Origin: Phycisphaeraceae bacterium
GTDB taxonomy: Bacteria; Planctomycetota; Phycisphaerae; Phycisphaerales; UBA1924
Direction of reading: 5' to 3'
DNA: 64,000 bases
NCBI GenBank assembly: GCA_021297895.1
Contig: JAJTHN010000010.1
Coordinates: 1-64,000 of the forward strand
Part shown: positions 1-64,000 of the stretch, one piece after another
Numbering within the stretch: the first letter of the stretch is position 1
How the letters are laid out: each line of letters opens with the position of its first letter
Notes under the pieces: model-generated
The model's database searches: none
Told to the model about the DNA's origin: nothing
What the model saw: the letters and a program-made list of their open reading frames with translations, nothing else
Program-made: the position numbers and the translations under genes

Positions 1-6
1 CGGACG

Positions 7-1218
7 ATGAGCCAGAATCCATACCCGGCGGTTGCGAACATGGTGCTCAATGCGCGGCGGGCGCGTGGGGCGGTGATCAGCGCCGCGCTGGCGGGGCTGG
101 CGGGGCTGGCGTCATCGGCGATGGCGGAGGTGCCGATCTACTCCAACGCGAGCACGACGGACCTGTCCAACCCGGGTCTGAGCACGGGCGCGCTGACATT
201 CAGCGGTGTGGCCGCGCCTGCGGGCAGAACGTGGTCGGAGGTCCAGGCCGGCAGCGCGACGGAGGCGAACAGTGTTGCGGGTTACGCGGGGAATCTTGCG
301 CCGATGGCGGGTGTGGTCGGGGCGTACCGCTTCGCGGATGACTTTGAGGTTCCGGCGGTCTGGCCCAGGGGTTCGACATCCGGCTGGCTGGTGACGGGGC
401 TGCGGACGTTCGCGTATGTGCAGGGTTCGGTGATGCCGAATCCCTCGTCGTTCGCTTCGATGCGCGTGCGGATCTGGAAGGGCGCACCGGGTGCGCCGGG
501 GAGCATGGTTCGCTTCGGCGATGAGACCACGAACCGCCTCGTGTCCGTGAGCGATGCGCAGATGTACCGCGTGTTCTCGACACGGCCGATCAGCGGCGCG
601 CCGACGCCGAGCGCGGCGGATCTGACGCGACCGATCTGGCGGCTGGAGGCGGGGCTGGGGCCGGGTGTGGTGCTGCCTCCGGGGCGGTACTTCGTGGAGT
701 GGCAGGTGACGATGAGCGAGGCGGGCGCGTCGGCGTTCTGGCCGCCGGTGACGGTGAGCGGCGCGCGGGAGCGGGGCGCTTCGGCGGGGCTGGGCGGAAG
801 CAACGCGATGCAACTTCGGCTCGCGCCGCCGCCGAGCCTTGTGGATACGTGGCTGCCGATCGTTGATGCGGGCAAGCCGGCGCCGGCGGCGGATGTCGGC
901 CAGGAACTGCCGTTCGTGCTGATCGGGAATGTGCTGGCCCCGGCGTGCACCGCGGCGGACATCGCCAACACCGACGGGCAGACGGCGCTGAACGATCCGA
1001 CCTTCGGCGGGCCTGATGGTGCGCTGGACAACGGGGACTTCGCGGCGTTCTTCATGGCGTTCTTCAGCGACCCGAGCGACGCGACGCGGCTGGCGGCGGA
1101 CATCGCCAACACCGATGGTGAGACGAGCGATGTGGGCGGCGGAGCGGACGGCACGCTGGACAACGGGGACTTCTCGGCGTTCTTCGCGGCGTTCTTCGCC
1201 GGTTGCGGGCAGGGGTGA
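7..1218 (+). CDS. Secreted protein with duplicated GC-type dockerin tail
   Basis: The N-terminus has Arg-rich residues followed by a hydrophobic Ala/Gly/Leu stretch ending in an Ala-Met-Ala type cleavage site, so this is a secreted protein. The middle (about residues 40-305) matches no family I recognise; it contains a possible beta-sandwich region with WRLE and YFVEWQV strands. The C-terminus carries two copies of ADIANTDG...LDNGDFxAFFxxFF (about residues 313-400), the GC-type dockerin tail of Phycisphaerales. Each copy holds Asp/Asn-rich loops like an EF-hand, which suggests calcium binding and surface attachment (inference). The frame is open to the window edge, so an upstream start is possible; ATG 40 is an alternative start that keeps the signal peptide. 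The next gene carries the same tail. Confidence 0.8.
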   Translation: MSQNPYPAVANMVLNARRARGAVISAALAGLAGLASSAMAEVPIYSNASTTDLSNPGLSTGALTFSGVAAPAGRTWSEVQAGSATEANSVAGYAGNLAPMAGVVGAYRFADDFEVPAVWPRGSTSGWLVTGLRTFAYVQGSVMPNPSSFASMRVRIWKGAPGAPGSMVRFGDETTNRLVSVSDAQMYRVFSTRPISGAPTPSAADLTRPIWRLEAGLGPGVVLPPGRYFVEWQVTMSEAGASAFWPPVTVSGARERGASAGLGGSNAMQLRLAPPPSLVDTWLPIVDAGKPAPAADVGQELPFVLIGNVLAPACTAADIANTDGQTALNDPTFGGPDGALDNGDFAAFFMAFFSDPSDATRLAADIANTDGETSDVGGGADGTLDNGDFSAFFAAFFAGCGQG

Positions 1219-1356
1219 TTGAGCTGCGGCCGCGGATTCTGAGAAATTGAGCTCGGTGCAATGGCCGGCCCCGCGGGGCGTTTGCTCCGGTGCGCGGTGC
1301 GTGCCGCGGTGTTCAGTGCGCGATGTGCGCGAGCCCTTTTCATCGGGAGCCTGGCG

Positions 1357-2991
1357 ATGTCGCGAGTAGGTATGAGTGGACGACTTGGCGTGTGCGCGGC
1401 GGTGCTCGCGGCGATCGCGGGTCAGGCGATGGGCGGAACGGGCGCGGACAACGGGCCGGGCGGCGTGGCCGGGGCGGGGCTGCCGTACGACTTCTCGGCC
1501 GCAACGGCGCTGATCACGGCCGAGTTGCCGGACCTGAGCAATCGCGTTGCGATCATCGTTCGCCAGGGCAACACGGACATTTATCGCTACCAGTCCGGCG
1601 AGATCGGCTACGGGACCAAGACCCGGCTCGCGTCGTTCACCAAGACGCTTTCGGCGGGGGTGGTGCTGGCGCTTCGAGATGAGGGGCTGCTGTCGCTGAC
1701 CGATACGTTCGGCTCGGCGCTGCCGACGTTCACGCTGCGCGGGATCGGCTCTTCGACGGTGCTCGATGCGTTCGGCATGCGCTACGGCGTGACGACGCCG
1801 CAGGCGTACGAGATCGACCGGCGGTACACGCTTGCGCAGTCGGTGACGCTGATCGGGTTGACGGGGACGCAGACATTTGCGCCGGGGACGGTGCTGAACT
1901 ACGACGGCAGCGGGATGCAGGTCGTCGGGCGCATGGCGGAACTGGCGACGGGCCAGTCGTGGGAGACGATCGCGCGGCAGCGGATCTTTGACAAGTGCGC
2001 GATGCCGACGGCGGATTATGGGTACTTTGCGCCAAACCCGGCGGTCGCCGGCGGCGCGCAGGGAAGCGCCGATGAGACGATCCGGTTCGCGCAGATGGTG
2101 ATGGATGACGGCGTGTACAACGGCGCACGTGTGCTCTCGCCCGCGTCGGTCGATCAGTTGTTCGTGAACGCGACGCTCGGGCTGCCGGTGGAGAACAACC
2201 CGTTTCCCGCGCAGCATCCGCTGTACCCGTACGGCCAGCAGCCGGACTATGGCTTCGGGACGTGGGTCTTTGCGCAGAATCCGTCGAGCGGGATCGTCGA
2301 GGAGGTGGTCGGGGCCGGAGCGTGGGGGAGCTACATGTGGCTGGATCGGCGGCGCGGCGTGTACGCGGTGCTGATCACGGATGTGCCGGCGGGGACCCAG
2401 GGCTCAAGCAACGCGATGTTCGGGCTCATGGCGATCGTTCGGCAGCAGACGGAGTTGCACCAGGCGCGCGACCTGGCGACGGGGCTGGTGCCGGGAGGGA
2501 TGCGGGTTTCGTGGAGTGCGCCCGCGGGCGGCGTTGTGCCGCGGGCGTATCGATTGACGCGGTCGCTGCTGCCGATCCGCAGCACGATGGACCTGCGCGG
2601 GTTGCCCGGGATTGAGGTTCCGGGAGGGACGACGTCGGTGGTGGTGCCGGCATCGCGGTACTTTGCGGTGACGGCGATCTACGGGCAGGATGAGAACCTG
2701 GCGATGGTGCCGGGCGAGAGCGTGCTCGTGCGGCCGGCGCAGTGCTCGCCGGCGGACATCGCCGACACCGATGGCGAGCCGGGGTCGATGCCCGATGGCT
2801 TGATCAACAACGGGGACTTCACGGCGTTCTTCACGGCGTTCTTCATGCCGCCGGAGGATCCGGCGCACTTTGCGGCGGACATCGCGAACACCGATGCGAT
2901 GACGGTGCGCGATGGTGCCGGCGCCGACGGGGTGGTTGATAACGGCGACTTCACCGCGTTCTTCGCGGATTTCTTCGCGGGATGCCGCTGA
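1357..2991 (+). CDS. Secreted serine hydrolase, beta-lactamase class C/esterase type, with dockerin tail
   Basis: After a signal peptide (about residues 1-27) comes a serine beta-lactamase-like (class C / EstB / D-aminopeptidase) domain. The SxxK nucleophile motif is visible as SFTK within TRLASFTKTLSAG. The usual second motif YxN reads YDG (NYDGSGMQVVGRM), and the usual third motif HTG/KTG region reads GAWGSY before a conserved MWLDRRRGVY strand. The protein is therefore related to peptidases and esterases but has atypical motif 2 and 3 residues. Two GC-type dockerin cassettes close the protein (residues about 463-543). I chose ATG 1357 because a good signal peptide begins there and GGGAG lies just upstream; an in-frame ATG at 1261 would add 32 residues that do not look like a signal sequence. 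The gene converges on clpS with a 9-bp gap. Confidence 0.82.
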   Translation: MSRVGMSGRLGVCAAVLAAIAGQAMGGTGADNGPGGVAGAGLPYDFSAATALITAELPDLSNRVAIIVRQGNTDIYRYQSGEIGYGTKTRLASFTKTLSAGVVLALRDEGLLSLTDTFGSALPTFTLRGIGSSTVLDAFGMRYGVTTPQAYEIDRRYTLAQSVTLIGLTGTQTFAPGTVLNYDGSGMQVVGRMAELATGQSWETIARQRIFDKCAMPTADYGYFAPNPAVAGGAQGSADETIRFAQMVMDDGVYNGARVLSPASVDQLFVNATLGLPVENNPFPAQHPLYPYGQQPDYGFGTWVFAQNPSSGIVEEVVGAGAWGSYMWLDRRRGVYAVLITDVPAGTQGSSNAMFGLMAIVRQQTELHQARDLATGLVPGGMRVSWSAPAGGVVPRAYRLTRSLLPIRSTMDLRGLPGIEVPGGTTSVVVPASRYFAVTAIYGQDENLAMVPGESVLVRPAQCSPADIADTDGEPGSMPDGLINNGDFTAFFTAFFMPPEDPAHFAADIANTDAMTVRDGAGADGVVDNGDFTAFFADFFAGCR

Positions 2992-3000
2992 GGGGCGGGA

Positions 3001-3333
3001 TCACTCGGCGGGCTCGATGACGGCCTGCATGGAGCCTGTGCTTGCGCTCAGTTGCGGGTCGCGCCCGTAGGCGAGGATCTGCTCGCGCTTGAGTTCGGCC
3101 AGTTCCTGATGGGTGGTCATGACGATCGCGCGGCCGTGCTCGTCGACGGTGGCCGCGATCTGGCTGGCGCGGGCGGCGGATGTGCCAAAGAGCTCCTGCA
3201 CCATGCGGATGACGTAGTCGTACGAGTGCTCCTGGTCGTCCAGGAGGACGACGTGCCAGAGCCATGGCTTGCGCGGTGATGGCTCGCCCTGCTCGCGGGG
3301 CACGGATCGCTCCTGTCCAGATGAACTCGACAT
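3001..3333 (-). CDS. clpS: ATP-dependent Clp protease adaptor ClpS
   Basis: This is a 110-residue protein matching ClpS, the adaptor that hands N-degron substrates to ClpAP or ClpCP. The core WHVVLLDDQEHSYDYVI is the family signature: LLDD, then a Y-x-Y-V-I segment that shapes the N-degron pocket. It is followed by helix residues VDEHGRAIV and the ELAELKREQI helix that contacts the Clp N-domain. The start ATG 3333 gives a short polar N-terminal arm as in the family; the frame stays open further upstream but the sequence there is Pro/Arg-rich and does not look coding. It is convergent with the dockerin hydrolase and divergent from the HU gene. Confidence 0.93.
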   Translation of the reverse strand: MSSSSGQERSVPREQGEPSPRKPWLWHVVLLDDQEHSYDYVIRMVQELFGTSAARASQIAATVDEHGRAIVMTTHQELAELKREQILAYGRDPQLSASTGSMQAVIEPAE

Positions 3334-3452
3334 GCAAAACCATACGTGGGTCAACCGCCGGCGGGGGCAGCCAGTTGACGATGAGGTGCGGCGGGCAGGT
3401 GCGGGGCGCGTGCGAGTGGCGCGATCTTTGTTTGGGCTGGGTTTGGATGGGA

Positions 3453-3510
3453 CCCGAATTTCGGGCAACTTCGGGGATAAGTTCCCCAAATTTCCAAAAT
3501 GGGGTATGCT
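3453..3510 (+). promoter_or_regulatory. Nested inverted repeats with a possible promoter upstream of HU
   Basis: The 350-bp gap 3334-3683 between clpS and the HU gene holds no convincing ORF. Within it, CCCGAA-T-TTCGGG (3453-3465) is a perfect 13-bp palindrome. GGGGA (3473-3477) can pair with TCCCC (3483-3487). The latter CCCC can instead pair with the GGGG at 3501-3504, so the two pairings exclude each other. A -10-like TATGCT (3505-3510) lies 17 bp after TTCCCC, a poor -35. The set looks like an operator or leader structure for the HU gene, about 175 bp downstream. Confidence 0.4.
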
Positions 3511-3683
3511 GAGCGTCGGCTCGGCCCAGCGGCGTTGTGCACCCACGACCGCGAGGCGCCCGGGCCCTTGGACCTCCCCGATTTCCGGGTCATTCGATCC
3601 GACCGGGGGTGCGGCGATCTTGGCGACGCCGAGTGGTTCGAGAGGAAGGTGTGTACGGGTGATGCTGCGAGGGCTCGCGGGCC

Positions 3684-3953
3684 ATGAACAAGACTGATCT
3701 GATCGAAGCGGTCGCCACGGAAATGAAGATTCCCAAGGGGGATGCCGCGAAGATCGTCGAGTCGGTGCTGGGATGCATCGAGACGGGTCTGAAGTCTGAC
3801 GCGAAGGTGAACCTGACGGGATTCGGGACATTTATCAAGAAGAACCGGCCGGCGCGGACGGGCGTGTCGCCGATTACGAAGCAGCCGATCGATATTCCGC
3901 CGACGGTGTCGTGCGGGTTCAGGCCGTCGGCGCAGTTGAAGGAGCGGCTGTAA
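3684..3953 (+). CDS. HU/IHF family DNA-binding protein
   Basis: This 89-residue protein has the full length and layout of HU: the MNKTDLIEAVA first helix, a dimerisation helix (VESVLGCIETGLKSDAKV), then the beta-saddle NLTGFGTFIKKNRPARTGVSP and the arm region, where most HU proteins read RxGxNPxTG. Here the arm reads ARTGVSPITKQPIDIPPTVSCGF, keeping the proline needed to intercalate DNA but departing from the usual N-P-x-T-G. HU bends DNA non-specifically and compacts the nucleoid. The gene stands alone. The upstream inverted repeats at 3453-3510 may regulate it. Confidence 0.93.
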   Translation: MNKTDLIEAVATEMKIPKGDAAKIVESVLGCIETGLKSDAKVNLTGFGTFIKKNRPARTGVSPITKQPIDIPPTVSCGFRPSAQLKERL

Positions 3954-4043
3954 GTCGCTCGGCGGGGCGGGCCGCGGGTGCGGGGGAGCGTGGGTGATGG
4001 CCGCGGCTGCGCCGGGTGATGGGGGCGGGGCAATGATGATGTG

Positions 4044-5399
4044 ATGAATCAACTGCCCGCATGGCTGCCGCAGGCGGTGCGCGATGCGCACGGGGCGTGG
4101 TTTGTTGTGCCGGGAGCGGTGCTGGGGGTGGTTGCGTTGCTGCTGATGCTGCGGGAGGCGAGCCGGGCGCGGTGGTTCCGGCGCTATGTCTTGCACTCGT
4201 GGGTCACCGCGGGCGGCGTGCCGCGGTGTCCGGAGTGCCGGTACTCGATGGTGGGGACCGAATCACTGCGGTGTCCTGAGTGCGGGCATGTGGCGGGGAG
4301 CGTGGCGGACCTGCTGTGGGCGCGTGCGCGGCCGCGGGTGGCGGTGATCGCGGCGGTCGTGCTCATGCCGATGGCGGTGGGGTTGATGATGATGCCCGAG
4401 TGGCGACGGGGCAGGGCGTTTGAGTGGCTGCCGACGCCGGCGATGATGATGCTCGAGGGAGCGGTCGGCGTGGGAACGGTGCCGCAACTGACGCGGAGTG
4501 TGCGTGGGCGGATCGGTGAGGGGTTGCTGCATTCGCCGTGGCAGGTTCGGTACGCCGCGTTGCATCATCACGAGGGTCTGCGGTTCCGCGATCGCTGGCC
4601 GGCCGGGGTTGAGTATCGGTTGGAGGTGACCGGTCGTGATGCGGCCAGGCATGGCGGCTTTCGCGTGATTGCGCCGACCTTCATCGCGCCAACGGAGGCG
4701 GATCTGTCATACTTCGAATCGTTCTTGATGCCGGTGAGGGATACGACGATTCGGGCGCGGCTGATCGATGGTCGGCTGCCGCTGAAGGCGACTCTGGCCG
4801 AGTCCTCCGAGCGCGGGCGGCGGGAAGTTGTTTCGGTGTTCTACGTGCCGATCACGGTGACGGACTCGCTGGAGGAGGCGATGACGCCGGTGCGATCCGC
4901 GGCAGCGGATGAGATTCTCGGCTCGTCGCTGCGTGTGCGATTCGCGGATGTTTCGGAGATGTCATCCGAATCATCTGAGGTGATGCCGATGTGGCGGATG
5001 ATGGCGAGTTTGCAGGGCCGGATCGCACAGACGCTGCCGGCAGGAACTGTGCTGGCGGTGCGGGTTGAGGTGCTGGATGTGGCTGGCGGCGACAAGGTGC
5101 TGGTCAGTTCGGAGTTTCGGTTCGAGCCCGGATACTTGAGGATGTATGGCGGGAAGCGGATGTCTCAGGAACACCGCTTCAACACGCCGCAGCAGAGCGT
5201 CGTCAAGGGTGACATGTCGTTCTTCGGCGCGGTGGCTCGTGGGGAACGCGACGCGGCGGGGCTGGCGATCCGGATCAGGGCGGACGAGATGGGGGCGCTG
5301 ACGGCGTTCGACGCGACGGCGTATTGGGATGGGGAGATTCGGCTGCCGCTGCTGCCAACGATCGAGAACCTGAAGCCGAAGAAGGCGGCGGGGGAGTGA
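4044..5399 (+). CDS. Membrane protein with paired CxxC zinc ribbon, paralogue of 13638-15266
   Basis: I recognise no named family. The N-terminus has a membrane helix (FVVPGAVLGVVALLLML). Next comes a zinc ribbon built from CPECRYSM and CPECGHVA (residues about 55-80), then a second hydrophobic segment (VAVIAAVVLMPMAVGLMMM). The remaining 330 residues are soluble, probably on the other side of the membrane. The protein aligns along its length with the product of 13638-15266: the shared ADVS...SWR/MWRM...VRVEVLDV and the C-terminal ALTAFDATAYW versus ALTRFDASSYW are clear. A GTG three bases upstream (4041) is an alternative start. Function is unknown; the ribbon suggests a metal-stabilised membrane sensor or scaffold (inference). 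Confidence 0.75.
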   Translation: MNQLPAWLPQAVRDAHGAWFVVPGAVLGVVALLLMLREASRARWFRRYVLHSWVTAGGVPRCPECRYSMVGTESLRCPECGHVAGSVADLLWARARPRVAVIAAVVLMPMAVGLMMMPEWRRGRAFEWLPTPAMMMLEGAVGVGTVPQLTRSVRGRIGEGLLHSPWQVRYAALHHHEGLRFRDRWPAGVEYRLEVTGRDAARHGGFRVIAPTFIAPTEADLSYFESFLMPVRDTTIRARLIDGRLPLKATLAESSERGRREVVSVFYVPITVTDSLEEAMTPVRSAAADEILGSSLRVRFADVSEMSSESSEVMPMWRMMASLQGRIAQTLPAGTVLAVRVEVLDVAGGDKVLVSSEFRFEPGYLRMYGGKRMSQEHRFNTPQQSVVKGDMSFFGAVARGERDAAGLAIRIRADEMGALTAFDATAYWDGEIRLPLLPTIENLKPKKAAGE

Positions 5400-5459
5400 G
5401 TGTTGAGCGAGGGTGTCGCGGCGTGACTCGATCGGGCCTTGAAGTTCTCGTGATTGCCC

Positions 5460-5765
5460 ATGAACCCAGATGACGAAGTGTGCCTGTGCTTTCACGTGTC
5501 GCTGCGGAAGATCCGCACGTTTCTGTCGCGTGAGGATCCGCCGGTGGCGTCGCTGATCAGCGAGTGTCTGGGCGCGGGGACGGGGTGCCGGTGGTGCGTG
5601 CCGTTTCTCAAGCACCTGCACGCGTGCCATGTCAAGGGCGAGCCGGTGGACCTGAAGGTGTCGCCGGAGCAGTATGCCAGCAGCAGGCTTACGTATCGGG
5701 CGACGAAGGTGCGCGATGCGTCGGTGCTCCCGGGGGAAGCCGGGGAGGAAGGCAAGGACGCGTAA
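5460..5765 (+). CDS. BFD-like [2Fe-2S]-binding protein
   Basis: This 101-residue protein begins with the bacterioferritin-associated ferredoxin (BFD) fold. CLCFHVS supplies two cysteines and GTGCRWCVPFL supplies the second pair, giving the C-x-C...C-x2-C ligand pattern for one [2Fe-2S] cluster. In BFD-family proteins this small helical domain transfers electrons, for example to bacterioferritin for iron release, or sits in nitrite reductase and NifU. The last 40 residues are not part of the fold and are charged. I chose ATG 5460; an in-frame TTG at 5454 adds two residues. No bacterioferritin gene is visible in the window, so the partner is unknown. Confidence 0.8.
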   Translation: MNPDDEVCLCFHVSLRKIRTFLSREDPPVASLISECLGAGTGCRWCVPFLKHLHACHVKGEPVDLKVSPEQYASSRLTYRATKVRDASVLPGEAGEEGKDA

Positions 5766-5779
5766 GCGACGGCTCGGCG

Positions 5780-5810
5780 TGTGCGGGGTGTGCGGGGTGT
5801 GCGGGGTGTG
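5780..5810 (+). repeat. 9-bp tandem repeat TGTGCGGGG
   Basis: The unit TGTGCGGGG occurs three times head to tail plus a partial fourth (TGTG) in the gap between the [2Fe-2S] protein gene and rsmG. It is a simple tandem repeat with no evident function. Confidence 0.8.
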
Positions 5811-5863
5811 GTGAGCGGCCTGTTGCGGGCTGATCGTCTCTGATGGGTGCTTATGGTTGCGTC

Positions 5864-6898
5864 ATGGCTCCGCTTCCATCACCGATCGCCGTTCCCGAAG
5901 GATTTCTTGATGCCGCCGAAGCGCTCGGGGTGATTCTTGAGCCCGAGGATCTGGAGCGGATGGGGCTGTACCTGGCGCTGCTGCTGAGCGCCAATGAGTC
6001 GGTGAACCTGACGGCGATTCGCGACGAGCGCGAGGCGTGGACGCGGCACATTCTGGACTCGCTGTCGCTGGTCGGGCCGCTCATGAGTGTGATCGAGCAC
6101 GTTGATGAGCACGGGGCGGAGGCGACGTCGGGTGGTGGTGGGGATGCGCGGATACCGACGATCATCGATGTGGGCTCGGGCGGCGGCGTGCCGGGGTTGC
6201 CGCTGGCGATCGCGCTGCCGACGGTGCGGGTGACGCTGCTGGAGCCGACGGGGAAGAAGGCGGACTTTCTGCGTTCGACGATTCGCTCGCTGGGGCTGAG
6301 CAACGCGCGGGTGATCCAGCAGCGCGCGGAGGTTGCGGGACAGGATCGGGAGCGGCATCGCGAGCATTACGACGCGGCGGTCTGCCGCGCGGTGGCGATG
6401 CTGGATGTGATCTGCGAGTACTGCCTGCCGCTTGTCAGGCCGGGCGGTGTGTTCCTGGCGATCAAGGGGGAGCGTGCGGGCGCGGAGGTGACGCACGCGT
6501 CGCGTGTGATCGGGATGCTCGGCGGGGCGTACGACCAGACGATCCCATCGCCGACGGGGCAGATCGTGGTGATCGCGAAGAACTCGCGCACGCCGCGGAT
6601 CTACCCGCGGCGGGATGGCGAGCCCAAGACCAAGCCGCTGGCGGGGAAGATGGAGGGGGCAGATGGGGGCGAGCGGGGCGGTGGGGGTGGAGGTGGAGGT
6701 GGAGGTGGAGGTGGCAAGGTTGCCAGCGTGAAGAAGCGCGGGACGACAACAACCACCGGCACCAAGGTACCAGGCACAATCAAGCCCGATGGAGCGTCCG
6801 GGGGAACGGGAAAGGGTCGGGGTGAGCGGCCCAAGGCGACCGGTGGCAGGGCGGGCAAAGGTCCGGGGAATGACGGCACGCGCGACCGAGCGCGGTAG
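5864..6898 (+). CDS. rsmG: 16S rRNA (guanine-N7)-methyltransferase RsmG with long basic tail
   Basis: RsmG (GidB) uses SAM to methylate N7 of G527 in 16S rRNA. The Rossmann core is evident: LLLSANESVNLTAIRD, then HILDSLSL, the SAM-binding IIDVGSGGGVPGLPLAI, LLEPTGKKADFLR, and a loop with AVCRAVAMLDV. The catalytic domain ends near residue 250. About 95 residues of Gly/Lys/Arg/Thr-rich low-complexity sequence follow, including a run of more than 10 glycines encoded by a GGTGGA repeat, which the family normally lacks. The tail could help bind rRNA, but this is inference. ATG 5864 is chosen over an in-frame ATG at 5843, which adds seven residues with no family match. Confidence 0.9.
   Translation: MAPLPSPIAVPEGFLDAAEALGVILEPEDLERMGLYLALLLSANESVNLTAIRDEREAWTRHILDSLSLVGPLMSVIEHVDEHGAEATSGGGGDARIPTIIDVGSGGGVPGLPLAIALPTVRVTLLEPTGKKADFLRSTIRSLGLSNARVIQQRAEVAGQDRERHREHYDAAVCRAVAMLDVICEYCLPLVRPGGVFLAIKGERAGAEVTHASRVIGMLGGAYDQTIPSPTGQIVVIAKNSRTPRIYPRRDGEPKTKPLAGKMEGADGGERGGGGGGGGGGGGGKVASVKKRGTTTTTGTKVPGTIKPDGASGGTGKGRGERPKATGGRAGKGPGNDGTRDRAR
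6686..6715 (+). repeat. GGTGGA hexanucleotide repeat inside rsmG
   Basis: Four perfect GGTGGA units and a fifth ending in GGTGGC encode the polyglycine run of the RsmG tail. The reading frame tolerates unit gain or loss, so length variation between strains would only change the number of glycines. Confidence 0.85.
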
Positions 6899-7120
6899 GG
6901 TGGCTGCGTGAAGCCGGCGTGGGGATTCGTTGAAGACCTGGCCTTGGAACTCTCTTGGCGCGTTTTCTCTGCGGGTACCCGGCCACCCGCGGGGGCGATC
7001 TTGCGCACGATCGGCGGCATGGTCCTTTGGTGTGTGGCAGACTTCGTGCGGACCTTCCGCATGGAGGAGTGATGATCACCTGATCAGCTTCACATGCCCG
7101 CATGCACAAAGGAGAATGAC

Positions 7121-8872
7121 ATGACACGTTCCGCACGATCGCTCGCTCTGGCCGCTGGTTGCACGATGATGGTGGCGGCCTCCGCCGCTCAGGCTCAGCC
7201 GTTTCAGCACCTTTACGGGAACCCGAGCGGGCCGGACTTCAACTTCACGAACTTCCGGCACGTCGAGCAGACGGCCGATGGCGGCTATCTGCTGACGGGG
7301 CAGATCGACACGCTGACGACGCAGTTTGACCAGGATGCGCTGGTCGTGCGGATGACGCCGGCGGGGAATGTGATCTGGGCCAAGCGGTTCCGCACGGGCG
7401 ACCGCGAGCGCGGGCACGTGGTGCGCGAGACGCCCGATGGCGGCGCGATCGTGATCGGCCGCATCGAGAGCGAAATCAACGACTATCGCACGTTCATGCT
7501 CAAGCTGGACAGCGCCGGAAATCTGCAGTGGAGCCGCCGATATCGTGCGGGCGAACTGCCCTTCCAGGATGAGGGCGAGTCGAGCGTGCTGGTGAGCCAG
7601 ACGCCGCCGGGGTACGTGTTCGTGACGCGGTTCGATGATGCTCAGAACGGGCGTCTGCCGGTGTGGGTGCGGACCGATCCGAACGGTGCCGTGATCGCGG
7701 GCGGGTACTACATCACGACATCGACCACGCCTGATCGCGCGGCATCGTTCAACGACATTTCGTTCCTTCCCGACGGCACGATGCTGGTCGTGGGGCGTGC
7801 GGAGCAGCCGCTGCCGCCGGAGGTCTTCGAACCGGGAACCGCCGGGGCGCCCTTGCTGCAGGCCTCATCGAACGCGCTGGCGACGCGTCTGAACGCCGCC
7901 GGCTCTCCGGTGTGGACCAAGAGTTACGGCTTCGGGACCGTTCAGCAGGGCACTTCGCAGTACAACATCGAAGAGCGGGCCAACGGCGTGGATGTCGCGA
8001 ACTTTGTGACGGAGACCGGCGGGTCGGAGCTGCGCGGGTACATCGCCGGTCCGGCCGAGATGCCGTCGATTCCATTCGCGTTCAGCGGATCGTCCATGGC
8101 CTTCGGCATCGAGGCGTTCACCGGAAACCCCCGCTGGTTCAGCTACTTTGAGCGGTTCCAGGCGTCGGAGGTCGGCGTGCGGGCGCTGCGCGATGGGCGC
8201 ATGGCGATCGCCGGCGGGCTGCTGGGCAACGACTCGGTGAGTCCGGCGATGGCGCTGGTCAAGACGCCGGGCCAGAACCCGGTGGTGCACGAGTACTCTG
8301 CGGGATCGGGCCTGATGCAGGGCGTGACGCTCGACGCGTTCTCGGCGCCGGATACGTGGACGCTGGCGGGCAACGTGTTCGGATACGGCTTCATGGTGCA
8401 CACGGATCAGAACGCCGCGACGCCGTGCAACTACTCGACGCTCGGCCCGTTCTTCGAGAATCCGCAGACGCCGGTGCGGCCGCTGCAACTCGAGTCGCTC
8501 CAGTTCCCCGCGGCACGGGCGTGGGAGGTGACCTTCGGCGATGTCGCACTGCCGCTGGAGAGCCTGTGCACCGAGCCGCCGGCGTGCGTGTCGCAGTGCT
8601 CGCCCGCGGACATCGCCAACACCGACGGCGAGGTGTGCTCGACCTTCCCGTGCGGCACGCCATCCGGCGGGCCGGACAACGCGATCGACAACGGCGACTT
8701 CTCGGCGTTCTTCACCGCGTTCTTCTCCGACCCGAGCGACCCGTGCCACCTGGTGGCGGACATCGCCAACACCGATGGTGACACGGTGCTGACCGGCGGC
8801 GGACCGGACGGCGTGGTCGATAACGGCGACTTCACGGCGTTCTTCACGTACTTCTTCCAGGGCTGCCTGTAA
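7121..8872 (+). CDS. Secreted repeat protein with dockerin tail
   Basis: A signal peptide (MTRSARSLALAAGCTMMVAASAAQAQ) precedes a region of about 400 residues. It has repeated strands such as GGYLLTGQID...DALVVRMTPAGNVIWAKRF and DYRTFMLKLDSAGNLQWSRRY. These are beta-propeller-like repeats of the kind seen in secreted 'delta-60/SBBP' proteins, with a G-x-x-x-W-x-x-x-(Y/F) pattern. The C-terminus has two GC-type dockerin cassettes (CSPADIANTDG...FFQGCL), each with a longer Cys-containing insert than in the two genes at the left edge. The start ATG 7121 has AAAGGAG at 7108-7114; an in-frame ATG at 7094 would put nine extra residues before the signal peptide. A strong terminator follows at 8905-8943. 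Confidence 0.8.
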   Translation: MTRSARSLALAAGCTMMVAASAAQAQPFQHLYGNPSGPDFNFTNFRHVEQTADGGYLLTGQIDTLTTQFDQDALVVRMTPAGNVIWAKRFRTGDRERGHVVRETPDGGAIVIGRIESEINDYRTFMLKLDSAGNLQWSRRYRAGELPFQDEGESSVLVSQTPPGYVFVTRFDDAQNGRLPVWVRTDPNGAVIAGGYYITTSTTPDRAASFNDISFLPDGTMLVVGRAEQPLPPEVFEPGTAGAPLLQASSNALATRLNAAGSPVWTKSYGFGTVQQGTSQYNIEERANGVDVANFVTETGGSELRGYIAGPAEMPSIPFAFSGSSMAFGIEAFTGNPRWFSYFERFQASEVGVRALRDGRMAIAGGLLGNDSVSPAMALVKTPGQNPVVHEYSAGSGLMQGVTLDAFSAPDTWTLAGNVFGYGFMVHTDQNAATPCNYSTLGPFFENPQTPVRPLQLESLQFPAARAWEVTFGDVALPLESLCTEPPACVSQCSPADIANTDGEVCSTFPCGTPSGGPDNAIDNGDFSAFFTAFFSDPSDPCHLVADIANTDGDTVLTGGGPDGVVDNGDFTAFFTYFFQGCL

Positions 8873-8904
8873 GCATCCCCGATCGCATCACTGACTGTGT
8901 GCCG

Positions 8905-8943
8905 CGCCCCGCCGAGACCGCTCGGCGGGGCGGTGGTGCTTTT
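8905..8943 (+). terminator. Rho-independent-like terminator
   Basis: A perfect 12-bp stem (CGCCCCGCCGAG, 8905-8916, pairing with 8921-8932) closes on a 4-base loop ACCG. A GTGGTGC spacer and TTTT (8940-8943) follow. It lies 32 bp after the dockerin repeat gene and ends that transcript. Confidence 0.75.
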
Positions 8944-9012
8944 GCGTGAATTCGCGTCAGGCGGCTTGTTCGGGTTAGTGGGACTTAACTATCAGCGATC
9001 TATGGCGCGAAG

Positions 9013-9053
9013 TTGGCCAATGAATGAGATGTATGATACAGTACTGAAGTATC
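9013..9053 (+). promoter_or_regulatory. Candidate promoter and MarR-type operator
   Basis: GATAC and GTATC (9035-9039 and 9049-9053) form a 19-bp imperfect inverted repeat with AGTACT at its centre, the size MarR dimers bind. A -35-like TTGGCC (9013-9018) and a -10-like TACAGT (9037-9042, 18-bp spacing) would place the -10 inside the operator. This fits autorepression of the marR-DUF1566 pair just downstream. The assignment comes from sequence alone. Confidence 0.45.
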
Positions 9054-9088
9054 TGGTGCGGGCGGCAATGACACGGGAGAACCGGGCG

Positions 9089-9640
9089 ATGAGGCGGGCA
9101 CAACGAACCGCGGTACGCGGACGAGCGAAGGGGCGAGCGGTCCGCCCGGTGGGACAGCGGGAACACGCAGCGGATGCCGGTCGGCCGCTGCTTCACCTTG
9201 TGCTTCACACCGCGAAGATGCTGGAGGCGGTACTCCGGGAAGAGTTCGAAGCACATGGCATACATCACGGGCAAGGCCGTGTGCTGAGCGTGCTCAGCAC
9301 GAGCGACGGCGCGATGACGCAGGTGGAGCTTTCCCGGCGGCTGTTCATGGGGCAGCCGGGTGTTACGGCGGTGGTGTCGCGATTGGATGAACTCGGACAT
9401 GTTCGGCGGAGCACAAATCGGGGTGACGCGCGGGCGGTGATGGTGACATTGACCGAAGGGGGAAAGCGGGCCGCGGAGCTCGTACACGGAGTGTGGGCGC
9501 GGGTGGAATATCGGCTTGAATGTGGACTGTTGGAGTGTCTGGGCGATGAGGGGCCGACGCGTGCGCGTCTTGTGCTGGAATCGCTCCGAAACTCGATGCT
9601 CGCAAAGGACTCACAACACACGGAGGCAGGCGATGCGTAA
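9089..9640 (+). CDS. MarR family transcriptional regulator
   Basis: The winged-helix core is typical of MarR: LLHLVLHTAKMLEAVLREEFEAHGIHHGQGRVLSVLSTSDGAMTQVELSRRLFMGQPGVTAVVSRLDELGHVRRSTNRGDARAVMVTLTEGG. The recognition helix is the QPGVTAVVSRLDELG part, and the wing carries the usual R-x-x-N-R-x-D-x-R-A pattern. Such proteins bind palindromes as dimers and are often released by small phenolic or oxidising ligands. ATG 9089 has GGGAGA upstream. In-frame ATGs at 9068 and 9021 are alternatives, the latter before the putative operator. The stop overlaps the start of the next gene by 8 bases, so the two are translationally coupled. Confidence 0.88.
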   Translation: MRRAQRTAVRGRAKGRAVRPVGQREHAADAGRPLLHLVLHTAKMLEAVLREEFEAHGIHHGQGRVLSVLSTSDGAMTQVELSRRLFMGQPGVTAVVSRLDELGHVRRSTNRGDARAVMVTLTEGGKRAAELVHGVWARVEYRLECGLLECLGDEGPTRARLVLESLRNSMLAKDSQHTEAGDA

Positions 9641-10928
9641 GTCGATGCGAATCGCGACGGCGGCGACACTGACAGGGGTGAGCGGATGGTTGGGTGCAGG
9701 AACGGGGCTGGGACCGATATCGGGAGAGGGCGAACGCGCGGCAACGCGCCGGCCATATGCGATCGTGCATACCGGGCAGGACCTGTGCACGGACGACCTT
9801 GGAGCGGTGATTTCTCCGACGCCCGGTGGGGCGTTTGATGGCCAGGATGCACAGCATGTTCGCAACCCGATGGTCTATGTGGTAACCGAACAGGGAACCG
9901 TCCGGGATGAGGTCACGGGTCTGGAGTGGACTCGAGTGCCGGAGGCGTGCACGTATCGGCAGGCAGCGGAGCTTGCAAGGGCGTGCAGGGTGGGGGGGCA
10001 TGATGATTGGCGGCTGCCGAGCGTGAAGGAGTTGTACTCACTCATTGACTTCCGCGGAGGTAGCGGATTTTCACCGATGAGGCCGTACATCGACACGAGC
10101 GTTTTCGAGTTTCACTTCAACGCACCGGGCGGACGAGGGCGGGCGATCGATGCGCAGTACTGGACGAGCACGGAGTATGTCGGGCTGACGATGAACGGCG
10201 ACGCGACGGTCTTTGGTGTGAACTTCGCCGACGGCCGAATCAAGGGGTACCCGCGTGATCGGCATCCATTGGAGGGAGAAATGCAGCGCTGGGCGCGATT
10301 TGTCCGCGGGAACATGGGGTATGGCACGAACGACTTCGTCGACCGAGGTGATGGGACGGTGCTCGATCGTGCAACGGGCCTGATGTGGTCAAAGGCCGAT
10401 AGCGGGCGCGGGATGAACTGGAGGGACGCCCTGGCCTTTGCATCGGCGTCGACACTTGCCGGACACACGGACTGGCGTGTGCCGACAGCCAAGGAACTGC
10501 AGTCGATCGTTGACTACACCTTCGCGCCGGATGCGCAGGATGTATCCAAGCGACGAGCGGCGATCGACCCCGTCTTCGAGGTGAGCGAGGTGGAGTCATA
10601 CTTCTGGACATCGACCACCCATAACGAAGCGCCCGGAAAGCTGCTCGGGACGCAGGCGGTGTATGTGTGCTTCGGGCGAGCGCTCGGGAAGATGCCTCTT
10701 CCGCCAACAGTCGGAAACAGGCCGGCGGGGGAGCAGAGACCGCCGGGCGCAGGACCGGTTGAGGTGCGCGACGGATTCATCAATGTTCACGGCGCGGGGT
10801 CGCAGCGGAGCGATCCGAAGTCGGGGAATCCAGAGGATGCGCGGTACAAGGGGGGATTCGGGCCACAGGGTGACGATGTCCGGATCCACAACTTTGTGCG
10901 GCTCGTACGTGTTCCTGAGGGGGAGTGA
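9633..10928 (+). CDS. Secreted protein with two DUF1566 domains
   Basis: The start ATG 9633 lies inside the end of the MarR gene (8-base overlap) with GGAGG seven bases upstream. A short hydrophobic N-terminus (IATAATLTGVSGWLGAGTG) suggests export. Two DUF1566 (Lcl C-terminal) domains follow. The first is VRDEVTGLEWTR...DDWRLPSVKELYSLID (residues about 90-140). The second is VLDRATGLMWSK...TDWRVPTAKELQSIVDY (about 235-290). Both hold the W-R-[LV]-P-[ST]-x-K-E-L signature and later YWTSTE or FWTSTT strands. The family is common in secreted bacterial proteins and lacks a defined biochemical role. Tight coupling to MarR implies regulated expression. Confidence 0.85.
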   Translation: MRKSMRIATAATLTGVSGWLGAGTGLGPISGEGERAATRRPYAIVHTGQDLCTDDLGAVISPTPGGAFDGQDAQHVRNPMVYVVTEQGTVRDEVTGLEWTRVPEACTYRQAAELARACRVGGHDDWRLPSVKELYSLIDFRGGSGFSPMRPYIDTSVFEFHFNAPGGRGRAIDAQYWTSTEYVGLTMNGDATVFGVNFADGRIKGYPRDRHPLEGEMQRWARFVRGNMGYGTNDFVDRGDGTVLDRATGLMWSKADSGRGMNWRDALAFASASTLAGHTDWRVPTAKELQSIVDYTFAPDAQDVSKRRAAIDPVFEVSEVESYFWTSTTHNEAPGKLLGTQAVYVCFGRALGKMPLPPTVGNRPAGEQRPPGAGPVEVRDGFINVHGAGSQRSDPKSGNPEDARYKGGFGPQGDDVRIHNFVRLVRVPEGE

Positions 10929-10995
10929 AGATCTGTGTCAAGACATGCGTTGGTACTGGCTTGAGGCGGGTGTGGCCGCGGCGCGGGGAGGCGTG

Positions 10996-11733
10996 ATGAC
11001 GCGGGTGGAGACGCTTCGACGGCGCAGGAACTGGCTCAGCCTGGGCGTCATCATGCTGGTGTTGTGCGTGTGTGCCGCGGGGCTGTGGGGGGCCAGCAGG
11101 CAGCCCGGAGCACGGACGGTGATCGGGAACGTTCTCGGCGGATCGCCAATCGCAGGGCCAACACACTTGGTGAGTTTCTTCCTCGTCGGGCGGCGGAGTG
11201 GCGACGGGGCGGTCCAGGTGAGCATCACCGATGGGTCGCTGTTCTCGGGTGATGTGGAGGTGATCGGGAAGGCGCACCTGTTCCGGCCGCATGGCGGGAG
11301 CGGCTTCTGGGTTGGCTCGCAGAAGCGAACACGCATGTGGATCATGGTCGCCGATGACTCGGGGACGCTGTCGCCGGGCGAGTTGTTGCAGGTTCGGCGA
11401 TTGGTCTGCGATCTGTACCGGCCCGCGGCGACGGCCGCGGAGTTGCCATGGCTGGCGACGCTCGCGACCGTGGATGTGAACAACGAGACGATCGATCCGA
11501 TCGGCGTGGTGCTGGAGGTGCTGATCACGCTGATGGTGGCCGGTGCGATCGGGCTGGGTGTGTGGCGGTTCAGGGTCGGGCGGGAACTGACGCTGTGGAA
11601 ACAGTTGGAACTGGATGGCGGCCGGTGGTGTCCCAAGTGCGGATATGAGGCGTGCGGGGCGCGGATCTGCCCCGAGTGCGGCCTGGTGATTCCGGTGGCG
11701 GCGGCGGGGTCGGGAGATGGAGTGCGGGGGTAG
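10996..11733 (+). CDS. Membrane protein with C-terminal CxxC zinc ribbon, paralogue of 12808-13545
   Basis: This 245-residue protein has an N-terminal membrane helix (LGVIMLVLCVCAAGLW), an extracytoplasmic domain, a second helix (PIGVVLEVLITLMVAGAIGLGVW) and a C-terminal ribbon CPKCGYEACGARICPECG. It shares the pattern L(S/T)P...VRR...DLY...LAT.DV...P.G..LE plus the ribbon with the product of 12808-13545. I recognise no named family. ATG 10996 is preceded by GGGGAGG at 10985-10991; an ATG at 10945 would add 17 residues. The gene follows the DUF1566 gene by 67 bp on the same strand. Confidence 0.72.
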   Translation: MTRVETLRRRRNWLSLGVIMLVLCVCAAGLWGASRQPGARTVIGNVLGGSPIAGPTHLVSFFLVGRRSGDGAVQVSITDGSLFSGDVEVIGKAHLFRPHGGSGFWVGSQKRTRMWIMVADDSGTLSPGELLQVRRLVCDLYRPAATAAELPWLATLATVDVNNETIDPIGVVLEVLITLMVAGAIGLGVWRFRVGRELTLWKQLELDGGRWCPKCGYEACGARICPECGLVIPVAAAGSGDGVRG

Positions 11734-11777
11734 ACTTGCCGATATGGGAGTGGGCGGGGGCATTTGGAGGCACAGGA

Positions 11778-12707
11778 ATGTCGCGAGCGATGAGCGGTCG
11801 GAGCGTTTCGGCGTGGCTGGTGATGGCGGCGGGGCTTTGCGTGTCGGGCGTGGCGATGGGGCAGGTTGTGCCGCCGGCGCCGCCCGCGCCCGCACCGACG
11901 CCCGCGTATGAGCCTCCGGCGCCGCCGCCCCCGCCGCCGGTGCCGGTCGCGGCCAAGGTGGTGGAGACTCCGAACATCGTCGAGCGCGATGCGCAGGGGC
12001 GACTGGTGGTGCTGACGCAGACCAGCGATGAGGCCGCGTTGTCGAAGATGACGCTGGAAGCCGAGAAGTCCGGGCTGCGGGCGCAGGTGATCGAGGAGCG
12101 GCGAGCGCGTGTTCACGCGATGCTGAGCAAGCAGGCGACGACGGCGCTGTCGGTTCGCAAGGCGATGCCGACGATCGACGGCATGGAACTGCAGGAAGTG
12201 ATGGAGCTTGCGCCGCAGGTGCGGCTGCTGAATGTGCAGCCGAGCCTGGGCACGATGATGATGCAGGCGGGGGCGATTTCGCAGCCGGAACTGGATGCGG
12301 TGAACCGCGCGGGCCAGGCGTACAACCAGGCGCTGGCGAAGGAAGCGGACCCGGACAACAAGGGCGGCGGCGGGGCGATGCAAGCGATCGCGCGGACGCA
12401 GATGCGCCGCGCGGTGTTCGAGGCGATGCGCGAATACGACTCGCTGCTGCTGAAGCTCGCGAGCCAGTGGGCGGGCGTGAAGGGGACGCTGGGCGAGTTC
12501 AGCGACGCGGCGGCGCTGGCCGCGGCGGAGGCGAAGGTCGCCTCGGCGACGAGCGACGGAGCGAAGATCGAGGCGATGCTCGGCGTGCTGAGCACGCTCA
12601 ACGCCGAACAGCAAGCCAAGGCGCTCAGCGCCGTGGCCACGCCGACCCCGGCCAACCCGGTGGTCCCGGCGAGCGCGCCGCCGGTGACGCGGCCGGCGGG
12701 CAGGTGA
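11778..12707 (+). CDS. Exported protein with Pro-rich linker and helical domain
   Basis: No family is recognised. The N-terminus is a clear signal peptide (SVSAWLVMAAGLCVSGVAMGQ). A proline-rich linker of about 35 residues follows. The remaining 220 residues are Ala/Glu/Lys-rich and probably helical (for example SKMTLEAEKSGLRAQVIEERRARVHAMLSKQ). The C-terminus ends with another Pro/Ala stretch. The composition suits a periplasmic helical protein spaced from the membrane or wall. ATG 11778 is preceded by GGAGGCACAGGA. A strong hairpin at 12717-12744 follows the stop. Confidence 0.65.
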   Translation: MSRAMSGRSVSAWLVMAAGLCVSGVAMGQVVPPAPPAPAPTPAYEPPAPPPPPPVPVAAKVVETPNIVERDAQGRLVVLTQTSDEAALSKMTLEAEKSGLRAQVIEERRARVHAMLSKQATTALSVRKAMPTIDGMELQEVMELAPQVRLLNVQPSLGTMMMQAGAISQPELDAVNRAGQAYNQALAKEADPDNKGGGGAMQAIARTQMRRAVFEAMREYDSLLLKLASQWAGVKGTLGEFSDAAALAAAEAKVASATSDGAKIEAMLGVLSTLNAEQQAKALSAVATPTPANPVVPASAPPVTRPAGR

Positions 12708-12716
12708 GCGATCGCG

Positions 12717-12744
12717 GGGCTCGTGCGCGACAGCGCACGAGCCC
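12717..12744 (+). terminator. Strong hairpin after the Pro-rich exported protein gene
   Basis: GGGCTCGTGCGC (12717-12728) pairs perfectly with 12733-12744 around a GACA loop, starting nine bases after the stop codon at 12707. There is no T-tract, so it may terminate with Rho or act as an mRNA 3' stabiliser. Confidence 0.6.
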
Positions 12745-12807
12745 AGCTTGATCGGGGGCCATCGAGCGCGGGCTCGGTAAATCGGGGAGGCGGTGGCGGT
12801 GGCGGGG

Positions 12808-13545
12808 ATGTCAACTGATCTTGATCGGCTGCACACGCGCTTGTTCGTGTTGCTGTTGGCGCTTGTCGTCGCGCTGGTCGCGTTGCTGACTGCGTGCGGG
12901 AGTTGGAAGCGGGAGTCTGGCGGCTTGGTGGGCGCATTGGTCTCGGGGCCGCGACGGCCGGGCCCACTTCCGTCTTCCCCGTACCGCTGGAATGTGTTTC
13001 GTCGTCTGAGCGACGGTGAGCTTCGGCTGGATGAGGGTTGGGGCATTTCAGAATATGAGCCGTTCGGCCATGTCCTCGTCATGAGAACATCGGGAACCAC
13101 CGGCTTGTGGCTGGGATCGGCTCAGTGGGTCAGTCTCATAGTTGTGGTGTCTCCATTCCGCGAGGACCTTACTCCGGAACAGCAATTCGACGTGCGTCGA
13201 AAGGCTCGCGACCTTTACGCGATGCGCCGGGGCATTGGTGGAACTGGCGTGGAGGCGGATCGCATCCGTCGGCTGGCGACGGAAGATGTACACGATGCGT
13301 GGTTCAAACCGGTCGGTGCCGCGTTGGAGTTGATCGCGTCGATCCTGGCGATCTCGATCGTGGTGGTCGGCACGAAGTGGCTTCTTGTAGCGGTGCGCGT
13401 CGCGCGGATGCCGCGGGGGATTGCCGGACGACGGCCGATGCGTGAGATCTGCGGGCGATGCGGCTATGACGTTCGCGGGCTGAGCGTGTGTCCCGAGTGC
13501 GGCAACGGCCGACGCCGCGGCGATCCGACGCGGCGGGAGACGTGA
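12808..13545 (+). CDS. Membrane protein with C-terminal zinc ribbon, paralogue of 10996-11733
   Basis: The protein has a hydrophobic N-terminal helix (LFVLLLALVVALVALLTAC), an extracytoplasmic domain, a second helix near residue 185 (ALELIASILAISIVVVGTKWLLVAV) and a C-terminal ribbon CGRCGYDVRGLSVCPECG. Order and spacing match the product of 10996-11733, and the two share the L-T/S-P...VRR..DLY...LATEDV motif. The start is uncertain: ATG 12808 is chosen, while GTG 12799 or 12793 is nearer a GGGGAGG at 12784. A Cys at the end of the first helix (LLTACGS) resembles a lipobox only loosely. Function unknown. Confidence 0.68.
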   Translation: MSTDLDRLHTRLFVLLLALVVALVALLTACGSWKRESGGLVGALVSGPRRPGPLPSSPYRWNVFRRLSDGELRLDEGWGISEYEPFGHVLVMRTSGTTGLWLGSAQWVSLIVVVSPFREDLTPEQQFDVRRKARDLYAMRRGIGGTGVEADRIRRLATEDVHDAWFKPVGAALELIASILAISIVVVGTKWLLVAVRVARMPRGIAGRRPMREICGRCGYDVRGLSVCPECGNGRRRGDPTRRET

Positions 13546-13637
13546 AGAAGAAGGCCCGCTGCTCCACGCCGCGGCTCCGTGTACAGACGATCAGAAACTC
13601 ATGTCCGAGTCCGTGATGGGCATCGGTGCGCTCGGCC

Positions 13638-15266
13638 TCACGGTGCTTCGACAGTCTGCACGACAGCATCAAGCGGCATACAGAGATCCACTCGCCAGTA
13701 TGACGAGGCATCGAAGCGCGTGAGCGCCGCGAGTTCATCCGTACGCACGCGGATTCGCAGCGCGCTGGCATCGATCGATCCGTCGGCGATACGCGCGAGC
13801 ACGGCCTGATCGCCGGCGATGGGGAAGAGAGCATCAACCCCGACAAGGTTCGATCGGCACGACGGATCCCAGGTAGTGCATCCCATGTCGCTGAGTCGAA
13901 GAACCACTCGCGACTCGGCGAGTGTGCGACACGGTTCTTGAACATCGAAGAACTCAACTCGGATAGCGGCGGCGATGTTCGCGCTCATCTGTCTCACAAA
14001 TCCCTCGCCGATCCGAATCGAGAGTCTCCACGAGGCAGCGCGAGTGGAGGAGTCAGCGGAAACGTCGGCGATGTTGACAAGCTCCGCGCGAAACGTTGAG
14101 GCAAATGCGTCCGTCATCGCAGGCGAGTCGACAGGGGTCATGGCGCTCTCGAGCCCGTCTACAAGAGTGATCGGGAGGTAGGTCGTTGTCGCCAAAACGC
14201 CATCACGCGAGTACACCCGAGCGGAGATCGGGAGCCGACCATCGATCAGCGCGACGGGTATCGGGACATCGGGTTTGATCGCGATGAGTGAGTCCGGATA
14301 CGGATCGCCACCGCTTGCCTGCGGGATTTCGGTCGGTGCGTTCACTTCAAAAACAGATCCGCCGCGCCGCGACGACGGTATCAGAATGTGCATCGGAATC
14401 GAGGCCGGCCAGCGACTTCGCCACCGAAGCGCGGCGCGATTCTGCTTGAGCACGTGCGAGAGCTGCCACCGTGACGAGAGCCGTCCGGCGAAGAGACGAC
14501 GGCGAATGTTGGATGAGAGATCGGTGCTGGTATCGACACCGATGACTCGCTCGAGCATGACTACGACGGCACTCGGAAGCGGATCGATGAATCCGCGCGA
14601 ACGCCAAGTCGGAAAGATCATCAGTGCGCTCGCGACGATCAAGCAGCACGATAGGGCAAGCGGCCTGGAGACACGAACTTCAAGCATCGGGCGACGCGGG
14701 GCAAACGCATCGCGTGCGTGCGCAAGGTACCCGCATTCCGGACAGCGAAGAAGATCAAGACCATTCATGGAGTACCGGCACTCAGGACACCTCAGTGCTG
14801 CCCGTCGTACTGGGCGGACCGATGCGTTTGCTGCGCGAAAGGAAATGGTGATCGCCAGCAGGCATAGCGCGGCGGCGATCGCATAAAACCACTGATCGCT
14901 CACGCTTCTCATCGTGAACCAGAGTTCGCTCAGGCTTCGGCTTCTCGACGAGCCAAGAAAGTACAAGGCGACAAGAATTCCTGAAACGATCAGCAAGCAG
15001 CCAAAGGTCTTCTGCTCAATTGAACCCGAATCGGAACCGCCCTGATGACGAAGCACCTCAACAGATGGTCGTTGGAAGCCACACGCCGTACAGACAGGGC
15101 CGTGGCGGCCGAATGACCAGTCGCGGCATGCGGGGCACCGGAGCGAGTGCAGGCGGCGTCGGGTGACAATCAACCAGGTGCCGAATGCGATCGCACCGAT
15201 GACAAGAATCGAAACGGCAGCAATGTGCCACCAACTATTCGTACTGCTGAGCGAGAAGACAGGCAT
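13638..15266 (-). CDS. Membrane protein with two zinc ribbons, paralogue of 4044-5399
   Basis: Near the N-terminus is a helix (WWHIAAVSILVIGAIAFGTWLIV), then one ribbon CPACRDWSFGRHGPVCTACGF. Another helix pair follows (FGCLLIVSGILVALYFLGS and FYAIAAALCLLAITISFRA), then a second ribbon CPECRYSMNGLDLLRCPECGYLA. A final hydrophobic segment (LALSCCLIVASALMIF) leads to a soluble domain of about 330 residues. From the second ribbon on it aligns with the product of 4044-5399, so this protein is that architecture with an additional ribbon-plus-helices module at the front. The base composition is visibly less GC-rich than that of its neighbours. ATG 15266 has a run of Gs just upstream. Function unknown. 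Confidence 0.75.
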   Translation of the reverse strand: MPVFSLSSTNSWWHIAAVSILVIGAIAFGTWLIVTRRRLHSLRCPACRDWSFGRHGPVCTACGFQRPSVEVLRHQGGSDSGSIEQKTFGCLLIVSGILVALYFLGSSRSRSLSELWFTMRSVSDQWFYAIAAALCLLAITISFRAANASVRPVRRAALRCPECRYSMNGLDLLRCPECGYLAHARDAFAPRRPMLEVRVSRPLALSCCLIVASALMIFPTWRSRGFIDPLPSAVVVMLERVIGVDTSTDLSSNIRRRLFAGRLSSRWQLSHVLKQNRAALRWRSRWPASIPMHILIPSSRRGGSVFEVNAPTEIPQASGGDPYPDSLIAIKPDVPIPVALIDGRLPISARVYSRDGVLATTTYLPITLVDGLESAMTPVDSPAMTDAFASTFRAELVNIADVSADSSTRAASWRLSIRIGEGFVRQMSANIAAAIRVEFFDVQEPCRTLAESRVVLRLSDMGCTTWDPSCRSNLVGVDALFPIAGDQAVLARIADGSIDASALRIRVRTDELAALTRFDASSYWRVDLCMPLDAVVQTVEAP

Positions 15267-15395
15267 TTTGCCCCCCGGACTTTGCCGTCGGTCTATTCGC
15301 ACCCTGAGTATTCCGGGTTCCGAACGAACCTTCGGCAGCTCTTTTGAGGTTTGGCCGGTGCCAACCGGAAGCACATGAGGCACTTGCGGAAGGCG

Positions 15396-16589
15396 TCAAT
15401 CCCTGAACTCAAAGCTCGGGCGGGCCATGCGGGGCGGGGGGCGGAGGGCGATGGAGAGGGTCAGGCCGGTCATGATCCAGACGACGAGCATGGATGATCC
15501 GCCGTAGGACACGAACGGCAGTGTCAGGCCGACGATCGGCAGAACGCCGACGTTCATGCCGATGTTGATCGCGGCCTGTGCCGCGATGAAGGCGGAGAGG
15601 CCGACGATGGTCAGGCGGCCGAAGGGATCTTTGCAGAGCGCGGCCGAGAGCAGCGCGCCGGCGAGCCAGAGCATGTACAAGCCGGCGACGGCCAGACCGC
15701 CGAGCAGGCCGAAGCGGTTGACGACGACGGCGAAGATCATGTCGTTGTGCCGCTCGGGCAGGCGTGCGAAGCGGATGACGGCGCGGCTCTTGGCATCGGG
15801 TATGCCCGTCGTGCCGCCGGCGCCGATGAGCATCTGGGCGGTGTAGGCCTGATAGTTCATGTCGTCGCGTGCGTGCTGGTCGCCGCGGACCTGGGCGATG
15901 AGGCCGAGGATGCGCTGCTGCTGATAGGGCTTGAGGAACGGGTAGGCCATGGGCGCGGCGAGCGTGGCGGCCAGGACGACGATGGCCAGGTGCTTCAATC
16001 GCGCCCCGGCGACGAGCAGCATGGCAAAGACGCTGGGGACAAAGAGCATGGCCGTGCCCAGGTCGGGCTGGAGGAAGATCAGGCCGATGGGCACTCCGGC
16101 GATGAGCGCGGGCGGCAGCAGCCCGAGGAACTCGCGGTGCGTGCGGCGGTAGCGGAGGTAGTCCGCGGCGGCCAGCACGAAGGCGATCTTGGCGAACTCG
16201 CCGGGCTGAAGGTCGATCGGCCCAAGGTCGATCCAGCCGCGGACGCCGTTGCGCGGCGTGACGATCCACGAGGGCACGGCGGGGATGAGCAGAAAGATCA
16301 GCAGCGCGATGCTCACGCCCATCGCGGGCCAGGCGAGGAAGCGGATAACCCGCTCGTGCGGCAGGGCGAGCAGGCCGGCGGCGAGCAGGCCCACGAAGAG
16401 GAAGATGAGTTGCTTGGCGGCGACCGGGGCAAGGTCCGCCGCGGTGGCGGGGGCGATGGTGCGCTCGCCGATGTCGATGGCGTAGATCCCGATGATCGAC
16501 AGCAGCAGCCCGGCGAGCACGCAGAGCCACGCGGGGTTCGCCCAGTTGCGCTCGGTGGCGATGATGCTGGAGAAAATCGAGCGGCTCAC
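15396..16589 (-). CDS. rodA: Rod-shape SEDS peptidoglycan polymerase RodA
   Basis: A 397-residue polytopic protein of the SEDS family (RodA/FtsW/SpoVE) that polymerises lipid II glycan during elongation. Visible landmarks are the long hydrophobic N-terminus, the NGVRGWIDLGPIDLQPGEFAKIAFVLAAADYL block with the conserved W-x-x-x-x-x-x-x-Q-P-x-E-x-x-K, LQPDLGTAMLFVPSVFAMLLVAG, and the C-terminal INIGMNVGVLPIVGLTLPFVSYGGSSML. GTG 16589 is the start; its GTGA overlaps the stop of the PBP2 gene by four bases, so the pair is translationally coupled. This coupling plus the strong match to RodA argues against FtsW. Confidence 0.93.
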   Translation of the reverse strand: MSRSIFSSIIATERNWANPAWLCVLAGLLLSIIGIYAIDIGERTIAPATAADLAPVAAKQLIFLFVGLLAAGLLALPHERVIRFLAWPAMGVSIALLIFLLIPAVPSWIVTPRNGVRGWIDLGPIDLQPGEFAKIAFVLAAADYLRYRRTHREFLGLLPPALIAGVPIGLIFLQPDLGTAMLFVPSVFAMLLVAGARLKHLAIVVLAATLAAPMAYPFLKPYQQQRILGLIAQVRGDQHARDDMNYQAYTAQMLIGAGGTTGIPDAKSRAVIRFARLPERHNDMIFAVVVNRFGLLGGLAVAGLYMLWLAGALLSAALCKDPFGRLTIVGLSAFIAAQAAINIGMNVGVLPIVGLTLPFVSYGGSSMLVVWIMTGLTLSIALRPPPRMARPSFEFRD

Positions 16590-19009
16590 AGGTACCCCTC
16601 GGCCTTCAGCGCGAGCAGGATCTGGTTGGTGAGCGGGCCGGCGATGCGGCCGCCCGAGCCGCCGAACTCGACGAGCACGGCGACGGCGTAGCGCGGTCGA
16701 TTCTCTCCCGCGCGTCCGGCGAGCACGACGAACCAGGCGTGATCAAGAGAGATGGCCTGGCCGCGGTCGTCGGCGAGCAGGCGGCCCTGTGCGTCGCGGG
16801 CCTTCTGGCCCGAGTCGGCGGTGCCGGACTTGCCCCAGACCTGCACGCCCGGGGCGGTGAAGATGTTCTCGCGGCGGGCGCCATCGGGCCAATCGACGGT
16901 GATGTGGTGGCCGGTGCCGCGTTCATCGTTGACGGCTTTGGACAGGCCCTCGAGCGCGATGGCGACCGAGCGCGGGTTCAGGCCGAGGTTGATCGAACGC
17001 AGCGGCTCATCCATGCGCAGGCGCGGGACGATGCGCAGACCCGAGCGTGCGAGCGTGGCGTAGGCATCGGCCGCGTGCAGGGGTGTCCATGCGACCGGGC
17101 CCTGGCCGATGCCCATGAGCGTGGCCTCGCTGGGCGTGACGCCGCGGCGGGCGCGGGGCGGGGCGGTCTGCGTGACGGCGTTCGACTCGCCCATTTCGAT
17201 CTGGTCATCGGCGCTCAGGGGCGAGTCGGGCGAGATCGCGCCGGCGGAACCGGCGAAGACCGGCGAGCCGGTCAGCCGGAGTGCCGGCCGCGCGACGCGC
17301 GGGTCATTGCCGACACCGAAACGACCGTACCACTCGCTGACACCATCCGGCCCGAGCGCGCGACCGACCTGATAGAAGTAGATGTTGCAGGAGACCGCGA
17401 GCGCTTCCTGTGCCGAGAGAGCCCCGCCGAGCAGGGCATCGTGCGTGGTGTTGAAGGGGGGCTTGAAGACCCAGCAGCGAAAGAGGTTGGGGCGGTCGGG
17501 GAGCAGGTGACCGTTGCAGGCGACGCGTCGGTCGGAATCCCACACACCCGCGGAGACGGCGGCGCAGAAGAGAAGGGGCTTGACGATCGAACCCGGCGCG
17601 TACGGCTTTCCGGCGGCGCGGTTGACGGCGGGGCTGAGGATCGGGTCGTTGATGAAGACCGACTCGGGACGCTCGCGGACATCGTCGAGCGTGAAGGTCG
17701 GCGTGCTGACCATCGCGAGGATGTCGCCGGTATCGACCTCGATGATGACTGCGGCGGCGTTGAGGTTCGTGCCGACGGGCGTCGCGCGGTTGCGCTGCCA
17801 GGGCTGGACGGTGGTCAGGCCGAGGTCGGGCGAGCAGAGCGCGGCGATACGGGCCTGCAGATTCGCATCGATGGTGAGCTTGATGTCCTTGCCGGGGGTG
17901 CGCGGCTCGGTGTCGATCTCGCTGGTGTCGAGCTGCTCGGTGATGAGCCCGCGCAGGCCGCGGAGTTCGTCCTCGTGCCCGCCCTCGATGCCCCAATGGC
18001 CGACGCTGTCGCCGGGCATGTAGAAGCCGCGGTCGACGCGGCCGTCGGCGGTGATGCGAGGCCTGCGCTGCTCATCCTCGGCGAAGACGCGGTCGCGCAT
18101 CCAACCGACGATCTGCGTGAGGGATCCGAAGACGTTGATGGTGGCGGGCTGCTCGGAGCGGAGCGGGCCGGGGAAGCGGTCCGCCGGGACCTCGACGCTC
18201 AGGGCCTCCATCGGGTACAGGCGCAGGGCCGAGTCGACGACGCGCAAGGTCGGAAGGATGTCGCCCCTGGCCTCGGCCGCGCGGCGGGCGTCGCTGGTGC
18301 GCGCCGAGCGCAGGCCCGGCGCTTCGAGCACCTCCGGCGGCAGGCGGAAGGCGGCTTCATCGGAGATGCCGCGGAGCACGGCGTGCGCGGAGACCTGCTC
18401 GCGAATGGGCCGCTCGAACTCGGCGATGGGCACATCCAGGCCGTCGATCGTGTCGATGGTCGGATCGCCGCTGAGGGCCAGGCCGCGGGCCAGGTCGTCC
18501 TCGCGGGCTTGGCGGCGGAGTTCCCACACGCGCGAGGCGGCGCGCGAGACCTGCTGCATGATGTCGCTGCGCCGTGCTTCGATTTCCTCGATGGGTGTTT
18601 CGGTGGCGCGGGCCAGGGCGGCCCAGCCATCGTCAAGTCGCTTGCGATAGGTCGGAAGCAGTTGCTGGATGCGCTCCTCGCGCTGCACGGGCGAGAGCGA
18701 TCGCCAGGTCTGGCCGCCGGCCTGTCGGCGTGCCTCGCGAGCGGCCTGGGCGAAAGCCCACTGTCCCGTGATGACGGAGTAGTCGACCATCACATCGAAA
18801 GACGGCTTGTCCTGCGCCAGAACGCGATCCTTGCGGTCGAGGATCCTGCCGCGGGTGGTGGGCTGCCAGCGCTGATCGAGCAGGCGGGACTCGGCCTCGG
18901 CGCGGAGGTCTTCGTGGTTGGCGACGGTCAATTGCAGGAGGCGGAAGGCCGGGAGCGCCGCGGGGATGAGCATGAGCCCGGCCAGAAGGGCCAGGCGACG
19001 GTGGAACAT
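16586..19009 (-). CDS. mrdA: Penicillin-binding protein 2, elongation transpeptidase
   Basis: Class B PBP that crosslinks peptidoglycan with RodA. From ATG 19009 it has one membrane anchor (LALLAGLMLIPAALPAFRLLQL), a GRILDRKDRVLAQD motif typical of class B PBPs and a transpeptidase domain. The active-site motifs are SIVK (Ser about residue 474), SCN (about 540) and KSGTAD (about 727). At about 807 residues it is much longer than E. coli PBP2 (633); most of the excess lies in the N-terminal pedestal region before residue 440. A GTG at 19093, eight bases after the upstream gene's stop, would add 28 polar cytoplasmic residues. It overlaps rodA by four bases. Confidence 0.92.
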   Translation of the reverse strand: MFHRRLALLAGLMLIPAALPAFRLLQLTVANHEDLRAEAESRLLDQRWQPTTRGRILDRKDRVLAQDKPSFDVMVDYSVITGQWAFAQAAREARRQAGGQTWRSLSPVQREERIQQLLPTYRKRLDDGWAALARATETPIEEIEARRSDIMQQVSRAASRVWELRRQAREDDLARGLALSGDPTIDTIDGLDVPIAEFERPIREQVSAHAVLRGISDEAAFRLPPEVLEAPGLRSARTSDARRAAEARGDILPTLRVVDSALRLYPMEALSVEVPADRFPGPLRSEQPATINVFGSLTQIVGWMRDRVFAEDEQRRPRITADGRVDRGFYMPGDSVGHWGIEGGHEDELRGLRGLITEQLDTSEIDTEPRTPGKDIKLTIDANLQARIAALCSPDLGLTTVQPWQRNRATPVGTNLNAAAVIIEVDTGDILAMVSTPTFTLDDVRERPESVFINDPILSPAVNRAAGKPYAPGSIVKPLLFCAAVSAGVWDSDRRVACNGHLLPDRPNLFRCWVFKPPFNTTHDALLGGALSAQEALAVSCNIYFYQVGRALGPDGVSEWYGRFGVGNDPRVARPALRLTGSPVFAGSAGAISPDSPLSADDQIEMGESNAVTQTAPPRARRGVTPSEATLMGIGQGPVAWTPLHAADAYATLARSGLRIVPRLRMDEPLRSINLGLNPRSVAIALEGLSKAVNDERGTGHHITVDWPDGARRENIFTAPGVQVWGKSGTADSGQKARDAQGRLLADDRGQAISLDHAWFVVLAGRAGENRPRYAVAVLVEFGGSGGRIAGPLTNQILLALKAEGYL

Positions 19010-19100
19010 GCCCGGACCCCAACCCGATGAGCCCCGGGAGACGCCGGGGGCGTTCGAGAAGAGCGAGGAGCGGGATGACGAAGAAGTCAGCACTTGGTGA

Positions 19101-19535
19101 TTATCGGCTGCCGGGGGGCACCGGGGCGTAATGCGTCCGGCATGTTTGCACGATCGGGAACGATGCGAAGACCAACTGGAGCCCAAGGCCCAGAAGGCCT
19201 GCGGGGGCGATCAGCGCCTGGCCAAACGCCGAAAGAGTCTTGCCCATGAGCAGCGAGAGCGCCAGTTCGGCCAGGAGCAGCAGCAGAAGGGCCACGCCGC
19301 CCAAAGCACCGGCGCCGGCAAGAGAAAGCGGCGTTGACCCACCGGCACCGTATCTCCGGAGAACCACCCGGCACGCCAGCCACGAGAGGATCAGGATGAA
19401 TGGGGCCTCGATGAGCACCGCGGTCAACGGGCCGACATTGGGCTCAAGCAGTGGCACACGGATGATCGCCAGGGCGAAGCCCGCCACAAAGGCGAGCAGG
19501 GCGTATGACGCCGAGGCGAGCGTGAAGCGGAGCAT
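19101..19535 (-). CDS. Small integral membrane protein in the MreD position
   Basis: A 144-residue, very hydrophobic protein with four to five predicted helices: YALLAFVAGFALAII, PLTAVLIEAPFILILSWLACRVVL, GALGGVALLLLLLAELALSLLMG and ALIAPAGLLGLGLQLVFASF. It lies directly upstream of the PBP2 and rodA genes on the same strand, where mre operons normally carry mreD. Length and topology resemble MreD, but I see no convincing MreD signature, and mreC is absent upstream. I call it a candidate divergent MreD. It could equally be an unrelated membrane protein. Confidence 0.55.
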   Translation of the reverse strand: MLRFTLASASYALLAFVAGFALAIIRVPLLEPNVGPLTAVLIEAPFILILSWLACRVVLRRYGAGGSTPLSLAGAGALGGVALLLLLLAELALSLLMGKTLSAFGQALIAPAGLLGLGLQLVFASFPIVQTCRTHYAPVPPGSR

Positions 19536-19863
19536 GTTCGAGGGAATGGTAGTGGCCGGCGAGGGAGTCGAGCCGGTGTGGAGCGACAGTTTGCTGCAGA
19601 TGGCGGTGGTCGTAGCTCTCTTTCTCTCGCTAGGTCTGCGAATGGCGTCGTATCAACGGGGTATGTGTTGGCTTTCGAGGAGGTCACGATCGAGGATCGA
19701 TCTTTCGCGGTGCGCTTCGTGGCGGGGGAGAACTCATCGCGAGATCTGGCCGACCGAGGAGGCGGAGCAGACGGGCGAACAGCGCGATCGATACCGGTGA
19801 TTCAAGGGGATGTCGGATCAACCGTGATTCCGACACCCGCCGCCGAGACGCTCGCGTTGGTCA
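19536..19863 (-). other. Gene-free stretch upstream of the rod-shape operon
   Basis: These 328 bp lie between the MreD-position gene and the first glycosyltransferase gene. I see no RNA gene, terminator or convincing ORF. Open frames here run on into Arg/Pro-rich antisense sequence of the glycosyltransferase gene. It should hold the promoter of the minus-strand rod-shape operon near 19540-19620, but no consensus boxes stand out. Confidence 0.5.
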
Positions 19864-20988
19864 TCACCGAACATCGAGCGGCTGAGCGGGGTGGCGTGAT
19901 TCGACTTCGCCTAATGCTGAGCACGCTTCGCGGGCGCGCGCGAGCAACAGCGCCGCCGCCTCATCGGCGAGCGATGGCGAAGCGATGCCCGCTCGGCTCA
20001 GTGCACGCCACCACTCACGAGCGGATGCGAGCCAGGCCGCCGCGGCGGGAGCGTCTGGGTCCGGGCGCTGGCCCAGGCCCGAGACGACTGCCGAGAGCGC
20101 AGCGCCCGCCGCGCGATCAGGCAGAACCAACCGCGTACGGCCGAGTTCGCTGTAGATCGCCATTCCGGCATCGACCGAAGACGTGATCGCGGCGCGCGTA
20201 GCCCATGAGAACGCGCTGCTCTCCAGCCGGCCGGTCTCTCGCTGCGGGCTCAGGTCCAGGCCCGCTCGCCGACTCTCGGGCAGTGTCCGCGCCAGGGCGA
20301 AGCCCCCGGAGATCACGCGAGCGGCACTTCGCGCCATGTCGGCGTCATTGCGGCTCATGCTCGAAGGTCGGCAGCGGTACGCGCACACACGGGCACCGGC
20401 GTTTGTCCATGTCACGCCCGCGGCGGCCAGGCGGTACCACAGCTCATAATCCTCAACACGGCCGACACTCTCGCTGAAGCGGTGATGCGCCAGGGCATCA
20501 CGGTGATACATGGTGCTGTGAACGATGACAAAGTGCAGATCCAGCAACTGCGGGAGCGAGAACACCGGCAAGGTCGGCTCGTGAAGCAGGATGCGGCGTG
20601 CCCCGCTCGAGTCGCGGAACTCGAAGGCTCCGAAGGACGCGCCGGTCCGCGCGCACGCCCGGGCGAGCGAATCCAGCCCGCCGGGCAGGACCCAGTCGTC
20701 GGCATCGAGAAAGTACAGCAGATCGCCGCGAGCGTGCTCGATGCCGGTGTTGCGTGCGCCAGCAAGGCCGCGGTTGGCCTGATGCACGACGCGGACCCGC
20801 GCATCACGCCGGGCCAGGTCGTCGGCGAGTGCGCCGGTGGAGTCGGTCGACCCGTCGTTGACGATGATGCACTCGAACTTGGTGTCGCGCTCGCGGCCGA
20901 GGCTGGCGATGGTGAACGCGAGCGTCTGCTCGGCGTTGTACGCGGGAACGACCACACTGATCAGCAGGCGAGCGTGCGCGTGGGTCAT
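19864..20988 (-). CDS. Family 2 glycosyltransferase
   Basis: A GT-A fold nucleotide-sugar transferase of family GT2. The N-terminal half shows ISVVVPAYNAEQTLAFTIASL, IIVNDGSTDSTGALAD and the metal/nucleotide motif YFLDADDWVLPGG (DAD, about residues 94-96). Later NTGIEHARGD and a VEDYELWYRLAAAG motif (ED-x-x-x-W) resemble the acceptor/base region of EpsJ-like GT2 enzymes. The C-terminal 130 residues are helical and not recognisable. It lies 11 bp after the next GT2 gene on the same strand, so the two form an operon. Likely it adds a sugar to a surface polysaccharide or protein (inference). Confidence 0.88.
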   Translation of the reverse strand: MTHAHARLLISVVVPAYNAEQTLAFTIASLGRERDTKFECIIVNDGSTDSTGALADDLARRDARVRVVHQANRGLAGARNTGIEHARGDLLYFLDADDWVLPGGLDSLARACARTGASFGAFEFRDSSGARRILLHEPTLPVFSLPQLLDLHFVIVHSTMYHRDALAHHRFSESVGRVEDYELWYRLAAAGVTWTNAGARVCAYRCRPSSMSRNDADMARSAARVISGGFALARTLPESRRAGLDLSPQRETGRLESSAFSWATRAAITSSVDAGMAIYSELGRTRLVLPDRAAGAALSAVVSGLGQRPDPDAPAAAAWLASAREWWRALSRAGIASPSLADEAAALLLARAREACSALGEVESRHPAQPLDVR

Positions 20989-20999
20989 GCGGCCCTCGC

Positions 21000-22148
21000 T
21001 CAGGCGGCGCTAGCTATGGCGTCGCCCGCGCGGAAGCCGGGCTGGCCCTGCACGAGCCTCGCCTCGGCACTCCGGCGATGGGTGCTTGTAATCAGGTGAG
21101 TGCTCTCAAGGTGCGACCACCACTGGATGATCGACGGCACCCAGCATCCGCGTTCGAGCGGGTCATCGGGAGAAACAGCGATGGTCATGAGCACCGCACG
21201 CCGGGCGATGTGGTGAAGCAGCGGGCCGTCGAGCGTGACGGCGGCACGCTGGGTGTCGGCGGGTGTCGCGTTGATGAAGGATGCAAGCATCCCTTCGGCC
21301 TCGAGCAGCGCGTTCGGACCACCCTGCAGCACGCGGCGCGTGGCGTAGCCCACGGCGCTCTTGAGCAGCAGTGTGGCGAGGCGTTCATCCGAGACATCGG
21401 TGTCCGCGGCGGTCGCGCCGGCGAGCCTCGCCGCGGCGTACGCGTCGCGATACACGCGCGCCGTGCAGGCGAGCATGGTCGGCAGGTCGGCGCTGCGGGA
21501 AGACAGGCGGAGGCGATACGCGCCGACCAGCGCGGGCTCTTTCTGTTCATCACGGGCCCGTGTCCACCACACGCCGGCGAGAGCCAGGCGGAGCCACACG
21601 TCGGTGTCCTCGATGACCGCCAGGTCCTCGCGGAAACGCACGCCCGACCGCACGAGGACATCACGCCGGACCGCGTGCGCATGCGTGATGAAGAAGAGGC
21701 CGGCCAGATGCTCCCGCAGCGTGATGCGATCATGACGCACCGGCACTCGCTCCAGCAAGCCCCCGAGTTCGTGATGGAGCGTGAAGTCGCCGACGCTCGC
21801 GGGGGCGTTGTCGCGCTGGGCCGAGTCGACCAGGGCCGCCAGAGCGCCGGGGTGGAGCGTGTCGTCGCTGTCCATGAACATCACGAAGCAGCCCGCGGCA
21901 AGATCCAGCCCGCGGTTGCGGGCGCGGGCCACGCCGCGCGGTGCGGATGCATCGGCGGGAACAAGACGAACGCGCGCATCGCTCGCGGCAATATCCGAAA
22001 CGATCGTGCGCGAATCGTCGGTCGATGCGTCGTCCACAACGAGCACCTCGACCTCCGCCAGCGACTGATCGAGCACGCTGCGAATCGCGGCGGCGATCCA
22101 GGCGCGGGCGTTGAACATCGGGATGATGACCGTTATGGCGACACTCAT
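21000..22148 (-). CDS. Family 2 glycosyltransferase, tandem paralogue
   Basis: GT2 domain with ITVIIPMFNARAWIAAAIRSVL, VLVVDDASTDDSRTIVSD, RNRGLDLAAGCFVMFMDSDDTLHPG (DSD metal motif) and VIEDTDVWLRLALAGVWW. Order and spacing match the neighbour at 19864-20988, and both share the ED-x-x-x-W-x-R-L-A-x-A-G-V-x-W segment, so this is a tandem duplication. ATG 22148 is chosen because the GT2 fold starts immediately; an in-frame ATG at 22184 would add 12 residues. It is the first gene of the pair. The substrate is unknown. Confidence 0.88.
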   Translation of the reverse strand: MSVAITVIIPMFNARAWIAAAIRSVLDQSLAEVEVLVVDDASTDDSRTIVSDIAASDARVRLVPADASAPRGVARARNRGLDLAAGCFVMFMDSDDTLHPGALAALVDSAQRDNAPASVGDFTLHHELGGLLERVPVRHDRITLREHLAGLFFITHAHAVRRDVLVRSGVRFREDLAVIEDTDVWLRLALAGVWWTRARDEQKEPALVGAYRLRLSSRSADLPTMLACTARVYRDAYAAARLAGATAADTDVSDERLATLLLKSAVGYATRRVLQGGPNALLEAEGMLASFINATPADTQRAAVTLDGPLLHHIARRAVLMTIAVSPDDPLERGCWVPSIIQWWSHLESTHLITSTHRRSAEARLVQGQPGFRAGDAIASAA

Positions 22149-22475
22149 GGCGTTCTTATCGGTCGATGCGCGGGCGAGGCTCAATGAAGAGAGTGGGCGT
22201 TCGCGTCGATGAGCCTGTGGCGCAGCGCCGCGCGGGTTCGGCTCGGTCCGACCACACCAAACGCGGGTTTACACCCCCCGCCGGCTGGCACTTCTTGCGC
22301 ACCGGCCCGCCGCGACCGTGAGGCGTTGACCCCAAAGCGGCGGGCGATCACCCCTGATGCTCGGCTGGTGTGAAAGTTCTCGGATCCTCCAGCCGATGAA
22401 TTGGATGAAACGCGGGCTCATCGACGATGGCGTCGGCGTGTCCCGGACGGGTCTCTGTGCGGACAGGAGTTGATC
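22149..22475. other. Divergent intergenic region
   Basis: This stretch separates the minus-strand glycosyltransferase operon from the plus-strand PilZ gene, so it should contain both promoters. I see no strong consensus boxes and no RNA gene. A TGGCAC...TTGC pair at 22286-22297 looks like a sigma-54 site but has the wrong spacing. Confidence 0.45.
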
Positions 22476-22793
22476 ATGCGTTCAGATCGTCGCCAGCATG
22501 CACGCATCGCTGTCTCTCGCCCGTGCAAGATGCTGCGTGTCAGCACGCAGCGGTACGAATCGGCCGTGACGACGAATGTCTCGGTGGGCGGAGCGCTGGT
22601 GGAGATCGCCGCGGATCGCGACTTCTCGCCCGGCGAGGAACTGCTGGTAGCCATCGCGTGGAACGATGCGGCGGTGGTGCGGTCCAACGAGATGGTGCGC
22701 GCGGAGGTCGTGCGTGCGCTCCGCGGGCCGAGCGGACGGCAGACCGTGGCCCTGCGCTTCACGCAGGATGTCCGTGGTGCGATGGCGGCCTGA
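22476..22793 (+). CDS. PilZ domain protein
   Basis: A 105-residue single-domain protein. The N-terminal MRSDRRQHARIAVSRPCKM has an RxxxR motif (RRQHAR), and TTNVSVGGALVEI carries the (D/N)-x-S-x-x-G motif; together these bind cyclic di-GMP in PilZ domains. The second motif has Asn instead of the usual Asp, which is tolerated in some members. The C-terminus with VALRFT closes the beta-barrel. ATG 22476 follows CAGGAG at 22463-22468. In-frame ATG 22401 would add 25 basic residues with no PilZ match. Nearby glycosyltransferases make a link between c-di-GMP and polysaccharide possible (inference). Confidence 0.83.
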   Translation: MRSDRRQHARIAVSRPCKMLRVSTQRYESAVTTNVSVGGALVEIAADRDFSPGEELLVAIAWNDAAVVRSNEMVRAEVVRALRGPSGRQTVALRFTQDVRGAMAA

Positions 22794-22878
22794 GTGGACC
22801 GGGTGCACCTCGATGCGGCGCTGCCCGGCTGAGCCTGCGCGGCACGCTCCTGAGAACTTCATGTCCGGATGTGCATCG

Positions 22879-23592
22879 TCAGCGCGCGGGTGCTGGGGCT
22901 TTGCTGTGCATGACCAGTTCGAGCGTGGACTCGACCATGGCCCCGATACCGTCGAAGATCTCACCAGGTGAGGCACGGTCGAACATGTACGCGCCCGTCG
23001 TGACCACGCGCGCCGCGCGATCGGTGTGAGCCTCGCGCACGCGAGTGACGATGTGTGTCGCGCCGAGCGTGCTGGCGACATCGGCCGCGGGGCTGGGCGG
23101 GCCGAGGGTGATGCTCACGCCCGGACCACCGGCGGCGGTGCCCAGCAAGCGAGCGGCGATCATCGGCGCGATGCAGCAGAACGCGATGGGCTTTCCCGCG
23201 GCATGAAACTCGTGCACCACGCGAGCCACATCGGGCTGCACGCCGTAGCCCGCGCCCTGGGCCGCGAAGTCACAGAGGTTCTTCGCCGCGCCGAAGCCGC
23301 CGGGGAAGAACAGCGCATCCTCATCGCGCTCGATCAGTTCGGTGATGGGGCGGATCTCGCCGCGCGCGATACGCGCGGCTTCGATAAGGCCGTTGCGGGT
23401 CTCGCCCGTCGGCGAGCCGGTCAGGTGGTTGACGACATCGACCTGCGCACGATCCGGCGCGAAGCACTGCGTCTTTGCGCCCAATCGTGAGAGATGAATC
23501 AGGATGCTGACCGCCTCCTGAATCTCCGACCCGTCGGCCCGGCCCGAACCAAAGAGCACGACGGCACACCGGGGCGAGTGTGAGTTGGACAT
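22879..23592 (-). CDS. elbB: ElbB/glyoxalase-III-like DJ-1/PfpI superfamily protein
   Basis: A 237-residue protein matching ElbB (isoprenoid biosynthesis protein with amidotransferase-like domain). Visible features are VLFGSGRADGSEIQEAVS at the N-terminus, FFPGGFGAAKNLCDFA with the superfamily PGG loop, KPIAFCCIAPMIAARLL with the nucleophile-elbow cysteines, and the C-terminal TGAYMF. ElbB homologues have glyoxalase activity on small dicarbonyls in vitro. Divergent from the APC permease gene with a 236-bp spacer that holds two short palindromes. Confidence 0.88.
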   Translation of the reverse strand: MSNSHSPRCAVVLFGSGRADGSEIQEAVSILIHLSRLGAKTQCFAPDRAQVDVVNHLTGSPTGETRNGLIEAARIARGEIRPITELIERDEDALFFPGGFGAAKNLCDFAAQGAGYGVQPDVARVVHEFHAAGKPIAFCCIAPMIAARLLGTAAGGPGVSITLGPPSPAADVASTLGATHIVTRVREAHTDRAARVVTTGAYMFDRASPGEIFDGIGAMVESTLELVMHSKAPAPAR

Positions 23593-23636
23593 GAGGCGCT
23601 CCGATCAAGGGGTCCACGCGAGCATCGCGGCACCGC

Positions 23637-23697
23637 GTACAGGGGATTGTACAGGCCTCCGAATGATCGTGGAACCCACCGAGATGAGTGAGACTCA
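23637..23697. promoter_or_regulatory. Two palindromes in the elbB / APC intergenic region
   Basis: GTACA-GGGGAT-TGTAC (23637-23652) and TGAGT-GAG-ACTCA (23685-23697) are perfect short inverted repeats within 61 bp between the divergent elbB and APC genes. Either could be an operator. No regulator gene lies next to them. Confidence 0.35.
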
Positions 23698-23828
23698 GTG
23701 GCGGAACATTCGGAGAAGATCGGGGCCGATGAGCGGATGACTGTTGCGACGCATCCGAGTACGCTGGTGGTTCACGTCGTCCCGTGCGTGCGGTCTGCAC
23801 GCGGCAGGATCGGCAGAAGAGGAACTCC

Positions 23829-25697
23829 ATGTCCGCGCTGGTGACGGGTTCGAAGCGACCGCGGGAACTTTCGTGGTATCACGCGGGGCCTCTGCTCTTC
23901 GGAGACTGGGGGACCAGCCGGCTGTATGTGCTGGGGCTGGCGTTCTACTACACGGGTCATGCCTCGCCGTTGTACCTGGCCGCGATGAGCGTGGTCATGA
24001 TCGCCGTGGCGTGGGCGTACTCGGTGATCTGCCGGGTGTTCCCCGATGGCGGCGGCGTGTACGCGGCGGCGCGGCAGCTCTCGCCGACGCTGAGCGTGAT
24101 CGGCGCGACGCTGCTTCTGTGCGACTACATCGTCACGGCGAGCCTGTCGGCGATCGAGGGCTTCCACTATCTCGGTGCGCACGAGTCATGGGTAGTTCCC
24201 TTGAGCATCGCGTGCATCCTGCTCATCGGTGTGGTGAACTGGCTCGGCGCACGCAGCGCCGGACGCTTTGCGCTGGTCATCGCGGTGGTGGCGATCGGAA
24301 TGTCGGCGCTGGTCGCGCTGCTGTGCTTGCCGCTGCTGAAGGAGGGAATCGAAACGATCTCGACTGGTCACTCGTCGATCAGCGATCCCTGGACGCGCTG
24401 GGAGAACTTCATCCGGGTGATTCTGGCTCTGTCGGGGCTCGAGGCGGTTGCGAACATGACCGGGCTCATGAAGCAGCCCGTGGCGCGGACGAGCAAGTTC
24501 ACCATCTTCCCCGTGCTGGTGGAGGTTGTGGCGCTCAACCTGATCTTCGGCATCGCGCTCAACGCGCTGCCGGCGCTCAAGCCCGTCGACAAGCCGCACT
24601 ATGTGCAGTACGAAGTTGAGCAGGGACTCAAGCCCGAGCAGGTGCCCGACGAGATTCAGGCCTACCGCAACACCGCGATGAAGGAACTGGCCAGCCACGC
24701 GACGACGGAGGCGACGGGATCGCCGACGGCCGGGCGCGTGATGGGCATCGTCGCCGGCATCATTTTCGGGTTGCTGCTCATCAGCGCGGTAAACACGGCG
24801 ATCATGGCGATGGTCGCGGTGCAGTACTCGATGGCGATGGACCGGGAGCTGCCGGGCGGACTGACCAAACTGAACTACTCGGGCGTGCCGTGGATCGCGC
24901 TGATATTGGCGTGCATCGCGCCGGGGGTGCTGCTGCTCTTTGAGGCCGACGTCAAGAGCCTTGGCGAGCTGTACGCCATCGGCGTCGTCGGGGCGATCAC
25001 GATCAATGTGCTCTCGTGCGCGATCAACCGTGCAGCCCCGATCGGCCTGTGGGAACGCCGCGGCATGTGGGTGCTGGGCGTGTTCATGGCCGGCGTGTTC
25101 GTGACCATCTGCATCGCCAAGCACAACGCGTTCATCTTCGCGACGGCGATGGTGGGCGGCGTGTTGGTCGTGCGGTTCATGGTCAACACGAGACGGCGGA
25201 TGGTCGAGGCCCGCGCACTGCCGGTGCCGGCGATGGGCTGGATGGCCGAACTGACGCGCGAACCGACCGCGGCGAAGGCCGATGCCCCGCGCATCATGCT
25301 CGCGGCCCGCGGTCGCGCCCAGAGCGAGTACGCCGTGAACATGGCCAAGCAGCGCGGCGCGATGCTCTTTGCGATCTACGTCCGCACGCTGCGGCTGCTG
25401 GACGTGCAACCGGGCCAGATCCCGCAACTGGCCGACGACCCCTCAGCGCAGGAGGCGCTCGGCACCACCGCGGTGCTCGCGCACCAGGCCGGAGTCCCGT
25501 TTGTCCCGATCTACGTGACCGCGACGGACATCGCCGAGGAGATCCTGGACTACACCGTGACCTTCGGCTGCGACACGCTGATCATGGGCAAGACCAAGCG
25601 ATCACTCTTTGCGAGAAAGCTCGAGGGCGATGTCGTAACGCGCGTGGCCGAGCTGCTGCCTGAGGGCGTGAGCCTGCGGTCGCGCGAGGCGCCGTGA
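23829..25697 (+). CDS. APC-family permease fused to a universal-stress-protein-like domain
   Basis: The first 460 residues are a 12-helix amino acid/polyamine/organocation transporter: HAGPLLFGDWGTSRLYVLGLAFYYTG at the N-terminus, the core motif FPDGGGVYAAARQL and LSGLEAVANMTG. An extended hydrophilic loop of about 60 residues (residues about 258-315, VDKPHYVQYEVEQG...EATGSPTAG) interrupts the membrane domain. The last 150 residues form a soluble alpha/beta domain resembling UspA (APRIMLAARGRAQSEYAVNMAKQRGAMLFAIYVR...CDTLIMGKTKRS). APC-USP fusions are known; the USP part may bind nucleotide and gate transport (inference). ATG 23829 is chosen; ATG 23784 adds 15 residues. Confidence 0.82.
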   Translation: MSALVTGSKRPRELSWYHAGPLLFGDWGTSRLYVLGLAFYYTGHASPLYLAAMSVVMIAVAWAYSVICRVFPDGGGVYAAARQLSPTLSVIGATLLLCDYIVTASLSAIEGFHYLGAHESWVVPLSIACILLIGVVNWLGARSAGRFALVIAVVAIGMSALVALLCLPLLKEGIETISTGHSSISDPWTRWENFIRVILALSGLEAVANMTGLMKQPVARTSKFTIFPVLVEVVALNLIFGIALNALPALKPVDKPHYVQYEVEQGLKPEQVPDEIQAYRNTAMKELASHATTEATGSPTAGRVMGIVAGIIFGLLLISAVNTAIMAMVAVQYSMAMDRELPGGLTKLNYSGVPWIALILACIAPGVLLLFEADVKSLGELYAIGVVGAITINVLSCAINRAAPIGLWERRGMWVLGVFMAGVFVTICIAKHNAFIFATAMVGGVLVVRFMVNTRRRMVEARALPVPAMGWMAELTREPTAAKADAPRIMLAARGRAQSEYAVNMAKQRGAMLFAIYVRTLRLLDVQPGQIPQLADDPSAQEALGTTAVLAHQAGVPFVPIYVTATDIAEEILDYTVTFGCDTLIMGKTKRSLFARKLEGDVVTRVAELLPEGVSLRSREAP

Positions 25698-25704
25698 GCG
25701 GTGT

Positions 25705-25929
25705 TCAGCCGCGGTACTCGCTCTCAGGAATCTCCGCACCCTTCATGATGCTCATCATGGTTCCGAGCGGCAACGTTCGACCGGCATGCACCGGCACGAT
25801 CACCTGAAGGTTCTTGGAGGGATGACGCCACTTGCGGTGGCTGCCCTTCTACGAAATCTGCTCGAGCCCAAACCTGCGAAGGATTTCCTCCACCTCACGG
25901 GCCGTCATTCGTCGAATTCGCTCACCCAT
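25705..25929 (-). pseudogene. hicA: HicA family mRNA interferase toxin interrupted by an in-frame amber codon
   Basis: Read on the minus strand from ATG 25929, the 75-codon frame gives a HicA-like sequence: RMTAREVEEILRRFGLEQIS, then TAG at 25849-25851, then KGSHRKWRHPSKNLQVIVPVHAG, ending in EIPESEYRG and TGA. HicA is a small double-stranded-RNA-binding-fold nuclease whose catalytic His is in the GSH motif. That motif is intact here, and the stop is in the codon just before its KGSH, where family members often have Gln or Arg. One C-to-T change from CAG would explain it. The ATG shares its A with the hicB stop (TGATG). The 26-codon product should be inactive unless the amber codon is suppressed. 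Confidence 0.8.
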
Positions 25930-26129
25930 CAGGCGGCCACTTCACGAAGCACGGCGCTCGGGGGAAGCTCGATCGGGTCCTTCTGGAGGTACAGCTCGAT
26001 CGCCTCCTTGATGTTCGCCATCGCCTCGGCCTCGGTGAGGCCCGCCGAGGCGCAACCGGGAAGTTCGGGCACCCATGCTGCCCAATCGCCTGTTTCGGGG
26101 TCCAATTCGAGTACAACTCTCCAAGTCAT
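25929..26129 (-). CDS. hicB: HicB family antitoxin
   Basis: A 66-residue protein of the short HicB type. It starts MTWRVVLELDPETGDWAAWVPELPGCASAG, the typical degraded-RNaseH-like HicB fold, followed by EAEAMANIKEAIELYLQK. It stops before a DNA-binding domain, as short HicB proteins do. It normally binds and inhibits HicA and here precedes hicA with a one-base stop/start overlap, the reverse of the more common hicA-hicB order. Since the toxin frame carries a stop, it is probably an orphan antitoxin. An open frame continues far upstream but is antisense to pcrA and has no coding character. Confidence 0.85.
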   Translation of the reverse strand: MTWRVVLELDPETGDWAAWVPELPGCASAGLTEAEAMANIKEAIELYLQKDPIELPPSAVLREVAA

Positions 26130-26210
26130 ATCGAACTTTAGGCGACCCCCGAGCAGTGCCGACGACGCGAGCAGTATGGGGTCTAAACTGCGATCGGAGG
26201 TGACGCGCGC

Positions 26211-29000
26211 GTGAGCAGTTGCGGGAGCGATGGTGAGTCCTGGGGATCGATCGATCCCGTCGAGCCCGAACCGACGCCGCAGATGCCGGCTCGGCCCGGC
26301 GTCGGCGCGCCGCGCGGCTTTGGCAATCCCTTCGCCGCCGACGGGAGGAGCACGCCTCTGCACCCGGCGCCCGCGGATCGCGCGGGCGGTCATGCCGCCG
26401 CGGGACGGGTCAGCAACGAGGCGTTCGCGCAGTCGCTGGTGGACGGGCTGACACCGTCGCAGGCGCAGGCGGTCCGGACCACCGAGGGCCCGCTGCTGGT
26501 GCTGGCGGGGCCGGGCTCGGGCAAGACGCGGGTGATCACGCGGCGGATCGCGTACCTGATCAGCCAGGGTGTGAGCCCGTGGCGGATTCTCGCGGTGACG
26601 TTCACGAACAAGGCCGCGGGCGAGATGCGCGATCGCGTCATGAGCCTGCTGGGCGGGCCGGAGTCGGCGCTGACACGCGGGCTGACGGTCACGACGTTCC
26701 ACAGCCTGTGCGTGCGTCTGCTGCGCCGGTACTCGGAACTCGGCGGGCTCGGGGAGCGCGGCCTGCTGAAGCAGAACTTCAGCGTGTACGACGCGGATGA
26801 TCAGGCCAAACTGATGAAGGGCATCATCACGCAGCTGGACCTGAGCACGCAGAACTTCGCGCCGCGCTCGGTGCTGAGCGAGATCTCCGCCGCGAAGAAC
26901 GAACTCATCGACGAGTCCCGATTCTTGCAGGAGGCCGCGGACTTCCGCCAGCGCCAAGTCGCTCGGTGCTACACCGCGTACCAGCACGCGCTGCGTCTGG
27001 CCAACGCGTGCGACTTCGACGACCTGCTGATGCTCACGGCCCGGATGCTCAAGGACTCCGCGAGCGTGCGTGCCGAGGTTCAGTCGCGATTCCGGTACGT
27101 GCTCATCGACGAGTATCAGGACACCAACCGCGCCCAGTTCACCATCGCCTCGGCCATCGCCGGCGGCGGCGAAGCGGGCGCCGCGGCGGGCGCCAAGCCC
27201 AACATCTGCGTCGTCGGCGATCCGGACCAGTCGATCTACGCCTGGCGCGGGGCGGACATCACGAACATTCTGCAGTTCGAGCAGCGATACCCCGGCGCAT
27301 CGGTCGTGCGGCTGAGCGAGAACTTCCGCTCGCGCGCACCGGTCCTGAAGGTCGCCGACAGACTCATCCAGCACAACACCCAGCGCAAGCACAAGCCGCT
27401 GACGCCCACCCGCGGCCCCGGTCGCGTCGTCGAATGCGTGCTGACGCGCGATGAGCATCACGAGGCGCGCCTTGTGCTCGACTGGCTCCGTGCGCGACTG
27501 GGCGAAAGCCCGTCGCACTCGTGGAAGGACTGCGCGGTTTTCTACCGCACCAACGCCGCATCGCGCGTGCTGGAGGACTCGTTCCGCCGCGCCAACGTGC
27601 CGTACGTGCTTGTCCGCGGCACGGCGTACTACGAGCGCGAAGAGGTCCGCAACGCGATGGCGTACCTGCGCACGATCGCCAACCCGCTCGATTCGGTCTC
27701 GCTGGAGCGCATCATCAACACGCCCGCCCGAGGCATCAGCGACCAGACGGTCGCGCGATTCCGCGAGACGGTGGAGTTGGGCGCGGCCCCGACACTGATC
27801 GATGCGCTCCGCTCGCCCGCCGCGGCGCCCGGGCTGAACGCCCGCGCTGTGCAGGCCGTCGCCCGGTTCGTGCAGCAGCTCGACGCGTGGCGCACGATCG
27901 AGCGCGAAGAGACCGAGGGATTCATGGGCTCGGGCGTGGAAATCGCGCTGGCGGATCTCGTCGAGCGCGTCATCAGCGAGAGCGGTCTGCGGCAGCACTA
28001 CGCGCAGGAGCCCGAACGCCTGGAGAATCTCGACGAACTGGTCTCCTCAGCCCGGGAGTTTGAGAACGACTGGCTCGCGGGTGTCGGCGCGATCGACGGA
28101 TCCGCGACGCCCGTCGACGACGATCCGTTCGGCGCGGCGGATCTGGCGCAGGCCTTCGCAGATGCTTCCGGCGACGCCGCGGCAACCGAGCCGGGCGCTG
28201 ATGCCGGAGCCGAGGTGAACGAGGAAGCTCGCATCGTCCGGCCCGGCGTGCTGGAACTCCTCCGCGCGTTTCTTGAGAAGGCCGCGCTCGTGGCCGACTC
28301 CGATGCACTGGACCCAGAACGCGGCGCGGTCACGCTCATGACGCTCCACGCGGCCAAGGGCCTCGAGTATCCGTTCGTCTGCGTCGTCGGCTGGGAGGAG
28401 GGCATGCTCCCGCACATGCGCTCGCTCGATGGCGATGAGAAGATGATCGAGGAAGAGCGTCGCCTCGCATTCGTCGGCATCACCCGCGCGATGGAAGCGG
28501 TCATGCTCACCAGCAGCGCGTTCCGGACCATCCGCGGCCTGGCCGAGCGGCAATTGCCCAGCAGATTTCTTGATGAGCTCAAGGGCACCGACGTGACCTT
28601 CAGCGACCAGAGTGACCCGTTCGCCGGCATGGGCCGCGATCGCGATGGTGACGGGGACATGGACAGTGACCTGTCGCGATTCGTGCAGGGAGGCCGCGGC
28701 CGCGGGCCTGGACGCGCCGCGCCGGCGCACGATGAGTACTCGCAGTTGCCCGAAGATGAGGCTCTGGCCCGTGCTCGCGCAAAGGCAGCCTCGCTGGGCT
28801 CGAACCCGGGCAGCACCGGGCGCCCGAACACACCCATCGGCGACGACTATCGCCCCGGCGAGAGCGTTCGGCACCCGCAGTTCGGGCTGGGCACGGTCAA
28901 GAGTTTCTCCGGCGGTGTCAACGCCCGGATCATCGTGGACTTCAAGGGTGTCGGCGTCAAGACGCTCGTGGTCGCGTACGCGCGGCTGACACGCGCGTGA
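26211..29000 (+). CDS. pcrA: UvrD/REP-family 3'-5' DNA helicase, PcrA type
   Basis: Superfamily 1A helicase of 929 residues. Motifs in order: TPSQAQAVRT (Q motif), the P-loop GPGSGKTR (residues about 100-106), VTFTNKAAGEMRDRV (Ia), TFHSLCVRLLRR, DEYQDTN (Walker B, about 300), GDPDQSIYAWRGAD (III), LSENFRS (IV), VTLMTLHAAKGLEYPFVCVVGWEEGMLPH (V) and EERRLAFVGITRA (VI). An N-terminal Pro/Gly-rich extension of about 75 residues precedes the helicase. The C-terminus ends in the PcrA-type Tudor segment (GESVRHPQFGLGTVKSF). GTG 26211 has GGAGG nearby. The enzyme acts in repair and replication-conflict removal. Confidence 0.93.
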   Translation: MSSCGSDGESWGSIDPVEPEPTPQMPARPGVGAPRGFGNPFAADGRSTPLHPAPADRAGGHAAAGRVSNEAFAQSLVDGLTPSQAQAVRTTEGPLLVLAGPGSGKTRVITRRIAYLISQGVSPWRILAVTFTNKAAGEMRDRVMSLLGGPESALTRGLTVTTFHSLCVRLLRRYSELGGLGERGLLKQNFSVYDADDQAKLMKGIITQLDLSTQNFAPRSVLSEISAAKNELIDESRFLQEAADFRQRQVARCYTAYQHALRLANACDFDDLLMLTARMLKDSASVRAEVQSRFRYVLIDEYQDTNRAQFTIASAIAGGGEAGAAAGAKPNICVVGDPDQSIYAWRGADITNILQFEQRYPGASVVRLSENFRSRAPVLKVADRLIQHNTQRKHKPLTPTRGPGRVVECVLTRDEHHEARLVLDWLRARLGESPSHSWKDCAVFYRTNAASRVLEDSFRRANVPYVLVRGTAYYEREEVRNAMAYLRTIANPLDSVSLERIINTPARGISDQTVARFRETVELGAAPTLIDALRSPAAAPGLNARAVQAVARFVQQLDAWRTIEREETEGFMGSGVEIALADLVERVISESGLRQHYAQEPERLENLDELVSSAREFENDWLAGVGAIDGSATPVDDDPFGAADLAQAFADASGDAAATEPGADAGAEVNEEARIVRPGVLELLRAFLEKAALVADSDALDPERGAVTLMTLHAAKGLEYPFVCVVGWEEGMLPHMRSLDGDEKMIEEERRLAFVGITRAMEAVMLTSSAFRTIRGLAERQLPSRFLDELKGTDVTFSDQSDPFAGMGRDRDGDGDMDSDLSRFVQGGRGRGPGRAAPAHDEYSQLPEDEALARARAKAASLGSNPGSTGRPNTPIGDDYRPGESVRHPQFGLGTVKSFSGGVNARIIVDFKGVGVKTLVVAYARLTRA

Positions 29001-29018
29001 TCCGGCGTCGCCGCTTGA

Positions 29019-29354
29019 TCACTGGCCCGCGAGCATCTGCTCGGCGAGCAGCTCGGCCTCGTCCTTCGGCTTGGGCTCGGCGGGGGGCTTGGCAGCCATG
29101 GCGGCGATTCGGTGCTTGAGGTCGCCGATGTAGTTGATCTGCACGCCGAAGTTCTCGCCGACCTTCACCGCGTTGCCGGTGCCGATGACCTTGTTGTTGA
29201 TCATCAGTTCGAGTTCCTCGTCGGCCTTCTTGGGAAGTTCGACGATGCTCCCGGGGCCGAGGGTCACGACATCGCCGACCTTGATCTCGCGCCGACCGAG
29301 CACGACGATGACGGGCACTTCGAGTTTCAGGATGGGCTTGATCGTGGAGGCCAT
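29019..29354 (-). CDS. FliN/SpoA domain protein, orphan
   Basis: A 111-residue protein whose core, LEVPVIVVLGRREIKVGDVVTLGPGSIVELPKKADEELELMINNKVIGTGNAVKVGENFGVQINYIG, is a strong match to the SpoA domain of the flagellar switch protein FliN and secretion proteins of the YscQ type. The C-terminal 30 residues are Pro/Lys/Glu-rich and unrelated. No other flagellar or type III secretion gene lies in the window, so the gene is isolated. The ATG 29354 choice has no clear ribosome binding site; longer starts at 29426 or 29447 are possible. It is convergent with pcrA. Confidence 0.85.
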   Translation of the reverse strand: MASTIKPILKLEVPVIVVLGRREIKVGDVVTLGPGSIVELPKKADEELELMINNKVIGTGNAVKVGENFGVQINYIGDLKHRIAAMAAKPPAEPKPKDEAELLAEQMLAGQ

Positions 29355-29446
29355 GAAGGGAATATCGGCTCTCCCCGGGCCGATTCCGCAGTCGCCCGCG
29401 TGAGCACTCGAACAGCCCTTGAGCATCCATGCGGCAGAAATGAACA

Positions 29447-29470
29447 AAACGCCCGGAATTCCGGGCGTTT
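29447..29470 (-). terminator. Rho-independent terminator downstream of fabF
   Basis: A perfect 24-bp palindrome (arms AAACGCCCGG and CCGGGCGTTT around AATT) lies on the minus strand 70 bp after the fabF stop. It is followed on that strand by a TTTTGTTC run, so it looks like a terminator for the acpP-fabF transcript. It also lies just before the orphan FliN gene. Confidence 0.75.
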
Positions 29471-29539
29471 CGGGAAGATTGCGTGGGTTCTGAGGGAGCG
29501 TCCCGGGGGCAAACGCCCCAGCGGAATCGGAGGGCGGGC

Positions 29540-30823
29540 TTACTCGTACCGACCGACGATCAGCGTGCAGTTGTGGCCGCCGAAGCCGAAGGTGTTGTTC
29601 ATCGCGTAGCGGATGCGCTGCTCGCGGGCGTGGTGCGGGACCAGATCAACATCCATGCCCTCATCGGGCGTCTCAAGATTGATCGTCGGGGCGACGATGC
29701 CGTCGCGCACGGCGTGGATGCACGCGAGCATTTCCACCGCGCCGCTCGCGCCCAGGCAGTGCCCGTGCATGCTCTTGGTGCTGCTCATGAGGACCTTGCC
29801 GCCCGCGCTCTTGCGGGCGCGATCGCCGAAGACCTTGAGCACCGCGGCGACCTCGGCCTTGTCGCCCAGCGGCGTGCTGGTCCCGTGGGCGTTGATGTAG
29901 TCGATCTGATCGGTGTTCAGCCCGGCGTCGCGCAGCGCCCACTGCATGCTCCGCGCCGCACCCTTGCCGCCCTCATCCGGCGCGGTGATGTGGTACGCGT
30001 CGGAGCTGTTGGCGTAGCCGACCATCTCGGCCAGGATCGTCGCGCCGCGGGCCTTTGCGTGCTGCTCGGTCTCGAGCACCAGCACCGCCGCGCCCTCGGC
30101 CAGAACGAAACCGTCTCGCGCTTTGTCGAACGGGCGCGAGGCGCGCGTCGGGTCTTCGTTGCGCGTGCTCAGGGCCTTCATCGCGTTGAACGCGGCGACG
30201 CAGATGGGGCTGACAGCGGCCTCGGCCCCGCCGACGATCATCACGTCGGCCTCGCCCCTTCGCATGATGTGCATCGCGTCGCCGATGGCGTGCCCGCTGC
30301 TGGCGCAGGCCGTCGCGTGCGTGCTCGCCGGGCCTTCGAGGCCAAGACGGATGGAGATATTGCCCGCCGCGGCGTTGGCCATCAGACGCGGAACGGTGAA
30401 CGGGCTGACGCGGTCCTGGCCCTTGTCCCGAAGGATGTCGACGCCTTCCTCGATCGTTCGGATCCCGCCGATGCCCGAGCCGATCACCACGCCGCAGCGC
30501 TCGCGGTCTTCCTGCTCGAAGTTGATGCCCGAACGCTCGACCGCCTCGAGCGCGGCGTAGAGGCCCAGCTGCGTAAAGCGGTCGAGCCTCCGCGCCTCGC
30601 GATGCTCAATCCGGGCCACCGGGTCCCAGTTCTTGACCTGGCCGGCGATCTTCACTTCCCAGGGATTGGTGTGCCGGGCGAACTCGGCTCCCTCGATGGC
30701 CGTGATCCCGCTCCGCCCGTGACGCATCGCGTCCCAGGTCGAGGGGGCGTCGTGCCCGAGGTTTGTTACGGCGCCGGCGCCGGTGATGACGATCCGCACG
30801 GAATGCTGCGCGCTGCTGCGCAT
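29540..30823 (-). CDS. fabF: Beta-ketoacyl-ACP synthase II
   Basis: 427 residues of the condensing-enzyme fold that elongates acyl-ACP with malonyl-ACP. Catalytic Cys is at about 173 (THATACASSGH); the two His are at about 313 (NAHGTSTPLGD) and 355 (KSMHGHCLGASG), with the Lys at 350. GGAEAAVSPI and the C-terminal NTFGFGGHN are conserved as well. The gene follows acpP on the minus strand with a 151-bp gap, the usual acpP-fabF pairing. A terminator sits 70 bp past the stop. The N-terminal MRSSAQHSV is slightly longer than in E. coli FabF. Confidence 0.95.
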   Translation of the reverse strand: MRSSAQHSVRIVITGAGAVTNLGHDAPSTWDAMRHGRSGITAIEGAEFARHTNPWEVKIAGQVKNWDPVARIEHREARRLDRFTQLGLYAALEAVERSGINFEQEDRERCGVVIGSGIGGIRTIEEGVDILRDKGQDRVSPFTVPRLMANAAAGNISIRLGLEGPASTHATACASSGHAIGDAMHIMRRGEADVMIVGGAEAAVSPICVAAFNAMKALSTRNEDPTRASRPFDKARDGFVLAEGAAVLVLETEQHAKARGATILAEMVGYANSSDAYHITAPDEGGKGAARSMQWALRDAGLNTDQIDYINAHGTSTPLGDKAEVAAVLKVFGDRARKSAGGKVLMSSTKSMHGHCLGASGAVEMLACIHAVRDGIVAPTINLETPDEGMDVDLVPHHAREQRIRYAMNNTFGFGGHNCTLIVGRYE

Positions 30824-30974
30824 CGACGACTCCTGATCTGCGCCGCTGCGGCGCCGACAAGCCTCGTGTTGTCGCGTCCTGCGACCACACCCACCGCGCC
30901 GGAACCGAGCAACTCGGCCCCCGCGGCTGGTCCTGCGAACACCCTCTCGCCCCCGCGCCCGTTCCGGGCCAGAT

Positions 30975-31220
30975 TCAGATGCCCTTGGCCTGCTTGATCA
31001 GATCGATCGTCTGGCCGACGGTCTGGATCTTCTCAGCCTGCTCATCGGGGATCTTCACATCGAACTCGTCCTCGAACTCCATCACCAGTTCGACCGTGTC
31101 CAGCGAGTCGGCGTTCAGGTCGCTGGTGAAGTTCGTCTCGCGCTTGATGGTCTTCTCATCAACGCCCATCTGCTTGGCGACGATCGCGATCACCTTGGCT
31201 TCGATTTCCTGGCCAGTCAC
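30975..31220 (-). CDS. acpP: Acyl carrier protein
   Basis: An 81-residue ACP; the phosphopantetheine Ser is in the DSL motif at about residue 39 ([21 protein letters not shown]). The helices [15 protein letters not shown] and [16 protein letters not shown] bracket it. GTG 31220 is preferred because GGAGA lies seven bases upstream on the minus strand; an ATG at 31241 would add seven residues. It carries growing fatty acyl chains for FabF, encoded directly downstream, and supplies lipid A synthesis upstream of LpxC. Confidence 0.95.
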
Positions 31221-31384
31221 TGGGCATTCTCCATCGGGCATGCGGGCGAAATCGGGCGGCCTTGCCGCTCCGGCCCCGCCACTGTTCACGCCCAGAGTCG
31301 CCGACGCGAGCGCGCCGCATCGGCTTGGGCTTTGCTCCTCATCCGCACAGGAACCAACCAGGCGGTCTGCAGAGCGTGGCCTCA

Positions 31385-31390
31385 AATATA
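31385..31390 (-). promoter_or_regulatory. Possible -10 element for acpP
   Basis: TATATT read on the minus strand, about 165 bp upstream of the acpP start, is the only AT-rich hexamer in a very GC-rich stretch. No -35 match is visible. Confidence 0.3.
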
Positions 31391-31474
31391 GCGGGTCCCG
31401 GCCCCCCGGCCAACCCCCGCTCCGGCCATCGCGACGCTTGCCAGCCCGACCCTCACAAGAACCAACCGATACGA

Positions 31475-33217
31475 CTACCAGTTTCCGAGCCGTTCGGCGA
31501 CGAGCCGGCGACCGGCCACCAGCAAATCGCGCACGTGCACAAACGCCTCGTGGTCCTTGGAGCGTTCCGCCGCGGAGCGCTTCTTCAGCGCGTTCATCGG
31601 CATGAACAGCCGCGGATTGCCCGCGAGCGTCTTCTCGTGTCGGGCCAGGAACGCCCAGTACAGCCGCGTGATCGGGCAGGTTTTGCCCGGCGTCAGCGGG
31701 CAGTGCTCGCAGTAGTCGCTCATCTTGTCGATGTACGCGCTGCCGGCGACATACGGCTTGGTCGTCATGATCCCGCCGACGGCGTAGGTGCCCATGCCCA
31801 AGACGTTGGGCTCGACGACCCAGTCCCACGCGTCGGTGAATGCGCACCAGAACCAGTCGGTCAGTTCGCGCGGGTTGATGTCCAGCAGCGTCGCGAGATT
31901 GCTCAGCACCATCAGCCGCGTGATGTGGTGGCTCCAGCCTTCGCTCATCACGCTGGAAACCACCTCATCCAGGCAGCGCATGCCGCTGGGCGCGCCCCAG
32001 AAGGCCGGCGGGAGCGGCGTATCGCCGCCCAGGTGCGCGGGAGTCGCGCCGCCGAGCCCCGATGCCCGACCCGGCGTCGTCCAGGCCTTGCCCGACCACC
32101 GCTCCAAGCCCGCGCTGCCGGGCGAATCGAGCGTCGTCACGGGCTTGCCGGCGATCGTGCGGAAGCCGTCCGTCGCGTCGTGCACATGCCGCACAAACTC
32201 ACGCCAACCGAGCACCTGGCGGATGAAGCCCTCCTTGCTCGCCAGAGGGATGTTCATCTTCTCGACATCCTCGACGATCGTCCGCGGCAGGATGCGGTGC
32301 ATGTTCACCAACGTGCTCACGCGGGTGTGAAAGAGCGTGCGCGAGCGCACACTCATCGCATCCTCGTACGCGCCGAAGTGCTCCATGCACTGTTTCCTGG
32401 CCCACGTCCACAGTGCCGCGGCGTCCTTCGGCGTCGCGGGTATCTGCGTCTCATCGAGTTGGCCGGGATGATGGGCAAAGTCGCGGCGAACCATCTCGAT
32501 CACCTCGCGCGTGACCTCATCGGGCGTGAACGAGAGCGGCTTGGCCGCCGGCGGCGTGCCGGGCCACGCCTTGCGATTTTCCGTATCGAAGCTGACCTTC
32601 CCGCCGACATACTCGCCCTCCGGCGTCATGAGCACCCCCGTGCGCTGGCGGACGTGGCGATAGAACGAGTCCATTTTCCACGGAGTCTTGGGGCAGGACT
32701 TGCGGAAGTCCTCGGGCGTGGTGAGCCACCCATCGTGCGGCACGTACTCGATGACGCCGCGCTGAACAAGCCCCGCAAGATCCGCCCGCAGTTCCCGTTC
32801 GGCGGGCCGCATGCACACGAGCCGCTCGCACGCATCTCGCTTCATGCGTGTGCCGAGTTCACCCTCCAGCGCACGCTCGATCGCGATGGCGAACGGCTCA
32901 TCGCTGATCAGGTACAGCACATCAACGCCGTCGCGAGCGAGTTCCAACGCGAATTGCCGCTGGTTGCTCCACAGCACCGCCAGCCGCTGGATGTGATACG
33001 GACGCAGCGACGCTTTCCACCGACTCTCGATCATCACCGCGCCACGGGGCCGCTTGGCATCGCTCAAGAGCCCGATCGCCGACGAGAGCTGATCCTCCGG
33101 AACAAACACCCATGTCCGCCGCGGCACCGCCCGGGACTCTCCCCGCGACGAAGATCCGCCCGCGCGAAGCGATTCCTTCAGGAGCCGGTCGAACACACGG
33201 CGTGATGAGTCAGGCAT
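31475..33217 (-). CDS. Iron-sulfur photolyase/cryptochrome-like protein (FeS-BCP type)
   Basis: 580 residues of the deoxyribodipyrimidine photolyase-related family (COG3046), whose characterised member PhrB is a (6-4) photolyase with FAD and one [4Fe-4S]. The four cluster Cys candidates are KQCMEHFG in the middle and [20 protein letters not shown] near the C-terminus. The N-terminal [17 protein letters not shown] and [22 protein letters not shown] match the antenna/alpha-beta part. Later [23 protein letters not shown] and [18 protein letters not shown] lie in the FAD-binding part. Repair activity is inferred, not shown. ATG 33217 is chosen; an open frame further upstream is low-complexity and Arg/Cys-rich. 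The unusual intergenic region 33218-33703 lies upstream. Confidence 0.88.
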
Positions 33218-33277
33218 GCGGGAATTGTTCGCTCGCGGGATGACTCCGGCGCGACCAAAGCACTGTCGCTTGGTCAA

Positions 33278-33292
33278 TGCACAAAGTGTGCA
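33278..33292. promoter_or_regulatory. Inverted repeat TGCACA-AAG-TGTGCA
   Basis: A perfect 6-bp-arm inverted repeat with a 3-base spacer, 61 bp upstream of the photolyase start, in a position suited to an operator. No regulator is assigned. Confidence 0.45.
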
Positions 33293-33332
33293 TGATGTGG
33301 GTACAACGCGCCGCATGAATCCCGCAAGCGAC

Positions 33333-33407
33333 AACCGACAGCCCTTTGCCAGCCGCCCAACCGACAGCGCACATCGTGCACGCCTGTCGGTTGACCTCGA
33401 CCGACAG
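33333..33407. repeat. Iteron-like array of four CCGACAG motifs
   Basis: AACCGACAG occurs at 33333-33341 and 33359-33367, its inverse CTGTCGGTT at 33384-33392, and GACCGACAG at 33399-33407. The first three are about 25 bp apart. The second and fourth share the longer core CCGACAGCGC. Such short repeats at regular spacing are typical of protein-binding iterons or a multi-site operator. Confidence 0.65.
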
Positions 33408-33598
33408 CGCAACCGGCGCATCGTCCACGCCCGTCCAGAGGCGAATCTGCTCGGCAATTCTCGATATGAACGAGGCCCTTTGCGCGTTCTTTACACAAGC
33501 GCCAGCCCCCTGTATCCACCACCACCAAATATCTCTCTGTACTTCAGAGAAGAGAAGAGCACCCTCCGGTCACGCACATGTTCATTCCCTTCGCACCA

Positions 33599-33629
33599 TT
33601 CTCCACAACGTGGACAACTCTGTGGAAAG
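33599..33629. promoter_or_regulatory. Cluster of three DnaA-box-like sequences
   Basis: Relative to the DnaA box TT(A/T/G)TCCACA, TTCTCCACA (33599-33607, plus) has one mismatch, TTGTCCACG (33609-33617, minus) has one and CTTTCCACA (33621-33629, minus) has one. All three lie within 31 bp, next to an AT-richer tract (about 33510-33560). Together with the iteron-like array 190 bp away, this could be a DnaA-responsive region or even a replication origin. No dnaA or dnaN is in the window. The rest of 33218-33703 contains no ORF I trust. Confidence 0.45.
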
Positions 33630-33703
33630 CGAGTCGGTCTTGATCACCTTGCAACACGCGGCTCGCCGATCCGCGACACTTGGTCCATGCCCATCCGCAC
33701 GCC

Positions 33704-34588
33704 TCAGCGCTGGCACACCTTGCACCAGACCGTCGTCCGCTGGCCAAGCGTTCTGCTGGTCAGCACCCCGCCGCATCGCACGCACGCGGCACCGCCGCGG
33801 CCGTACACCTGGTGAAACTGCGCGTATCGCCCCGGCTGCTCGTCGGCGTTCTTGAAGTCCCGCAGCGTCGAGCCGCCGGCCCCGACCGCGCTCTGCAGCA
33901 CCTGACGGACCGCTCCGCAGAGCCTCTCAACTTCCGCGGCCTTGAGCGTGCGTGCCACGCGGGTCGGTCTGATGCCTGCCAGAAAGAGCGACTCATCCGC
34001 GTAGATGTTGCCCACGCCCGCGAGCGCTCGCTGGTCCAGCAGAACGGCCTTGATCGCCCGTCGCGTGCCGCGGAGTATGGGCGACAACTGCGACGGCTCG
34101 ATGGTCAGCGCATCGGGCCCCAGTTCGTTCCAGCGCTGCTCCAGCAGCACGCGGGCGTCGCGATAGGTCGCGACCTCGCCGAATCGACGCGGGTCGCGGA
34201 AGATCAGCAGGCCTGTGCCGGACTCTCCATCGGTGTTCATCGCGTCGCGTGCTCCGTTCTCGTCCGGCTCGATGCGCCATTGAAGGTGCACGTGGTCCGG
34301 CCGCGGGCCTGCGCTGGCCGATGGCGAATGTCCGACGCCCTGCTTCCAGTACAACTGTCCCGACATGCCAAGGTGCACGCAAATCGCGCGGCGGTCGTAG
34401 GTCTCGATCGCCAGTTGCTTGCCCTTGCGCAGCAGCCTTCTGATCCGGCCCTGGTTGAGCAGGTCGTACGCCAGCGGAACGCCGTTGATCACATCCGGGC
34501 GATACACCCACACGCCGCGCACCCACCGATCCAGCAGGTGCGGCTCGAGCGTCCGGCGGACATTCTCGACCTCGGGCAGTTCGGGCAT
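33704..34588 (-). CDS. mutM: Formamidopyrimidine-DNA glycosylase
   Basis: MutM (Fpg) excises 8-oxoguanine and formamidopyrimidines and cleaves the strand by beta/delta elimination. PELPEVENVRR gives the catalytic Pro2 and Glu3. RKGKQLAIE carries the Lys near position 57, LGMSGQLYW follows, and the H2TH helices (RAIKAVLLDQRALAGVGNIYADESLFLAGI) and C-terminal zinc finger CVRCGGVL...TVWCKVCQR are all present. 294 residues, usual length. The start ATG shares a base with the tadA stop (TGATG), so the two are translationally coupled. Confidence 0.95.
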   Translation of the reverse strand: MPELPEVENVRRTLEPHLLDRWVRGVWVYRPDVINGVPLAYDLLNQGRIRRLLRKGKQLAIETYDRRAICVHLGMSGQLYWKQGVGHSPSASAGPRPDHVHLQWRIEPDENGARDAMNTDGESGTGLLIFRDPRRFGEVATYRDARVLLEQRWNELGPDALTIEPSQLSPILRGTRRAIKAVLLDQRALAGVGNIYADESLFLAGIRPTRVARTLKAAEVERLCGAVRQVLQSAVGAGGSTLRDFKNADEQPGRYAQFHQVYGRGGAACVRCGGVLTSRTLGQRTTVWCKVCQR

Positions 34589-35088
34589 CAGCCGTTCCCC
34601 CGCCGCGCGCGGAAGAACGCGCGGAGCAGTTCCCCGGCCTCGTGAGCGAGCACGCCCGCCACGGGAGCCACGCGGTGGTTCAGCCGCGTGTCCTGCGTAA
34701 GGCTCATCAGCGAGCCGCACGCACCGGCCTTGGGGTCGCTCGCGCCGAACACCACCCGCCCGAGCCGTGCGCTGACGATCGCTCCGGCACACATCGGGCA
34801 CGGCTCGAGCGTCACGACGAGTGTGCAGTGATTCAGCCGCCAATCGCCGACGGCGCTGGCCGCGGCACGGATCGCGATGATCTCCGCATGGGCGGTCGGG
34901 TCATTGTCGCGCTCGCGCAGATTGGCCCCCTCGCCCAGCACGCGCCCGGTGCCGGTCTCGTAGATGATGCACCCCACCGGCGCCTCGCCCATCTCGGCTG
35001 CGTGCCGCGCCAGTTCGAGCGCACGACGCATCATCAGCACGTCCGTGTCGGTCGGGCCGATGGGTTGTTGGGGATCGGGATCGCTCAC
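34588..35088 (-). CDS. tadA: tRNA-specific adenosine deaminase
   Basis: TadA deaminates A34 to inosine in tRNA-Arg(ACG). The zinc site is TAHAEIIAI (His and catalytic Glu) plus PCPMCAGA (two Cys), as in the cytidine/deoxycytidylate deaminase superfamily. VVFGASDPKAGACGSL follows. GTG 35088 is chosen: it gives 166 residues, near the usual length, whereas the open frame upstream is Arg-rich and unconserved. The stop overlaps the mutM start, and both follow the LuxR-type regulator gene on the same strand. Confidence 0.92.
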   Translation of the reverse strand: MSDPDPQQPIGPTDTDVLMMRRALELARHAAEMGEAPVGCIIYETGTGRVLGEGANLRERDNDPTAHAEIIAIRAAASAVGDWRLNHCTLVVTLEPCPMCAGAIVSARLGRVVFGASDPKAGACGSLMSLTQDTRLNHRVAPVAGVLAHEAGELLRAFFRARRGNG

Positions 35089-35111
35089 GCGCGAGCGTAG
35101 GGGCGGCGCGA

Positions 35112-35903
35112 TCAGCGCGAATCGACCAGACCGGCACTGATGGCGATGCGCGCCAGCTCGACGCGGTTCTTGGCCCCGAGTTTGCGACCGATGACCATCC
35201 GGTGCCACTCGATCGTCTTGGCCGAGCGGAAGAGTCGGGCGGCGATCTGCGCCGTGGTCAGTCCTTCGCCGATGAGCCTCAGGATCTGCAATTCGCGCGT
35301 CGTCAGCGAGCCGATCGCACCCATGTCCTGATACTTGGCCCGAACGACAAGATCGCCGACATTATCGCCCGAACTCGGGCCCGCGGCCATGACCGTTGAA
35401 GTTGGGATCACGTCGGCCCCGGGTGCCGCGGCACGGATCGTGACCAACACCGTCGGGCTCGAGGCCGGGTTGATGAGCCCTTCGAGCACGGGTCGAATCG
35501 TCTGAATCTCGGCCCTGCCGCGAAAACTCGTGTGCACCACAATCGCCCGCTGCTCACGGTGCGCCCGCCGATCCAGTTCAATGCACTCGCTGGCAAAACC
35601 GGGCGGGAGAATGTCCTCGAGCAATGTGCCGGAAAGATCCGCCCCTCGTCGGGTCAAGCCACGCATCCGTGCATAGTCGTCGTTGGCGTACTCGATCCGT
35701 CCGGAAGCGACATTGATCAAGAGCACGCCGGCGCCAGCATCCAGCGTCAGAGCCTCCCAGCACGTTGCAAGATCCCGAGGTGCCTTTTCGCTCCGGATCC
35801 CCTCGGGCTCATTCGAATCGCCTTGATTGTGCAAATAGGAAGAAATGGGTGCATCCGATACGAAGCACGTTGATCCACCCCAAGAGGGGTACGTCGTTCT
35901 CAT
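35112..35903 (-). CDS. PAS-like sensor with LuxR-type HTH output
   Basis: A 263-residue regulator without a phosphoacceptor receiver domain. Residues about 40-150 look like a PAS domain (ALTLDAGAGVLLINVASGRIEYANDDYARMRGLTRRGADLSGTLLEDILPPGF). The C-terminal 65 residues form a GerE/LuxR helix-turn-helix: LTTRELQILRLIGEGLTTAQIAARLFRSAKTIEWHRMVIGRKLGAKNRVELARIA. The ligand or signal is unknown. It is divergent from the metal ATPase at 36074, and the ATPase promoter region lies between them. The start is uncertain: ATG 35903 or ATG 35957. Confidence 0.82.
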   Translation of the reverse strand: MRTTYPSWGGSTCFVSDAPISSYLHNQGDSNEPEGIRSEKAPRDLATCWEALTLDAGAGVLLINVASGRIEYANDDYARMRGLTRRGADLSGTLLEDILPPGFASECIELDRRAHREQRAIVVHTSFRGRAEIQTIRPVLEGLINPASSPTVLVTIRAAAPGADVIPTSTVMAAGPSSGDNVGDLVVRAKYQDMGAIGSLTTRELQILRLIGEGLTTAQIAARLFRSAKTIEWHRMVIGRKLGAKNRVELARIAISAGLVDSR

Positions 35904-36026
35904 GGCCCGCCCCCGAGCCAGCCCTCTGAAGATAATGGTGTTAGGGTTTGAGGGCATGAAGTGAGAGGGGGGAGGGCCAAAATACCAGTGGTTCCCCTGG
36001 CAAAAGCCCCCGATTAGTCCCCCAAC

Positions 36027-36061
36027 GGCGGACGCCGCACCCTATACTTGCGCTGTCCGCC
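36027..36061 (+). promoter_or_regulatory. Promoter bracketed by an inverted repeat upstream of the metal ATPase
   Basis: GGCGGAC (36027-36033) and GTCCGCC (36055-36061) are perfect inverted arms that flank a -10-like TATACT (36043-36048). The ATPase ATG is 26 bp after the -10. No good -35 is seen. Placement of arms on both sides of the -10 suggests a repressor or MerR-type binding site. Confidence 0.45.
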
Positions 36062-36073
36062 CTCCGCGGCACC

Positions 36074-38338
36074 ATGTCCATCCCAAGCACCCAGCAAGAA
36101 TCGGCCGCCTGGTCACCGAAGGGTGAACTGGTCGCGGCAGTGATCATGGGAATGGGACTGAGTTTCGGATTCATTGTCTGGGGACTTGCGTTTCTCGGCT
36201 TGGAGGCGGCTTCCAGTCCGCTCACAGCGAGCATCGTCTTTGCCGGGCAGGTGCTCGCGCTCGGGATCGGTTTGGTTTATGGCGGGCGGGCGGCGCTGGG
36301 CGCGCTTCGACACGGTGCGTTCGACATCGACGTGCTGATGTTCCTCGGCGCGCTCCTGGCCGCGATCGTCGGAGAGGTCGCCGATGGTGCCCTGCTGCTG
36401 TTCCTGTTCACACTCTCCGGCGCGCTGGAGGGGCTGGCGATGGAGCGCACCACGCGCGCCATCGAGGCCCTGAGCAAACTCATGCCTACGAGCGCTCTGC
36501 GGCTGAATGTCGCAACGGGCGCGTGGGAAAAGGTCGAGCCGCAACTGCTGGTGCCGGGGGATCGGGTCCGCATCCTGCCGGGAGAGACGATCCCCGCCGA
36601 CGCGACGCTCGACGCCGGTTCGACGAGCGTGAACCAGGCGACGCTGACCGGCGAGAGCATGCCGCGAGATGTTGCCGCGGGCGATGAGCTTTTCGCCGGG
36701 ACGATCAACGTGGGCAACCCGGTGGAGGCGACGGTGCTTCGTCCCGCGGGCGAGTCGAGCCTGCAGCGGATCCTGGACCTTGTGACCACGGCCCAGCAGC
36801 AGCGTGAGCCGGTGCAGCAGTTACTCGATCGGCTCAGCCAGCCGTACGCCATCGGCGTCTTGATCATGAGTGTGATGGCGTTTCTGGGCTTCTGGCTTCT
36901 GGCCGGCGCTCCTTGGCGCGAGTCGCTGTACACGGGCATCACGCTGCTGATCGTCGCGTCGCCCTGTGCGCTGATCATCGCGACGCCCACGGCCACGCTC
37001 GCGGCCATCAGCCGCGGGGCGCGGTCGGGCGTGCTGTTCAAGGGCGGGCAGTCGATCCAGCGTCTGGCGGGGCTCGGCGCGATCGCCTTCGACAAGACCG
37101 GCACGCTGACCGTCGGCAAGCCGCGGGTCAATCAGGTTCACCCCGTCGCGTGGAGCCACGGTCGCGAAGTGCTCGCCATCGCCGCGGGGCTCGAGGCCCA
37201 CAGCACCCACCCGATCGCCGAGGCCATCATCGCCGCGGCCAAGCAGCGTGGGGTGGCTCCGGTGGAACTGAGCGAAGTTGGCTACGTCGCCGGACGCGGC
37301 GTCAGCGGCTGGGCGGTGGGCGTGCCGGCCAGTGCGGAACTGGGCTCGGCTCTCGCCGGCCAGTCCCCCCGGCCCATCGAGGCCCGCCTGGGCAGCCTTG
37401 CGCACACGAGTGAACTGATCCCCGTGTGCCTGCGCTCCCGCGTGCGCGAGCTTCTGGAACTGGTCCAGGGCCGCGGCCAGATCGCGGTGGTCTGCGCGTA
37501 CAACGAGCAGGCGGTGGTCTTCATCCTTAGCGACACGGTCCGGCCCGGTGCCGAATGCCTGGTCACGCGCTTGCACGAACTCGGTGTGCGGCCGGTCGTG
37601 ATGCTCACGGGTGATAACCGCCTGACCGCGGCACGCGTGGGCGAAGCCCTCGGGCTCGACGAGGTTCACGCCGAACTGCTGCCTGAGCACAAGGTCGAGC
37701 ACGTTCGGGCCCTGAGGACGGCGACGCACCGTCGCGAGTCGGCGTTGCCGGAGACCTCTCGCCGCGGCAAGCGCGCGCGGCTGCGCGATGCGCTCAATGT
37801 GCTGCGCGGAGCGCTGAGCGTCGGCGGCGACCGCGGCGTGGGCGTAATCGGCGATGGTGTCAACGATGCGCCCGCGCTGGCCGCGAGCGATGTCTCGATC
37901 GCGATCGGCTCCATCGGCAGCGATGCGGCGCTGGAGTCGGCGGACATCGTGCTGCTGAGCGATGATCTTTCGGCGGTGCCGTGGGCCGTCGCCCTGGCGC
38001 GCCGAACACGCCGCACGATCACGATCAACCTGCTCTTTGCCGTATCTGCGATGCTCGTGATGGCCGTGACGGTCATCGTGAGCAAACTTCTGGGCGTGAC
38101 GGTGCCCATGTGGGCCGGCGTGGTCGGTCACGAGGGCGGAACGCTGCTAGTCGTCGCGCACTCGCTGCTGCTGCTGGTGTATCCGGGCGTTCCGCTGTGT
38201 ACGTGCCGCTCGCACGCGGCCGGCGAATCCGGCGGCGCACCCCATGCGAAGTCGGGCCATCGCGAGTCGTCGGCCGATGCGCGGAATGCGGGCGTTGACG
38301 CGGGAGTGGACGCGGGCTCGCGCGTGGCCGGAGTCTGA
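36074..38338 (+). CDS. P1B-type heavy-metal-translocating ATPase, SPC/HEGGT type
   Basis: A 754-residue P-type ATPase. Present are TGES in the actuator domain, the metal motif SPC in the sixth helix (IVASPCALIIATPTATLA), the phosphorylated DKTGTLT, the HP motif (HSTHPIAEAI) and GDGVNDAPAL in the hinge. The C-terminal helices contain HEGGT. SPC with HEG(G/S)T and no N-terminal metal-binding domain is the pattern of subgroup P1B-4 (Co/Zn/Fe-type exporters such as CoaT). The P-domain carries a basic insert of about 35 residues (THRRESALPETSRRGKRARL). The C-terminus has CTCRSHA, a possible metal-binding tail. Metal choice is uncertain. Confidence 0.87.
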   Translation: MSIPSTQQESAAWSPKGELVAAVIMGMGLSFGFIVWGLAFLGLEAASSPLTASIVFAGQVLALGIGLVYGGRAALGALRHGAFDIDVLMFLGALLAAIVGEVADGALLLFLFTLSGALEGLAMERTTRAIEALSKLMPTSALRLNVATGAWEKVEPQLLVPGDRVRILPGETIPADATLDAGSTSVNQATLTGESMPRDVAAGDELFAGTINVGNPVEATVLRPAGESSLQRILDLVTTAQQQREPVQQLLDRLSQPYAIGVLIMSVMAFLGFWLLAGAPWRESLYTGITLLIVASPCALIIATPTATLAAISRGARSGVLFKGGQSIQRLAGLGAIAFDKTGTLTVGKPRVNQVHPVAWSHGREVLAIAAGLEAHSTHPIAEAIIAAAKQRGVAPVELSEVGYVAGRGVSGWAVGVPASAELGSALAGQSPRPIEARLGSLAHTSELIPVCLRSRVRELLELVQGRGQIAVVCAYNEQAVVFILSDTVRPGAECLVTRLHELGVRPVVMLTGDNRLTAARVGEALGLDEVHAELLPEHKVEHVRALRTATHRRESALPETSRRGKRARLRDALNVLRGALSVGGDRGVGVIGDGVNDAPALAASDVSIAIGSIGSDAALESADIVLLSDDLSAVPWAVALARRTRRTITINLLFAVSAMLVMAVTVIVSKLLGVTVPMWAGVVGHEGGTLLVVAHSLLLLVYPGVPLCTCRSHAAGESGGAPHAKSGHRESSADARNAGVDAGVDAGSRVAGV

Positions 38339-38397
38339 GCGTCGCCAGCGGGTTGCTCCTGCCGCAGGGACCGACCGATCCGGCCAATGATCAAGTT

Positions 38398-39471
38398 ATG
38401 GCGGCCCATGTTCCGAACCCCGAGCCTGCTCCGCGCCGCCCCGCTTCGCAGCGCTCATCGGCCGCGGTGGTCGTCGTGGCCGGCAGCGTGTCGCTGGCGG
38501 TGCACGCGGGCGTTCTGATGAGCATCTCGGGCCTGAACGTCGGCGGCGGTGCGCTCGCGGAGCCTGTCGAGGTTGGCGAGGCGTTCATCGAGCGCGCAGC
38601 GCGCCCGATTCGGCGGGTCGCCGACCGCGACCGGCGACCGACGCCCGAGCGGGCTCCGCCGCAAGCAAATGCCCGCGCTTCGGTCGATGGCGTGGTCGGG
38701 CCGGGGCCCGGAGCGCAGCTGCCGTCGCAAGCCGAGCCGACCGCATCGCCCGAGGCGACGGCCGAGAGCGAGCCGGTCGGCATCGCGAGCGGTGCGCTCG
38801 CCGGTGCGCTGCGCGCTCAGGGCCCGGGCGTGTCGTTCGCCGGGCTCAGCGCCAGCGGCGTGCGAGCCCGCAGCGTCGTGTATGTCGTTGACGCCAGCGG
38901 GCCGATGGTCTCGAGCATGCCCGATGTGCTCAGCGAACTTGAGCGTTCGATCGCCGGGCTCGCGCCCACGCAGCGCTTCGGCGTCGTGCTCTTCCGCGAT
39001 CAGGGCGACACCGGCGGCGGCCCCGCGGCGGTTTCCTTCCGTCCGCGCCTGATCGACGCCAACCGAACCAACCGCGAGGCCCTCCGCGTGTGGCTCGACG
39101 ATCAACGCATCGCCGGCAGGTCAAGCCCGATGGCCGGACTGCGCGCCGCTCTTGAACTCAGACCCCAGGTCATCTTCCTGCTCTCGCGCTCGATCGACCG
39201 CACCGGCGGCGGCGCGTGGGACCTGGGTCTTGAAGCGACACTCGCGGAACTCGACCGCCTGAATCCCGCCGACCCCGCAACGGGACGGCGGCCGGTCATT
39301 ATCAAGACCATCCAGTTCATCGACGAGGACCCCACGGGAATCATGCGGGCGATCGCCCGACAGCACGGTGCCGCGGCACAGGCCGAGCCGATCACCCCCG
39401 GCGGTGAGTCGGCCCCGCGGAGTTCACAGGACGATCACCGCGTGCTGCGTGCGCGGGACTTGCAACGCTGA
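38398..39471 (+). CDS. Membrane-anchored VWA-like protein
   Basis: After a polar start there is one membrane segment (AAVVVVAGSVSLAVHAGVLMSI), a Pro/Arg/Ala-rich region (residues about 60-135) and then a von Willebrand A-like domain: SVVYVVDASGPMVSSMPDVLSELERSIAGLAPTQRFGVVLF, a later RSSPMAGLRAALELRPQVIFLLS and IKTIQF. The canonical MIDAS D-x-S-x-S reads DASGP-M, so metal binding may be altered. The region 38339-38397 after the ATPase is too short for another gene. ATG 38398 is chosen for the placement of the membrane segment. Function unknown; VWA domains mediate protein contacts. Confidence 0.7.
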   Translation: MAAHVPNPEPAPRRPASQRSSAAVVVVAGSVSLAVHAGVLMSISGLNVGGGALAEPVEVGEAFIERAARPIRRVADRDRRPTPERAPPQANARASVDGVVGPGPGAQLPSQAEPTASPEATAESEPVGIASGALAGALRAQGPGVSFAGLSASGVRARSVVYVVDASGPMVSSMPDVLSELERSIAGLAPTQRFGVVLFRDQGDTGGGPAAVSFRPRLIDANRTNREALRVWLDDQRIAGRSSPMAGLRAALELRPQVIFLLSRSIDRTGGGAWDLGLEATLAELDRLNPADPATGRRPVIIKTIQFIDEDPTGIMRAIARQHGAAAQAEPITPGGESAPRSSQDDHRVLRARDLQR

Positions 39472-39614
39472 ATCGATCTGGAGCGATTGACGCAATCATC
39501 ACACAGCCACCGGTCCGAGGTCAGTTCTGAGCACGCTCGGGGGGCGAATGATCCGATCGCCCCGCACAATCGACCCGCGCGGGCGACGAGAGCCTTACCA
39601 GTCAGGAACCACCC

Positions 39615-41618
39615 ATGATCCGCTCAGCTCACGCGATGCTCGCACTTCTGGCCGGCGTTTTCCCCGTGGCACAGGCTACGTCTGCGGGCCAGAATCAAGG
39701 TGTGGACCCTGGTATCGCGCCCGCGCCGGTCGTGTCGCCGACGCCGTCGCAGCGCGTCAGTCTCGATGATGCGGTGGCCTTTGTCGCCGCTCTTGAGAAG
39801 GACAACGAGGATCTCAGTGCGCTCTGGGGCGTGCGTCCGTGGCCACAGGTCGAGACGGAGCGCACGCGGCGAATCCGGAACTACCTTCGTACCGAGGGCG
39901 CCGCGCTGACGGACGACATACAGCGTGCCAGCGCCCTGCTCATGCTGGCGCGGCTGGAACTTGTCAGACCTCCGATCCAGGCCGCCGCGATCATCAGCCC
40001 CGGCCAACTCGCGACGTACCTGCGCGCCGCTGAGGGACTCTCGACCGCGGCGGAGGGTCTTCGCCGCGTGACGCTCGCGCACGTGCTGATCCAACTGGGG
40101 GAGCGAGCGGAGGCGCGGGAACTGGCTGACTCGGTACTCGAGCTGCCTGTCGGCGAGGACGCGACGCGCAGCGTCACGGCCCGAACGGGCCTGGAAGCCA
40201 TCCTCGCACGCGCCAGGGCCGAGGACGATGATGTCGTGCGCGAGCGCCTGATTGCGGCCATCGAGCGAGCCGATGTCGCCGGTGTGGGCAAACGCCTCGC
40301 CGGCGAGGCGCGACTGGCCGCGACACAGCGCGCCCTGGCTACCGGCGGCGCGAGCGAGGTGCAGTTCGTCGAGGCCGCATTGGCGCTGTCGCTGTCGCCG
40401 CGCCAGTACGCGACGCTGTCGCGGAGCGCTCTGAAGGACAAGAACGCCGAGGCGATCCTCGGCTTCAAGTCTGCAGGCATCAACGATCTTTGGAATCTTC
40501 CGGCGTGGCTTCAGTCAGCGGATCCGACACCGAACGAGCCGCTCGCGCGTCGGCTTCGCGACCTGTTGATCGACGAGTCCGTCACCCATTCCCGTGTTGA
40601 TCGTCAGCAGGTGGCGCGTGCCCGTGTCGCCCGCGCTCTTGTCGATGCGGACCTGCGTCCGCGATTGGCTTCGCTGCTGAAGTCCTATGCGGATGTGCTC
40701 GCGTCGCATTCCGAACGCGCGGGCGGGTTGTTCCAGACTGGCAGTCTGCTCGACTTCATGGCTCCGCGGCTGGCCGAGTATCCGCCGCCGGCGCGCGAGC
40801 AGTTCTGGCGGCTGTTCGACATCGCGCTCGCGAACGATCCGAACTTCATCAGCTCGGGCCTGGCGATGCGGATCCTCGAGCAGCGGCAGGCTCGCACGGA
40901 CCTCCAGCAGTACGACAGCGCACTCTGGACCGTCGCTGCCGCCGCGTACACCAACGGCGACCGGGCATCGCTGTGGCAGGCGATGCGGTCCATCAACGCG
41001 CTCGATCGCTCAACAGGCGAGTTCGGCTACACCGCCCGCGGCGAGCTGGGCGTTCGCTCGGCCCTGGCGTGGTACACGATGCTCGCCGCGGCGGGTCAGG
41101 ATGGTTCTGCATCAACAGATCCCAGGTCCGCCGAGCAGATCCAATCACGTACCGAACTGGCCAGCATGCTGGACATCGCCGCCGGTTCAAAGCTGCCTGA
41201 TGGCAGCGACCTTCGGCGAGATCTTGATGCCGCCCGGGCGGTCGCGTGGCTCAGCGCTCGCCGGCGTGGCAAGGCCATCGCCCTCGCTCAGCCCATGACC
41301 GACGTCATGCCCAGCGATGCCGCTACGCCGCAGGCCCGGGCGCGGGCGTGGAACGCGTGGAGCGCGTATCTCGTCGCGCTCGCCAGCGTGCCGAGCGGTG
41401 CCGACGACGGCCCCCCTCGCGCCAACGCCGATGACCTGCGTCTCAGACTTCGGACGCTGCGCGCGATCGATCCGGAGTTCGGCGTCGAGGTCGCGCCCCG
41501 CGCCGCCGCGGCTCTGAAGGTGCTGTGGACCGAGCTGGAACTCTCTCGCCGCGTGCCCGCGGAGCCGGCTGCGCCCGACCAGCCCAACCAGCCCAACCAG
41601 CCCGGCCAGCAGCCCTGA
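39615..41618 (+). CDS. Exported helical protein of unknown function
   Basis: Starts with a signal peptide (MIRSAHAMLALLAGVFPVAQATSAG). The remaining 640 residues are mostly helical, with Ala/Leu/Arg-rich repeating helices reminiscent of TPR-like arrays, for example LLMLARLELVRPPIQAAAIISPGQLATYLRAAEGLSTAAEGLRRV. The C-terminus is a Pro/Asn/Gln linker (PDQPNQPNQPGQQP). I recognise no family. It probably lies in the periplasm. The gene is co-directional with tmk 104 bp downstream. Confidence 0.65.
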   Translation: MIRSAHAMLALLAGVFPVAQATSAGQNQGVDPGIAPAPVVSPTPSQRVSLDDAVAFVAALEKDNEDLSALWGVRPWPQVETERTRRIRNYLRTEGAALTDDIQRASALLMLARLELVRPPIQAAAIISPGQLATYLRAAEGLSTAAEGLRRVTLAHVLIQLGERAEARELADSVLELPVGEDATRSVTARTGLEAILARARAEDDDVVRERLIAAIERADVAGVGKRLAGEARLAATQRALATGGASEVQFVEAALALSLSPRQYATLSRSALKDKNAEAILGFKSAGINDLWNLPAWLQSADPTPNEPLARRLRDLLIDESVTHSRVDRQQVARARVARALVDADLRPRLASLLKSYADVLASHSERAGGLFQTGSLLDFMAPRLAEYPPPAREQFWRLFDIALANDPNFISSGLAMRILEQRQARTDLQQYDSALWTVAAAAYTNGDRASLWQAMRSINALDRSTGEFGYTARGELGVRSALAWYTMLAAAGQDGSASTDPRSAEQIQSRTELASMLDIAAGSKLPDGSDLRRDLDAARAVAWLSARRRGKAIALAQPMTDVMPSDAATPQARARAWNAWSAYLVALASVPSGADDGPPRANADDLRLRLRTLRAIDPEFGVEVAPRAAAALKVLWTELELSRRVPAEPAAPDQPNQPNQPGQQP

Positions 41619-41721
41619 GCCGCTGCACGTTCGGCCACTTGTGGCGCAGTGCCCGTCGCGTTGCCGCTCGCTCGCCCGGCCGCCCCGCCCGCCGTCCGGC
41701 GCACGCGGTACCATCGACCAG

Positions 41722-42411
41722 ATGACTCCGCCCGCGCCATCGAGTATTCCCGTCGACCGCATCGCGCAGATCCTCGCGCGCTGGGCCGGGCGCTTCATCG
41801 TGTTCGAAGGCCCCGACGGCTCGGGCAAGAGCACGCAGTTCCGCCGCATGTGCGAGGCACTCGACGCCAGCGGTGTCGCGTACGACAGCGTCCGTGAACC
41901 CGGCGGCACGACCACCGGAGAAGCCATCCGCGCGGTGCTGCTCGATCGTGCCAACACCGGCATGAGTCTGCGCTGCGAGATGCTCCTGTACATGGCCTCG
42001 CGTGCCGAGCTCGTCGAGCACCGCATCGTCCCTGCGCTGAACAAGGGGCGACTCGTCCTGGCCGATCGCTTCGTCAGCAGCACGCTGGCCTATCAGGGCT
42101 CCGCCGGCGGCCTGCCCGGTGCGGACATTTCCGCCGTCGCCCGGGTCGCGACCCGCGGCATCATGCCCGACCTCATCGTGCTCTTCGACATCGACAGCGA
42201 CGCCGCCGCCAAGCGCCTCAATCCGCTGCTTGACCGCATGGAGGCCAAGGGCGCTGCGTTCCATCGCCGCGTGCGCGACGGCTACCTCCAGCAGGCCGCG
42301 CAGGATCCCCGCCGCTTCGCCGTGCTCGATGCGAGCAAGGATCAGGATCACGTCTGGTCGCAGCTCCTCGCCGCGCTCGATCAGTACGCCCGCGAACGCG
42401 ACGAGGACTGA
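41722..42411 (+). CDS. tmk: Thymidylate kinase
   Basis: Phosphorylates dTMP to dTDP with ATP. The P-loop FEGPDGSGKST is at residues about 27-37, REPGGTTTGE follows, and the DRFVSSTLAYQG motif holds the D-R pair that anchors the nucleotide. The LID region (RRVRDGYLQQA) is present. ATG 41722 gives 229 residues, within the family range. It is followed by lpxC 97 bp downstream on the same strand. Confidence 0.95.
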   Translation: MTPPAPSSIPVDRIAQILARWAGRFIVFEGPDGSGKSTQFRRMCEALDASGVAYDSVREPGGTTTGEAIRAVLLDRANTGMSLRCEMLLYMASRAELVEHRIVPALNKGRLVLADRFVSSTLAYQGSAGGLPGADISAVARVATRGIMPDLIVLFDIDSDAAAKRLNPLLDRMEAKGAAFHRRVRDGYLQQAAQDPRRFAVLDASKDQDHVWSQLLAALDQYARERDED

Positions 42412-42508
42412 GCCCCGGCGGCCGCCCGCCAGCATTCCCTCCCGCCGCGGCCGGGCACGCGTGTCGCCCGTGCGCCGCGTTTTGCGTATTCCAGGTGCGA
42501 ACACATCC

Positions 42509-43435
42509 ATGTCCCACACCACGCCGACCATCCCGCGTCGCACCCTTGAGCGCGATGTCCGCCTCTGCTCACCGGCGCTGTTCATCGATCGCTCGGCAAC
42601 GCTGACCATCCGCCCCGCGCGCGCCGGCGAGGGCATCACCTTCACGCGTACGGACCTTTCCGCGGCCCACGCCGCACCGATCCCCGCGATGGTCACGCAC
42701 ATCGCCAGCCAGGCGCGCTCGAGCATCCTGGTCCCCTCGAGCAACGCGAGTCCCACCGTCGGCGTTGCAACGGTTGAGCACCTGCTCTCGGCCATGGCGG
42801 CGCTGGGCATCACCGATGCCCGCTGCGAGGTCGATGCTCCCGAGTTGCCCATGCTCGATGGTTCCGCCGCTCCGTTCCTTGCTGCGCTGGAGTCCGCCGG
42901 AGTGCGGACGCTCGATGCGCTCATCGCGCCGATCGTCGTGCGTGAACCCCTGCTGATCGAACTCGGCCGGGCTCGTCTGCAGGTTTTGCCGCTCGATGCC
43001 GCCGATGAGCCCGCGCTGCACATCGAGTACACGCTCGACTACGGACCCACCGCACCGGCCGCCTTGTGGCACAGCGTCGCGAGCTTCGCGATGCGCCCCT
43101 CGGGTCAGTCGCTCCATGAGTACCGCGAGCGCATCGCCCCGGCGCGAACATTCAGCACACTGCCCGAGGCCCGGGCCCTGGTCGCCGCGGGGTTCTGCAC
43201 GCACCTGCGCCCGCCCGATGTGCTGATCTTCGACGAGCACGGCCCGATCGACACAACGCTGCGCATGCCCGGCGAGCCCGCGACGCACAAACTGCTCGAT
43301 GTCATCGGCGACCTGTCCCTGTCCGGGCGGCCCATCCTCGCACGCATCGTCGCGTCGCTGAGCGGCCATCAGCTCAATCACCGCGCCGCGCACGCGCTCA
43401 TCGCCGCATCGACCTCGCACGCGCACCCGAGTTGA
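42509..43435 (+). CDS. lpxC: UDP-3-O-acyl-N-acetylglucosamine deacetylase
   Basis: Zinc enzyme catalysing the first committed step of lipid A synthesis. Metal ligands are visible: H91 (ATVEHLLSAM), H260 and D264 (HKLLDVIGD). The catalytic His is in the C-terminal SGHQLNH (about H287). It has 308 residues and, unlike some Bacteroidetes and Chlamydiae relatives, is not fused to FabZ. An open frame to 42119 lies antisense to tmk, so I chose ATG 42509. Its presence shows the organism makes LPS. tmk lies upstream and the VOC dioxygenase downstream. Confidence 0.95.
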   Translation: MSHTTPTIPRRTLERDVRLCSPALFIDRSATLTIRPARAGEGITFTRTDLSAAHAAPIPAMVTHIASQARSSILVPSSNASPTVGVATVEHLLSAMAALGITDARCEVDAPELPMLDGSAAPFLAALESAGVRTLDALIAPIVVREPLLIELGRARLQVLPLDAADEPALHIEYTLDYGPTAPAALWHSVASFAMRPSGQSLHEYRERIAPARTFSTLPEARALVAAGFCTHLRPPDVLIFDEHGPIDTTLRMPGEPATHKLLDVIGDLSLSGRPILARIVASLSGHQLNHRAAHALIAASTSHAHPS

Positions 43436-43444
43436 GCACACCCC

Positions 43445-44467
43445 ATGTCGAACAGAGCCGCACCAACGCGTCCGACCCTTGGCATTCATCACGTCACCGC
43501 CATCGCCAGCGATCCGCAGGCCAACATGGACTTCTACGCCGGGCTGCTCGGCCTGCGCCTGGTCAAGCGCACCGTGAACTTCGACGACCCCGGCTCGTAT
43601 CACTTCTACTTCGGCGATTCCCACGGTTCATCCGGCTCGCTGCTGACGTTCTTCCCATGGCCCGGCGCGCGCCCCGGCGTTGTTGGCGCGGGCCAGGTAA
43701 CGGCCACGGCCTTCGGTGTTCCCGCCGGCTCGCTCGCACGCTGGCAGCGTCGACTCGCATCGATCGCACGCATCAACGCCGAGCTCTTCTCGCGCGACAG
43801 CACATCGGGCCTGACCTTCCGCGATCATCACGGCATGGTCATCGAACTCATCGAGGACCCGCACGCCCCCGACGCCACGCCGATCCCCGGCGTTCACGCG
43901 CTGGACCCGTCCATCGCCATCCGGCGCATCGCGGGCATCACCATCACCGTGCGATCTCACCGCGATACCGCCGAGACATTCGCCGCGATGGGCATCATCT
44001 CCGCGCACACCACCGGCAACCGCACGCGGCTGACCTTCGCCGCCTCGCCGTCGCCATCACCCCAGCACACCACGTCCACCACGCCGACTTCTGCCGGGTC
44101 GTTCATCGACATCATCACCGACGACGCCGCGCCCGCCGGCAAGTCCGGCGCGGGCGCGGTGCACCATGTCGCCCTCCGCGCGGCGGATCTTTCGCATCAG
44201 GATTCGCTCCGTATCGCACTGGCCAACCGCGGCCTGGCCAGCACGCCCGTGCAGGAACGCTCATACTTCCGCAGCATCTACAGCCGCGAACGCGGCGGGG
44301 TGCTGATCGAGGTCGCCACCGATGCGCCGGGGTTCGCGATCGATGAGCCGATCGAGTCGCTCGGCCAGAGCCTGCGCTTGCCGCCGAGCCTGGAGCGGGC
44401 GCGCCAGCAGATTGAGTCCGCGCTCCCGCCCGTGACGGTGCGCACGCCGACACCCGAGCAGGTCTGA
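43445..44467 (+). CDS. VOC-fold ring-cleaving dioxygenase-like protein, MhqO type
   Basis: Two glyoxalase/bleomycin-resistance (VOC) modules: LGIHHVTAIASDPQANMDFYAGLLGLRLVKRTVNFDDPGSYHFYFGD in the N-terminal half and AVHHVALRAAD...ERGGVLIEVATDAPGF in the C-terminal half. Candidate metal ligands are His in HHVTAI and HHVALRA and Glu in LIEVATD. The sequence resembles MhqO, which in Bacillus is linked to methylhydroquinone resistance. The next gene resembles MhqD, its usual partner. It follows lpxC by nine bases, so readthrough from lpxC is likely. The true substrate is unknown. Confidence 0.8.
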   Translation: MSNRAAPTRPTLGIHHVTAIASDPQANMDFYAGLLGLRLVKRTVNFDDPGSYHFYFGDSHGSSGSLLTFFPWPGARPGVVGAGQVTATAFGVPAGSLARWQRRLASIARINAELFSRDSTSGLTFRDHHGMVIELIEDPHAPDATPIPGVHALDPSIAIRRIAGITITVRSHRDTAETFAAMGIISAHTTGNRTRLTFAASPSPSPQHTTSTTPTSAGSFIDIITDDAAPAGKSGAGAVHHVALRAADLSHQDSLRIALANRGLASTPVQERSYFRSIYSRERGGVLIEVATDAPGFAIDEPIESLGQSLRLPPSLERARQQIESALPPVTVRTPTPEQV

Positions 44468-44515
44468 TCGATTCGAAGCCCCGCTCGCGCACGCGCCGCG
44501 TCGGTCGCGACCGCC

Positions 44516-45196
44516 ATGAACACCAGCACCATGAGCACACCCGTCACCCTCAACACGCACGTTCACGCCTTCGTCCCCGCCTCCGGCGGATCGGCGGCAC
44601 CGCGCACGCTCATCATGCTCCACGGCACCGGCGGCAACGAGCGTGAGGTCCTCGAACTTGGCCGCGTGATCGATCCCGCCGCGGCGCTGCTCGCGCCCCG
44701 CGGCAACGTTCTCGAGGGTTCCATGCCGCGGTTCTTCCGCAGGCTGCGCGAGGGCGTCTTTGACATGGACGATGTCATCCGCCGATCGCTCGAGCTCAGT
44801 GATTGGCTCGCGCTGGCGGTCGATCACTACGCCATCGACCCCGCCCGCGCGGTGCTCGTGGGTTACAGCAACGGCGCGAACATCACCGCATCGATGCTCC
44901 TGCTGCGCCCCGGCGTGATCCGCCGCGCGGTGCTTCTTCGCGCGATGATGCCGCTGGATGCTCAATCGCTCGCGCGCGTCGCTCCGGCGCCGAGCCTCGC
45001 GGGCGTGCGCGTGGCCATGATCGCCGGCCGCGCCGATCCGATTCTCCCGCTGGCCAGCGCTCAGGTGCTCCGCGACACACTGGCCGGCCGCGGCGCGGAC
45101 GCGACGCTCTCGGTTCTCGAGACCGGGCACAACCTCACGCCGACGGACATCCGCCTGGCGCATGACTTTATCAGCGATCCGCCCGGGCACAAATGA
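44516..45196 (+). CDS. Alpha/beta hydrolase, phospholipase/carboxylesterase (MhqD) type
   Basis: 226 residues of the carboxylesterase-2/phospholipase family. LIMLHGTGGNEREVL forms the oxyanion region, GYSNGANI holds the nucleophile Ser in the G-x-S-x-G elbow, GRADPILPL supplies the catalytic Asp and the C-terminal ETGHNL gives the His. It is encoded 48 bp after the MhqO-like gene, matching the mhqO-mhqD pairing used in Bacillus for quinone-type electrophiles. ATG 44516 or 44531 could start it. No MhqR-like regulator is adjacent; the MarR at 9089 is 35 kb away and not obviously linked. Confidence 0.82.
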   Translation: MNTSTMSTPVTLNTHVHAFVPASGGSAAPRTLIMLHGTGGNEREVLELGRVIDPAAALLAPRGNVLEGSMPRFFRRLREGVFDMDDVIRRSLELSDWLALAVDHYAIDPARAVLVGYSNGANITASMLLLRPGVIRRAVLLRAMMPLDAQSLARVAPAPSLAGVRVAMIAGRADPILPLASAQVLRDTLAGRGADATLSVLETGHNLTPTDIRLAHDFISDPPGHK

Positions 45197-45258
45197 CCAC
45201 CATCGAGCACGCTCGATCGCGTGCGGTGCCCGTCATGTGCGCTCGCTGCGTTACCGCG

Positions 45259-46671
45259 TTACCGCGCCCCGGCGATCTTCGCCGGCACATCAGCAAGTCC
45301 CACGCGTTCCTGCGTGTTGGCGTCAAGGTTCTTCAGCGTCGCCTCGCTGGCCGACTCGATGATCACGGCGAAGCGGGCCCCGCAGTCGCTCGCGTCCTTG
45401 AGCAGTTTACCGATGTTCTTGGTCGCCTTGCTGCTGCGCCGCGCGTGCAGCCTGGCCGCACGCAGCCGCGTCACGAGCCCGGTCAGCGCGCTGTCGCTCT
45501 CGGGCGTGCCGTTGCTGATGACAAACGCGTCGGGCCGCAGCCCGAGTTCCCCGGCGATCGCGCGGTCATCGGGCATCAGCCCGCGATCGCTCAGCACCAG
45601 CGAGAGCACGACATCGCCCATGCCGAAGCCCACCGCCGGCGTGGGCGGCCCGCCGAAGGTTTCGATCAGGTTGTCGTATCGCCCGCCCCCGGCGATCGCC
45701 CGCATCGCGCCGCTGGTCTCGTGCACCTCAAAGACCATTCCCGTGTAGTACGCAAGCCCGCGCGCGATGTTCAGGTCCACCTCGCACCATGCGCTCAGCC
45801 CCGCCTGTTCCAGCAGGGTCAGCAGCCTTCGCAGCGGCGCGACCACGCCCTCCGCGGCCGCCGGCTCGAGGAAGGACAGCGCCTCCTCCATCCCGCGCTT
45901 GCCGCGAGGGCGCTTGAGAAACGCCAGGAATCCCGCCTCATGAATGCCGAACTCAAAGGCCATCGCCTCCAGGTCCGCATCATCGAGCCGGTCGCGCCGG
46001 TCCAGCAGCACGAACGCGCTGCTCTCGTTCTCCGGGCTGACACCCAGCGCGCGGATGATGCTCCCCAGCACCGCCCTGCTGCTCAGCCGGACCTTGACCA
46101 TCTCCGGCGTCAGGCCCACATCCTCCATCAGGCCCACGCAGGCCGCGATCGCATCGACATCCTGGGCCGCGAGGCTCTCGGCGTACGCCGCGGCGTCCGC
46201 CGGTTCGGCCGGCGTGCCGATGATGTCGCAGTTCCATTGCATGAACTCGCGCAACCGCCCGCGCTGCGGCCGCTCGGCGCGGAAGCAGGTCTGCTGCCAG
46301 AACCAGCGCGTCGGCTTGGGCAACTGCCCCGCCCGCGCCGCGTACATCCGCGCCAGCGTCGGCGTGAACTCGGGCCGCAACGCAAACGGCGCGGGCGCGT
46401 TCTCGCCCGATGCCAGCCGCTGGCCGAGTTCCTTCACCGCCGCCTCGTCCTTGCCCGAGAACACGCCGAAGATCTCCGAAACGATCCCATCGCCGCTCTT
46501 GAGCGTGTAGAGCTCGGTGTGCTCGAACGTCGGCCCATCGATTTCGTCGAACCCGTGCCGAATCGCGGCCGCGCGCCAGCGCTGCTCGATCCAGCGGCGA
46601 CGGGAGAGCTCCGGCGGGTACATGTCGCGTGTGCCGGTGGGGGAAGCGATCGTTTTGCGTGATGGAGGCAT
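45259..46671 (-). CDS. hisS: Histidine-tRNA ligase
   Basis: Class II aminoacyl-tRNA synthetase of 470 residues. Motif 1 and histidine-A regions: GTRDMYPPE, ALRPEFTPTLARMYA. Motif 2 is FRAERPQRGRLREFMQWN. The histidine-specific ARGLAYYTGMVFE, GGGRYDNLIETFGG and GFGMGDVVLSLVL, and the C-terminal anticodon-binding domain (AFVISNGTPESD...KATKNIGKLLKDASDCGARFAVII) are all present. The gene is monocistronic on the minus strand. Its upstream region (46672-46964) also contains the dispersed repeat copy at 46797-46900. Confidence 0.96.
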   Translation of the reverse strand: MPPSRKTIASPTGTRDMYPPELSRRRWIEQRWRAAAIRHGFDEIDGPTFEHTELYTLKSGDGIVSEIFGVFSGKDEAAVKELGQRLASGENAPAPFALRPEFTPTLARMYAARAGQLPKPTRWFWQQTCFRAERPQRGRLREFMQWNCDIIGTPAEPADAAAYAESLAAQDVDAIAACVGLMEDVGLTPEMVKVRLSSRAVLGSIIRALGVSPENESSAFVLLDRRDRLDDADLEAMAFEFGIHEAGFLAFLKRPRGKRGMEEALSFLEPAAAEGVVAPLRRLLTLLEQAGLSAWCEVDLNIARGLAYYTGMVFEVHETSGAMRAIAGGGRYDNLIETFGGPPTPAVGFGMGDVVLSLVLSDRGLMPDDRAIAGELGLRPDAFVISNGTPESDSALTGLVTRLRAARLHARRSSKATKNIGKLLKDASDCGARFAVIIESASEATLKNLDANTQERVGLADVPAKIAGAR

Positions 46672-46796
46672 AGGTCCAAGAGGGTAGATCGTGCGGCACC
46701 GCGATGCCGTTGATGGGTGGCCGGACCAGAGTTACCTCGCAAATTCGGCACTCCGAGCAACGGCCACAGTTCTCCGCCGCTCCTCGCCCGCCTCGG

Positions 46797-46900
46797 GCGC
46801 ACGACCGTTGCCGGTGGCGCGGCGAGGCCCCTGCGAGCAAGCCGCCGGAAAGCGGCCCCCTATTCTTCTCCGTGACTTATTCCGCCCGTCTGAGGGCGGA
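46797..46900 (-). repeat. Dispersed ~105-bp repeat, copy B
   Basis: On the minus strand this matches 53930-54035 on the plus strand. Conserved blocks are a 20-base hairpin (TCCGCCC loop TCAGAC GGGCGGA, at 46881-46900), CGGCGGCTTGCTCGC (46833-46847) and a GCCTCGC...GCAACGGTCGTGCGC block (46797-46832, 31 of 35 bases identical). The 34-37 bp between hairpin and second block differ. Similarity ends abruptly at both edges. It lies between the hisS start and the 46965 gene. Confidence 0.75.
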
Positions 46901-46964
46901 CAAGTGGTTCAGTTGATCGGCTCTGATTGGTGATTTGTGTGTTGCTGCCATCGAAGGAGACACC

Positions 46965-48074
46965 ATGAGAGCCAAGTCGCTTGCTGTTGGTGTCGTTGGC
47001 TTGCTGGTTGTGCTCGTTGCGGCGATCTTCTTCGGTCAAGCCTGGATCGGCGGGGCCAACCCAAGCACCGCGCCGGGACCGACTGTTGCCGAGCGGCCGC
47101 CAACTGAGCGCACGAGCATTGAACCGTGGATCATCCTCGACGATGACGGTTTGCAGCAACGCGTGGCCAACGGTGTTATCTTCGGAGTCTCGCCAACGGC
47201 GGTGACGCTTCGGGACCTCGGACCCCCGGACAGGGTTCTGCGACCGATTGTTCGAATCGAGCGGAGTGCCAGCGGCGCGGCTGGTAACGTCAGTCAGGTT
47301 CCTGAGGACTTGCGCATCGCCTCGCGGTTCGATCAGCGATTTGTCGTCGTGAGTGAGTCTGGCGAGCTGCTCCTCAAGCAATCCGACGGCGATGTTGGCG
47401 CGGGTCTCGGAATTCGTCAGTCGGGGGGCCGATTGCCGAGCGGCCAGTTCCTCGCGCCGAACCATCTTGAGCTCCGGGGTGACTTGCAGCTCGCGGACGG
47501 AACAGCGGCAAAAATTGCTGTGGTCGATGTTGCGCAGCGTCTCGTCCTCTGGTCCTCTGCGGAGTTCCGGCGTTCGTGGCCTAATCCGGTCTCGCCGCAG
47601 CGTGTCATGGTGACCGGGCCATTTGTTCGGGACGGCCCGCAAAGGCTTGGCGTCTTGGACCTTCGTGTCCCCGGTAGTGCGACCTTTTCGGAGATCGCCG
47701 GTGGCATCGTTGCGGGCGCTCGGATCGGCTTCACACCGGGTGAGGTGCAGGTATCTGTGGTCCCGCGCGTCGTATCAACGTCCCAAGTGCTTTACGATGA
47801 AGTGCGTCTTGGTGACACGCGACTCGAGTTCCCCAATCCGCCCGCAGATTGGTCGAGCCTTGACGTTCCGGTGAACCGACTGATAGGCCCGGTCCTGGTG
47901 TACCTCGCGGAATCAAGCGATGTCGTTCTTTGGAACCTTGAGACTTCCAAGGTGCGGAGTGTTCGGCTCCTCGGCCGCCATAGCTCAGCGCGGCTCTTCG
48001 CCGCGATCGATGACAAGTCACAGCTCTGGGTCACCGATGGCCGATCGGTGTGGTTCGTCGGGTCGGTGCAGTAG
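46965..48074 (+). CDS. Membrane-anchored beta-rich protein of unknown function
   Basis: One N-terminal membrane helix (SLAVGVVGLLVVLVAAIFFGQAWIGG) then about 335 extracytoplasmic residues with alternating hydrophobic strands (for example DRVLRPIVRIERS, RFVVVSESGELLLKQ, SVRLLGRH). The pattern suggests a beta-propeller or beta-sandwich. ATG 46965 is preceded by AAGGAGA at 46954-46960. Base composition is less GC-rich than surrounding genes. No family recognised. The upstream 293 bp hold copy B of the dispersed repeat and no RNA gene. Confidence 0.65.
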   Translation: MRAKSLAVGVVGLLVVLVAAIFFGQAWIGGANPSTAPGPTVAERPPTERTSIEPWIILDDDGLQQRVANGVIFGVSPTAVTLRDLGPPDRVLRPIVRIERSASGAAGNVSQVPEDLRIASRFDQRFVVVSESGELLLKQSDGDVGAGLGIRQSGGRLPSGQFLAPNHLELRGDLQLADGTAAKIAVVDVAQRLVLWSSAEFRRSWPNPVSPQRVMVTGPFVRDGPQRLGVLDLRVPGSATFSEIAGGIVAGARIGFTPGEVQVSVVPRVVSTSQVLYDEVRLGDTRLEFPNPPADWSSLDVPVNRLIGPVLVYLAESSDVVLWNLETSKVRSVRLLGRHSSARLFAAIDDKSQLWVTDGRSVWFVGSVQ

Positions 48075-48256
48075 CGTGTTCGCGGTCGCGGCCGCGACTG
48101 TGCGGACTTGAGTGGGGCTTGGTACGGCCGAACCTTCGGCCAGTGTGTTTCGCGATGGGCTCACGCCCAATGCCCCGATTGGCGCTCTGATTTGGAGTTT
48201 TCCCAATTTGAACCGTGAGCTTTCGCGCAGCCCCCTGTGCGCGATACGCTCCGCCC

Positions 48257-48904
48257 ATGCCCCCCGCCCCGGCCAACCTCGTGGTCTTTGACCACCCGCT
48301 GATCCAGCACAAACTCTCGTACATCCGCGATCGCTCGCTCTCCCATCGCCCGTTCCGCGCGCTGCTCTATCAGATCGCCGGGCTCATGGTCTTCGAGGCT
48401 ACTCGCTCGTTCCCGACCGTCGAGATCGATGTCGACACGCCGCTCGAGCGCACGCGATGCCGTCGCCTCAAGGACAACGGCTCGAGCATCACCGTCGTTC
48501 CCGTGCTGAGGTCCGGTCTGGTCATGAGCGAGGGCATCCTCGAAATGATGCCCGAGGCCCGCGTCGGCCACCTGGGCCTGGCGCGCGATGAGCACTCGCT
48601 CAAGCCCGTGACGTACCTCAAGCGGCTGCCGCGCGATCTCGCCGCGGGGCCGGTGCTCCTTGTCGACCCGATGCTCGCCACCGGCGGATCAGCCAGTTCG
48701 GCGCTGAGCATTCTCAAGGCCGAGGGCGCACGCGATGTCCGCATGCTCTGCCTGGTCGCCAGCCCCGAGGGCATCGCGCGGCTCGCCAAGGACCATCCCG
48801 ACGTTTGGATTTACGCCGCGGCGGTCGATCGTGAACTCAACAGCGTCGGGTACATCCTGCCCGGACTCGGCGATGCCGGCGACCGAATGTACGGCACAAC
48901 CTGA
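48257..48904 (+). CDS. upp: Uracil phosphoribosyltransferase
   Basis: 215-residue enzyme that salvages uracil to UMP using PRPP. Visible are IQHKLSYIRDRS at the N-terminus, VVPVLRSGLVMSEG, the PRPP-binding loop LLVDPMLATGGSASSAL, and the uracil-binding C-terminus YILPGLGDAGDRMYGT. ATG 48257 gives the usual length; in-frame ATG 48215 adds 14 residues. It converges with the gene at 48922-49875. Confidence 0.95.
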   Translation: MPPAPANLVVFDHPLIQHKLSYIRDRSLSHRPFRALLYQIAGLMVFEATRSFPTVEIDVDTPLERTRCRRLKDNGSSITVVPVLRSGLVMSEGILEMMPEARVGHLGLARDEHSLKPVTYLKRLPRDLAAGPVLLVDPMLATGGSASSALSILKAEGARDVRMLCLVASPEGIARLAKDHPDVWIYAAAVDRELNSVGYILPGLGDAGDRMYGTT

Positions 48905-48921
48905 CGGCCGCCGGCGCGGCG

Positions 48922-49875
48922 TCACTTCTGCTTCGGCTCAAGCTCGCCCACGCGCCAGTCGGCCGGCAGCGACCACGAGTACGCGCCGCTCTCCAGCGGT
49001 GTATTGACCTGCACGCGGCCGAGCGAAAGCACCGCAAAGCCCTCGCCGCGCTCGCTGAACACCCGAACCTCCAGCCGACGCGGGAACCGGTCGGTCCGCG
49101 CGATCGACCACCACGTCGTATACGCGCTCCCGTCGGCCAGCGTCGTCTCGGCCTTGATCACGTCGCACGTCACGCCGTCGATCTGCCGCACGCCGTCCAG
49201 CGAGAGCGCCAGCGACGATCCGGGCTTCGGCCGCGGCTGGTCGGCCGAGGCACCCTTCGCCCCGGCCTTGCCCGCCTCGGTCCTGTCCGCGGCGCGGCCC
49301 TGCTGCTCGAGCATGGGCAGCACAACCAGCCGTCGCCACTCCTGGATCCAGCCGACGACGTATCCCGGCCCCAGGTCCATCGCCGTCGGCAGCGCAAGGT
49401 TGGAGACGCTGAGCATTTCCTTGCGATCGGGCAGGATGAGCACATCCTCATCGACCATGCGGTAAAACTCGAACGGCCGCTCGCGCAGCGCCGCTTCGCC
49501 GCTGGCCTCGGCCGGATCGCTCAGCCGCCCGCGCACCGAGACCCGCCAAACGCCGCCCTGCCCGAACCACCCCGGCTCATCGCGGTCCATCGCGACCCTC
49601 GCGACCACCGTCGGAATCGTCCCGCCCAGCGCGCCGACGCCCTCCGCCCGCGCCTCAAACTGCACACTCCGATTGGCCGCCATCAGCGCATCGGCCACCG
49701 CGACGAGCCGATACGGATCCGCGATCGCCTGCCCGGCCACCAAGCCGGCAGTCGTGCCGCCGGGAGTCGCCGCGGCCGCGGGCGTTTCGGCGGGCTTCGC
49801 CCCCTCCTGAGCCCACGTCAGCGCGACGATCGCGCCGAACAGACCGACGGCCGGTATCGTGCTGCGGATGTTCAT
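48922..49875 (-). CDS. Exported protein with LolA-like fold features
   Basis: Signal peptide (MNIRSTIPAVGLFGAIVALTWAQ), an Ala/Pro/Thr-rich linker, then a beta-rich domain: DEDVLILPDRKEMLSVSN, LDGVRQIDGVTCDVIKAETTLADGSAYTTWWSIARTDRFPRRLEV, ending YSWSLPADWRV. The order, one curved sheet whose strands end in '...RLEV' and 'W.LP', resembles LolA-like or DUF2092 proteins. The match is from motif shape only. Nothing links it to the TetR gene 18 bp upstream except orientation. Confidence 0.6.
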   Translation of the reverse strand: MNIRSTIPAVGLFGAIVALTWAQEGAKPAETPAAAATPGGTTAGLVAGQAIADPYRLVAVADALMAANRSVQFEARAEGVGALGGTIPTVVARVAMDRDEPGWFGQGGVWRVSVRGRLSDPAEASGEAALRERPFEFYRMVDEDVLILPDRKEMLSVSNLALPTAMDLGPGYVVGWIQEWRRLVVLPMLEQQGRAADRTEAGKAGAKGASADQPRPKPGSSLALSLDGVRQIDGVTCDVIKAETTLADGSAYTTWWSIARTDRFPRRLEVRVFSERGEGFAVLSLGRVQVNTPLESGAYSWSLPADWRVGELEPKQK

Positions 49876-49893
49876 GTTCGTGGTCTCCGTGCC

Positions 49894-50469
49894 CTACAAG
49901 CCATCGGCACACAGCCCGAGGATCATCGCCGAGAACGCCTCCTGAGCCTCCGATTGCGGAACCTGCCGCAGCGCCAGCGAGTTGAGCGCGCCGCTGAGCA
50001 TCGTCGTCAGCAGCGCCGGCGTGCGCCCAAAGCGCATCCGCTTGCTGGCCATTGCTCGGTTGACCCCTTCGCCCAGCAGGCGGTCGCCGTGGGCCCGCTC
50101 CAGTGCATCCCACGCGGTAGCGCCGAGGACGTTCGGGCTGTCGATGATCATGATTTGCCGCACGCCAGGCTGATTCATGAAGGCGATCCACGCCCGCCCG
50201 CCCTTGATCAGCGCCTCAATCGGATCGCTTTCGTTGGCGGCGGCGGCGGTGATGGCCGCGGCGGCATCTTGGCTGATCATGCCGCAAACGGCGGCAAAAA
50301 GTTCGGCTTTGTCCTCGAAGTGGTGGTACATCGCCCCGCGCTGAATCCCCGACTTGTCGAGGATCGCCGCGGTGGATGTGCCGACGTACCCATCGCGGCC
50401 GAAGAGTTCGCGCGCGGCATCGAGGAGGCGGGTGCGGGTGCGCTGGGAGCGTTCGGCGTTGGTGGCCAT
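49894..50469 (-). CDS. TetR/AcrR family transcriptional regulator
   Basis: 191 residues: N-terminal TetR helix-turn-helix (RTRTRLLDAARELFGRDGYVGTSTAAILDKSGIQRGAMYHHFEDKAELFAAV), then a helical ligand-binding domain (YHHF is the recognition helix end). The gene is divergent from the VOC gene at 50570, and two GACTGTCAGTC operators lie between the two ATGs, with a third, reverse-oriented copy inside the VOC gene. This arrangement is typical of a repressor that controls its own promoter and the divergent gene. Confidence 0.93.
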   Translation of the reverse strand: MATNAERSQRTRTRLLDAARELFGRDGYVGTSTAAILDKSGIQRGAMYHHFEDKAELFAAVCGMISQDAAAAITAAAANESDPIEALIKGGRAWIAFMNQPGVRQIMIIDSPNVLGATAWDALERAHGDRLLGEGVNRAMASKRMRFGRTPALLTTMLSGALNSLALRQVPQSEAQEAFSAMILGLCADGL

Positions 50470-50484
50470 AGGTCATGCTCAAAA

Positions 50485-50523
50485 TTGACTGTCAGTCTGT
50501 TTTCTATAAACTGACTGTCAGTC
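50485..50523. promoter_or_regulatory. Duplicate TetR-type operator and divergent promoter
   Basis: GACTGTCAGTC occurs at 50487-50497 and 50513-50523, 26 bp apart. The second sits in the 17-bp near-palindrome ACTGACTGTCAGTCGGT (50511-50527). For the plus strand a -35 TTGACT (50485-50490) and a -10 TAAACT (50507-50512, 16-bp spacing) overlap both operator copies. A TetR dimer here would block both directions. Confidence 0.65.
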
Positions 50524-50569
50524 GGTTTCTTTGGAGTGTAGCCCGCCAAGCCCCGTGGAGACCCCGACC

Positions 50570-51073
50570 ATGAAGTGTGTGGACCGCCATCCGATCATCG
50601 TGACCGACCAAAAGGCCGCCTGCGAGATCTTCTGGACCAAAGTTTGTGGACTGACAGTCGGTTTTTCGAGCTCATGGTTCGTCTACCTCACCGCGGCGGA
50701 CGGCTCCGCATCGATCGCGTTCATGTCCCCCGACCACCCATCCGCCCCGCCCGGCCCCGAGAAGTTCGGTGGCCAGGGGATGTGTCTGGAACTCCAGGTT
50801 GAAGACGCCGGCGCCGCGCTGGCGGAACTCACGGCCAGGGGGCTGAACGTGGAGTATCCGCTGACGGATGAGCCGTTCGGCCAGAGGCGATTCGGCTTCC
50901 GCGATCCATCGGGATTGTGGGTGGATGTGGTCCAGCAGACGCAGCCCAAGGAGGGCTGGTGGGACCGGTACATGGTCGCGGGCGGCGCGGCGGATGCCGC
51001 GGCGGGCCAGCGCGAATCTGAAAGCGGAAAGGGGGGGATTCGAACCCCCGATACGCGCTTAACGCACGTATAA
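50570..51073 (+). CDS. VOC (glyoxalase-like) protein running into an antisense tRNA
   Basis: A single VOC module of about 130 residues (HPIIVTDQKAACEIFWTKVCGLTVGFSSSWFVYLTAADGSASIAFMSPDH...GQGMCLELQVEDAGAALAELTARGLNVEYPLTDEPFGQRRFGFRDPSGLWVDVVQQTQP), a fold used for glyoxalases, dioxygenases and drug-binding proteins. It is divergent from TetR and probably TetR-controlled. The fold should end near WVDVVQQTQP; about 35 further residues are encoded before the stop, the last 16 of them antisense to the tRNA-Ser gene. Length with tail is 167 residues. Ligand unknown. Confidence 0.82.
   Translation: MKCVDRHPIIVTDQKAACEIFWTKVCGLTVGFSSSWFVYLTAADGSASIAFMSPDHPSAPPGPEKFGGQGMCLELQVEDAGAALAELTARGLNVEYPLTDEPFGQRRFGFRDPSGLWVDVVQQTQPKEGWWDRYMVAGGAADAAAGQRESESGKGGIRTPDTRLTHV
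50649..50659 (-). promoter_or_regulatory. Third TetR operator copy, inside the VOC gene
   Basis: GACTGACAGTC, the reverse complement of the two upstream operators, sits about 80 bp inside the VOC gene, 126 bp past the second operator's edge. A distant site like this could support DNA looping or roadblock repression. The codons here (L, T, V) also lie in an ordinary part of the VOC fold. Confidence 0.55.
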
Positions 51074-51116
51074 CGGTTTAGCAAACCGTCGCCTTCAGCC
51101 TCTCGGCCACCTTTCC
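51025..51116 (-). tRNA. tRNA-Ser (anticodon GCU)
   Basis: Acceptor stem: GGAAAGG at the 5' end (51116-51110) pairs with CCTTTCC (51032-51026), discriminator G at 51025. The anticodon GCT is at 51082-51080, in loop TTTGCTAAA. A long variable arm typical of tRNA-Ser follows (TACGTGCGTTAAGCGCGTA) and the T-loop is GGTTCGAATCC. CCA is not encoded. It decodes AGC and AGU. Confidence 0.97.
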
Positions 51117-51125
51117 GTCGGGAGC

Positions 51126-51131
51126 ATGATA
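51126..51131 (-). promoter_or_regulatory. Possible -10 for tRNA-Ser
   Basis: TATCAT on the minus strand lies 9 bp before the mature tRNA 5' end. A -35 at 18-bp spacing reads GGTGGC, a weak match. Confidence 0.4.
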
Positions 51132-51179
51132 GCCGACCGCCGCGGCGAGGCCACCGGGGCTCGGGGCTACGCTGGTGGC

Positions 51180-51548
51180 ATGAGCCGATACGAGCAGTTT
51201 CAGGACTTTCGCACCCGACTCAACCAGCGAATCCTCGGGAATCAGCCCGGGTCGGGGACGCAGGTGACCAAGCGGTTCTTCTCGCTGGATGGCCAGGCGT
51301 ACAGGGCCGGGGCGCTGAACGAGAAGACCAAGGAGCTGCTGGGGCTGTGCGCGTCGATGGTCCTGCGCTGTGATGACTGCGTGTCGTACCACATCGACCA
51401 GTGCATCAAGCAGGGGTGCAGCGATGAGGAACTCTGGGAGTGCTTCGACGTTGCGCTGATCGTCGGCGGGTCGATCGTCATTCCGCACCTGCGCCGCGCG
51501 GTGGAATTTGTTGACGAGTGCCGCAAGCGCGGGGTTCAGGGCGCCTGA
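51180..51548 (+). CDS. AhpD/carboxymuconolactone decarboxylase-family protein
   Basis: 122 residues; the CMD helical bundle includes ALNEKTKELLGLCASMVLRCDDCVSYHIDQCIKQGCSDEELWECFDVALIVGGSIVIPHLRRAVEFV. The C-x-x-C pair in LRCDDCVSYH with the following His is the AhpD-type redox site. Such proteins act as peroxidase partners or decarboxylases. ATG 51180 fits the fold start; an ATG at 51126 adds 18 residues. Its 3' end overlaps the convergent dehydrogenase by 13 bases. Confidence 0.85.
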   Translation: MSRYEQFQDFRTRLNQRILGNQPGSGTQVTKRFFSLDGQAYRAGALNEKTKELLGLCASMVLRCDDCVSYHIDQCIKQGCSDEELWECFDVALIVGGSIVIPHLRRAVEFVDECRKRGVQGA

Positions 51549-52519
51549 AGCGCGTCGTAGAGATCCTTGACCACCCAGCTCATATTCTTCTGGGCCAGGT
51601 CGGTCGAACTGGCGATGTGCGGGCTGAGGTGGACGTTCTCGATTTCCAGCAGCGGGTACGTCGCGTCGAAGGGCTCGGGCTCGTGAACATCCAGCAGCGC
51701 GCTGGCGGCGGGGTGGGCGATCATGAAGTCGGCCAGCGCGATCGTGTCGACCACGAAGCCGCGGGAGGTGTTGATGAAGATCACGTCGCTTCGCAGGCGG
51801 TTGATCGCATCGGCATTGACGGCGTGGCGGTTGCTCTTGCGCCCGTCGATGTGCACGGTGAGGATGTCGCTCTGCGCGCAGAGGTCCTCTCTGCTGACCG
51901 GCTCGGCCCCGAACCGGCGCGGCCCGTCGAAGGTGAGCAGGTCGTGGTAGATCACGCGCATGCCCAGCGCAGCCCCGACGCGCGCGACGCCGGAGCCGAT
52001 GCGGCCCAGGCCCCAGATGCCCAGGGTCAGTTCGCGGAGTTGCTTGCGGGCGCGGAGTTCTTGGCGGAGTTCCTTCCAGCGTGCGGGTTCGACGGCTTCG
52101 CTCAGGAACAGCCGCGGGCGCGTCGCGTCGAGCATCAGCGCGGTGACGAACTCGATGACGGCGGAGGTGTTGGCGTCGGGCGTGTTGAGCACGCGGATGT
52201 TTCGGGCGGCGCAGGCGTCCTGATCGACGTTATCCAGGCCGACACCGGCGCGGGCGACGACGCGCAGGCGCGGCAGGCGGTCGAGCAGTGCCGCATCGAC
52301 GCGTGTGTACGTGCGGACCAGCAGCGCGCTGGCGGTGCCCGCGGCGGCGGCGAACTCGGGGCTGTCGGGCGCAGCGGCGATGACGGTGCAGCGTTCGCGC
52401 AGCCACGCCGCGGGCTCATCATCGAGATGCTCGGTGAGCAGGACGATGGGGCGAGGACCGGCCTCGGCGTCGGCGGGGTTGCCGGGCTTGCCGAGCGGGG
52501 CGGGCTGGCCCGGGCTCAC
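51536..52519 (-). CDS. D-isomer-specific 2-hydroxyacid dehydrogenase
   Basis: NAD-dependent enzyme of the D-3-phosphoglycerate/formate dehydrogenase family, 327 residues. Rossmann motif is LGIWGLGRIGSGVARVGAALGMRVIYHD. The catalytic triad is Arg in NTSRGFVVDT, Glu in DVHEPEP and His in SPHIASSTD. The N-terminal RVVARAGVGLDNVD is the family substrate loop. Without the C-terminal ACT domain it is not a full-length SerA, so the substrate is open. GTG 52519 overlaps the ybaB stop (GTGA), so the two are translationally coupled. Confidence 0.88.
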   Translation of the reverse strand: MSPGQPAPLGKPGNPADAEAGPRPIVLLTEHLDDEPAAWLRERCTVIAAAPDSPEFAAAAGTASALLVRTYTRVDAALLDRLPRLRVVARAGVGLDNVDQDACAARNIRVLNTPDANTSAVIEFVTALMLDATRPRLFLSEAVEPARWKELRQELRARKQLRELTLGIWGLGRIGSGVARVGAALGMRVIYHDLLTFDGPRRFGAEPVSREDLCAQSDILTVHIDGRKSNRHAVNADAINRLRSDVIFINTSRGFVVDTIALADFMIAHPAASALLDVHEPEPFDATYPLLEIENVHLSPHIASSTDLAQKNMSWVVKDLYDALQAP

Positions 52520-52902
52520 TTGCGCCCCATGAGTTTCTGGAGTTCGGGAGACTGGGCGACCAGGTCGCCGATGCCCAGGTCGTTGGCCTCGCGGAGGATC
52601 TCGTCCTTGAGGATGTCGGCGGCGCGTGCCTGCGCGGCGTTCATCGCGCCGGCGATGAGGCCCTGGAGCTTCTCGCGAGTGGCCGCGTCGGTGCCGGCGC
52701 GGGAGAGCATGGCGGGGTCGAGCGTGACGGAAAGGACCTTGAGTTTGGCGTTGGTCACGATCGCGACGGCCTTGTCGGGCGAGGCGACGTTGATGGTGCG
52801 CTGATCCAGGTTGCTCTGCACGCGCTGGACGGCCTCGGCGATGGCGTCCTTCTTCTTGGCCAGGCTGGCGATGGCTCCGAGGCTCTTGAGGCTGTCGAAC
52901 AT
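52516..52902 (-). CDS. YbaB/EbfC family nucleoid-associated protein
   Basis: 128-residue protein of the YbaB/EbfC type, a small dimeric DNA-binding protein that bends DNA and often accompanies recR or dnaX. The core is MFDSLKSLGAIASLAKKKDAIAEAVQRVQSNLDQRTI (helix), the central strands KAVAIVTNAKLKVLSVTLDP, and EKLQGLIAGAMNAAQARAADILKDEI. The usual companions (dnaX, recR) are absent; here it is followed by the hydroxyacid dehydrogenase, which overlaps its stop by four bases. Confidence 0.85.
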   Translation of the reverse strand: MFDSLKSLGAIASLAKKKDAIAEAVQRVQSNLDQRTINVASPDKAVAIVTNAKLKVLSVTLDPAMLSRAGTDAATREKLQGLIAGAMNAAQARAADILKDEILREANDLGIGDLVAQSPELQKLMGRK

Positions 52903-53228
52903 GGGTGGGGTCTCCGTTGGGGGATGGTAAACACGCTCGCCGTGTCGGGGCGGAATGCCGAGGGGCGAACTACGATTGGGGCGGGTCACCGGTTTCGTGC
53001 GGTGATGCTCGATCACTGAAGATGGGAGCGAGCCGTTGCTGATCGAGCCCACAGGCCGAACCGCATCGATTCGTCGACAGCCCGAAAGCCGGACGAGTCG
53101 GTGGCACGCCAAGGGCAGAAGCCGGTGCCACACCCCCGGCGACTTCTATCGATTTGACAACGTGATTCCATCAGAGCAGGAAGGGCTAGACTTACAACGG
53201 CGGACTGGCGGAAGACTGGGAAGGCAAG
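52903..53228. other. Gene-free divergent region with a hairpin
   Basis: 326 bp between ybaB (minus) and the 53229 gene. A perfect 7-bp inverted repeat GTGGCAC ... GTGCCAC is at 53101-53107 and 53125-53131. TTGACA at 53154-53159 is a good -35, but no matching -10 is at standard spacing. The final 90 bp are less GC-rich than the neighbours. No ORF or RNA recognised. Confidence 0.5.
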
Positions 53229-53696
53229 ATGACGATTCTTGAGGATCTCTTCATTGCGGCAAAGGGTGGTCCGATTCGCGCATTTGGCGTGGAGCTCCAT
53301 TGGGGGCTGCGGATCCCCGCTAGCTCCGGGGACGAGTTCGAAGTCCAAATTGTTCACTGGAATCAGTGCGGCAACCGTCAGGGCGTCGGAGTGGTTTCTG
53401 ATGGAGAGCTCGAAGTTGATGGAGAAGTGTTCAAGCGACGGGTGACGGTGGACCTGTGGGCGGAGTCGTGGGGAGATGAGCCTTGTCGAGTGATTGTGGG
53501 GAAAAAGTGTACTCGCATTGGTTTCGCGAATCTCTTCTATGCACCACCCCTTCGATGGACCCAATTCAGCGGTGATGCGGCGATGCTGATTGAGTCGGCA
53601 CCGGATCATTGGACCTGTCGCTGTCGAGACTGTACCCGTATAGTTGGAGATCCAGTTTTCAATGATATTGTCTTCAAGGTGCGGCGTGTTCGATAA
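53229..53696 (+). CDS. Small unrecognised protein, less GC-rich than neighbours
   Basis: 155 residues, no known family. Starts MTILEDLFIAAKGG with GGAAGG ahead of ATG 53229. The sequence is acidic and beta-strand-rich with FEVQIVHWNQCGNRQGVGVVSDGELEVDG. It ends in a possible metal site HWTCRCRDCTRI (C-x-C-x-x-C). The visibly lower GC content suggests recent acquisition. Downstream is the unusual 53697-54384 stretch. Confidence 0.55.
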   Translation: MTILEDLFIAAKGGPIRAFGVELHWGLRIPASSGDEFEVQIVHWNQCGNRQGVGVVSDGELEVDGEVFKRRVTVDLWAESWGDEPCRVIVGKKCTRIGFANLFYAPPLRWTQFSGDAAMLIESAPDHWTCRCRDCTRIVGDPVFNDIVFKVRRVR

Positions 53697-53908
53697 TAAT
53701 ATATGAGAGCACGAGTGCCGGTCCGGACAGAATCAGCCGCGCAGGATGGCATATGAGTTACATCAAACTGTACAGTAGGCCGTGTCACCATTCTTTGCTG
53801 GGCGCCAGACGACCAACTGTTCGGGGAGCATGGCGCCGGTGCCTGCTTGCTTGGGCATGAGATCGGCGGCAGTGCGGCAAGGTACCAGCATCTCCCCCTC
53901 GGGTGTCC

Positions 53909-53922
53909 TGCATCGCGATGCA
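53909..53922. promoter_or_regulatory. Perfect 14-bp palindrome
   Basis: TGCATCGCGATGCA is a perfect 14-bp palindrome eight bases before copy A of the dispersed repeat. It could be an operator or a recombination target. Confidence 0.35.
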
Positions 53923-53929
53923 AATCAGG

Positions 53930-54035
53930 TCCGCCCTCAGACGGGCGGACGGAGCCGCGAGAGGGTGGTTGTGCTTTCTGCTCCCCGGCGGCTTGCTCGC
54001 GGAGCCTCGCTGCGCCGCCAGCAACGGTCGTGCGC
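53930..54035 (+). repeat. Dispersed ~105-bp repeat, copy A
   Basis: Inverted counterpart of 46797-46900. Conserved blocks are the hairpin (53930-53949), CGGCGGCTTGCTCGC (53986-54000) and the 35-bp block 54001-54035. In this copy GGCGGC (53987-53992) can pair with GCCGCC (54014-54019). Boundaries match those of copy B. It lies in the 688-bp gene-free stretch 53697-54384, in which I see no other RNA gene or trustworthy ORF. Confidence 0.75.
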
Positions 54036-54130
54036 ACTTCGTGCGGAGAGTGGGGGTTCGGAGGCGAGGGTGTTCGGCGTGGGCTTTTGGCGGCACGGGC
54101 GATCCGGACCTTTGGCGAGGACGCCTCAGG

Positions 54131-54170
54131 TCCGGCGTCCGGGGGCGTCCAGGGGCGTATGGGGGCGTCT
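54131..54170 (+). repeat. Four 10-bp units with GGCGT cores
   Basis: TCCGGCGTCC, GGGGGCGTCC, AGGGGCGTAT and GGGGGCGTCT lie back to back. The 10-bp period is about one helical turn, so all units face one side of the DNA. This is 215 bp upstream of the L,D-transpeptidase gene; it could be a regulatory array or simple slippage. Confidence 0.55.
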
Positions 54171-54384
54171 GGAGGGCACCTGGCGAGTGTTTTGGGGCGC
54201 GAGTGGGCGGTGTGGGGCTGTGGCGGGGGGCTTGGGGGGTGGAAAGGTGGGCTCGTTGGGCTTGGTGGGCCGATAAAGTTTGATGAAGCGGTCCGCGTGG
54301 ATGGTGCGGGGCGCGATACGAGCACATCCGCGGCCCTGTTTGTCGGCGAGAGTCGGCGGGGGTCGCCTTGTTCGAGGTTGAACC

Positions 54385-55647
54385 ATGACGCTGCCGAGCC
54401 AGACCGCACGGGTTGAGTCACGCGTGAGCATTTCTCCCAAGCGCACGCCGTTCGGCGCGCCCAGCGCGCTGGCCGGGGTCGTGATCGTGGGGATCGTCGC
54501 GCTGTCGCTGGCGGCGGGTCTGTTCATCTGGAGCAGGCTCTCCGGCGGTGAGGCCAACATGCCGGCGCACGATCTGGCGGCCAAGGCCGCGGGGCCGGCG
54601 GCTGATGCCCCGGTCAACGCCGCGGCGGATACATCGGCGATGCGTGCGGCGAGCGGGCCGGTGGTGATCGACATGATCCCGACGGCCACGCCGGATGCGC
54701 CGGCGGGAGCGCCGACGACCGCCGCGGGGTCGACGGTGGCCGCTACGACGACACCGGCGACCGCGCCCGCCACCGGTCCCGGCGCGGGCGAGACGACGGC
54801 GCCGGGTGCGGGCCTTCCGACGGGTGTGGCGCAGTCGGCGGTGGAGAGTGCGCAGCGCGCGCTGGCGGCGGGCAAGCCGGTGGAGGCGCGCGAGGTGCTC
54901 AACCGGGCGTTGTTCGATGCGAGCACATCGGCGGCGGATCGGGCGGCGATGCGTGCGCAGATCGCGGCGCTGAATGAGCAGTTGTTCTTCGGGCCGGTGG
55001 TCGCGGCGGGGGATCCGCTGAGCGACTGGTACACGGTGCGGGCGGGCGATTCGCTGGTGCGGATCGTTCGGTCGCAGAGCCTGCCGACGGACTGGCGGCT
55101 CTTGCAGCGGCTGAACCGGATGAGCAGCCCCAACGCGCTGCGTGTCGGCCAGCGGCTGAAGGTGATCCGCCAGCCGCTGCACGCGGTGGTGCACAAGAAG
55201 GACTATCGACTGGACCTGTGGGCGGGCTCGCCGCTGCCGATGGGCAGTTCGGCGATCACGAACCCGGGGCCGGATGGGCAGGCGTCGGGCTGGACGTTCA
55301 TCCGCTCGTTCCGCGTGGGGCTCGGCGAGAGCAACGGGACGCCGACAGGGCTGTTCATCGTGCGGCCGAACTCGAAGTTGGTCGATCCGCGCTGGGTGAA
55401 CCCGCGGACGGGGCAGGTGTATGCCGCGAGCGACCCGCAGAACCCGATCGGCGAGTTCTGGATCGGGCTCGATGGCGTTGACGCGAGCACGCGGCAGCTT
55501 GCGGGCTACGGCATTCACGGGACGATCGAGCCGGACTCGATCGGTCAGCAGCGCTCGATGGGGTGCGTGCGGCTGGGGTCGGAGGACATCGCGCTGCTGT
55601 ACGAGTTGCTGATCGACCGGATCAGCACGGTGCGGATCGTGGACTGA
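54385..55647 (+). CDS. LysM and L,D-transpeptidase (YkuD) protein
   Basis: 420 residues: a membrane anchor (ALAGVVIVGIVALSLAAGLFIW), an Ala/Thr/Pro-rich linker, a helical segment (VESAQRALAAGKPVEAREVLNRALF), a LysM domain (DWYTVRAGDSLVRIVRSQSLPTDWRLLQRLNRMSSPNALRVGQRLKVI) that binds glycan, and a YkuD catalytic domain. The active site H-x16-C is visible: His in GIHGTIEPDSIGQQRSMGC and Cys at about 394 (CVRLGSED). The enzyme makes or exchanges 3-3 peptidoglycan crosslinks or attaches wall proteins. Confidence 0.9.
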   Translation: MTLPSQTARVESRVSISPKRTPFGAPSALAGVVIVGIVALSLAAGLFIWSRLSGGEANMPAHDLAAKAAGPAADAPVNAAADTSAMRAASGPVVIDMIPTATPDAPAGAPTTAAGSTVAATTTPATAPATGPGAGETTAPGAGLPTGVAQSAVESAQRALAAGKPVEAREVLNRALFDASTSAADRAAMRAQIAALNEQLFFGPVVAAGDPLSDWYTVRAGDSLVRIVRSQSLPTDWRLLQRLNRMSSPNALRVGQRLKVIRQPLHAVVHKKDYRLDLWAGSPLPMGSSAITNPGPDGQASGWTFIRSFRVGLGESNGTPTGLFIVRPNSKLVDPRWVNPRTGQVYAASDPQNPIGEFWIGLDGVDASTRQLAGYGIHGTIEPDSIGQQRSMGCVRLGSEDIALLYELLIDRISTVRIVD

Positions 55648-55686
55648 GTGCCGCGGTGCGGGGGAAGGACTTGGGCGGTGGGGGCG

Positions 55687-56868
55687 TCAGTGGATGAAGT
55701 TGGCCCAGGGGTGGGCGTTGTTGGCGTTGCTATTGGTGGAGATATCTCCGCCGAGGCTGACGGTGACGAAGGGTCCGATGCTGTTGGTGGATTGGATCTG
55801 GAAGTTGCCGGTGTTCTGGCGGAAGGTGTTGCGCGCGATGAAGGAGCCGTTGCCGGTCAGGCGCAGGCCCTGGCCGTTGCCCGAGAAGGTGTTGTTCTCG
55901 ATGCGGTGGTTGTTCTGGGTGCTGACCAGGCCGCCGTTGGTGGTCGAGCCCGGGGCGTTGTTGGTCAGGTGGTTGTCGGTGACCAGGCACTGAGCGCCGG
56001 CGAGGGTGATGCCGGTGAGGGTCGAGGCGGTGACAAGGTTGTTGCGGATGATGGAGCGTGCGCCGACGTTGATGCCTTCCTGGCGTGCGGCGACGATGGT
56101 GTTTCGCTCGATGGTGCTGGTTGCGCCGGCGAGGATTCCCGAGCCGCGTGTGCCGCGGATCATGTTGTCGCGGACGACGGAGGCATCGGCGACGGAGATG
56201 CCGGGACCGTCGCCGAGGGTGGTAGCGACGTTGATGGTGTTCTTCTCGATGATGGCGCCGTTGCCGGCGAAGATGCCGCCGCCGACGTTGTCGAGCATGG
56301 TGCAGCCGGTGACGATCGCGGCGAGTGATCCGTTGAGGTTGATGGCGGCCAGCGAGTTGTTGGAGAGGCGAACGGCGTCGACGCGGACGTTGTCGGCCTG
56401 GATGTTGATGCCGGAGCCGGGCCAGTTTCGGATCGTGCCGTTGCGGACTTCGATGTTGCGGTAGTACCGGGCGGGGTCGGCGTACGAGATGCCATCGCCC
56501 GCGCCGGACACGCCGATGAGCGCGAAGCCGTTGAGATCGATGGTGATGTTGTCGCTGGCGATGACCAGACCGTTGCGGCCGGCGGTGGCGGTGATGTTGC
56601 CCGAGAGGTAGTACGAGCCGGGGCGGTCCAGGAGGTACAGGGCGGTGCCGACACCGGAGACGGTGTTGATGTTGATGCGGGGTTCGACCTCGGCGAGGGA
56701 CTTGAAGTTGGTGGGGCTCAGAGCCGAGTCGGCGACGGGGCCGGCGGGAGGCTCCAGCGGCCCGGCCAGCGCGGCGGCCAGGACGAGGGAGAGCGCGGCG
56801 ATCGGCGCGACCAGCCGCGGCCAGGTGAGCGGAGACGGTGTGGCGGTCATCTGGGGTGGAGTGGGCAT
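55687..56868 (-). CDS. Secreted right-handed beta-helix protein
   Basis: Signal peptide (LVAPIAALSLVLAAALAG) then about 340 residues of repeating beta-helix rungs. The rungs resemble NosD/pectate-lyase-type parallel helices, with Asn-ladder motifs such as GLVIASDNITIDLNGFALIG, YRNIEVRNGTIRNW, GGGIFAGNGAIIEKNTI, GSGILAGATSTIERNTI and GGLVSTQNNHRIENNTFSGN. No catalytic residues can be assigned. ATG 56868 is chosen; an in-frame ATG at 56850 is also possible. Likely it binds or degrades polysaccharide at the surface (inference). Confidence 0.82.
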   Translation of the reverse strand: MPTPPQMTATPSPLTWPRLVAPIAALSLVLAAALAGPLEPPAGPVADSALSPTNFKSLAEVEPRININTVSGVGTALYLLDRPGSYYLSGNITATAGRNGLVIASDNITIDLNGFALIGVSGAGDGISYADPARYYRNIEVRNGTIRNWPGSGINIQADNVRVDAVRLSNNSLAAINLNGSLAAIVTGCTMLDNVGGGIFAGNGAIIEKNTINVATTLGDGPGISVADASVVRDNMIRGTRGSGILAGATSTIERNTIVAARQEGINVGARSIIRNNLVTASTLTGITLAGAQCLVTDNHLTNNAPGSTTNGGLVSTQNNHRIENNTFSGNGQGLRLTGNGSFIARNTFRQNTGNFQIQSTNSIGPFVTVSLGGDISTNSNANNAHPWANFIH

Positions 56869-57158
56869 GTCGATGCTCGGGAGGTTCGGGCGGGTCTTGC
56901 GGATACGTGTGACCTCTAAGGATGATCGCGCCGGCGGGCCGGGCAAGGGCGAAGACCCTCAAGACGGGGGAAGTTGATGGCGTGCGCCCTGCAGACCCGC
57001 GAATGGGGGCGGGTTTTGGGGGCTTTCGGCGAATGACGGCGGGGGCGAATTCCGATAACGAAAGCCACGCGTGGCTGGCGACAGGTTGAGCGGGCGTCGC
57101 TAGAATGGGTCGGCTGTGTCCCAAGAGGGTGACACGGGTTGAGTTTTGGAGATTGAAC

Positions 57159-57422
57159 ATGCCGCATGTGATTGCTGAGCCGTGCATCGCGACCAAGGAC
57201 ACCTCGTGCGTGGAGGTGTGCCCTGTGGACTGCATTCATCCGACCAAGAACGAGCCGGACTTTGGCAAGAGCAACCAGCTGTTCATCGATCCGAACACGT
57301 GCATCGACTGCGGTCTGTGCGTGGATGAGTGCCCGGTGAAGGCGATCTTCCCGGAAGAGGACCTGCCCAAGGAGTGGACGAAGTTCGTGCAGGTGAACCT
57401 TGAGTACTACAAGGGCAAGTGA
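57159..57422 (+). CDS. fdxA: Seven-iron ferredoxin (3Fe-4S/4Fe-4S)
   Basis: An 87-residue bacterial-type ferredoxin. The first cysteine set C-x7-C-x3-C-P (CIATKDTSCVEVCP, then DCIHP) lacks the usual C-x2-C-x2-C and is typical of the 3Fe-4S-holding half. The second set CIDCGLCVDECP holds a 4Fe-4S cluster. The short C-terminal LPKEWTKFVQVNLEYYKGK is as in FdxA-type proteins. ATG 57159 has GGAG upstream. No redox partner gene lies nearby. It converges with murJ. Confidence 0.88.
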   Translation: MPHVIAEPCIATKDTSCVEVCPVDCIHPTKNEPDFGKSNQLFIDPNTCIDCGLCVDECPVKAIFPEEDLPKEWTKFVQVNLEYYKGK

Positions 57423-57429
57423 GCACGAT

Positions 57430-57449
57430 GGTCACGTCCTGTCGTGACC
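57430..57449. terminator. Bidirectional hairpin between fdxA and murJ
   Basis: GGTCACG (57430-57436) and CGTGACC (57443-57449) are perfect inverted arms with a 6-base loop, between two convergent genes that end at 57422 and 57465. Likely a shared terminator. Confidence 0.6.
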
Positions 57450-57464
57450 GGTTGGCCGCGAGAC

Positions 57465-59201
57465 TCAGCGGGCCGAGCGGGGTGAGAGAAGCCAGCGCAG
57501 TTCGGGCAGGCGGAGTGCGAGCGATGCGCCGGCGAAGAGCGCAGCGCCGACGGCGGTCGCGCAGATGAGGCGGAATGCGTGGTCGCGCCACCGTTCGGGG
57601 GTGTGCGGGGCGAGGGCGGCGGGAAAGATCGACGACCAGAAGTGCAGCAGGAGCAGTACGCCGGCGAACATGATCGCGCTGGCGATCGCTGTGCGGATCA
57701 TCGCGCGGGCGGTCGGTCCGTCGAGCAGGTGGAGGTTCTCGCGTGCGGCGTCGGCAGCGGCTGCGCGCGGGTCTGAGCGGAGGCGCGAGCGGAGAATCAC
57801 GCCGAGGATGAGGCACTGGAGCATGGCGGTGAGGCTTGTGGCCAGGGCCAGGCCGGCTTCTTTCATGGACCAGATCAGCGAGAGGTTGAGCAGGAGGTTG
57901 ATGAAGACCATGGCGATGGAGACGCGCATGGGGGTGGCGGTGTCGCCGCGGGCGTAGAACGAGCGGGTCAGGACGTGGTTGATGGAGTACGCCCAGACGC
58001 CGGGGGCGTAGGCCAGGAGGACGAAGGCGGAGCGTTCGAGGCCGGCGGCGCTGAAGCCGGTGTCGGCGCTGCCGCCGCCGAAGAGTGTGGTGGTCAGGTC
58101 GGTGCGGACGGCGATGAGGCCAAGGCTCGCGGGCAGGCCGATGAACAACGAGAGGCGCAGGCCGCGGCGGATGACATCGGCGAACTTGCCGGGCTCGTCG
58201 GCGTGGCGTGCCAGAAGCGGGAACGCGGCGGTGGCGACGGCGATGCCGAAGACGCCGAGCGGGAATTGGTAGAGGCGCTGCGTGAAGGCCAGGATGCTGG
58301 CGGAGGCATCGTCCATGGGGTAGGTCAGGCCCATGACGGTGGGGCCGACCCAGATGGGCCACATGGTGATGAGCATGTCCAGGAACGTGTTGATCTGGAG
58401 CGTGCCCATGCCGATGACGACGGGGATGAACTTGCGGAACATGCGGGCCGCGGCCTCGCGGGCGGGGGCGAAGGCGCGGGTCCAGGTGACATTGGCGCGG
58501 AGGAGTTTGCGGAACCACAGGACCTGCGTCAGGCCAGAAAGGACGGTTGCGCCGGCCAGGGCGAAGGCGGTGATCGGACCACCCTTGGTGCCTGTGAGGA
58601 TCGCGTGCATGCCGACGGCGATGATGAAGGCGTTGAGGACGACTGGCCCGGCGGCGCTGGCGGCGAATCGGCCGTGCACCTGGAGCATGCCGGCGAGGAT
58701 CGCGGCGATGCAGACCAGGGGCATGAACGGGAGCATGGCGATGGTCAGCCAGAGCGAGAGCGAGCGCTCGGCATCGTGCGGGGCGAAGATGATGACCGCG
58801 ACCAGCGCGAGTTGAATCAACAGGCAGAGCGCCGAGGTGACGACGGTCAGGACGAGGATCGTAAGCGAGGCGAGCGAGCCGGCGCGGGCGGGGTCGGACT
58901 TGTGCGCCTGGGTGTACTCGGGGATGAACGCGGCCGAGAGCGCGCCCTCGCCGAAGAGGCGGCGAAAGGTGTTGGGGATGGTGAACGCGGCGGAGAAGGC
59001 CGAGCCGATGGCCGAGTCGCCGAAGATGCGGACCAGCAGCACATCGCGCACGAGCCCGAAGAGGCGGGAGAGAAACGTCATGCCGCTGACGGCGCGGAGC
59101 GCACCGGAGAGCGAACCTGCGACGGATGGCGCGTGCGTCGCGGCCGTTGCGAGCGGGGTGGGGGCGGCGGGGCCGGGCGGGCGAGGGGCGTCCGTGTCCA
59201 T
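57465..59201 (-). CDS. murJ: Lipid II flippase MurJ
   Basis: A 578-residue multi-pass protein of the MVF family that moves lipid II across the membrane. The N-terminal helix pair holds FLSRLFGLVRDVLLVRIFG followed by FRRLFGEGALSAAFIPEYT, characteristic of MurJ. Further helices include ASILAFTQRLYQFPLGVFGIAVATAAFPLLARHA, which carries a conserved MVF pattern. The start shares a base with the stop of the MFS/spermidine-synthase-like gene (TGATG). I chose ATG 59201; the open frame further upstream is antisense-like. Confidence 0.92.
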   Translation of the reverse strand: MDTDAPRPPGPAAPTPLATAATHAPSVAGSLSGALRAVSGMTFLSRLFGLVRDVLLVRIFGDSAIGSAFSAAFTIPNTFRRLFGEGALSAAFIPEYTQAHKSDPARAGSLASLTILVLTVVTSALCLLIQLALVAVIIFAPHDAERSLSLWLTIAMLPFMPLVCIAAILAGMLQVHGRFAASAAGPVVLNAFIIAVGMHAILTGTKGGPITAFALAGATVLSGLTQVLWFRKLLRANVTWTRAFAPAREAAARMFRKFIPVVIGMGTLQINTFLDMLITMWPIWVGPTVMGLTYPMDDASASILAFTQRLYQFPLGVFGIAVATAAFPLLARHADEPGKFADVIRRGLRLSLFIGLPASLGLIAVRTDLTTTLFGGGSADTGFSAAGLERSAFVLLAYAPGVWAYSINHVLTRSFYARGDTATPMRVSIAMVFINLLLNLSLIWSMKEAGLALATSLTAMLQCLILGVILRSRLRSDPRAAAADAARENLHLLDGPTARAMIRTAIASAIMFAGVLLLLHFWSSIFPAALAPHTPERWRDHAFRLICATAVGAALFAGASLALRLPELRWLLSPRSAR

Positions 59202-61519
59202 CAGTCGGGATTCCTCCAACTCAGGACGCTCCAGATGTCGGTGTAGTCGTCCGTCCAGAGGCGGACCTTGTCGCTGGGGCGGAGGTGGTACCAGTCGGTG
59301 CTGAGCAGGAGCGAGCCGAGGTCGCCCTCGAGGCGCGAGAGCGCGACCCACTCGCTGCCGTTGGTCAGCACGCCGGGATCGCGATCGGCGTGGTCGCCGA
59401 CATCATCGCGGAGTCTGGCGGACAGGCCCAGTTCATTCGCGGCCAGCGCGAGCACGGGCTCGAGGTCGAGGTAGCGGTTTGAGATGTGAACGAGCAGGAT
59501 GCCGCCCGGGGCGAGTTTGTCCAGGTACATGCTGATCGCTTCGCGCGTGAGCAGGTGGACCGGGATGGCGTCGGAACTGAAGGCGTCGAGGACGATCGCG
59601 TCGTACTGGCCGTCGGCCTGCGCGAGTGTGACGCGGGCGTCGCCGATGACGAAGTTCGGGCGGGATTGGGCGTTGGCGATGAACGTAAAGAGCCTGCGGT
59701 CGCTGGCCAGGCGGACGACGGCGGGGTCGATTTCGTAGAACGTGCCGACATCGTTCGGGCGGAGGTACGCGGCCATCGTGCCAGCACCGAGCCCCACGAA
59801 CGCCAGACGGAGCGGGCGCTGCGCGGCGGGAGAAGTCGCGGGCGGAGCGGGGTCCATCGCCGCGGATCCCGGCATCGGGCGGATGCGGAGTTCGGTGATG
59901 ACATCGCCGACCGGACCGGAGCGCGTGTAGTAGGTCGTGGGCTCGCGCTCCAGTTCGGGGGCGAAGTTCTGTGCGCCGTGCTCGGTGCGGCCGTGCCAGA
60001 GGGTGTGGACGCGATCGGTGCGCTTGGCGGAAGAGTCGCTGGTGAAGACACGCAGCACGCCGAAGAAGGTGCGCTCCTGGTGGAGCACGCGGATGTCGCG
60101 CGAGGCTTCCATCGCGGGGATGGCGGCCATGACGGCGATGCAGAGCGCCAGGCGGAAGCGCCACGCGGCAACGGTGACGCAGAGGATCGCCGGAAGGAGC
60201 CAGACGGCGTTGTCGCGCACGGGCGAATGGGGTGGAAAGATCGAAGCCGGCAGCATGTCCCGCGAGGCGAGCACGTACGCGCCAAGGACCAGCGCGGGCA
60301 TCGCGACGTCGAGCATGCCGGCGAGTCGGATTTTCCACGGCCGCGCGGCGTCGACGCGGGCGAAGGCGAAGGTCGCGGTGCCCATGAGGACGGCGAGGAC
60401 GATGACGATCGGATACTCGGCGATGGAGTTGAAGATGAGCGGCGCGAGCAGGCTGTTGATCATCCCGCCGATCACGCCGCCGATGGACAGACAGAGGTAG
60501 AACTCCGTCAGCCGCGCGGGATGCGGCCGGTCGTCGGCGAGCAGGCCGTGACAGGCCAGGCCGGCGATGAGCAGGAAGCCGCTATGGGCCGCGAGCACGC
60601 CGATGAGGGGTTGGCGCGGCTCGATGATGAGCATGGCGCAGATGCCGATGGCGGCGATCGGCAGTGCGCCGCGAGCGCTGGCGGCGATGATCCGTCCGCC
60701 GGGGCCGAAGACCAGGATGAAGGTCAGCAGGTACGTCGCCAGCGGCACGATCCACAGCAGCGGGAACGAGCCGACATCGCTGGTGACGTAGTGGGTGCAG
60801 CCGAGCATCAGGCTGCTGGGGATCAGCGCGAGGGTGATCCATCGCAGTCGGCGGAGCCACGAGACCGTCTCGATGGGCGCGGTTGTTGCCGCGGTGGTCG
60901 CGGCGGCGGTGGTGGGCGCGAGGGGCCGCGGCCGGCGCATGGCCATGCTTCCGGCGATCAGGGCCAGCGCGCCGAAGAGGACATAGGCGATGCTCCAGCC
61001 CCAGCGCTGCTGGGCGAGTGTCAGGCCGGGTTCGACCAGCAGCGGGTAGCCGATGAGCGCGAGCATGGAGCCCAGGTTGCTGGCGGCGTAGAGGAAGTAC
61101 GGATTGGCCGCGGCTCGGTGGTCGGATCGGCTGAACCACGCCTGCAGCAGCGGGCCGGCGGAAGAGATGACCAGGAAGGGTGCACCGACGGCCAGCGCGA
61201 GCGTGGTGAGTACGAACAGCGCCGGATGGGTGCCGCCGGCGGGGTTGAGATCCGCCGGCAGCGCGATCGGGAGCATCGCCGCGCCCGCGAGCAGAACGAC
61301 GGCGTGGACGATCAGTTGCGTGCGGAGCGACGCCAGGCGGCTGAGCAGATGGGCGTAGAGATAGCCGCCAAGGAGCAGGAACTGAAAGAAGACCATCGCG
61401 GTGTTCCAGACCGCGGGGCTGCCGCCGAGCAGCGGCAGGATCAGTCGCGCGGCCATCGGCTGCACGAGAAAGAGCAGGAACGCGGCGAGGAAGATGGTCA
61501 GCGCGAACAGTGGGAGCAT
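59201..61519 (-). CDS. Fused MFS-like transporter and spermidine-synthase-like protein
   Basis: 772 residues: about 12 N-terminal helices of MFS type (LPLFALTIFLAAFLLFLVQPMAARLILPLL, NPYFLYAASNLGSMLALIGYPLLVEPGLTLAQQ), then a spermine/spermidine-synthase-like SAM domain (LRLAFVGLGAGTMAAYLRPNDVGTFYEIDPAVVRLA, FVIGDARVTLAQADGQYDAIVLDAFSSDAIPVHLLTREAISMYLDKLAPGGILLVHISNR). The GxGxG loop and the D-A-F-S-S-D motif match the aminopropyltransferase family. These fusions are common in Planctomycetes and of unknown function. It overlaps murJ at its stop. Confidence 0.86.
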   Translation of the reverse strand: MLPLFALTIFLAAFLLFLVQPMAARLILPLLGGSPAVWNTAMVFFQFLLLGGYLYAHLLSRLASLRTQLIVHAVVLLAGAAMLPIALPADLNPAGGTHPALFVLTTLALAVGAPFLVISSAGPLLQAWFSRSDHRAAANPYFLYAASNLGSMLALIGYPLLVEPGLTLAQQRWGWSIAYVLFGALALIAGSMAMRRPRPLAPTTAAATTAATTAPIETVSWLRRLRWITLALIPSSLMLGCTHYVTSDVGSFPLLWIVPLATYLLTFILVFGPGGRIIAASARGALPIAAIGICAMLIIEPRQPLIGVLAAHSGFLLIAGLACHGLLADDRPHPARLTEFYLCLSIGGVIGGMINSLLAPLIFNSIAEYPIVIVLAVLMGTATFAFARVDAARPWKIRLAGMLDVAMPALVLGAYVLASRDMLPASIFPPHSPVRDNAVWLLPAILCVTVAAWRFRLALCIAVMAAIPAMEASRDIRVLHQERTFFGVLRVFTSDSSAKRTDRVHTLWHGRTEHGAQNFAPELEREPTTYYTRSGPVGDVITELRIRPMPGSAAMDPAPPATSPAAQRPLRLAFVGLGAGTMAAYLRPNDVGTFYEIDPAVVRLASDRRLFTFIANAQSRPNFVIGDARVTLAQADGQYDAIVLDAFSSDAIPVHLLTREAISMYLDKLAPGGILLVHISNRYLDLEPVLALAANELGLSARLRDDVGDHADRDPGVLTNGSEWVALSRLEGDLGSLLLSTDWYHLRPSDKVRLWTDDYTDIWSVLSWRNPD

Positions 61520-61538
61520 GAGTCCGGAGCGTACCCGA

Positions 61539-62708
61539 TCAGTTGCCCGTCGGGTGCTGTCTGCGGGCGATGGCCAGTTCGTGCAGCGACCACCAATGCT
61601 CGAAACTGGCCCGAATGGTGCGAGGTGCCATGCGTTGCGCCGCCGCGGTGCTGAGGCGCTGCCTGCGGGCGGTATCGAGGATCAGGGACAGCAGCGCGTC
61701 GCTCCAGGCGCGCGCGTTGCCTGCGGGCAGAACGAGGCCGGTCTGGTCGTGCTCGACGACTTCGCTCGGGCCGCCGACATCACCAACGAGCGCGGGCAGT
61801 GCGCAGGCCTGGGCCTCCATGACGCTCTGGCCGAGCGTGTCGGTCATGGAGGGGAAGGCGAAGAGGTCGCAGGAGCGGTAGATCGCAAGGAGTTCGGCCC
61901 CGTGACGGAAGCCGAGCGTCACGGCGTGTTCGGTGCTCAGGCGTGCGCGGAGGTCGGCGAGGTACGGTCCATCGCCCACGACCACGAGCGTGGCGGGTAC
62001 GCCGGCGCTGCGAGCGCGTTCGGCGATGCCGGGCCAGATCGCCGCGAGCATGGGCAGGTTCTTCTCAACGCTGACGCGTCCGGCGTAGAGCACGCGAACG
62101 GAGCCGGAGGGGCACCCAAGGCGCGACATGAGCGCATCGTCGCGCGGACCGGGTGAGAAGGTCGCGGTGTCGATGCCCGGGCGCAGGGTGACCACGCGAT
62201 CCTCGGGCAGGCCAAGGGCCATGACCGGCGCGCGGTACGCGCCGGAGCGTGTGAGCACGAGGTCGAACGGGCGGTAGAACCACTTCATGACGCGTGTGCA
62301 GATCCAGTCGAGCACGCGGTCGTCAAGCAGCATGTTGACGTACGCGGGAAAATCCGTGTGATACGTCGCGACCAGCGGGATGCCGAGTTGCCGGGCCAGG
62401 CGCCGGCCCAGCACGCCGACGGGGCCGGGTGTCGAGATGTGGATCGCATCGGGCCTGAGCCATCGGCACCATCGGCCCAGCAGCACGCCGTCGGGCCAGG
62501 CCAGTTCGAGGTTGGGATACCCGGGCATCGGCTGCGCGTATCGCGGGGGGATGTTGATGAGTGTTGGTCGATCGGGAATGGTCAGCCGCGTGCTGGTCAG
62601 GACGTGGAGCGACTTGCCGGTCAGGTGGGCCTGCGTGTCCATGTTGCGGATGAAGCGGGAAACGCCGTTGACGTCGCCAAGCGTGTCGGTGAACAGGACG
62701 ACGCGCAT
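61539..62708 (-). CDS. Family 4 glycosyltransferase
   Basis: GT-B fold glycosyltransferase (GT4) of 389 residues. The N-terminal RVVLFTDTLGDVNGVSRFI and VATYHTDFPAYVNMLL match the GT4 acceptor domain. The C-terminal domain has RVLYAGRVSVEKNLPML, LVVVGDGPYLADLRARL and the E-x7-E region FAFPSMTDTLGQSVMEAQACALPALVGDVGG. It resembles alpha-mannosyl- or glucosyl-transferases of the MgtA/PimB type, but the donor and acceptor are unknown. It lies 19 bp upstream of the MFS-fusion gene, in the same direction. Confidence 0.88.
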   Translation of the reverse strand: MRVVLFTDTLGDVNGVSRFIRNMDTQAHLTGKSLHVLTSTRLTIPDRPTLINIPPRYAQPMPGYPNLELAWPDGVLLGRWCRWLRPDAIHISTPGPVGVLGRRLARQLGIPLVATYHTDFPAYVNMLLDDRVLDWICTRVMKWFYRPFDLVLTRSGAYRAPVMALGLPEDRVVTLRPGIDTATFSPGPRDDALMSRLGCPSGSVRVLYAGRVSVEKNLPMLAAIWPGIAERARSAGVPATLVVVGDGPYLADLRARLSTEHAVTLGFRHGAELLAIYRSCDLFAFPSMTDTLGQSVMEAQACALPALVGDVGGPSEVVEHDQTGLVLPAGNARAWSDALLSLILDTARRQRLSTAAAQRMAPRTIRASFEHWWSLHELAIARRQHPTGN

Positions 62709-62756
62709 CGAACGAGTGCTCCGGTCGGCGTGGTGTGCGGCGGGACGAGGCGGGGA

Positions 62757-64000
62757 TCAGCGTTGGGCGAGGATTCGATACTGATAGAAGCAGAAGAGCG
62801 AGAGCCCGATGACGCCGGCGTACAGCACGGGCAGGCCGGCCAGGCCGTAGGTGTGCACCATGCGCTGCCCGCCGGAGATCGACAGCACGCAGACCAGCGC
62901 GGGCAGGAACGCCCAGAGGTACACGGCCAGCGGGAGCGAGTCGCGCAGGCGCATGCCCAGCACCGCGCCGAGGACGACCATCACGCCGCAGGTCAGGCTC
63001 GCGGCCAGACGCTCGTGGGCCTTGGAGAGGATCTCGCGGCGGGCGTCATCGATCTGTGCCTGGAGGGAGTCGATGGTGCTGCGAAGGGGTGCATCGTCGG
63101 CGGTCGAAGCGCCGGAGGAGAGTTTGGCGCGGCCTTTGGCCAGCAGGACGGATGAGCGTTCGGCGAGCAGTTCGGGCAGCGGATCGGGCGAGGGAACGAG
63201 GTTGGTGACGGCGTATCGGGACACGATGCCCCCCATGCCGCGGGTGGGCTCCTGCTCGGCGGGCTGGCCGAGGGCTTCGCTGAGTGCGGGCGATGCGCCG
63301 GTGGTGCGGACATTCTCCATCAGCACGCTGGCGAGGCTTCGGCTGGCGTCGGGCATGATGGGCAGCGTGAGGAAGGCGCGTTCGGCGCGGTGGGTGCGGG
63401 TGCGGCTGTCCTCGGTGATGACGGAGACCTCGACCGGGCCGCCGCGTGTGCCGGGCGTGAGGATGAAGCCCGCGTCCCCATCCGGGGCGGCGGCGAGTCC
63501 CGCGGCGCGGACGACGATCAGGCGGTTGCCGGCGTCGCGCAGGGTCAGGCGGCCATCGCGATCGAGCGTGCGACGCCAGGCATCGAAGGCCTCGCGCTCG
63601 GCGATGCGTTGAGCCAGCACGCGGCGGGAACTGTCGATGATGTTGAGCCGTTCGGGCTCTTCGAGCGTCGCGAGCATTTCGCCAAGCGAGAGGTACTTGG
63701 GATCGTCGGTGAATGTCGAGGGAATGCGGTAGACGATGGAGGTTTCTTCGACCTGCGAGAGCCCGCGCTGCTCGCGTCCGCCGACGCTGTCGCGCAGGCG
63801 CATGACGATCGCGGTCTGGCCCTGGTCGCGTACGGCGGTGCTCTCGCGATAGAGCCAGACCTCAGCGAAGCGGGCGGAGGCTTCCCACGTGGGCTTGCCG
63901 TCGGAGTCCAGTTCCACCGCGAGCACGCCCGAGAGCAGGAACCGCTGGAAGGCGCGCGAGCCGGGCTCGGGCTCGAGGCGATTGAACGTGTCGGCGTACA
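62757..64000 (-). CDS. LptF/LptG-type permease, 5' part outside the window
   Basis: The reading frame runs off the right edge, so only the C-terminal 413 residues are seen and the start is missing. The visible part has a large beta-jellyroll-like domain (WLYRES...RIPSTFTDDPKYLSLGEMLATL) followed by a helical hairpin (EILSKAHERLAASLTCGVMVVLGAVLGMRL) and three more hydrophobic segments with SISGGQRMVHTYGLAGLPVLYAGVIGLSLFCFYQYRI. This matches LptF/LptG, the membrane components of the LPS transport ABC exporter. It is consistent with LpxC being present. Whether it is LptF or LptG cannot be told. Confidence 0.75.
   Translation of the reverse strand, partial: YADTFNRLEPEPGSRAFQRFLLSGVLAVELDSDGKPTWEASARFAEVWLYRESTAVRDQGQTAIVMRLRDSVGGREQRGLSQVEETSIVYRIPSTFTDDPKYLSLGEMLATLEEPERLNIIDSSRRVLAQRIAEREAFDAWRRTLDRDGRLTLRDAGNRLIVVRAAGLAAAPDGDAGFILTPGTRGGPVEVSVITEDSRTRTHRAERAFLTLPIMPDASRSLASVLMENVRTTGASPALSEALGQPAEQEPTRGMGGIVSRYAVTNLVPSPDPLPELLAERSSVLLAKGRAKLSSGASTADDAPLRSTIDSLQAQIDDARREILSKAHERLAASLTCGVMVVLGAVLGMRLRDSLPLAVYLWAFLPALVCVLSISGGQRMVHTYGLAGLPVLYAGVIGLSLFCFYQYRILAQR

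What the first reader, a model, noticed from the sequence alone, without database searches (positions are those of the whole stretch)
25705..26129. HicAB locus with an amber codon directly before the toxin's catalytic motif
The hicB antitoxin is intact. The downstream hicA frame is clean HicA on both sides of a TAG at 25849-25851. The catalytic GSH motif follows immediately and looks unmutated. Either the toxin was silenced by one base change and the antitoxin survives as an orphan, or the amber codon is read through at low level, which would be a way to throttle a lethal RNase.
Basis: partly seen in the sequence, partly recalled or inferred. Interest (0 to 1): 0.7.

Follow-up and report, generated by a model that had tools for sequence, protein, structure and literature searches.

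The report
Nonsense-silenced HicA toxin with intact antitoxin
A planctomycete carries an acquired HicBA toxin-antitoxin pair whose toxin gene is stopped by a single in-frame TAG just before its active site while the antitoxin is untouched, an ordinary decay of a kind that turned up repeatedly in related gene pairs and always struck the toxin gene.

Summary
On the minus strand, hicB (26129-25929) is intact. hicA (25929-25705) is full HicA except for TAG at codon 27 (25851-25849), one lysine codon before GSH. It is a small hicBA pair (class 2 of Gerdes 2024) inserted between a permease/Usp gene and a UvrD-type helicase gene that lie 50-80 bases apart in three relatives without hicBA.

Best explanation: the toxin was silenced by one nonsense change. 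In related loci (mostly 50-73% identity) this codon is glutamine without exception. The genome has 45 tRNA genes, none with anticodon CTA, has RF1, and uses TAG as an ordinary stop. It has no other HicA.

The decay recurs and is one-sided. In this HicA subfamily 22 of 77 hicA genes beside an intact hicB are broken (stops, frameshifts, truncations); no hicB is broken. Across the phylum 21 HicA genes with in-frame stops were found, against none in a ribosomal-protein control. Four others have a stop at exactly the same codon, each beside an intact hicB. Glutamine codons make that only mildly unexpected.

Read-through is not excluded but nothing supports it. Toxin-first decay is what addiction logic predicts: a clean example of a known kind.

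The parts
25929..26129 (-). hicB, small antitoxin (66 aa, no DNA-binding domain), intact, with stop TGA 25931-25929
   Evidence: PF15919 32.5 bits, E 1.1e-7; full-length HicB homologues in the same position in 77 related loci
25705..25929 (-). hicA toxin frame, interrupted; start overlaps the hicB stop (TGATG)
   Evidence: PF07927 58.8 bits over all 58 positions with X at the stop; up to 73% identity to 80 related loci
25849..25851 (-). in-frame TAG, codon 27 of hicA, at a codon that is CAA or CAG (Gln) in intact relatives
   Evidence: SQKGSH in 62 and SQKGCH in 1 of 63 relatives whose frame reaches the motif; codons CAA/CAG
25837..25845 (-). GSH motif with the presumed catalytic histidine, unmutated, downstream of the TAG
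   Evidence: sequence GGC AGC CAC
25698..26210 (.). inserted segment: 513 bases between the permease/Usp gene (ends 25697) and the UvrD-type helicase gene (starts 26211); hicBA 61% G+C against 66-69% in the flanking genes
   Evidence: three relatives have the two genes about 50-80 bases apart with no hicBA

Best explanation
This is an acquired class-2 hicBA toxin-antitoxin pair whose toxin gene has been inactivated by a nonsense mutation at codon 27, most simply one C-to-T transition in a glutamine codon. Shown: intact hicB, interrupted hicA, Gln at this codon in relatives, RF1 and no suppressor tRNA in the genome, empty site in relatives, no second HicA. Inferred: ribosomes make HicB, re-initiate at the overlapping ATG, make 26 residues (helix 1 only) and terminate at UAG. 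The peptide lacks the beta sheet and the catalytic histidine. Every in-frame ATG, GTG or TTG after the stop lies beyond GSH, so internal re-initiation cannot restore an active RNase. HicB is left without a target in this genome. Toxin loss comes first because loss of the antitoxin while the toxin works would kill or arrest the cell.
For: Gln at the codon in all relatives of the subfamily that could be read. 45 tRNA genes, none with CTA anticodon. RF1 (PAT motif) and RF2 (SPF motif) both encoded. TAG ends 5 of 37 long ORFs in the window. hicA broken in 22 of 77 subfamily loci with intact hicB, hicB broken in none (sign test by arithmetic about 5e-7, loci not fully independent). 21 PF07927 genes of the phylum carry in-frame stops; in the same class draw bL27 has none in about 150 listed, and the 12 HicB hits flagged with stops only run past their natural ends. 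Window HicA departs at 4 of 32 columns conserved at 90% or more, against 0-3 in 50 of 53 intact relatives, a weak sign of relaxed constraint. Empty site.
Against: The frame beyond the TAG is still open and well conserved (21 of 23 conserved columns kept), so either the change is recent or something still selects the rest. No sequence from the same genus was available to date the change. Expression was not measured.
Confidence: 0.86

Rival explanations
1. Amber read-through throttles the toxin: near-cognate tRNAs read UAG at low level and a trace of full-length HicA is made, held by HicB.
For: Intact downstream frame and GSH motif. Stops at exactly this codon in four other HicA genes of the phylum, each with an intact HicB neighbour: 5 of 21 genes. 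With transition/transversion weights of 2-8 about 1-1.8 would be expected without the window, P 0.02-0.09.
Against: The stop kind is not kept (two TAG, three TAA), and TAA and TAG need different suppressors. Other stops lie elsewhere, and frameshifts and truncations are as common. No suppressor tRNA. Relatives of the same subfamily have Gln. The excess at this codon is not convincing once the share of Gln codons and the choice among columns are counted (some column reaches 5 of 22 in 36% of draws).
Confidence: 0.06
2. The TAG is an assembly or sequencing error, or one allele of a mixed population.
For: The genome is a draft in 84 contigs and no reads can be inspected.
Against: bL27 in the same set of genomes shows no in-frame stop in about 150 listed genes, so substitutions to stop are not a general fault of these assemblies; the frame is otherwise clean.
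Confidence: 0.06
3. hicB is kept by selection as a stand-alone gene (for example as protection against HicA arriving on plasmids) after the toxin was lost.
For: HicB beside broken hicA is nearly as conserved as beside intact hicA (about 1 departure each, Mann-Whitney P 0.06). A 64%-identical HicA lies on an Anabaena plasmid. Anti-addiction has been suggested for orphan antitoxins (PMC7192599).
Against: Recent toxin loss gives the same picture with no selection on hicB. The weak excess of changes, if real, points to relaxation. It is compatible with the best explanation, not an alternative to the silencing.
Confidence: 0.2

Closest known systems
Class 2 hicBA modules (Gerdes 2024, PMC10865869)
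   Same: hicB first, hicA second, overlapping genes, HicB of 63-103 codons without DNA-binding domain (here 66 aa), HicA of about 74 codons with GSH
   Different: hicA carries an in-frame TAG at codon 27
Orphan antitoxins left by TA decay (Klebsiella survey, PMC7192599)
   Same: antitoxin gene intact beside a toxin gene that no longer qualifies as functional, in the same genetic context
   Different: different phylum; here the lesion is defined to one codon and the one-sidedness is counted in one subfamily
HicA-type protein of PDB entry 1whz
   Same: closest solved relative (E 4e-8, residues 11-73), aligned across the stop without a gap
   Different: its K-G-G-H replaces K-G-S-H; no stop

Membership tests
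HicA toxin (PF07927) | profile match over the whole domain | tested here: met
   58.8 bits, positions 1-58, cut-off 27, with X at the stop
HicA toxin (PF07927) | conserved G-S-H with the active-site histidine | tested here: met
   KGSH kept in the frame, beyond the stop
HicA toxin (PF07927) | one uninterrupted reading frame | tested here: not met
   TAG at codon 27; a degraded HicA gene, not a working HicA
HicA toxin (PF07927) | RNase activity, toxicity | not testable with these tools
   needs expression
HicB antitoxin (PF15919) | profile match and open frame | tested here: met
   32.5 bits, cut-off 27; residues 5-50; 66 codons without a stop
Class 2 hicBA module (PMC10865869) | hicB upstream, 63-103 codons, no DNA-binding domain, genes close or overlapping | tested here: met
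   66 codons, match limited to the N-terminal part of the profile, TGATG overlap
Programmed stop-codon read-through | stop conserved among relatives with constraint on both sides | tested here: not met
   63 of 63 subfamily relatives whose frame reaches the motif have Gln
Recoded UAG (suppressor tRNA or pyrrolysine) | tRNA with CTA anticodon or loss of RF1 | tested here: not met
   no CTA among 45 tRNA genes; RF1 present. A pylT unlike ordinary tRNAs was not searched for separately.

The most novel reading that the evidence does not exclude
In this HicBA subfamily the toxin is lost over and over while HicB is kept because HicB on its own is useful (protection against incoming HicA, or another role), so that the pair is in passage from addiction module to stand-alone antitoxin.
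Probability: 0.15. Interest if true: 0.45.

Novelty: new member of a known kind. Interest (0 to 1): 0.2.

Why it matters
The locus is one well-defined case of toxin-first decay of a toxin-antitoxin pair. The useful by-product is a count: 22 of 77 hicA genes broken, 0 of 77 hicB genes broken in one subfamily spread over Planctomycetota, Cyanobacteria and Acidobacteriota. That count can test whether orphan antitoxins are mere leftovers or are kept by selection. If read-through were real it would be a new way to throttle an RNase toxin, but nothing here points to it.

Tried and rejected
Amber suppressor tRNA: none among 45 tRNA genes. Loss of RF1: rejected, PAT-motif RF1 on contig C78. Genome-wide recoding of TAG: rejected, TAG ends 5 of 37 long ORFs of the window. 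Internal re-initiation giving an active toxin: rejected, the later start codons lie beyond GSH. A programmed stop at this codon: considered because five HicA genes of the phylum share the position; weakened by a mutational-opportunity model (P 0.02-0.09 without the window; some column reaches 5 of 22 in 36% of draws) and by the mixture of stop kinds. HicB control in the class survey: 12 of about 150 hits were flagged with stops, but all were C-terminal stops overrun by the profile. Promoter and terminator scan of 25600-26400: nothing. NCBIfam and PADLOC: no match for either protein. No structure prediction was run, because the sequence families settle the fold.

Full report
The observation. 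On the minus strand the window holds hicB (ATG 26129, TGA 25931-25929, 66 aa) and hicA (ATG 25929 in a TGATG overlap, TGA 25707-25705, 74 codons). HicB matches PF15919 with 32.5 bits; the hicA frame with X at its stop matches PF07927 with 58.8 bits over all 58 positions. The stop is TAG at 25851-25849, codon 27, followed by AAG and then GGC AGC CAC (GSH). The closest solved relative, PDB 1whz, aligns across the codon without a gap.

The codon in relatives. A scan of one genome per species gave 80 loci with this HicA, mostly at 50-73% identity, in Phycisphaerales and other Planctomycetota, Cyanobacteria, Acidobacteriota and a few others. The frame reads ..SQKGSH.. in 62 of the 63 relatives in which it runs through the motif and SQKGCH in the other; one of the six search patterns contained QKGSHRKW, so this is slightly biased. 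The codons checked are CAA or CAG. The simplest history is therefore one C-to-T transition in a glutamine codon. No match to this protein came from a genome of the same genus, so the change could not be dated.

Can the amber codon be read? The genome (3.48 Mb, 84 contigs, 97% complete) has 45 tRNA genes over the family cut-off; all have sense anticodons and none is CTA. It encodes RF1 (PAT motif) and RF2 (SPF motif), and TAG ends 5 of 37 long ORFs of the window. UAG is thus an ordinary stop. Leaky reading by near-cognate tRNAs cannot be excluded by sequence. The 26-residue product would contain helix 1 only; later start codons lie beyond GSH.

How ordinary is a stop in HicA? Surveys with PF07927 over the family, order, class and phylum listed 21 genes with in-frame stops, about 2-6% of the listed matches of each search. 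The same search in the same class set with ribosomal protein bL27 listed about 150 genes and none had a stop. With PF15919, 12 HicB hits were flagged, but in all of them the stop is the C-terminal end that the profile overran. So stops in HicA are a property of HicA and not of the assemblies.

Is this codon special? Four other HicA genes of the phylum (G069 TAA, G470 TAG, G829 TAA, G807 TAA) have the stop at exactly the same column, each beside an intact HicB. Counting every single-base change to a stop in 51 intact genes, weighted for transitions, and separating genes with and without the GW motif, 1.1-1.8 such stops are expected without the window and four were seen, P 0.02-0.09. Some column or other reaches five of 22 in 36% of draws. 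The column is rich in Gln codons, which accounts for most of it. The kinds of stop differ (TAG, TAA), which does not suit a single read-through mechanism.

Which gene breaks? In 77 subfamily loci with hicB on the contig, a single frame covering HicA end to end exists in 55; 22 are broken: in-frame stops (L141, L150, L189, L193), frameshifts (for example L188, L196, L203, L205, L206, L210) and truncations or insertions (for example L202, L204, L207, L213). HicB is full length in all 77. By a sign test 22 to 0 is about 5e-7, though some loci are related and some frameshifts may be sequencing faults. HicB next to broken hicA is about as conserved as next to intact hicA (means 1.1 and 1.0 departures, P 0.06; the first group includes the window). 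Toxin-first decay is what the logic of an addiction pair predicts: losing the antitoxin first is lethal.

State of the broken gene. The window HicA keeps 21 of 23 conserved columns after the stop and 7 of 9 before it; in total it departs at 4 of 32, more than 50 of 53 intact relatives. Its terminal branch is not unusually long. The stop is thus probably recent, with at most a faint sign of relaxed constraint.

Origin. The permease/Usp gene and the UvrD-type helicase gene that flank hicBA are neighbours about 50-80 bases apart in three relatives without hicBA; here 513 bases separate them, and hicBA has 61% G+C against 66-69% in the flanking genes. The pair was most likely acquired. It is the only HicA and the only PF15919 HicB in the genome.

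Comparison. By gene order, HicB size and overlap it belongs to class 2 hicBA of PMC10865869, with the toxin degraded. Orphan antitoxins are a known outcome of TA decay and have been suggested to act as anti-addiction genes (PMC7192599). Searches of the held papers showed none describing stop-codon read-through in a HicA toxin; that library is partial.

Verdict. An ordinary, well-defined pseudogenisation of the toxin with the antitoxin still intact. Its value lies in the count of one-sided decay in the subfamily rather than in a new mechanism.

Noticed in passing
G000 contig C78:500-1627 (locus L047): The RF1 of this genome scores below the NCBIfam prfA cut-off and contains a run of about 16 glycines in a loop (LDLTPDSDGGGG...GIRSVTL); whether it is real or an assembly effect, and whether it alters termination at UAG, is not known.
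   Followed up: no
L134-L213 (80 loci): A HicBA subfamily shared by Planctomycetota, Cyanobacteria and Acidobacteriota shows broken hicA in 22 of 77 loci and never a broken hicB.
   Followed up: partly
L007, L101, L115, L117: Four distant HicA genes have a TAA or TAG at exactly the same codon before the K/R/S/T-GSH motif as the window gene, each with an intact HicB neighbour.
   Followed up: yes
L196 and L210 upstream of hicA: Two HicB proteins carry the same extra stretch (REAMSNDKPLCVYALYL in place of REAIALYL), apparently an in-frame insertion in the antitoxin, both beside broken hicA.
   Followed up: no
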